A DNA stretch of 20,654 nt from positions 1 through 20,654 of the IMG/VR virus record IMGVR_UViG_3300028283_000214, one strand, 5' to 3'. The notes under the pieces are model-generated. The model ran no database searches. It was not told the origin of the DNA and saw only the letters and a list, made by a program, of their open reading frames with translations. This DNA is from a virus. Position 1 is the stretch's first letter. Each line of letters opens with the position of its first letter. Below, piece after piece: positions 1 through 20,654 of the stretch. The position numbers and the translations under genes are program-made.

Positions 1-1
1 A

Positions 2-325
2 TCAGGTACAACAGGATCTAGTGGAACCAGTGGAACATCAGGTACAACAGGATCTAGTGGAACCAGTGGAACATCAGGGATTAATGGAACTAGTGGAACA
101 TCAGGTACAACAGGATCTAGTGGAACCAGTGGAACATCAGGGATTAATGGAACTAGTGGAACATCAGGGATTAATGGAACTAGTGGAACATCAGGTACAA
201 CAGGATCTAGTGGAACCAGTGGGAAAAATGGATCTAGTGGTACATCAGGCACGTCTGGATCCAGCGGAGTAACAGGAACTTCTGGAACATCTGGTAATAC
301 AAGCACTAGTGGTAGTTCCGGTAAA
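2..325 (+). repeat. Tandem 36/27-bp coding repeats, first collagen-like block
   Basis: Nearly identical direct repeats encode GTTGSSGTSGTS (36 bp) and GINGTSGTS (27 bp), alternating in the order 36, 36, 27, 36, 27, 27, with a diverged tail from about base 205. Units are almost identical at DNA level, including shared aca/tca/ggt codon choices, so recent duplication or unequal recombination is likely. Short-read assembly may have miscounted the units. Confidence 0.85.
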
Positions 326-1429
326 GACGGAGTGGCTAGTTTGAGTTTATCTGGATTAACAGACGTCTTGTTAACAAATTTAACATCTGGTGATTTATTA
401 GTTTACTCTGGAAACACTTGGAATAATATAACACCTAACGATGATATAGATAATGCCACAGTTGCTTTTAACCCAATCCATTATACTAAAACAAGTTCGA
501 CACTTAAAGGTCATTTAGAAGGAATAGATAATATCATTTTAAGCGGTGGGACTAGTGGGGGTTCAGGTACATCTGGATCATCTGGAAAATCTGGATCATC
601 TGGTACATCTGGAACGTCAGGTGCACAAGGTCCTGCTGGTCCGTCAGGTGGAGGTGGTAGTTCTGGGTTATCTGGTACATCAGGGTCATCAGGAACCAGT
701 GGATCATCTGGAACGTCAGGTGCACAAGGTCCTGCTGGTCCTTCGGGTGGAGGTGGTAGTTCTGGGTTATCAGGCACATCAGGGAGCAGTGGAGCGGATG
801 GTCCTTCGGGTGGAGGTGGTAGTTCTGGGTTATCAGGCACATCAGGTACATCTGGTGCAGCTGGTGTTGTTGGTACATCAGGTACATCTGGTGCAGCTGG
901 TGTAATTGGGACATCAGGTACATCTGGAATAAATGGTAGTTCTGGTATAACACCAACTGGTGTTACAGATACCAATTTAACATATAATAATAATATCCTT
1001 TATACACCAAATATAGTTGTATCTGGTTTAACTACTAATTATTCTGGTTCAACAACAAATTATAAAAATGTAATAGCTGATACAACTGGAAAATTAGTAT
1101 CTACTACTTTAATACCAGATGTCATAGGATTTGAAATAAGAAATTTAGCAACAGGTAATACATATACATTAGATATATCAGCACCGTATGCTTATACCAT
1201 ATCTGGATTGACATATAAAGCAAATACAGGTACAGTAGTTTTTGATATTCAATATCAATTAACTGGAGTTACAGGATTAAGTAATTTAAGTGGAACAACC
1301 ACTAAAATAACAAGTGTGGCTACATCGGGTAATGTTGTTGCTATAGGAAATGAAGTCACACTTTATGTTAGAACAATAACAAGCAGTGCTTCGATATTAA
1401 GTGGGTCTTTAAAAAATACAGTAACTTAA
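2..1429 (+). CDS. Collagen-like tail fibre protein (5' partial)
   Basis: The frame is open from base 2 to the TAA at 1427-1429, giving 475 visible residues; the true start lies left of the window, and the GTG at 332 is only an internal codon. About the first 110 residues are Gly-X-Y repeats rich in Ser and Thr (GTSGTSG, GSSGTSG, GINGTSG). A non-repeat stretch follows (about residues 111-180), then a second Gly-rich block containing GAQGPAGPSGGGGSSG modules, then a C-terminal beta-type domain of about 160 residues. Collagen-like triplets are common in phage fibre shafts, where they form long trimeric rods. The genes just downstream also look like receptor-interaction proteins, so this is inferred to be a shaft or adhesin of the virion. 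Reading frames on the opposite strand here are shadows of the repeats. Confidence 0.85.
   Translation, partial: SGTTGSSGTSGTSGTTGSSGTSGTSGINGTSGTSGTTGSSGTSGTSGINGTSGTSGINGTSGTSGTTGSSGTSGKNGSSGTSGTSGSSGVTGTSGTSGNTSTSGSSGKDGVASLSLSGLTDVLLTNLTSGDLLVYSGNTWNNITPNDDIDNATVAFNPIHYTKTSSTLKGHLEGIDNIILSGGTSGGSGTSGSSGKSGSSGTSGTSGAQGPAGPSGGGGSSGLSGTSGSSGTSGSSGTSGAQGPAGPSGGGGSSGLSGTSGSSGADGPSGGGGSSGLSGTSGTSGAAGVVGTSGTSGAAGVIGTSGTSGINGSSGITPTGVTDTNLTYNNNILYTPNIVVSGLTTNYSGSTTNYKNVIADTTGKLVSTTLIPDVIGFEIRNLATGNTYTLDISAPYAYTISGLTYKANTGTVVFDIQYQLTGVTGLSNLSGTTTKITSVATSGNVVAIGNEVTLYVRTITSSASILSGSLKNTVT
548..940 (+). repeat. Second collagen-like repeat block
   Basis: Three copies of a module with GPSGGGGSSGLSGTSG at its core are visible; two are preceded by GAQGPAG and one by GADG. 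Two copies of an SGAAGV(V/I)GTSGT unit follow. The copies differ at synonymous sites more than in the first block, so this block is older. Confidence 0.75.
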
Positions 1430-1431
1430 AA

Positions 1432-1974
1432 ATGAGTAGAAGATTATTCATTCTTATAGACGAAGGAGGAACAACTTCAAGTGGCGGTGATACTGGAACA
1501 ACTTATACAATAGGTCAATCAGCTCTTGGTGGTATAGTTTTTTATATTACCAATGGAGGATTACATGGATTAGTTGGAGCGGTAGCTGATGCTGGCGGCC
1601 AACCTTGGGGATGTTCGGGCACTGCTATGGGCGCAAATGCTAGAGGATGGACAATAGGAACAGGTCAATTAAATACAACAACTATCGTAAATGGTTGTGC
1701 TACAGATTGGATACCAGCAAAACTATGTAATGATTATTCTTATGGTGGTTATAATGATTGGTATTTACCGAGTCATGACGAATTGACACAACTAATAGCT
1801 CAAAAATCATATTTTAGTTCATGGAGTTACACTTATTATTGGTCAAGCACTGAAATTGGGACCACTACAGCTGCTTGTATAACATATAGTAATGGATATT
1901 GGTATGATGGAGTACAAGGTGCAGCGATGGAAAAGATATATAGTAATGGTTGTAGAGCTGTAAGAAGTTTTTAA
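1432..1974 (+). CDS. DUF1566/Fib_succ_major-type lectin-fold tail protein
   Basis: 180 aa. After a short N-terminal strand (RRLFILIDEGG) and a Gly/Ser/Thr linker comes a single domain with the hallmarks of the DUF1566 (Lcl C-terminal) and Fib_succ_major families: GGYNDWYLPSHDEL near residues 103-116, YYWSSTE near 139-145, and the terminal CRAVRSF. These domains have a C-type-lectin/FGE-like fold and sit on secreted bacterial proteins and phage tail adhesins. It starts two bases after the fibre stop (TAA-aa-ATG), so the two genes are co-transcribed. A role as a receptor-binding tip is inferred from context. Related folds serve as variable proteins of diversity-generating retroelements, but no reverse transcriptase or template repeat lies in the window. 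Confidence 0.8.
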   Translation: MSRRLFILIDEGGTTSSGGDTGTTYTIGQSALGGIVFYITNGGLHGLVGAVADAGGQPWGCSGTAMGANARGWTIGTGQLNTTTIVNGCATDWIPAKLCNDYSYGGYNDWYLPSHDELTQLIAQKSYFSSWSYTYYWSSTEIGTTTAACITYSNGYWYDGVQGAAMEKIYSNGCRAVRSF

Positions 1975-1988
1975 AAATAAATATTAAT

Positions 1989-2666
1989 ATGTATAAAATA
2001 TATTATAATAGTGATGGAGTATTTTTAAATAATAATAATTTGTTATTAGAATATGTAGAACCAGTTCTTGTGAATAGAATTTATGTTGATATAAATGCTG
2101 CAACTACAAACTATGCGCCATATTCAGCTTCAACTTGGACATTTGGTGGAGAAACATTAATAAAAACTTGGAATCATTGGAGTGGATTTACTTTATCAAC
2201 CGCTCCTTGGATAGCTTCACCATTACCATTAAGATATAGTGACAATACATCTTCTAATTATATTATAACATTATTAACAGGGTTTACTTATGGTTATAAT
2301 AATGGAAAAACGACTGGTAATAATACTGGAGTGTACCCTGATATATGTATGCAATGGAATGGTGTGTGGTATGTAGATGGAACTACTCCGATAGCGACAA
2401 TTGAATTAAGTGGATTAAATACTGGAAAAACATACGATTTTACATTTTTTGGTTCGAGGGAAAATTGGAACACTGTCACAAGATATACTATCACGGGTGG
2501 AACATCTAAGGATGGGATTTATGTTGATAACAATATCAATAATAACACAACAACAACATCTGTAATATCAACAATTCAATCATCAACAACTGGTAAAATT
2601 AGAGTTAAAATTTGGTCAGAATATTTTGGTGCCTTTGCTGTGTTGGAAATAAATGAAAATGGATAA
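1989..2666 (+). CDS. Tail-associated protein, galactose-binding-like beta domain
   Basis: 225 aa. A short N-terminal piece (YYNSDGVFLNNNNLLLEY) is followed by a beta-rich, Asn/Thr/Gly-rich domain. The segment IELSGLNTGKTYDFTFFGSR, then TRYTITGGTS, then NNNTTTTSVIS and a final FAVLEI strand, matches the pattern of jelly-roll carbohydrate-binding or malectin-like domains in Bacteroidota surface proteins. It lies between a lectin-type gene and a polysaccharide deacetylase gene, so glycan binding at the tail tip is a reasonable inference. No catalytic motif is visible. Its N-terminal NNN-hydrophobic pattern resembles that of the next protein and may be a shared attachment strand. Confidence 0.6.
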   Translation: MYKIYYNSDGVFLNNNNLLLEYVEPVLVNRIYVDINAATTNYAPYSASTWTFGGETLIKTWNHWSGFTLSTAPWIASPLPLRYSDNTSSNYIITLLTGFTYGYNNGKTTGNNTGVYPDICMQWNGVWYVDGTTPIATIELSGLNTGKTYDFTFFGSRENWNTVTRYTITGGTSKDGIYVDNNINNNTTTTSVISTIQSSTTGKIRVKIWSEYFGAFAVLEINENG

Positions 2667-2668
2667 AC

Positions 2669-4072
2669 ATGGGATATAAAACGATATTAAATAATAATAA
2701 AATAATTCTTAATAACGGAAAAATGTATCTGAATAAATTTGCATCAGTGACATCAATTCAAAAAGTAAGTATTGTATTTAGTTCTCCGCCATCAAATATA
2801 GGTATCACTAAAGCCCCTTTAAAATATAATAAAAGATTTGCTTTTTCGTATGTTTGGGATGATGGTTTATTGGATGCTTATACATATGGATTTAAATATT
2901 TAAATGGTGGGACAGCTGGTGATGGTACTGTTAGTTCTGGAAAAACATATACTGATGGTTGTGGTAACAAAGTAAAATTTAATGTTGGACTTGCTATTTA
3001 TACAACAAATAATACACACACAGTAGATTATCATTCTCAACCAGACGCTGGTTCTGTTTATATTTTATGGAATCAACTTAAAGAAGTTTATAATGCTGGA
3101 TGGGCGATAAATAACCACGCTTTTGATGCTAGTATTACTAATTATGATGTTGAGAGAAATCGTTCTTATATTTATAGACAAACATCAGGGGCGACAACGA
3201 AAGTTTTTACACAACCACAAGGTGACACTCAATATATACCATTAGTTTGGGCTATAACAGGTTCAACTAAATATTATGAATATATGAATCAACAAAATTG
3301 GCAAACTTATTTTGGTTCAGGAAACGGTGTTGATATACCAGCTGGTAGAGTAGACCAAGATTTATTATCTGGTGAGAGAAGAATAGGTTATGATAAATGG
3401 CCGGTAAATCAATTCGGTATGATTCGTACTAGTGCTACTAGTTCAGCTACTGTTATAGATTCTATAAATAGTTTAATAAAAGCTACAGGGACAACTTATC
3501 ATACATGGAATTCAAATCTTTGTCATTCAGTAAGCGGCGCTGGTGGTGGTTTTGGTTCATTTTCTGATTTTAAAACAGCTATGGATTATATAGAAGATAA
3601 TTATGGTTCAGATGGTAATGATACTTGCTGGATGGCGTGTGATCAAGATGTTTATGAATATTTAACGACGAGAGATACAACAGTCATTACACAAGAATTA
3701 AATGGTAATACATTAGATTTAACATTCTCTTATCTTAATACAAATACTGGAAATACATTACCAGATGATATGAGAAATTATTCCCTATCGTTGATTATTT
3801 CCGGTAATACTTCTATATCTGATATTATTATAGAAGGGGGCGAAGGATGTTCGTTAAATAAATCATATGGAACAAATACAGCTTTAATTAATTTAAATTG
3901 GATTGGTGGATTATCAATGTCATCTAGATTATTAAGAATAGCGACGGAAAAAGTTGAAAAAGCTGAATCTACAATTTCAACCGGTGATAAAGAGATAGCA
4001 CAAGATTATGTAACATCGATGGTAAATGGAACAGATAAAACTAATTTACAAAATAGATTAAACTCAATTTAA
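2669..4072 (+). CDS. NodB-type polysaccharide deacetylase, tail-associated
   Basis: 467 aa. After a short attachment-like N-terminus (ILNNNKIILNNGKMYLNK) the domain opens with FAFSYVWDDGLLDAY (residues 57-71), the metal-binding Asp-Asp motif of NodB-homology deacetylases. VKFNVGLAIYTTN and AGWAINNHAFD (143-153) correspond to the second motif, usually HS/TxxH, although only one His is kept here. The segment ending CWMACDQDVYEYLTTRD is the usual end of the catalytic barrel. The last 130 residues are a beta domain and a helical tail. The family removes acetyl groups from cell-surface glycans; on a phage tail this would modify or bind capsule or O-antigen. Loss of one His leaves activity uncertain, so it may act as a binding protein. 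Confidence 0.75.
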   Translation: MGYKTILNNNKIILNNGKMYLNKFASVTSIQKVSIVFSSPPSNIGITKAPLKYNKRFAFSYVWDDGLLDAYTYGFKYLNGGTAGDGTVSSGKTYTDGCGNKVKFNVGLAIYTTNNTHTVDYHSQPDAGSVYILWNQLKEVYNAGWAINNHAFDASITNYDVERNRSYIYRQTSGATTKVFTQPQGDTQYIPLVWAITGSTKYYEYMNQQNWQTYFGSGNGVDIPAGRVDQDLLSGERRIGYDKWPVNQFGMIRTSATSSATVIDSINSLIKATGTTYHTWNSNLCHSVSGAGGGFGSFSDFKTAMDYIEDNYGSDGNDTCWMACDQDVYEYLTTRDTTVITQELNGNTLDLTFSYLNTNTGNTLPDDMRNYSLSLIISGNTSISDIIIEGGEGCSLNKSYGTNTALINLNWIGGLSMSSRLLRIATEKVEKAESTISTGDKEIAQDYVTSMVNGTDKTNLQNRLNSI

Positions 4073-4100
4073 AAAATTGTTAAAAAATAATTATTTAATA

Positions 4101-4352
4101 ATGACATATGAATACAAGCTAGACAATTTTGTTTCTGTTCCGATAAACGGTAATAAAAGATTGATTATATGGGATAAAAATAATAACTATATTGATAGTT
4201 TGACTACCGATATATCACATTATTTCGTTAAGAATAATTGTTTAGTTATTAAGATTACTAATAAAAATGATCTAATATTAAGTTTTGAAAGTAGAACTGT
4301 TGCCCAACAGGCTCTTGATAAATTAGACGCTTACAGAAAAACAATAAATTAA
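4101..4352 (+). CDS. Small structural-type protein, unknown
   Basis: 83 aa from the ATG at 4101; an in-frame TTG at 4077 would add eight residues but is less likely. No family is recognised. The sequence predicts a beta-rich N-terminal part (VSVPINGNKRLIIWD, CLVIKITNKNDLILSF) followed by one helix (RTVAQQALDKLDAYRKTI). This beta-sheet plus C-terminal helix layout is seen in small phage virion proteins. It lies between the tail-fibre genes and the tagged-protein block and is followed with no gap (TAAATG) by a 30-aa frame. A virion or assembly role is inferred from position only. Confidence 0.65.
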   Translation: MTYEYKLDNFVSVPINGNKRLIIWDKNNNYIDSLTTDISHYFVKNNCLVIKITNKNDLILSFESRTVAQQALDKLDAYRKTIN

Positions 4353-4445
4353 ATGGCATCAAGATTAAAAACAATAGAGTTTTTATCATCAGTAAATACT
4401 GCGACAGAACCCTCAACGGGAAGAAGAATATTTGTTATTTCATAA
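4353..4445 (+). CDS. 30-aa small ORF, unknown
   Basis: The ATG abuts the preceding TAA and the frame encodes MASRLKTIEFLSSVNTATEP followed by STGRRIFVIS, then TAA. Direct stop-start abutment in a compact operon suggests translation. The sequence looks like the N-terminus of a longer beta-rich protein, so it could instead be the remnant of a truncated structural gene. No known family is recognised. Confidence 0.4.
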   Translation: MASRLKTIEFLSSVNTATEPSTGRRIFVIS

Positions 4446-4477
4446 AAAATCATATTTTTAAAATAATATATAAGTGC

Positions 4478-5551
4478 ATGAAAATATTCAAGAAATTAAA
4501 AACGTTCGAAAATTATGAAAGTGGAGAAATTAAAGCCACTCCTAAAACTGATAAAGTTTCTGATGAAGTAATTAATAATAAAATAAAAGAAGTAGTGGCT
4601 AATATACTTAAAACAAAAGAGTATTTTATGTTACTTCAAGATACTGCAGAACACGTATATGAGATGATTGAAAAACAAATACCACCAAACGTAGACGCTT
4701 TTGCCAACTCTCTATCAGAAAAAGACAAAATGTTGGGAGGATTAGTTGATGATTTATTAGATCTATTAGATAATTCTAATACTCTAACTGAATTAGATGA
4801 AATTGTTATGGTGTTAAGAAACATAGATCAATATACAGAAGATAATATGGACGATATACTTAAAGGACTTGGTGATGACGATGATGATGACGACGATGAC
4901 GATGATATAGGAAATGGTGACGAACATATTTGTCCTAAATGTGAAGGAACAGGTGAAAATAAAAATGGTGAAGTATGTGACGCCTGTGATGGCACTGGAT
5001 TTAAACCAGAATACGACGAAGAAGAAGACGAAGATGAAGACGACGATGACGATGATTATGTCGAAATAATGCAACCTAAAAAAAAAGGTAAACTAGAAGA
5101 CGACGATTCTAAAGATCAATTCGTTGATGATATAAAAGAAGATGAAGATCAACTAGAAAGAAAACCTAAAAAATTAGGTGAATCTAAAAAGCCAATGAGT
5201 GATTTAGAGAGAAAGATCAAATCTTTTGCCGAACAAAATAAACCAAAAGTGGAACCTAAAAAAGAGGAGCCAAAGAAGGAAGAAAGTAAGGATAAATTTA
5301 AAAAAGGCGACGTCGTTTATATAGGAGGAATAAAGGGACACGCCATCAAATATAATGGTAAAAAATGTACAGTAGTACAAAAAGGTGAAGAAGATACGTA
5401 CGATCTACACGACCCATCAAGTAAGGTGGCTGGTGTAAATATACAGGGAATGCCTGAAAAATATATGTCTAAAGAACCTTTTCCAGAAAAACCAGAACCT
5501 GTAAAAAGGGCAGTAAAACCAAGAGCAGTTAGAAAGAAAAAAGATGAATAA
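4478..5551 (+). CDS. Acidic tagged protein with DnaJ-like zinc motif and KOW-like domain
   Basis: 357 aa. Layout: N-terminal tag FKKLKTFENYESGE (4-17); a helical domain (about 34-127) that is paralogous to the next protein; an Asp run (133-143); two CxxCxGxG motifs, CPKCEGTG (152-159) and CDACDGTG (167-174), as in the DnaJ central zinc domain; a second acidic run (179-194); Lys/Glu-rich linkers; a small SH3/KOW-like domain (about 273-311, FKKGDVVYIGG to YDLHD); and a basic, Pro-rich C-terminus. Alternating very acidic and basic stretches suggest a scaffold or a DNA- or protein-binding virion component. Its last 8 bases overlap the next gene. The function is unknown; packaging is inferred from the tag. 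Confidence 0.75.
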   Translation: MKIFKKLKTFENYESGEIKATPKTDKVSDEVINNKIKEVVANILKTKEYFMLLQDTAEHVYEMIEKQIPPNVDAFANSLSEKDKMLGGLVDDLLDLLDNSNTLTELDEIVMVLRNIDQYTEDNMDDILKGLGDDDDDDDDDDDIGNGDEHICPKCEGTGENKNGEVCDACDGTGFKPEYDEEEDEDEDDDDDDYVEIMQPKKKGKLEDDDSKDQFVDDIKEDEDQLERKPKKLGESKKPMSDLERKIKSFAEQNKPKVEPKKEEPKKEESKDKFKKGDVVYIGGIKGHAIKYNGKKCTVVQKGEEDTYDLHDPSSKVAGVNIQGMPEKYMSKEPFPEKPEPVKRAVKPRAVRKKKDE

Positions 5552-5903
5552 ACTAAAAACATATAAAACTTTCGAGACACATATCATCAGAGATGAAAAT
5601 GTTGATATAAACTACGAAAATAAAATTGATAAAATCATGGAAGCTCTTTTGGAACAAAAGGTACTCGTACAAATGCTCGGTGATACTATTAATCACGTTA
5701 GTAAAGCTATCGAAAAAGTATTACCAGAACCTCTTGAAGATTTTATGACGGATTTACATCATTACGACGAAGAAATATTCAATTGTATAGACGATATACA
5801 AGAAAAAATTATAAACGGAATGCCTAATATCAAAGATATGATTGAAGATGTAGAACACGATTTTAATATGATTGAAAATTATTTAAAAATGAAAGATGAA
5901 TAA
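5544..5903 (+). CDS. Helical tagged protein, paralogue of the preceding gene's domain
   Basis: 119 aa. The N-terminus LKTYKTFETH carries the shared tag. Residues 26-112 align with residues 34-122 of the upstream 357-aa protein: NKI near the start, then L-DT--HV---IEK--P, then a DD pair and a final helix ending in a Tyr about ten residues before the end. It lacks the zinc motif and the acidic and KOW-like parts. It is mostly alpha-helical by composition. The start overlaps the upstream stop (GATGAATAA), typical of translational coupling. No named family is recognised; it probably interacts with the same partner as its paralogue. Confidence 0.75.
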   Translation: MNKLKTYKTFETHIIRDENVDINYENKIDKIMEALLEQKVLVQMLGDTINHVSKAIEKVLPEPLEDFMTDLHHYDEEIFNCIDDIQEKIINGMPNIKDMIEDVEHDFNMIENYLKMKDE

Positions 5904-5921
5904 AAAATAATTAAAAATAAA

Positions 5922-6188
5922 ATGGGTAAAAATATAAATACATCATTCGACAAGTTTGTAAACGAAGGGTTCTTAAGAGCTAAAAAAGAATTATCCCCAG
6001 ACGAAGAATACAAGAAACAACACGCTAAACAAGAAAAAGAAAAAGCAGCGATGCTTAAAAAAGGAAAAAAAGATAATAAAGTAAGTTCTAGCGATCCTTA
6101 CGGTGAAGAAGAACAAGACGATAAAAAAGAAAAAGCCGCAGCCAAAAAAGCCGCAGCCGCAGATAAACGCGCAGCAAGTAGAAAATAA
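5922..6188 (+). CDS. Small Lys/Ala-rich tagged protein
   Basis: 88 aa. It starts with NTSFDKFVNEGF, a good match to the shared tag, including a V-N-E-G step that resembles a T4 prohead-protease site. The rest is low-complexity and highly charged: a Lys/Glu helix (about 20-50), the short motif DPYGEE (58-63), and a Lys/Ala tail (about 68-88). Size, basic tail and N-terminal tag resemble T4 internal proteins that are packaged with DNA and ejected into the host, but there is no sequence family evidence. One base separates its stop from the next ATG. Confidence 0.7.
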   Translation: MGKNINTSFDKFVNEGFLRAKKELSPDEEYKKQHAKQEKEKAAMLKKGKKDNKVSSSDPYGEEEQDDKKEKAAAKKAAAADKRAASRK

Positions 6189-6189
6189 C

Positions 6190-6630
6190 ATGATAACCAA
6201 ATTTAATAAATATGATAAAGTTTTTGAGAGTCTGCCCAGACAATCAACTGTGGACCAACTTCATAGAATAAGAGATGAAATTAAGAAATCTCAAGTTATA
6301 AAAGTTGGACCAGATGAATCTAGTATGGGTGGTGATATTGGTGATAGAGTAATGCAAGATTTAAAAAAACATCAAATGAATAATTTGTTCTTTTGGGATA
6401 ATCCTCTTGACAGGCATATAGATTCTTACGAAACATTTGTGCAAGATGACTCAAGAGATAGTTTAGGATATACCAAAGATGGTGATCCAAAGAAACATAA
6501 AGGAACTGATTACGTAAAAGAAGGTAAATTTTCTTTTGAAGAATGGAAGAAGAAACATAAATGGATACAAAAGAAAGAAGTAGATGAAGAAGAAAAGGTT
6601 GTTGATTCCAGAGTTAGATCCTTACGGTGA
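6190..6630 (+). CDS. Tagged hydrophilic protein, unknown; possible frameshift near 3' end
   Basis: 146 aa from the ATG at 6190, chosen because it lies one base after the upstream stop and gives a tag-like N-terminus, TKFNKYDKVFESL. The longer frame from 6103 would overlap the upstream gene almost fully with Lys/Pro-rich shadow sequence. The body is hydrophilic and partly helical, with no known domain. The end reads DSRVRSLR, stop, while a second frame over the same bases continues as PELDPYGEEIWDDN, a motif found in two other proteins of this window. An indel near 6595-6620 would join the two, so the C-terminus given here may be wrong. Confidence 0.65.
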   Translation: MITKFNKYDKVFESLPRQSTVDQLHRIRDEIKKSQVIKVGPDESSMGGDIGDRVMQDLKKHQMNNLFFWDNPLDRHIDSYETFVQDDSRDSLGYTKDGDPKKHKGTDYVKEGKFSFEEWKKKHKWIQKKEVDEEEKVVDSRVRSLR

Positions 6631-6736
6631 AGAAATTTGGGATGATAATAGAACCAAATATGATTGGAATGAAATAAGGCAACAAAGATATTACAAAAAA
6701 ATAAACCTGTTAAGATGGATAAATTTAATAACTTAA
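6584..6736 (+). CDS. Overlapping alternative-frame ORF carrying DPYGEEIW motif
   Basis: 50 aa starting at an ATG inside the 3' end of the upstream gene and ending inside the start of the next gene. It reads LDPYGEEIWDDN, then RTKYDWNEIRQQRYYKK. The same DPYGEE(I/V)WD-N pattern occurs in the 670-aa protein (residues 362-372) and DPYGEE occurs in the 88-aa protein, so these codons are probably translated. It is either the true C-terminus of the upstream gene reached by a frameshift or sequencing error, or a separate small overlapping gene. Confidence 0.4.
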   Translation: MKKKRLLIPELDPYGEEIWDDNRTKYDWNEIRQQRYYKKINLLRWINLIT

Positions 6737-7278
6737 AAACATATGAAGAATATAGAAATTTTCACGTTGCCACTGGTTGGGAAACAGAACAAGGTGAAGA
6801 AAATGTTGAAAGAAGTCAAAGTAGGAGCGCAAGAAAAGATCCGAACGAACCATTCTTCAATAAGAATAAAAAAGAATATTACAAAGGTAAAGCTAGGGAA
6901 TTTAGAACTAAAGAATATCAAAAGATCTATGATGATCAGGAAAAATTTCTTACAAATAAAATAAAACATCTAAAAGAAATTGCTGATCTAGCCACAGAAG
7001 ATAATATTATGAAGGTAAAAGGTAAAAGTAAATTAATAAAAATTTTGTTAAAAGACGGAACTAGATTACAAGTTGATAGTAAATATTATACATACGTTGC
7101 TATAAATGTTAATCAACAAAACGAGAAAGAATACAATGAACTTTATGATAGGTTTGGTGGATATGATATTAAAAGAACTGAGATAATAGACACTCTAATG
7201 AGCGATTATAATTCCGTTTTAAAAGAAACTGCTAGAAAATTTGCTGAAATTGCAAATAAAAGAGATATAGTATTTTAA
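6715..7278 (+). CDS. Tagged helical protein, unknown
   Basis: 187 aa. The N-terminus FNNLKTYEEYRNFH carries the shared tag, followed by a Ser/Arg/Glu-rich, probably disordered segment (about 25-60). Residues 60-100 are predicted helical and highly charged. A small beta segment, SKLIKILLKDGTRLQVDSKYYTYVAI, split at about residues 105-130, is followed by two helices to the end. No catalytic or metal-binding pattern is visible and no family is recognised. It sits mid-block among tagged genes with short spacers, so a virion or assembly role is inferred by association. Confidence 0.7.
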   Translation: MDKFNNLKTYEEYRNFHVATGWETEQGEENVERSQSRSARKDPNEPFFNKNKKEYYKGKAREFRTKEYQKIYDDQEKFLTNKIKHLKEIADLATEDNIMKVKGKSKLIKILLKDGTRLQVDSKYYTYVAINVNQQNEKEYNELYDRFGGYDIKRTEIIDTLMSDYNSVLKETARKFAEIANKRDIVF

Positions 7279-7296
7279 AAAAATAAATAAAACAAA

Positions 7297-8091
7297 ATGA
7301 TAAAAAGATTCAATAATTTCGTAAAAGAAAGCGTCGAAAATAAAGGTAAAGGTGTAGGCGGTGATACCGATCTATTTCCTAAAGCTCCATTGAAACAAAC
7401 CATAAATAGAGCTATTCCAACTATGGACTTCCTCCGTATTGGTAAACATATTTTAACGAAAAAAATAGACGGTTTCATCGACAGCGTTCAAAACGAAAGT
7501 ATCTATATAACTGATAGAATGACTGGTGAGATCAAAAAATATACCTTAAAAGAAGTTCTTAAAGAACTCACACAGAAGAAAGATGATAAACCAGGTTCTT
7601 CTACTGTTCAAGGTTTTGAAGGTACACCAGCTTGGGCAACTAAACAGAAGATATATGAATCTTTTGACGACGAATATGAGCCCGAAAGAGAAAGAGAACT
7701 AGATCCAGATGAAGTAGAAGTTGCTGAAGAGCAAGATCTAGAATACGGAGATGAGGAAGAGCCAGAAGAAATAGAAAGAGGCACTGATGAGGAAGAAGAC
7801 GCCGATGAAGAAAATCCTGATACAAAGAGTATGTTAAGAGGACTTAACTCAAATAAAATTCGTTTTGGCACAGAAGATAATCCCGAAGGACTTCCAAATA
7901 AAGGAAATAAAAGAGATATGCCAAATGAAAGTTGGGTTAATTATTGGGATAGTTTCAACCAAAAACAAGTAAAACTTGTAACTGAAGATCTCGAAGAAAC
8001 GGAAGAAGAAGACGAAGTTAAAATCGTTAGGGGTACAGAAGATAATCCAATTCCAGAAAGAAAAAAAACTAAAATAGAAAGCTATGAATAA
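7297..8091 (+). CDS. Tagged acidic protein with KOW/SH3-like segment
   Basis: 264 aa. The N-terminus IKRFNNFVKESVE is one of the clearest copies of the shared tag. A small beta domain (about 45-90) contains KKIDGFIDSVQNESIYITDR and GEIKKYTLKEV, resembling a KOW/SH3-like barrel. Residues 120-180 are extremely acidic. The C-terminal part repeats a short element: FGTEDNPEGLP (190-200) and RGTEDNPIPER (246-256), with an RGTDEEED variant in between. The last 8 bases overlap the next gene. No function can be assigned; acidic, disordered and tagged proteins of this kind fit scaffold-core or internal virion components. Confidence 0.7.
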   Translation: MIKRFNNFVKESVENKGKGVGGDTDLFPKAPLKQTINRAIPTMDFLRIGKHILTKKIDGFIDSVQNESIYITDRMTGEIKKYTLKEVLKELTQKKDDKPGSSTVQGFEGTPAWATKQKIYESFDDEYEPERERELDPDEVEVAEEQDLEYGDEEEPEEIERGTDEEEDADEENPDTKSMLRGLNSNKIRFGTEDNPEGLPNKGNKRDMPNESWVNYWDSFNQKQVKLVTEDLEETEEEDEVKIVRGTEDNPIPERKKTKIESYE

Positions 8092-8722
8092 TTTAAAGAA
8101 AAGAGATCAATATATTCAAGAAGAACTAAAACCTTGGAGCGACCACGATAGTTCTTTGAGCGGAGAAGAATCTGGAAACTTTAGTATAAAAGGATTTAAA
8201 GGAAATAGTTATAACGATAGTTTCGATGAACCAGATACTGAAAGAGCTAAAAAGTTTAGAGAAAGATACATGAAACCAAAATCCGCCGACGAGATGATTT
8301 CTATTGAAAAAGCAAAAAACAAGGCATGGGAAGCTTGGGTGGAAGTTTGTAAAAGATGGGCGGAAGACGAAGGATGGAAAACTGACGATATACCAGATGA
8401 TAGAATGAAAAAAGAGTTTGAAGACTGGTGGAATGAAAATAATTTCGGTTCAGAATATAAAGGTGAGCCTGATGAAAATGGTTGGTTGGATCAAGCTGGA
8501 ATGGGAATGTCTGCAAATAGAAAGATTGGACCAGAAGATGGTATGCACGAAAATATGCTCCCAAAACCTTATAAGAAAGTCAAATGTGCTGAATGTGGCG
8601 AAGAAGTTTGTGATAATATAAACTTTAAAATCGGACATTTATATAATAGACATAATTGCAAACCTAGTGTCGGTGATTATAAAGCCAGAAGAATGATGGT
8701 TCAATATTTTCCACCAAAATAA
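8084..8722 (+). CDS. Protein with C-terminal zinc finger, end of tagged block
   Basis: 212 aa. The N-terminus NNLKKRDQYIQEEL is a weak version of the shared tag. A disordered Ser/Gly/Asp segment (about 18-55) precedes a Trp-rich helical region (AWEAWVEVCKRWAEDEGW, 81-98, and FEDWWNENNFG). The C-terminal zinc site is KCAECGEEVCDN (167-178), then HLYNRHNC (185-192), giving C168, C171 and H185/H190 or C192 as likely ligands. A strong terminator follows, so this is the last gene of the + strand block. The family is not recognised; nucleic-acid or protein binding through the finger is inferred. Confidence 0.7.
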   Translation: MNNLKKRDQYIQEELKPWSDHDSSLSGEESGNFSIKGFKGNSYNDSFDEPDTERAKKFRERYMKPKSADEMISIEKAKNKAWEAWVEVCKRWAEDEGWKTDDIPDDRMKKEFEDWWNENNFGSEYKGEPDENGWLDQAGMGMSANRKIGPEDGMHENMLPKPYKKVKCAECGEEVCDNINFKIGHLYNRHNCKPSVGDYKARRMMVQYFPPK

Positions 8723-8761
8723 TATACGATTATTAGGATCGTTATCTCCGGCTATTTTTAC

Positions 8762-8794
8762 AACCCAGAAAGCTCGCTACTATCTGGGTTTTTT
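8762..8794 (+). terminator. Intrinsic terminator
   Basis: AACCCAGA (8762-8769) pairs perfectly with TCTGGGTT (8783-8790) around a 13-nt loop and runs into six T residues. It terminates the + strand block; on the - strand no U-run follows the stem. It lies at the convergence with the - strand endonuclease gene. Confidence 0.9.
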
Positions 8795-9687
8795 CATTTT
8801 AATAAAATTTCAAATTTATCTTGGTCTATACTTTCGTCATACCTTATCCTTATAAGTTTAATATTATTGTCTTTACAATATTGGTTTTTGATTTGATCTT
8901 TGATGATTTGTTTTTCTAGTGCTATATCTCCACCTATTCTATCCCATTTTCTAAAATGTTGCATACCGTCATATTCAATACAAATATTCAATGATGGTAT
9001 ATAAAAATCAAAAGGTAATGAATTTTTAAATCTACAATCTTTAAATCTTTTCTCTCGTTCATATTCTATTTTCATAACATCTAATAATTTAACTAAAGAT
9101 TTCTCTCCTTTAGATTCACAACAACTAGGACATCCGACTCCATTAGTGTGATGTTGAGGAACTTGTTCAAATATTTTATGTTCAGGACATATTATCTTTA
9201 TTTTAGTTCTGGCATTTTTATATTCAACCAACGAGTAATCATATTTATCACCATGACATTTTTTGGATTTATCTATAAAGTCATTTAATGAATGTTTAAC
9301 TCCACCTACGCATTTTGGACATTTAGAACCATTTAAATGAAGAATCGGCGTTTGTTCAAATATTCCGTGTTCTGGACATATGATTTTCACTTTGGTTCTA
9401 CAATTTTTATATATCACTAAAGAATAATCATATGTGTTTCCACACACATCTTTAAATTCTTTTATTATATCTAAAGTTGTTTTGTTTTTATTTTTTCCAA
9501 CACAAATAGGACAACCTTGTCCAAATAAATGATTAGCTGGAGTTTGTTCAAAAATTTTATGTTTTTTGCATATTATTTTTATTTTTGATAAACAATTAAT
9601 GTATTCAACTATTGAATAATCATATTTAAAATCGTGCACCTTATTTGATCTACTTATAAATTCGTCCAATGTTAATTTTTTACTCAT
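8794..9687 (-). CDS. Triple zinc-ribbon PD-(D/E)XK endonuclease (DUF723-like, mobile type)
   Basis: 297 aa. Three tandem repeats of about 62 residues each read KYDYS-V-Y-N, KIKIIC--H-IFEQTP--H, then GCP-C (Cys/His sets near 40-62, 104-126 and 168-190). Such treble-clef/zinc-ribbon repeats occur in phage and giant-virus DUF723-like proteins and give DNA binding. The C-terminal 100 residues hold FDFYIPSLNICIEYDGMQHF (226-245), a Vsr/DUF559-like PD-(D/E)XK core with D227, E238, D240, Q243 and H244. Together this indicates a free-standing homing-type endonuclease. It is transcribed against the surrounding phage genes and lies 420 bp from an incomplete DNA polymerase gene, a classic target for such elements. 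Target site and activity are unknown. Confidence 0.85.
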   Translation of the reverse strand: MSKKLTLDEFISRSNKVHDFKYDYSIVEYINCLSKIKIICKKHKIFEQTPANHLFGQGCPICVGKNKNKTTLDIIKEFKDVCGNTYDYSLVIYKNCRTKVKIICPEHGIFEQTPILHLNGSKCPKCVGGVKHSLNDFIDKSKKCHGDKYDYSLVEYKNARTKIKIICPEHKIFEQVPQHHTNGVGCPSCCESKGEKSLVKLLDVMKIEYEREKRFKDCRFKNSLPFDFYIPSLNICIEYDGMQHFRKWDRIGGDIALEKQIIKDQIKNQYCKDNNIKLIRIRYDESIDQDKFEILLK

Positions 9688-9691
9688 AATA

Positions 9692-9856
9692 TCATAATTT
9701 TATTTTTGATATATCAATTCCATTTCTTTTAAAATATTCTAATAATGCCCAATCTAAATAGTTGGATCTATTAGAAGTCACATCATTTAATAATTTTAAT
9801 ATATCTGGACTCAAAGATATGGATATAGTCACCTTTTTGTTTTCAACTCTTTTCAT
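9692..9856 (-). CDS. Ribbon-helix-helix regulator A
   Basis: 54 aa from the ATG at 9856; an upstream in-frame start at 9901 would add a hydrophobic extension with no RHH counterpart. KKVTISISLSPDILKLLNDV gives the beta ribbon and first helix; SNRSNYLDWALLEYF gives the turn and second helix of an Arc/CopG/MetJ-type fold. Such proteins bind short inverted or direct operators as dimers of dimers. It sits 5 bp upstream of the endonuclease gene in the same orientation, so it probably controls that gene or itself. It is divergent from a second RHH gene 88 bp away. Confidence 0.8.
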   Translation of the reverse strand: MKRVENKKVTISISLSPDILKLLNDVTSNRSNYLDWALLEYFKRNGIDISKIKL

Positions 9857-9944
9857 AAAACATTTTTCTTTTAATTGTATATATAAAATAAATAAAGTCA
9901 TAAGTTATCATTTTATAACAATTTTTCAAAAAATATTATTAAAT
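9857..9944. promoter_or_regulatory. Divergent RHH promoter region with inverted repeat
   Basis: This 88-bp AT-rich stretch separates the two divergent RHH genes and must hold both promoters. It contains the inverted repeat GTTAT-N6-ATAAC (9904-9919), a plausible RHH operator, and a TATATATAAAAT segment at about 9880. The AT richness makes chance repeats likely. Confidence 0.35.
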
Positions 9945-10106
9945 ATGAGACATAAATTACCACAAGAAGAGAAGAAAAAATCTATAACTTTTACTATAAA
10001 TCCAGAACTTGAAAAATTATTAAACCAACAAATTGAAAAATTAGGTATAAATAGATCAGAGTTTATTGAACAAATATTAAAAGATAAATTAAAAAAAGAT
10101 AATTAG
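9945..10106 (+). CDS. Ribbon-helix-helix regulator B, upstream of DNA polymerase
   Basis: 53 aa from the ATG at 9945, chosen because it gives an intact RHH fold; longer upstream frame sequence reads as antisense of the divergent gene. KKSITFTINPELEKLLNQQI is the ribbon and first helix, and GINRSEFIEQILKDKLK the second helix. It resembles regulator A in fold but not closely in sequence. One base separates its TAG from the polymerase ATG, so the two are almost certainly co-transcribed and the protein may control polymerase expression. A phage-specific DNA-binding role is also possible. Confidence 0.8.
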   Translation: MRHKLPQEEKKKSITFTINPELEKLLNQQIEKLGINRSEFIEQILKDKLKKDN

Positions 10107-10107
10107 G

Positions 10108-11622
10108 ATGATCGTTGATTATGAATTTAAAAATAAAAAACTTATGGTTTCATATGTATCCGATGGTGGTTGGATAAAAATGAAATATTACGATTGGCCT
10201 AATCCGTCTAAATATGTTGTCTGTTCTGAAGACGATAGAGATAAAGATGGTAGATATGTAACTTGGGACGGATTTAGTGTGAAATCTGTATATACAAGAT
10301 ACCCAGATAGATATTGTGTCTACGACTACCTTGATAACCTCCCACAAGAAGAACAAGATATTCTTTTTAAATACGTTGAGCCAGAAATATTCTTCGTTGA
10401 TATCGAGAACGAAATCCTTGATAAGAAACCTCAACCACACTTAGCCGAAAGTGCTGTACAATCTATATCCATTGTTACAAAGAATAAAGTACTTGTTATG
10501 GGTGTTGACGCACTTTCACAAGACCAAGAAAAATCTATTAAAGAAGATATAAACAATTACTTCGCTAAATTCAACGCTGACTACGATTTCAAATTCATTA
10601 GATATAAAAATGAATACGAAATGTTACTCAATTTCTTTGAGAAATATGTACCTAAAATGCCAGTCATCACTGGTTGGAATTTTACAGAATACGATTGGGT
10701 ATTCCTTACTAATAGAGCTAGAAAGATTGGTGTAGATCCGTCATCAGCATCAAATACAAGATTACTTCGCCAACCATTTAAAAGAAATAATAAAAACGGT
10801 AAAGAAATTATATCTTATTGTGAATTACCAGCACACAGACTTGTGGTTGACTATATGGAGCTTTATGATAAGTGGAACACTACTATCAAAGTAAAGGAAG
10901 CCAGCAGTCTTGATTTTGTTTCTGATGGTATTCTTGGGGTTAAGAAAGTAAACTACGAAGGTTCACTTAAAACTCTTGCTGCTTCTGATTACAAGAAATT
11001 CGTTTTCTACAACGCTGTAGATAGTATTCTTGTTCAAAAAATTCACGAGAAAACTAAATGGATTGATATTCTTTACGGTATTTCTACCCTTTCTAGAATC
11101 AAAACTCTCGACGCTTATTCAACTTTACCTGTTACAGAAGGTATATTAAGAAGAAAACTCAAAGAAGAAAAGAACGTCATTCTTTGTAGATTAGAGAAAT
11201 CATTACCAGATACAGTCATAGAAACAGCAGAAAAAGCAGTTAAAGGTGGATGGGTAAAAGATCCAGTAAAAGGTATGGGATATTGGGTAGCCTGCTACGA
11301 CTTCGCAAGTTTGTACCCTACATGTATGAGAATGTTCAATATATCAGCAGACTCGTATAAAGGTGTGCTGTCGCCCGCAAAGGACTTCGCTGTGTTTAAT
11401 GGTCATCGAATAGAACTAGAACCAACTGATATTAAACTACTTAATAATACTGTATTTAAGAACGAGACTGGTATAGTAAATCAAGTTATGACTGATATTT
11501 ATGGTGATAGAAAGAAGTTTAAAGGATTTATGAATAAGGATCACGATGAGTTGGAGGACTACAAGAGAATATTAAAGGCTGCAGAGGACGAGTTGATAAT
11601 GGAATTAGAATATAGTGATTAA
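10108..11622 (+). CDS. Family B DNA polymerase, N-terminal part (exonuclease and part of palm/fingers)
   Basis: 504 aa, T4 gp43-like. The 3'-5' exonuclease motifs are intact: Exo I FFVDIENE (D98, E100), Exo II GWNFTEYDW (N191, D196), Exo III YNAVDS (Y301, D305). KGGWV (379-383) and palm motif A CYDFASLYP (396-404, D398) follow. DRKKFKGFM (467-475) matches the start of the fingers helix with nucleotide-binding Arg/Lys. The frame then stops at residue 504, whereas T4 gp43 has about 900. Motif B (K-NS-YG) and motif C (DTDS) are absent and not found elsewhere in the window. This is half of a split polymerase whose other part lies elsewhere, or a truncated gene. The frame is otherwise undamaged, which favours a functional split. 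It is cotranscribed with RHH regulator B. Confidence 0.9.
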   Translation: MIVDYEFKNKKLMVSYVSDGGWIKMKYYDWPNPSKYVVCSEDDRDKDGRYVTWDGFSVKSVYTRYPDRYCVYDYLDNLPQEEQDILFKYVEPEIFFVDIENEILDKKPQPHLAESAVQSISIVTKNKVLVMGVDALSQDQEKSIKEDINNYFAKFNADYDFKFIRYKNEYEMLLNFFEKYVPKMPVITGWNFTEYDWVFLTNRARKIGVDPSSASNTRLLRQPFKRNNKNGKEIISYCELPAHRLVVDYMELYDKWNTTIKVKEASSLDFVSDGILGVKKVNYEGSLKTLAASDYKKFVFYNAVDSILVQKIHEKTKWIDILYGISTLSRIKTLDAYSTLPVTEGILRRKLKEEKNVILCRLEKSLPDTVIETAEKAVKGGWVKDPVKGMGYWVACYDFASLYPTCMRMFNISADSYKGVLSPAKDFAVFNGHRIELEPTDIKLLNNTVFKNETGIVNQVMTDIYGDRKKFKGFMNKDHDELEDYKRILKAAEDELIMELEYSD

Positions 11623-11636
11623 AAAAATATAAATTT

Positions 11637-11915
11637 ATGAAAAGGGAGAAAATTACAATTAATAAACGACTTTTAAGAAGTATTCTTTATGAAGAACATA
11701 AAGAAAATTATGTTTTAATGTATGATAAGATAACAGGATCAGATCCCGAGGACGGTGGTGCTGATCACGAAGCTGTTATAAAAAGAAAAGAAGACGGTAA
11801 ATTCTTTAGAGTACATTACACAGATTGGGATATGGATTATAATTTTGAAAGAGATTTTCCTGAAACATTAACAGAAGTTTTCCCAAGACAGATAACAACA
11901 ACTGTGTACGAATAG
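11637..11915 (+). CDS. Small hypothetical protein
   Basis: 92 aa. It begins with a basic segment (KREKITINKRLLRSIL) and continues with an acidic, aromatic-rich part (VHYTDWDMDYNFERDFPETL). It predicts a small alpha/beta fold with no recognised family or catalytic motif. It follows the polymerase by 14 bp and ends before the structured non-coding leader, so it is the last gene of that unit. It does not contain the missing polymerase motifs. Confidence 0.6.
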   Translation: MKREKITINKRLLRSILYEEHKENYVLMYDKITGSDPEDGGADHEAVIKRKEDGKFFRVHYTDWDMDYNFERDFPETLTEVFPRQITTTVYE

Positions 11916-11920
11916 AAAAA

Positions 11921-11940
11921 ATTGATATTTTAATATCAAT
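11921..11940. repeat. Perfect AT-rich inverted repeat
   Basis: ATTGATATT-TT-AATATCAAT is a perfect 9-bp inverted repeat just after the stop of the 92-aa gene. It has no GC pairs in its centre and no U-run, so it is not a convincing terminator. It could be an operator or the first hairpin of the leader that follows. Confidence 0.5.
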
Positions 11941-11949
11941 ATATAAACC

Positions 11950-12035
11950 TTGGCGTGTAAAACCTAGGATAAGCGTGCCGACAAAAGTGTTAGCATAAGT
12001 AAATTTACAAATCTACCGCGCTTAGGGTTCGCCAA
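11950..12035 (+). ncRNA. Candidate structured RNA leader
   Basis: No frame here is open. The right-hand strand CGCTTA-G-GGTT-CGCCAA (12019-12035) pairs with three segments on the left: TTGGCG (11950-11955), AACC (11961-11964) and TAAGCG (11970-11975), separated by 5-nt bulges TGTAA and TAGGA. Inside lies a hairpin, TGC-C-GACA / TGTT-A-GCA (11976-11995) with an AAAG loop, and a palindrome GTAAATTTAC (11999-12008). The segment is clearly richer in GC than other non-coding DNA here, a usual mark of structured RNA in AT-rich genomes. It does not fit tRNA, T-box, group I intron or any ribozyme consensus I could test by eye. It may be a cis-regulatory leader of the downstream ligase-like gene or an independent RNA. 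Confidence 0.5.
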
Positions 12036-12050
12036 TTATTTAAGATTACA

Positions 12051-12090
12051 TTTTTTTTTGGTGGGGCAACTCCCGCCCAAAAAAAAAATG
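12051..12090 (+). promoter_or_regulatory. T9/A10-flanked hairpin abutting the start codon
   Basis: GGTGGG (12060-12065) pairs with CCCGCC (12072-12077) around loop GCAACT, with one T-G wobble. It is flanked by nine T on the left and ten A on the right, so the stem can continue as an A-U helix past a single C bulge. The ATG at 12088 uses the last A of the run. On either strand the hairpin is followed by A rather than U, so it is not an intrinsic terminator. Occlusion of the ribosome entry site is the simplest reading. Confidence 0.65.
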
Positions 12091-12963
12091 CTTATGAACA
12101 ATCGAATTTACGAACAGAAAATCGTTGAACCTCAAGATTTTGATAAAATGGTTTCAAAATTAAGAGGTTTTTTTACGCAAAATGGTTACTTAGAAACCTA
12201 CCCACAACCAAGATTATCAATTTTAGCGGCTTGTGAAGATCCAAAGACAGTTAGAAGTTTCACTTTCAATGGAAATGTATGGCCATTACCACAAACTTCA
12301 CAAATATGGTTGGAAAGAGATTTATTAGCAAATGCTAAAGATGTAGATGGTGTATATTGTATAACAGCATCATATAGAGATGAACCCAATCCAATTGAAG
12401 GGAGACATAATAAAATATTTCCAATGTGGGAAGCAGAGCACAAAGGGGATTTTGAACATTTAATAAAAACAATAAGTGAGTTATGTGTACATTTAGGTTT
12501 TGTTAAAAAAGTTGAAGATATACCTATATTTACTTATGATGCTTTATGTGAACATTATAATGTTGATACATTAGAAGATGAACAAGAAGATTTAATGTGG
12601 AGAGAATATGGTGATGTGGTCGGAATAACTTATTTCCCCGAGAGAACTCATCCATTTTGGAATATGAAACAGGATGGTATAAACGAAAGAGGTGAAAGGT
12701 TATTCAAGAAAACAGACTTTATAGTATGTGGTCAAGAAACATTTGGTTGTGCTGAAAGATCAAGTGATCCAATACAAATGAGAGATAGTTTTCATAGTAT
12801 ATCTGATGGAATGTATGCTAAACTTTTATATAACAACTTTAGTATAGAAAGAGTAGAGCAGGAGTTAGAAGATTATTTAGCCTTACCGATGATACCAAGG
12901 TGGGGATTTGGAATGGGAATAACGAGATTAGAAAGAGCTATGAAAATAAAAGGACTGATTTAA
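12088..12963 (+). CDS. Class II aminoacyl-tRNA-synthetase-like catalytic core (AsxRS-like)
   Basis: 291 aa from the ATG at 12088 (12094 also possible); codons upstream of it belong to the hairpin. Motif 1 region: FFTQNGYLETYPQPRLSI (28-45). Motif 2: CITASYRDEPNPIEGRHNKI with FPMWEAEHKG (91-120), the fRxE loop. Motif 3: GFGMGITRLERAM (273-285). VCGQETFGCAERSSD (213-227) resembles the AspRS/AsnRS region that binds the amino acid and ATP. There is no anticodon-binding domain, and the length is far below full AspRS/AsnRS. It could be a truncated AsnRS/AspRS, or an asparagine-synthetase-like or other adenylate-forming amide ligase, as known for archaeal AsnRS paralogues. A terminator overlaps its stop codon and it has its own structured leader, so it forms a single-gene unit. 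Confidence 0.8.
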   Translation: MLMNNRIYEQKIVEPQDFDKMVSKLRGFFTQNGYLETYPQPRLSILAACEDPKTVRSFTFNGNVWPLPQTSQIWLERDLLANAKDVDGVYCITASYRDEPNPIEGRHNKIFPMWEAEHKGDFEHLIKTISELCVHLGFVKKVEDIPIFTYDALCEHYNVDTLEDEQEDLMWREYGDVVGITYFPERTHPFWNMKQDGINERGERLFKKTDFIVCGQETFGCAERSSDPIQMRDSFHSISDGMYAKLLYNNFSIERVEQELEDYLALPMIPRWGFGMGITRLERAMKIKGLI

Positions 12964-12976
12964 TCAGTCCTTTTTT
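12948..12976 (+). terminator. Intrinsic terminator overlapping the stop codon
   Basis: AAAAGGACTGATT pairs with AATCAGTCCTTTT; the gene's TAA lies in the loop, and six T residues end the structure. The stem is perfect. It should stop transcription of the ligase-like gene before the next unit. Confidence 0.85.
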
Positions 12977-13025
12977 ATTATTTTTTACTTTTTATTTTTA
13001 ATATATATACCTAAACAAACTAAAA

Positions 13026-13033
13026 TATAAATA
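13026..13033 (+). promoter_or_regulatory. T4-type late promoter-like TATAAATA
   Basis: An exact TATAAATA lies 24 bp upstream of the ATG at 13057, just after a terminator, where a new transcription start is needed. It matches the T4 late-promoter consensus. In such AT-rich DNA chance matches are frequent; others occur inside genes here, for example near 3463 and 10045. Confidence 0.35.
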
Positions 13034-13056
13034 ATATATTAAAAAAGAAAAGTTCC

Positions 13057-14610
13057 ATGATGGCAGAAATTCACAAATATACAGCCTACTTTGAAAAAAA
13101 GGAAGATAAGGTTGAAAAAAAACCTGCTAAGCATCCCGCTAAGCCAGTGAAAAAACCAGTGAAACCTTATATACCTGAGGAAGAAATAGGTGAAGAGGGT
13201 AAACAATTCTCTATGCCTTTTTTTGACGACGATCCATTACCATATGGAGGACAACCGTACGAAGGTTTCCTTAAAATGGGAATGGGTAAAGGTAAAAAGA
13301 AAGAAGAGGTGAAGATTAAGAAGTCTGATCTTGAGAAACATCCATTTTTCAAATATATTCCAAAAGAAATATTGAATTGGATGACCAAGACTAAAAAGGA
13401 AGATGGAACAATAGAAGAAGTTCCAACAGACGAAATACCAGAAGATGAAGTAATGTATAATCTTGATGAACTTCCTATCCAAACTGGTGACTACGTTGTT
13501 TGTGACGACTTTGAAGATCTGAATAAAAACCAACTGGAATTTTTAAAAGCTAAACCTCATTATAAAGTTAAATCTGTTACTGATAAAGGCGGTAGATATT
13601 ACGGAGGTGGTGAACCACATATCGAAATTGGTTATAAAATCCCTTTCAAAATGAGGAGATTTAAAAAAGTTGAAAGAGATATGTCTGGTAAATTCAAGAT
13701 ATTATTTCTACAATTTGATCTACCCATCGATACACACGGCGAAGAAGATAAACACAATTTCTTCAAAGGTCAAGATAAAATGTCCGATTTATTCACAGTA
13801 TTATTTGAAGAAAGATTACCAGATTCTTACGTTGATTTTTGCCAATACGATGACGTATATAGAACAGGACCAGACTTTTATATAGATAATATGAAACTCA
13901 AAGATTACGATTTTGTATTCTTTGGTTTTATGGCAAACTTTACTACAATAGTAAAAATGATTATATCTTACCTAGATAAACACAATATCCCTTATCTTAA
14001 ATACGGAACATATAAAGACTTAGATAATAAGGCTTACGAAATGCATCTTATTGATTCTTTAGGTTATCCTTATATTCCTTCAATTATGGCTTCAAGATTA
14101 ACTAAAAGAGTAATTGAAGCTGTTAAAGAGTTTGGATTCCCTGTTATTGTTAAGGATATTAATTTAAATAGAGGAGAAGGAGTATGGAAGGTAGAAACAA
14201 TGAAAGAACTTTCACAGAAATTCTCTTATAGTAATAAGTTAATGCTTATTCAAAAATTCGTTCCTAATGACGGTGATTACAGAGTTATATCTATAAAGAA
14301 CAAAGTAGAAATGGTTATTAAGAAAGAAAGAATTAAAGGTAGTAAAGAATTTAGAGCCAACGTCGCAAGAGGTGGTAAGGCTGTAAAAGGAACACTACCA
14401 ATGAATATAATAAGAATGTGTGAAGATATTTCACATCATCTCGTATGTGATATTGTTGGATTTGATATAATTCAAGATAAAGTTACTAAAGAATATTACG
14501 TGATGGAAACTAATTCTTCACCACACTTCCCAACATTTGCAGTTATATCAGAGATTGATATTCCAGGTATAATAGTTGACTACATTATCAAGAAGATTAA
14601 GAATAAATAA
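13057..14610 (+). CDS. Tagged ATP-grasp ligase
   Basis: 517 aa; ATGATG offers two starts (13057, 13060). The N-terminus AEIHKYTAYFEKKE resembles the shared tag and is followed by a Lys/Pro-rich linker. A small beta domain (about 140-205, GDYVVCDDFEDL to KMRRFKKVE) precedes a pre-ATP-grasp Rossmann-like part (KFKILFLQFDLP, 212-223; DYDFVFFGFMANF). The ATP-grasp core covers about 325-515: FPVIVKDINLNRGEGVWKV (361-379), LIQKFVPNDGDYRV (397-410), EFRANVARGGKA (431-442), IVGFDIIQD and YVMETNSSPHF (481-491), the last carrying the Mg-binding Glu and Asn. The family makes amide bonds through acyl phosphates (RimK, glutathione synthetase). The substrate is unknown. The tag suggests packaging or assembly with virions. 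Confidence 0.85.
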   Translation: MMAEIHKYTAYFEKKEDKVEKKPAKHPAKPVKKPVKPYIPEEEIGEEGKQFSMPFFDDDPLPYGGQPYEGFLKMGMGKGKKKEEVKIKKSDLEKHPFFKYIPKEILNWMTKTKKEDGTIEEVPTDEIPEDEVMYNLDELPIQTGDYVVCDDFEDLNKNQLEFLKAKPHYKVKSVTDKGGRYYGGGEPHIEIGYKIPFKMRRFKKVERDMSGKFKILFLQFDLPIDTHGEEDKHNFFKGQDKMSDLFTVLFEERLPDSYVDFCQYDDVYRTGPDFYIDNMKLKDYDFVFFGFMANFTTIVKMIISYLDKHNIPYLKYGTYKDLDNKAYEMHLIDSLGYPYIPSIMASRLTKRVIEAVKEFGFPVIVKDINLNRGEGVWKVETMKELSQKFSYSNKLMLIQKFVPNDGDYRVISIKNKVEMVIKKERIKGSKEFRANVARGGKAVKGTLPMNIIRMCEDISHHLVCDIVGFDIIQDKVTKEYYVMETNSSPHFPTFAVISEIDIPGIIVDYIIKKIKNK

Positions 14611-14611
14611 A

Positions 14612-14749
14612 TTATTTTTTCCTGATTGAACACCCAGACACATTGCAACCATTGCAATGTGTTTTTGGTTTTATAAAACCTCTGATTATGTTATAAACAG
14701 TTACACCTAAGGCTATAAGAATAATAGTTATTACTATTAAAGTTTGCAT
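14612..14749 (-). CDS. Cys-rich small membrane protein (FeoB-associated type)
   Basis: 45 aa, shorter than usual gene-finder limits. Residues 2-22 form one hydrophobic membrane helix (QTLIVITIILIALGVTVYNI), followed by a basic stretch and a Cys cluster HCNGCNVSGCSIRKK. This layout matches the FeoB-associated Cys-rich membrane protein family, frequent in Bacteroidota, where the Cys cluster is thought to bind metal next to the iron transporter. No feoB lies in the window. It is the only gene on this strand between two + strand genes and converges with the ATP-grasp gene. Expression is not proven, but helix plus Cys cluster is unlikely by chance. Confidence 0.65.
   Translation of the reverse strand: MQTLIVITIILIALGVTVYNIIRGFIKPKTHCNGCNVSGCSIRKK
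14638..14668. terminator. Strong hairpin with U-run, inside the small Cys-rich gene
   Basis: ACACATTGCAA (14638-14648) and TTGCAATGTGT (14652-14662) form a perfect 11-bp stem with a CCA loop, followed by T residues on the + strand. It is placed correctly to terminate the ATP-grasp gene. It also encodes the repeated Cys-Asn of the antisense small protein, so part of its symmetry may be coding. Confidence 0.65.
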
Positions 14750-14771
14750 ACTTTATATATAATTTTTCTGT

Positions 14772-16784
14772 ATGAAAAGTTTAATATATAGTCACATGGA
14801 TCTATTATTGCAGGATAAGAATAAAATAGTTGATGTCGTTAATAATCTTAAACAGAATAAGCCCGAAGGCGGTGCCAATTTCTTTGATAGAATGGATGAG
14901 TTTGTTCGTGATCCTAAAAATGTAGATATGGTTTATCACCTCTTTGATAAAATAAGACAAGATCAAGGAACTAATTATAATCTTATACTTACTGGTAAAT
15001 TTGGCGATTGGATTTATAATCTTATAAAAACAGGTAAAATCAAAGTAACTGGTATAGTTATTCATGTTAGTGGTTCACTTAGAAGTAGTATTAAAAACAA
15101 AACTTTCCAAATAATAGGGGGAGATGAGAATAGAGTTTATAACAAGAATTTTGTATTACTAGATGATAGTTATTACTCTGGATCAACAAAGAAAGAAATA
15201 GATAAACATTTAGAAAAATATAAAGCTAAAATAATTAAAACTTATGTGTTTTACGATGGTAGCTTTCAAAAGAGATCTGATGTTTACGCAGTATATAGAT
15301 ATTACGATTATCATATGGACGATATACTTCCAGTTAAGAAACTGTTAAGTGTATTGAATAATATAGATGAGCAGAATATACCTTATGATATGCTTGAAAA
15401 TCAGATAATGAAGGGACAAATAAGGAGTATAAAAGAATTATTAAAAGAAATTCAATTATTAAAACAAAAATTTCAAAATGCTGGTTCGAATAAAGTTAAT
15501 ATTAAGTCTTATGGTTATAAGAGAGAATATGAAAAGAAAAAGATTAAAAAATATAAAGGGTTTTTAAATGAAAATCTTGGTGGATTTAAAACATTTGATG
15601 ATTTAGAATTTGATGAAGTTGATGATTTCAAAGGAGCTAAGAAGGCTAAAATGATCTTTGATAATGGATATAAAATTTCTGTTTTATTTGGTGATAAGTA
15701 TTATTCTAACGGTAAAGATACATATGAAGTAGCTTATATAACACCAGAAGGTAAATTAAGTAGTCCTATTGGTGGTTTAACTAAAGATGAAGTTACTGAT
15801 GAAATGATAGTTATCCAAGAAATGGAACCAAGAAAAAGAATAATTACACCTGAAGATCCTTATGGGGAAGAAGTTTGGGACACCAATGAGGCTTACGTTA
15901 AACAAAGATACGAACAAACATTCCTTGTATCACAGTTCTGGACCAAATATCTTAGAGAAGGAAGAAAAAGTGTAATAATCTTGTTAAGAGGTAGAGAAGT
16001 TGAATTTCACGCTAAATCTAAAGTTGAAACATATAAAGGATCTGTAAGTGGTTTAATGCCCGCTCTTTCAAAGAAACGTAACGAGGTAATGATTTTATTT
16101 GATACAAAGAAATATGGTGTTTTAGAAGTAGATAATAATTTTCCAATTGTAGTAAGAGAAAGACCTTTAAGTGAGGGTATTAAGTGGTATTCTAAAGGTA
16201 AATTAGGAGATGAGGAAGAACCTGAATTTAAAATTAACAGTAAATTTAAAGATGTAGGTGAAAATGATGTTGAATATAAAGGCATCATAATAAGACCTAA
16301 AAAACATTACGACACTTGGCAATATAATATCTATGTAAGAAATCCAAAATGGAAAAAAGTTAGAAATTATACAAATTTTGGAAGCGAAGAGGAAGCGATA
16401 CAAAAGGCTAAAAATTACATCGATGTGTGGGGATTTAGAATAGAAGACACTTATCCTGGTAATCTAATAGAAGAAGAAGTTAGATGGTATTCAAAGGGTA
16501 AATTGAGTGATAACGAACCTATGGAAGTTATAGAAAATACATTTAGTGTTGGTGATAGAGTGAAAATACAAAAAAAATCATGGTATTGGAACGATAAAGA
16601 TACACAAGAAGATAATAAAACTAGTGTTAATCATAGAGGTATATGGACAAAACATGATAGTGACGAAACTTATACTGTATTAAGAGTTGATTACGCTAAT
16701 AATATTGAGGGTTATACAGGTGAGGTTATTCAATTCAAAGAAGTGTGGCCATTCTTCCAAATTACTAATATGAAAAAAGTATGA
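14772..16784 (+). CDS. Phosphoribosyltransferase-like enzyme fused to a virion-type extension
   Basis: 670 aa. Residues 1-235 are a type I PRTase-like domain: LILTGKFGDWIYNLI, then TGIVIHVSG, then FVLLDDSYYSGST (127-139), the PRPP-binding loop with its Asp pair. Residues 255-271 (KKKIKKYKGFLNENLGG) look like the shared N-terminal tag in an internal position. The remaining 400 residues are hydrophilic small modules: DPYGEEVWDTN (362-372), a beta segment (398-460), and two copies of (I/V)(K/R)WYSKGKL-D (470-480 and 570-580) flanking another small alpha/beta unit. The end resembles an SH3-like domain (592-660). It overlaps the next gene by 4 bp (ATGA). The PRTase substrate is unknown. Confidence 0.8.
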   Translation: MKSLIYSHMDLLLQDKNKIVDVVNNLKQNKPEGGANFFDRMDEFVRDPKNVDMVYHLFDKIRQDQGTNYNLILTGKFGDWIYNLIKTGKIKVTGIVIHVSGSLRSSIKNKTFQIIGGDENRVYNKNFVLLDDSYYSGSTKKEIDKHLEKYKAKIIKTYVFYDGSFQKRSDVYAVYRYYDYHMDDILPVKKLLSVLNNIDEQNIPYDMLENQIMKGQIRSIKELLKEIQLLKQKFQNAGSNKVNIKSYGYKREYEKKKIKKYKGFLNENLGGFKTFDDLEFDEVDDFKGAKKAKMIFDNGYKISVLFGDKYYSNGKDTYEVAYITPEGKLSSPIGGLTKDEVTDEMIVIQEMEPRKRIITPEDPYGEEVWDTNEAYVKQRYEQTFLVSQFWTKYLREGRKSVIILLRGREVEFHAKSKVETYKGSVSGLMPALSKKRNEVMILFDTKKYGVLEVDNNFPIVVRERPLSEGIKWYSKGKLGDEEEPEFKINSKFKDVGENDVEYKGIIIRPKKHYDTWQYNIYVRNPKWKKVRNYTNFGSEEEAIQKAKNYIDVWGFRIEDTYPGNLIEEEVRWYSKGKLSDNEPMEVIENTFSVGDRVKIQKKSWYWNDKDTQEDNKTSVNHRGIWTKHDSDETYTVLRVDYANNIEGYTGEVIQFKEVWPFFQITNMKKV

Positions 16785-17578
16785 ACAAAAAACTAGAGAA
16801 ATACGTAGATGAACTACTTGATATGAGAGTTCAACCTGGCGATATTGCTGACGATAATATAGCTCTTTTTGTTGATTTCATTAACGCCATTTATCAAAAT
16901 AAAGAAGTAGCAGTCTTTACTTTTCCTTTCTTAGAAAGAATAGATGAATTCATAATCAGTCCAGATAATATGGATATGATTAGAAAAATGTTTGAAATCA
17001 TTGAAAAACAAGAAGGTAACGTTAATATAGTCTCATCTGGTAGTTTTGGATTGTGGATTTATCAACTCGTCGAAGAAGGTGAAATAGAATTTGATGGAAA
17101 TATAGTTATAGTCAGTGGTCAAATTAGAAAAGTAAAAGAAGATGAAGGCAATAAGATAATTATTCTTAAACAGAGACACGATATTGAAGATGAAGAATTT
17201 ATCTTTATGGATGATAGTTATTTTTCAGGTGGGACAAGAGATAAGATAAATGATTTCCTTAAAAAATTTGGATCTAAAATTACAAGGTCATTTGTGTTCT
17301 ATACACATAATCCTGAAAATCCAAAGAAAGTATATTCAAGTTATTGTTATTCTGAAAATCATATTGAAGAGATTATCCCAATTCATAGATATAGTGAATA
17401 CGTAAACACAGTGGATTTGAGCATCCACGAAGATATTATATGGGAAAAAATTTACAAAGATGAGTTAAAAGGTATTAAAGAATTATTAAGATATATAAAA
17501 ACACTAGAAGATAAAAACAAACTTACAGAAGGTTTTATTATAAAATATAAAAACTTCAAATTGAATGGAAAAGATTAA
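16781..17578 (+). CDS. Phosphoribosyltransferase-like protein, paralogue of upstream domain
   Basis: 265 aa. Aligns along its length with residues 1-260 of the upstream protein: FLERIDEFIISPDNMDMI against FDRMDEFVRDPKNVDMV, SSGSFGLWIYQLVEEGEI against LTGKFGDWIYNLIKTGKI, and the PRPP loop FIFMDDSYFSGGT (140-152). The C-terminus also ends in a tag-like segment, GFIIKYKNFKLNG (251-263), at the place where the larger paralogue continues into its extension. Start and stop overlap both neighbours (4 bp and 14 bp), so this is a translationally coupled three-gene unit with the HAD gene. Base-exchange activity on a nucleobase or nucleoside-like substrate is inferred; catalytic competence is not certain. 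Confidence 0.8.
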   Translation: MNKKLEKYVDELLDMRVQPGDIADDNIALFVDFINAIYQNKEVAVFTFPFLERIDEFIISPDNMDMIRKMFEIIEKQEGNVNIVSSGSFGLWIYQLVEEGEIEFDGNIVIVSGQIRKVKEDEGNKIIILKQRHDIEDEEFIFMDDSYFSGGTRDKINDFLKKFGSKITRSFVFYTHNPENPKKVYSSYCYSENHIEEIIPIHRYSEYVNTVDLSIHEDIIWEKIYKDELKGIKELLRYIKTLEDKNKLTEGFIIKYKNFKLNGKD

Positions 17579-18050
17579 AGTAATATTTCTTGATATTGAT
17601 GGTGTACTAAGATTAGTTACAGGAAACAGTTTCGATAAAAAATGTGTCGATAATATTAATAAACTTGTTAAAGAAACAGGAGCCAAGATAGTCATATCTT
17701 CTACTTGGCGTAGAAACGGATTAGAAGCAGTTAAAGAATTTCTGGAAAAATATGAAATTGAAGGGATTTTCGATATGACTCCGATATTCAACGTCTTAAA
17801 AGTTTATCCAACAGAAGATTGGAACAATCAATTCAAACCCCCAAGAGGTATGGAAATAAGAGAGTGGTTAAGGAATTATACCAATATGGATAGATACGTT
17901 GAAAGCTATGTTATAATAGATGATAGTGAAGATATGCTTCTTAATCAATTAAGTCATTACGTTAAAGTAGAACAAACTAAAGGATTTGATAATAAATGTT
18001 TAAAGAAAGCTATTGAAATTTTAAAAATTATAAATATACCAACAATATAA
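17565..18050 (+). CDS. HAD-superfamily hydrolase (Swiss-Army-Knife HAD type)
   Basis: 161 aa. Motif I is VIFLDIDGVL (D10 nucleophile, D12 acid/base); motif II is KIVISSTWR (T47); RGMEIREWL (94-102) and motif IV YVIIDDSEDM (D119, D120) follow. DIDGVL with SSTWR and an RG-EI--WL segment is typical of the HAD family found alone and in Swiss-Army-Knife RNA-repair proteins. The likely reaction is dephosphorylation of a nucleotide, sugar phosphate or nucleic-acid end. It overlaps the second PRTase-like gene by 14 bp, which suggests that it works on the product of that enzyme. It is the last gene of the unit. Confidence 0.85.
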   Translation: MEKIKVIFLDIDGVLRLVTGNSFDKKCVDNINKLVKETGAKIVISSTWRRNGLEAVKEFLEKYEIEGIFDMTPIFNVLKVYPTEDWNNQFKPPRGMEIREWLRNYTNMDRYVESYVIIDDSEDMLLNQLSHYVKVEQTKGFDNKCLKKAIEILKIINIPTI

Positions 18051-18075
18051 TGTTAAATTAAAATTAAATTTTTTT

Positions 18076-18104
18076 GTAACCTTTTTTTATTTGTAGTGTC
18101 TAAT
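18076..18104 (+). promoter_or_regulatory. Bacteroidota ECF-sigma-type promoter
   Basis: GTAAC (18076-18080) is separated by 17 bp from GTCTAAT (18098-18104), the AAC / GTC layout of extracytoplasmic-function sigma promoters. T-rich spacers of this type are found upstream of ECF sigma operons in Bacteroidota. It stands about 117 bp upstream of a small secreted-protein gene. The leader between contains only very short frames and a second possible start element (TATAAATA, 18193-18200). Confidence 0.5.
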
Positions 18105-18220
18105 CTCTAAAATAAAGAAAAATAATGATTTCTATTAAAGTTAATTTAGATTAAATTAAAATATGGAAAAACTTCAGTTTAGAATCATTATATATAAATA
18201 AAAAAAGAAAGACGAAAAAG

Positions 18221-18457
18221 ATGAAAAAGATAATTTTAATTATTGGATTAAGTTTATTAAGTTTAATAGCTTTTGCTGACGGTGACGCTGCATCAGTATC
18301 TTCAATGCCACCAACATCAAAAATGGAAATGAGTATTGAAATGTTAAAACCTATCACACCAAATGAAGCAACGTTTGAAGACGTGGATTCAATTTTAACT
18401 GTGGAGTTAATAAAATTATCTCCTGTAACACCAAAAGAAGCAACCTTCGAAGAATAA
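18221..18457 (+). CDS. Small secreted protein with repeated TP-EATFE motif
   Basis: 78 aa. Residues 1-19 form a clean signal peptide (KKIILIIGLSLLSLIAFA, with cleavage likely after the Ala-Phe-Ala). The mature part of about 58 residues contains two copies of a motif: LKPITPNEATFED and, at the very C-terminus, LSPVTPKEATFEE. I associate short secreted proteins with this ending with ECF-sigma gene neighbourhoods in Bacteroidota; this is recollection, not a search. It lies behind an ECF-type promoter and 10 bp before an anti-sigma-like membrane protein gene. It is unlike the charged, tagged proteins of the rest of the window and is probably of host origin. Confidence 0.7.
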   Translation: MKKIILIIGLSLLSLIAFADGDAASVSSMPPTSKMEMSIEMLKPITPNEATFEDVDSILTVELIKLSPVTPKEATFEE

Positions 18458-18467
18458 ATTATTGAAT

Positions 18468-18845
18468 ATGAACGACACACAGTTTGACGAATTTTTAAGA
18501 AAAAACATCAGAAGTTTAGACGACGATTGTTGTCCTTCTGATGATTTCGTGGATAATGTTATGTGTTGCTGCTGTGATTACGAGACAGCTAAAGCTGAAA
18601 GAATTTTAAGAATTAAGAAATATTCATTAGCCTTAATCCCGTTAATATTTATAGGATTAGTTATATTTGTACCTGGATTAAGTGGAATTTTAATAGGATT
18701 ATTTAGTAAAATAACATTTGTAGGAATACTGAAATATTATACATATTCGTCAATAATAGTATTGACTATAATGTATTTATTTTTATCAGAAAGAATTGTG
18801 AAATTTATTAAGCGTAACTCTCAACAAGTTCAGTTGATTGGTTAA
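18468..18845 (+). CDS. Small membrane protein, anti-sigma-like
   Basis: 125 aa from the ATG at 18468 (a TTG six bases earlier is less likely). The cytosolic N-terminus has an acidic helix (FDEFLRKNIRSLDDD) and the segment PSDDFVDNVMCCCC. A short helix plus P-DFVD-VM before a membrane anchor is common in small proteins encoded with ECF sigma factors in Bacteroidota. Two membrane helices follow (about 50-75 and 82-105), with a basic tail. The Cys cluster DNVMCCCCDY is unusual. No sigma factor is encoded nearby. The 3' end overlaps the convergent hydrolase gene by 38 bp. Confidence 0.65.
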   Translation: MNDTQFDEFLRKNIRSLDDDCCPSDDFVDNVMCCCCDYETAKAERILRIKKYSLALIPLIFIGLVIFVPGLSGILIGLFSKITFVGILKYYTYSSIIVLTIMYLFLSERIVKFIKRNSQQVQLIG

Positions 18846-19410
18846 CATTTGATTTCCCCCACCAAATTTCTCTATAATATTCAAACGCCATTTTAAATAA
18901 TTGGAGTGAAACAGCGTGCTCGAGACCAGGAATGATAAGTATTTCACCACCAGCAGCCTCAAAACCTTTTTGTTCTAAAAATCTAACAACAAGATGTGAG
19001 TCTACACCACCTTTATATTTCTTGTCTTCTGCACCAATGACCATGACTTGATCGCCATATATAGGAAGATTTTTATAATCTTCTGGTAATATTTGGAGAG
19101 TTGGGGCCTCACTTGAAGAAGCAATGGCTGGATTAAAATGAATCCCTTTTATTTTATATTTATTACAAAGATGAAAACCAGGGTGTCCACCAGCAGAATA
19201 ACCTATAATGAGATCAATATGTTCCTTTTCCACTATCTTTTCTAGATAAGGAAAAAGATAATCTCCCTCGTACCAATATATTTCAGGGTAAACTAATTGA
19301 TCCCCGAACATAGTGAACGTATCAATAAATCCTTGACTTTTCTCGAAAGGAAGTAGGTTATTTTGTTTGTCGCGCATCCAACACGATCCTGTAATAAACA
19401 TTACTTTCAT
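18808..19410 (-). CDS. Alpha/beta hydrolase
   Basis: 200 aa. The nucleophile elbow is LIIGYSAGGH (67-76) with S72. MVIGAEDK (123-130) supplies the region of the acid residue, and PGLEHAV (161-167) the likely catalytic H165. HFNPAIASS after the second strand is typical of YqiA-like esterases. The fold is small, with no cap domain. It begins within the stop of the upstream gene (4-bp overlap, ATGA). Its 3' end overlaps the convergent membrane protein gene. Esterase or thioesterase activity is likely; the substrate is unknown. Confidence 0.75.
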   Translation of the reverse strand: MKVMFITGSCWMRDKQNNLLPFEKSQGFIDTFTMFGDQLVYPEIYWYEGDYLFPYLEKIVEKEHIDLIIGYSAGGHPGFHLCNKYKIKGIHFNPAIASSSEAPTLQILPEDYKNLPIYGDQVMVIGAEDKKYKGGVDSHLVVRFLEQKGFEAAGGEILIIPGLEHAVSLQLFKMAFEYYREIWWGKSNVNQSTELVESYA

Positions 19411-19697
19411 GCTATATCGTCTTTAGTTAGAGTGACATTAAAATCATTACCATCTTGATCAAGAAACTCGATGTATATATTTCCATCTCCACCAACTTCC
19501 ATACGATCAATCATACAATCTTCAGGATTAACTGGATCAAAATTTCTGAAACGTTCTGAACTTTCTTTATTGTATTTTTCTACAACTAGTGGTGCAAGTT
19601 TACCAGTGAGAGTTTCATATGATTTACAAATATCAAAAATTTCTCTAAAAGATACACCAATTTCTATTGCTTCATTCAATCTTTTAATCTTTGCCAT
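19407..19697 (-). CDS. Small hypothetical protein
   Basis: 96 aa. The N-terminal half is helical (IKRLNEAIEIGVSFREIFDICKSYETL) and the C-terminal half predicts three or four strands (DRMEVGGDGNIYIEFLDQDGN). No family is recognised and no metal-binding or catalytic pattern is seen. It overlaps the hydrolase gene by 4 bp, so the two proteins are translationally coupled and may act together. A TATAAAAT-like element lies about 20 bp upstream on this strand. Confidence 0.65.
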   Translation of the reverse strand: MAKIKRLNEAIEIGVSFREIFDICKSYETLTGKLAPLVVEKYNKESSERFRNFDPVNPEDCMIDRMEVGGDGNIYIEFLDQDGNDFNVTLTKDDIA

Positions 19698-19733
19698 ATT
19701 AAGAATTTTTATTTTATATATTAATTTTTGAAA

Positions 19734-20162
19734 TTAGATAATTCTAAAAGTTTTTGACTCATTTACAGGCCACATATATTTACTTTCGTTGAATCCTTCG
19801 TCATCTGGGAATAAAGGCAAATAAAACCCTTTATTCTTTTGTATTAAACGACTGCGCATTGCTCTATGAAAATCTTCGTTACCTAACCACCAGGGATATT
19901 CATATTTTTCTTCGTAAATAATATAAAGCATGTTATTTACGAATCCTCTTTTAATCCACTCAACTATCATAGCGTTATGGTATTCAGCTAAGGCTCCTCT
20001 ATAACCTTCCCACATCTTAACTACTGGATGATTTTTCCAACGTGTAGGGTTACTCAAACATTTATATATCTGAAAAGCCTCAACTCTTTGTTTACCAAGT
20101 CGTTGATAGTCTAAAACTTGTGCTGACTTTTCAAAATCAGCGTACGGTAGGAATGTTTGCAT
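19734..20162 (-). CDS. Pyrimidine-dimer-glycosylase-type (Pyr_excise / MSMEG_6728) protein
   Basis: 142 aa. MQTFLPYADFEKSAQVLDYQ at the N-terminus, then RLGKQRVEAFQI (21-32), NHPVVKMWEGY (44-54), RGALAEY and PWWLGNEDFHRAMRSRL (90-106), ending in YMWPV. This is the conserved pattern of proteins annotated as pyrimidine dimer DNA glycosylase (PF03013-related, the T4 endonuclease V group) or MSMEG_6728 family. T4 endonuclease V excises UV-induced dimers. Here the N-terminal residue after Met is Gln, not the catalytic Thr of T4, so glycosylase activity is not assured. The gene starts inside the 3' end of the upstream HAD gene. Confidence 0.75.
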   Translation of the reverse strand: MQTFLPYADFEKSAQVLDYQRLGKQRVEAFQIYKCLSNPTRWKNHPVVKMWEGYRGALAEYHNAMIVEWIKRGFVNNMLYIIYEEKYEYPWWLGNEDFHRAMRSRLIQKNKGFYLPLFPDDEGFNESKYMWPVNESKTFRII

Positions 20163-20576
20163 TTTTTACGTCTGTGAAAAAATTAATAAATAAAGCTTCA
20201 TCACATTTTTCTTTCCAGTCATCGCTGTCTAATGTGATACCTTTTATTTTTGTATAATTATTTATACCAAAAGTTTCGTTATAATCGTCGTCTAAATGGA
20301 AAATAAAATCTTTATCTTTATCGAAGAATTTATATTTCGGAGTATAATCAGTAAATGTATATTTTCCCTAACTATTCCTAATCTATCTGCAACTTCGTAA
20401 AGATCGTCATTATCCCATAATGTATAAGGATTTCCTCTAACTTTCCATTTTTGTGACCATTTTTTTGGGCGAGAAGTAACTATATGAATTTCGTGACCTT
20501 TATCCATGAGTTCTTTAGCATATTCTTGTATATGCTTATATTCAAGGGTTGAATCGAAGTCAAAGGATATTTTCAT
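20137..20576 (-). CDS. HAD-type nucleotidase-like hydrolase, with apparent frameshift
   Basis: Start at ATG 20576 (MKISFDFDSTLE); an earlier in-frame start is a leaderless shadow. Motif I is SFDFDST (D6, D8), motif II is HIVTSRP (31-37). As given, the frame stops early at 20292 after a nonsense tail. A one-base addition near 20353-20355 restores ENIHFTDYTPKYKFF, then FIFHLDDDYNE (motif IV) and continues to a TGA at 20137, for about 146 aa, overlapping the next gene by 26 bp. The restored half is clearly HAD-like, so a single-base deletion or a sequencing error in a T run is likely. The fold resembles phage HAD proteins related to NT5C-type 5'-nucleotidases, which would act in nucleotide metabolism. 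Confidence 0.75.
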
Positions 20577-20579
20577 TAG

Positions 20580-20603
20580 GCAAAGATACAAAAAATATTT
20601 ATA
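20580..20603 (-). promoter_or_regulatory. Promoter elements upstream of the HAD gene
   Basis: Read on the - strand, TATCTTTG (20588-20581) matches the Bacteroidota housekeeping -7 consensus TAnnTTTG, 4 bp from the ATG. TATAAATA (20603-20596) lies 19 bp upstream of the ATG and matches the T4 late consensus. A start this close to the ATG would give a nearly leaderless transcript, so which element works is undecided. Confidence 0.4.
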
Positions 20604-20640
20604 TAAAAAAAGCCCCAAAAAATTCTGGGGCTATTTTTTA
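20604..20640. terminator. Bidirectional intrinsic terminator
   Basis: AGCCCCA (20611-20617) pairs with TGGGGCT (20626-20632), with seven A residues on the left and six T on the right, so it can end transcription on both strands. It isolates the - strand operon from the sequence beyond the right edge. Confidence 0.85.
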
Positions 20641-20654
20641 TGGTTGAACTAATA

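What the first reader, a model, noticed from the sequence alone, without database searches (positions are those of the whole stretch)
4478..8130. A shared N-terminal tag on seven consecutive proteins, resembling a capsid-targeting sequence
Seen: the first 10-15 residues of consecutive, otherwise unrelated proteins align to h-K-x-[FY]-x-x-[FY]-x-x-E: LKTFENYESGE, LKTYKTFETHI, NTSFDKFVNEG, FNKYDKVFESL, LKTYEEYRNFH, IKRFNNFVKES and, weakly, LKKRDQYIQEE. Known: T4 internal proteins IPI-IPIII begin MKTYQEFIAEA, a capsid-targeting sequence removed by the prohead protease gp21 after an Xaa-Glu step. Inferred: these genes encode a cargo set delivered into the prohead, possibly ejected with DNA into the host. 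The bodies are charged and disordered with zinc and KOW-like elements, as expected for DNA-associated internal proteins. This could be a large, undescribed packaged-effector repertoire.
Basis: partly seen in the sequence, partly recalled or inferred. Interest (0 to 1): 0.78.

Follow-up and report, generated by a model that had tools for sequence, protein, structure and literature searches.

The report
Capsid-packaging tags across giant-phage proteins
In the largest known group of bacteria-infecting viruses, roughly one protein in eight begins with the same short tag that phage T4 uses to load proteins into its head, so these viruses probably carry over a hundred different proteins inside the particle and may deliver many of them into the bacterium with their DNA.

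Summary
The window is a fragment of a Mahaphage close to the 735-kb genome LR756501. All seven consecutive ORFs carry the tag. Genome-wide, about 116 of 908 LR756501 proteins carry it (4 expected), with 76 of 805 and 41 of 612 in two relatives. Bodies are mostly unrelated. Lak-A2, PAU, GAP32, S-PM2 and PTm1 show little or no enrichment.

A matrix learned only from Mahaphage proteins ranks T4 gp61.1, IPIII, IPII and IPI as its top four of 234 T4 proteins. The conserved positions are those that direct targeting (4, 7) and processing (8, 10) in T4. Tags picked on the targeting half alone carry the gp21 motif [LI]xE far above chance. The genomes hold a gp21-type protease and T4-type portal and major capsid proteins.

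New: the protease is fused to a scaffold with about 12 tandem 14-residue repeats, Y-x-x-Y-[IVL]-A-E, which is the tag core, so the tag may mimic the scaffold.

A second protein-level motif, DPYGEExW, occurs in 94 proteins of the 735-kb phage and associates with the tag.

Packaging, cleavage and ejection are inferred; no virion proteomics exists here.

The parts
4478..5551 (+). Tagged protein 1 (357 aa); tag LKTFENYESGE at nt 4496-4528; body acidic, with a CxxC zinc-like element and a KOW/GroES-like stretch
   Evidence: score 12.8; weak DnaJ-zinc and GroES profile matches; 90% identical DNA in LR756501
5544..5903 (+). Tagged protein 2 (119 aa); MNKLKTYKTFE at nt 5544-5576
   Evidence: score 9.0; tag conserved in LR756501 orthologue while the residues just after it differ
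5922..6188 (+). Tagged protein 3 (88 aa); NTSFDKFVNEG at nt 5937-5969; also bears DPYGEE
   Evidence: score 11.7
6190..6630 (+). Tagged protein 4 (146 aa as read; orthologue in LR756501 is 171 aa, the window reads one frame off near 6610); ITKFNKYDKVF at nt 6193-6225
   Evidence: score 11.3; alignment with LR756501 shows a one-base difference near the 3' end
6715..7278 (+). Tagged protein 5 (187 aa); LKTYEEYRNFH at nt 6733-6765
   Evidence: score 12.9
7297..8091 (+). Tagged protein 6 (264 aa); IKRFNNFVKES at nt 7300-7332, the closest to the T4 form
   Evidence: score 18.4; identical tag in LR756501
8084..8722 (+). Tagged protein 7 (212 aa); LKKRDQYIQEE at nt 8093-8125
   Evidence: score 13.2
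15543..15575 (+). Internal tag IKKYKGFLNEN at residues 258-268 of ORF 14772-16784, between a phosphoribosyltransferase-like domain and the C-terminal KOW-like part; no start codon there
   Evidence: score 19.8; kept in LR756501 at residue 250
6093..6110 (+). DPYGEE motif in tagged protein 3
6617..6634 (+). DPYGEEIW motif, C-terminal tail of tagged protein 4 in LR756501; out of its frame in the window
15855..15872 (+). DPYGEEVW motif inside ORF 14772-16784

Best explanation
The N-terminal tag is a capsid-targeting sequence of the T4 kind. In the infected cell, tagged proteins dock through the aromatic pair (positions 4 and 7) onto the prohead core, which in Mahaphages is built from a fused protease-scaffold protein whose scaffold part is a row of about 12 copies of nearly the same core motif, Y-x-x-Y-[IVL]-A-E. 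The tag probably joins the core by mimicking one repeat. On maturation the gp21-type protease cuts after the Glu of [LI]-x-E in tags, in scaffold repeats and in the major capsid protein. This frees the cargo inside the head and clears the core. The cargo is then sealed in with the DNA and at least part is probably ejected into the host. Shown here by sequence: tag, enrichment, protease with catalytic triad, repeats, sites. Inferred: docking partner, cleavage, packaging, ejection.
For: Enrichment at N-termini: 63/51/18 proteins vs 2.0/1.2/1.2 expected in three genomes; 116/76/41 vs 4.1/3.8/0.3 under a conservative null. About 164 body families among the 194 LR756501 proteins called at a looser threshold. 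Mahaphage-trained matrix retrieves T4 gp61.1, IPIII, IPII, IPI as top four of 234. T4 mutagenesis: positions 4 and 7 target, 8 and 10 are processed, gp21 motif L/I-X-E (PMC9026906). N-termini chosen on the targeting half alone carry [LI]xE in 33/63 vs 9.7 shuffled. Peptidase S77 in all seven first-tested records, though below Pfam's cut-off in the four largest, with the H, S and D motifs aligned to T4 gp21. Portal and major capsid protein of T4 type in all. The protease-scaffold is the protein richest in the core motif in LR756501 (14 hits) and LR756504 (11); all 14 IMG/VR protease-scaffold frames with repeats show 14-residue spacing. T4 gp23 FGSFLTE|A matches the core at its known cleavage site. 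Tags appear as add-ons to enzymes: GltX has about 25 extra residues; CoaE is tagged in LR756501 but not in LR756500.
Against: No virion proteomics, so nothing shows that any tagged protein is in the head or cut. About half of the tags lack an exact [LI]xE within the tested span. T4 gp22 has no copy of the core motif, so scaffold mimicry is not shared with T4 and may reflect only a common protease site. Gene starts come from a simple caller of my own, not a published annotation. A few hits are false, for example the SMC-like gp46 homologue whose own strand reads KNFKSFG. Tagging a glutamyl-tRNA synthetase has no precedent I know of.
Confidence: 0.85

Rival explanations
1. The shared segment is only a prohead-protease recognition site plus a generic helix, not a targeting signal; similarity of tag, scaffold repeat and capsid site reflects protease specificity alone.
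For: All three classes end in [hydrophobic]-x-E. T4 gp22 lacks the core motif.
Against: Selection is strongest on the aromatic pair and the Lys before it, upstream of the cut; W02 tags keep the aromatic/Lys part even where the E10 is absent. In T4 the aromatic positions are those needed for targeting (PMC9026906).
Confidence: 0.08
2. The tag is a localisation signal for another place, such as a phage nucleus, the replication zone or a membrane.
For: Many tagged proteins have no known function; giant phages can build compartments (general knowledge).
Against: The same motif in T4 marks the known internal head proteins, is coupled to the T4 protease motif, and is absent from the DNA polymerase and portal checked by hand; the untagged set includes DNA_pol_B, thymidylate synthase, GroEL and portal.
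Confidence: 0.05
3. The N-termini are alike by common descent: one paralogous family whose bodies diverged beyond recognition.
For: One large paralogous family does exist next to the head genes and elsewhere.
Against: Recognisable bodies belong to unrelated folds (GltX, dephospho-CoA kinase, CCA-adding enzyme, deaminase, LRR, M42 peptidase). All-against-all comparison leaves 164 families among 194. Orthologues exist with and without the tag.
Confidence: 0.01
4. Chance or base-composition artefact of AT-rich, Lys-rich N-termini.
For: Lys and Phe/Tyr are common in these proteomes, and loose thresholds do pick up N-termini of unrelated phages (other-phage column).
Against: Position-preserving shuffles and Lak/PAU N-termini give about 4 where 116 are seen; at the same threshold Lak-A2, PAU, GAP32, S-PM2, PTm1 give 4, 0, 1, 1, 2.
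Confidence: 0.01

Closest known systems
T4 capsid-targeting sequence on IPI, IPII, IPIII
   Same: 10-residue N-terminal leader on otherwise non-homologous proteins; aromatics at 4 and 7, hydrophobic at 8, Glu at 10; gp21-type protease in the genome
   Different: Over 100 carriers instead of 3 (T-even phages together: at least 10 reported, PMC12373910); leader may sit up to about 7 residues in; occasional internal or C-terminal copies; several carriers are recognisable enzymes; bodies not basic
T4 prohead core (gp22 scaffold with gp21 protease)
   Same: Protease, scaffold, portal and major capsid genes in one module; scaffold rich in protease sites
   Different: Protease and scaffold are one polypeptide, and the scaffold is a 14-residue tandem repeat whose core equals the tag core; T4 gp22 has no such repeat
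Ejection-protein propeptides of SPN3US / phiKZ (protease gp245/gp175)
   Same: Head proteins cut after Glu by a related protease and delivered into the host (PMC5694885)
   Different: Their propeptides are mostly over 100 residues and cut at A-X-E; here about 10-17 residues ending in [LI]-x-E
Fused protease-scaffold of Tenacibaculum phage PTm1
   Same: Annotated as one prohead core scaffolding protein and protease; similar to the Mahaphage protein
   Different: No copy of the core motif in its scaffold and no tag enrichment

Membership tests
T4-type capsid-targeting sequence (CTS) | Short N-terminal leader shared by otherwise unrelated proteins | tested here: met
T4-type capsid-targeting sequence (CTS) | Aromatic residues at positions 4 and 7 (targeting) | tested here: met
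   F/Y at both positions in most carriers of LR756501 and LR756500; LR756504 also uses I/L at 4 in its longer MKY[LI]K form
T4-type capsid-targeting sequence (CTS) | Processing residues: hydrophobic 8, Glu 10, motif L/I-X-E | tested here: met
   33/63 vs 9.7 shuffled in LR756501; 16/51, 8/18, 9/25 in relatives; not in every carrier
T4-type capsid-targeting sequence (CTS) | gp21-type prohead protease with catalytic His, Ser, Asp in the same genome | tested here: met
   Pfam score below the curated cut-off in the four largest genomes, so homology rests on the alignment and on BLAST relatives annotated as prohead proteases
T4-type capsid-targeting sequence (CTS) | Affinity of the leader for the prohead core | not testable with these tools
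   only indirect: core motif repeated in the scaffold
T4-type capsid-targeting sequence (CTS) | Leader removed in the virion | not testable with these tools
   needs virion mass spectrometry
T4-type internal (ejected) proteins | Present in the head and ejected with DNA | not testable with these tools
   no cultured member known to me
T4-type internal (ejected) proteins | Basic bodies | tested here: not met
   mean net charge -0.036 per residue in tagged vs -0.020 in the rest
SPN3US/phiKZ ejection propeptides | Long propeptide cut at A-X-E | tested here: not met
   short leaders, P3 mostly I/L/V, P2 mostly N or K; note that scaffold repeats do read [IVL]-A-E

The most novel reading that the evidence does not exclude
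Capsid targeting in these phages works by molecular mimicry of a tandem scaffold repeat: each tag is a stray copy of the 14-residue scaffold unit. This simple code has been stamped on over a hundred unrelated genes, including a tRNA synthetase and other housekeeping enzymes. The virion would thus be a protein-delivery vehicle carrying a sizeable share of its proteome. DPYGEExW would be a second sorting code acting on an overlapping set.
Probability: 0.45. Interest if true: 0.92.

Novelty: new variant of a known kind. Interest (0 to 1): 0.8.

Why it matters
It turns an anonymous mass of unknown genes in the largest known phages into a readable list of likely head cargo, recognisable from the first 20 residues. 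It suggests how large the protein payload of a giant phage may be, and that part of its translation machinery could arrive ready-made. It also proposes what the T4-type targeting sequence binds (a scaffold repeat), a question that simple fusions can test. Because the code is portable, gene gain by tag addition can be followed between close relatives.

Tried and rejected
(1) Chance or composition: rejected. (2) Common descent of bodies: rejected. (3) DPYGEE as a DNA element (promoter or mobile repeat): rejected, all 109 DNA occurrences are in frame inside genes and third codon positions vary. (4) AlphaFold of the protease-scaffold: mean pLDDT 46, long helices over the repeats, too poor to lean on. 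(5) Function of the large tagged paralogue family beside the head genes: good model (pLDDT 86, tag region disordered), but only weak acetyltransferase-like matches (best E 0.011, low TM) and unnamed marine-phage relatives; left open. (6) PADLOC hits among tagged proteins are mostly generic AAA ATPases, each a single member; no claim of anti-defence function. (7) PF03420 in the window itself: no match, as expected for a 20-kb fragment.
Full report
What the window is. The DNA polymerase of the window is 97.8% identical to that of LR756501, the 735,411-base uncultured phage genome reported as the largest of the Mahaphage clade (PMC7162821). The window's + strand corresponds to the minus strand of LR756501 at about 80-101 kb. 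I used that genome (W01), LR756504 (W02, 636 kb) and LR756500 (W05, 462 kb), fragments of two more Mahaphages, and as outgroups Lak-A2, PAU, GAP32, S-PM2, PTm1 and T4. Genes were called with a simple codon-usage caller of my own, so gene starts are approximate.

The observation. All seven ORFs exist and carry the tag. Scores are 9.0 to 18.4; the other called window genes score below 5, with one exception at 9.4. ORF 4 starts at the ATG at 6190. Upstream tail-fibre genes, the homing endonuclease, the polymerase and the other called genes of the window are not tagged at their N-termini.

Enrichment. The plain pattern [ILVMF]K.[FY]..[FY] near the N-terminus occurs in 63 of 869 W01 proteins (2.0 expected from its internal rate, P 4.5e-71), 51 of 779 in W02 (1.2) and 18 of 584 in W05 (1.2), but in only 4 of 530 in Lak-A2 and 0 of 274 in PAU. 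With a weight matrix at score 12, W01 has 116 of 908, W02 76 of 805, W05 41 of 612. Shuffles that keep the residue make-up of every N-terminal position give 4.1, 3.8 and 0.3. A W01-trained matrix also marks 37 of 805 in W02, 26 of 612 in W05 and 34 of 383 in the W04 fragment, against 4, 0, 1, 1 and 2 in Lak-A2, PAU, GAP32, S-PM2 and PTm1. At a looser threshold (194 W01 proteins, of which some 40 could be chance under the stricter null), the bodies fall into 164 families. A blind alignment of 113 tagged proteins has the consensus MxKxFxxFxxE and nothing else of note.

Link to T4. The W01 matrix, which has never seen T4, ranks gp61.1 (MKTFKEFIKED), IPIII, IPII and IPI as the best four of 234 T4 proteins. 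In T4, residues 4 and 7 of the leader direct targeting, residues 8 and 10 direct processing, and gp21 cuts after L/I-X-E (PMC9026906). The Mahaphage tag is conserved at just these positions. To avoid circularity I chose N-termini on the targeting half only: 33 of 63 in W01 then carry [LI]xE in the next residues, against 9.7 in shuffles (maximum 18 of 500), and 6% further downstream. The residue after the Glu is most often Ser or Ala.

The head module. In W01 the portal (71,969-73,795), protease (73,913-76,336) and major capsid protein (76,415-78,166) lie next to the region equivalent to the window. The protease keeps the His, Ser and Asp motifs of T4 gp21; its Pfam score is below the curated cut-off in the four largest genomes, but BLAST links it to annotated prohead proteases. 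Just upstream of the portal lie several tagged genes (62,965-67,911).

The scaffold repeat. The 807-residue W01 protease is fused to a region with a strict 14-residue period, for example DYSNYIAETLDKSIDFSEYIAENVDNT. Its core, [FY]xx[FY][ILV]xE, is the tag core. This protein has the most copies of that core of any W01 (14) and W02 (11) protein; the next are 7 (a tape-measure-like protein with spacing near 60) and 3. Fourteen IMG/VR relatives have 8 to 16 copies at the same spacing, and in an alignment with 50-88% identity to the reference the Tyr, Tyr, Ala and Glu of many repeats are invariant. Lak, PAU and PTm1 lack both repeats and tags. T4 has tags but no repeat in gp22, so mimicry is a hypothesis for Mahaphages only. 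Major capsid proteins have a matching site before the conserved body: HQMNE|N, HQIHE|N, HSINE|N, HELYE|N (cut sites inferred by analogy with T4 gp23, whose known site FLTE|A fits the core).

The cargo. Most tagged bodies are unknown. Recognisable ones include glutamyl-tRNA synthetase, dephospho-CoA kinase, a CCA-adding enzyme, a deoxycytidylate deaminase and an aldolase in W01, and M42 peptidase, adenylate kinase, LRR proteins and PNK-phosphatase in W02/W05. GltX is telling: the enzyme proper starts at residue 26-29, where several solved GltX chains are at residue 1 to 4, and the orthologue in W02 carries a differently spelled leader, KKDYSDFLKES. CoaE is tagged in W01 but not in W05. Replication, sugar-nucleotide and structural families appear in the untagged set. 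Tagged genes come and go: W01 has tagged genes at 86,178-86,786 and 81,403-81,972 that have no counterpart at the syntenic places of the window. Tagged genes cluster (34 adjacent pairs vs 14.7 expected in W01).

Second motif. DPYGEE, usually DPYGEExW, occurs in 94 W01 proteins and three times in the window, often within 12 residues of the C-terminus (41 of 94). All 109 DNA occurrences are in frame and synonymous sites vary, so it is a protein-level motif. It is found on contigs of this phage type and is absent from the other genomes tested. It is associated with the tag (36 of 116 tagged vs 58 of 792 untagged, P 1.4e-11). Its role is unknown.

How widespread. In T-even phages at least 10 internal proteins are reported, and IPI to IPIII block type IV restriction enzymes (PMC12373910). 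I found no paper that describes the tag in huge phages, within an open-access library only.

Limits. No step after translation is shown. The number of true carriers depends on threshold (about 110 to 150 in W01). Ejection is inferred from T4 only.

Noticed in passing
window 6093-6110, 6617-6634, 15855-15872; LR756501 genome-wide: DPYGEExW: a second short protein-level motif in 94 proteins of the 735-kb phage, often at the very C-terminus, associated with the N-terminal tag, absent from the other genomes tested. Role unknown.
   Followed up: partly
window 6190-6736: ORF 4 reads 146 aa here but 171 aa in LR756501; a one-base difference near 6610 puts the DPYGEEIW tail into another frame (sequencing slip or real frameshift).
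   Followed up: partly
window 14772-16784: Composite protein: phosphoribosyltransferase-like domain, internal tag IKKYKGFLNEN, DPYGEEVW, and two WYSKGKL elements before KOW-like parts. A paralogue at 16781-17578 ends in a degraded tag (IIKYKNFKLNGKD).
   Followed up: partly
LR756501 61,937-66,169 and about 18 copies; about 15 copies in LR756504: Large paralogous family next to the head genes, many members tagged; confident model, only weak acetyltransferase-like fold matches and unnamed marine-phage relatives.
   Followed up: partly
T4 18,966-19,130 (gene 61.1), locus L253: T4 gp61.1 begins MKTFKEFIKED and scores higher than IPIII; it looks like an unrecognised T4 internal protein.
   Followed up: no
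GAP32 185,204-186,331; S-PM2 78,328-79,506: Proteins in the scaffold position themselves begin with tag-like stretches (MSKLDKFLNES, KFEEFASE).
   Followed up: no
window 10108-11622: The T4-type DNA polymerase looks split: only the exonuclease/N-terminal half is encoded here, as in PAU.
   Followed up: no
LR756501 21,458-26,533: A 1691-aa tape-measure-like protein has 7 copies of the core [FY]xx[FY][ILV]xE at spacing 58-61.
   Followed up: no
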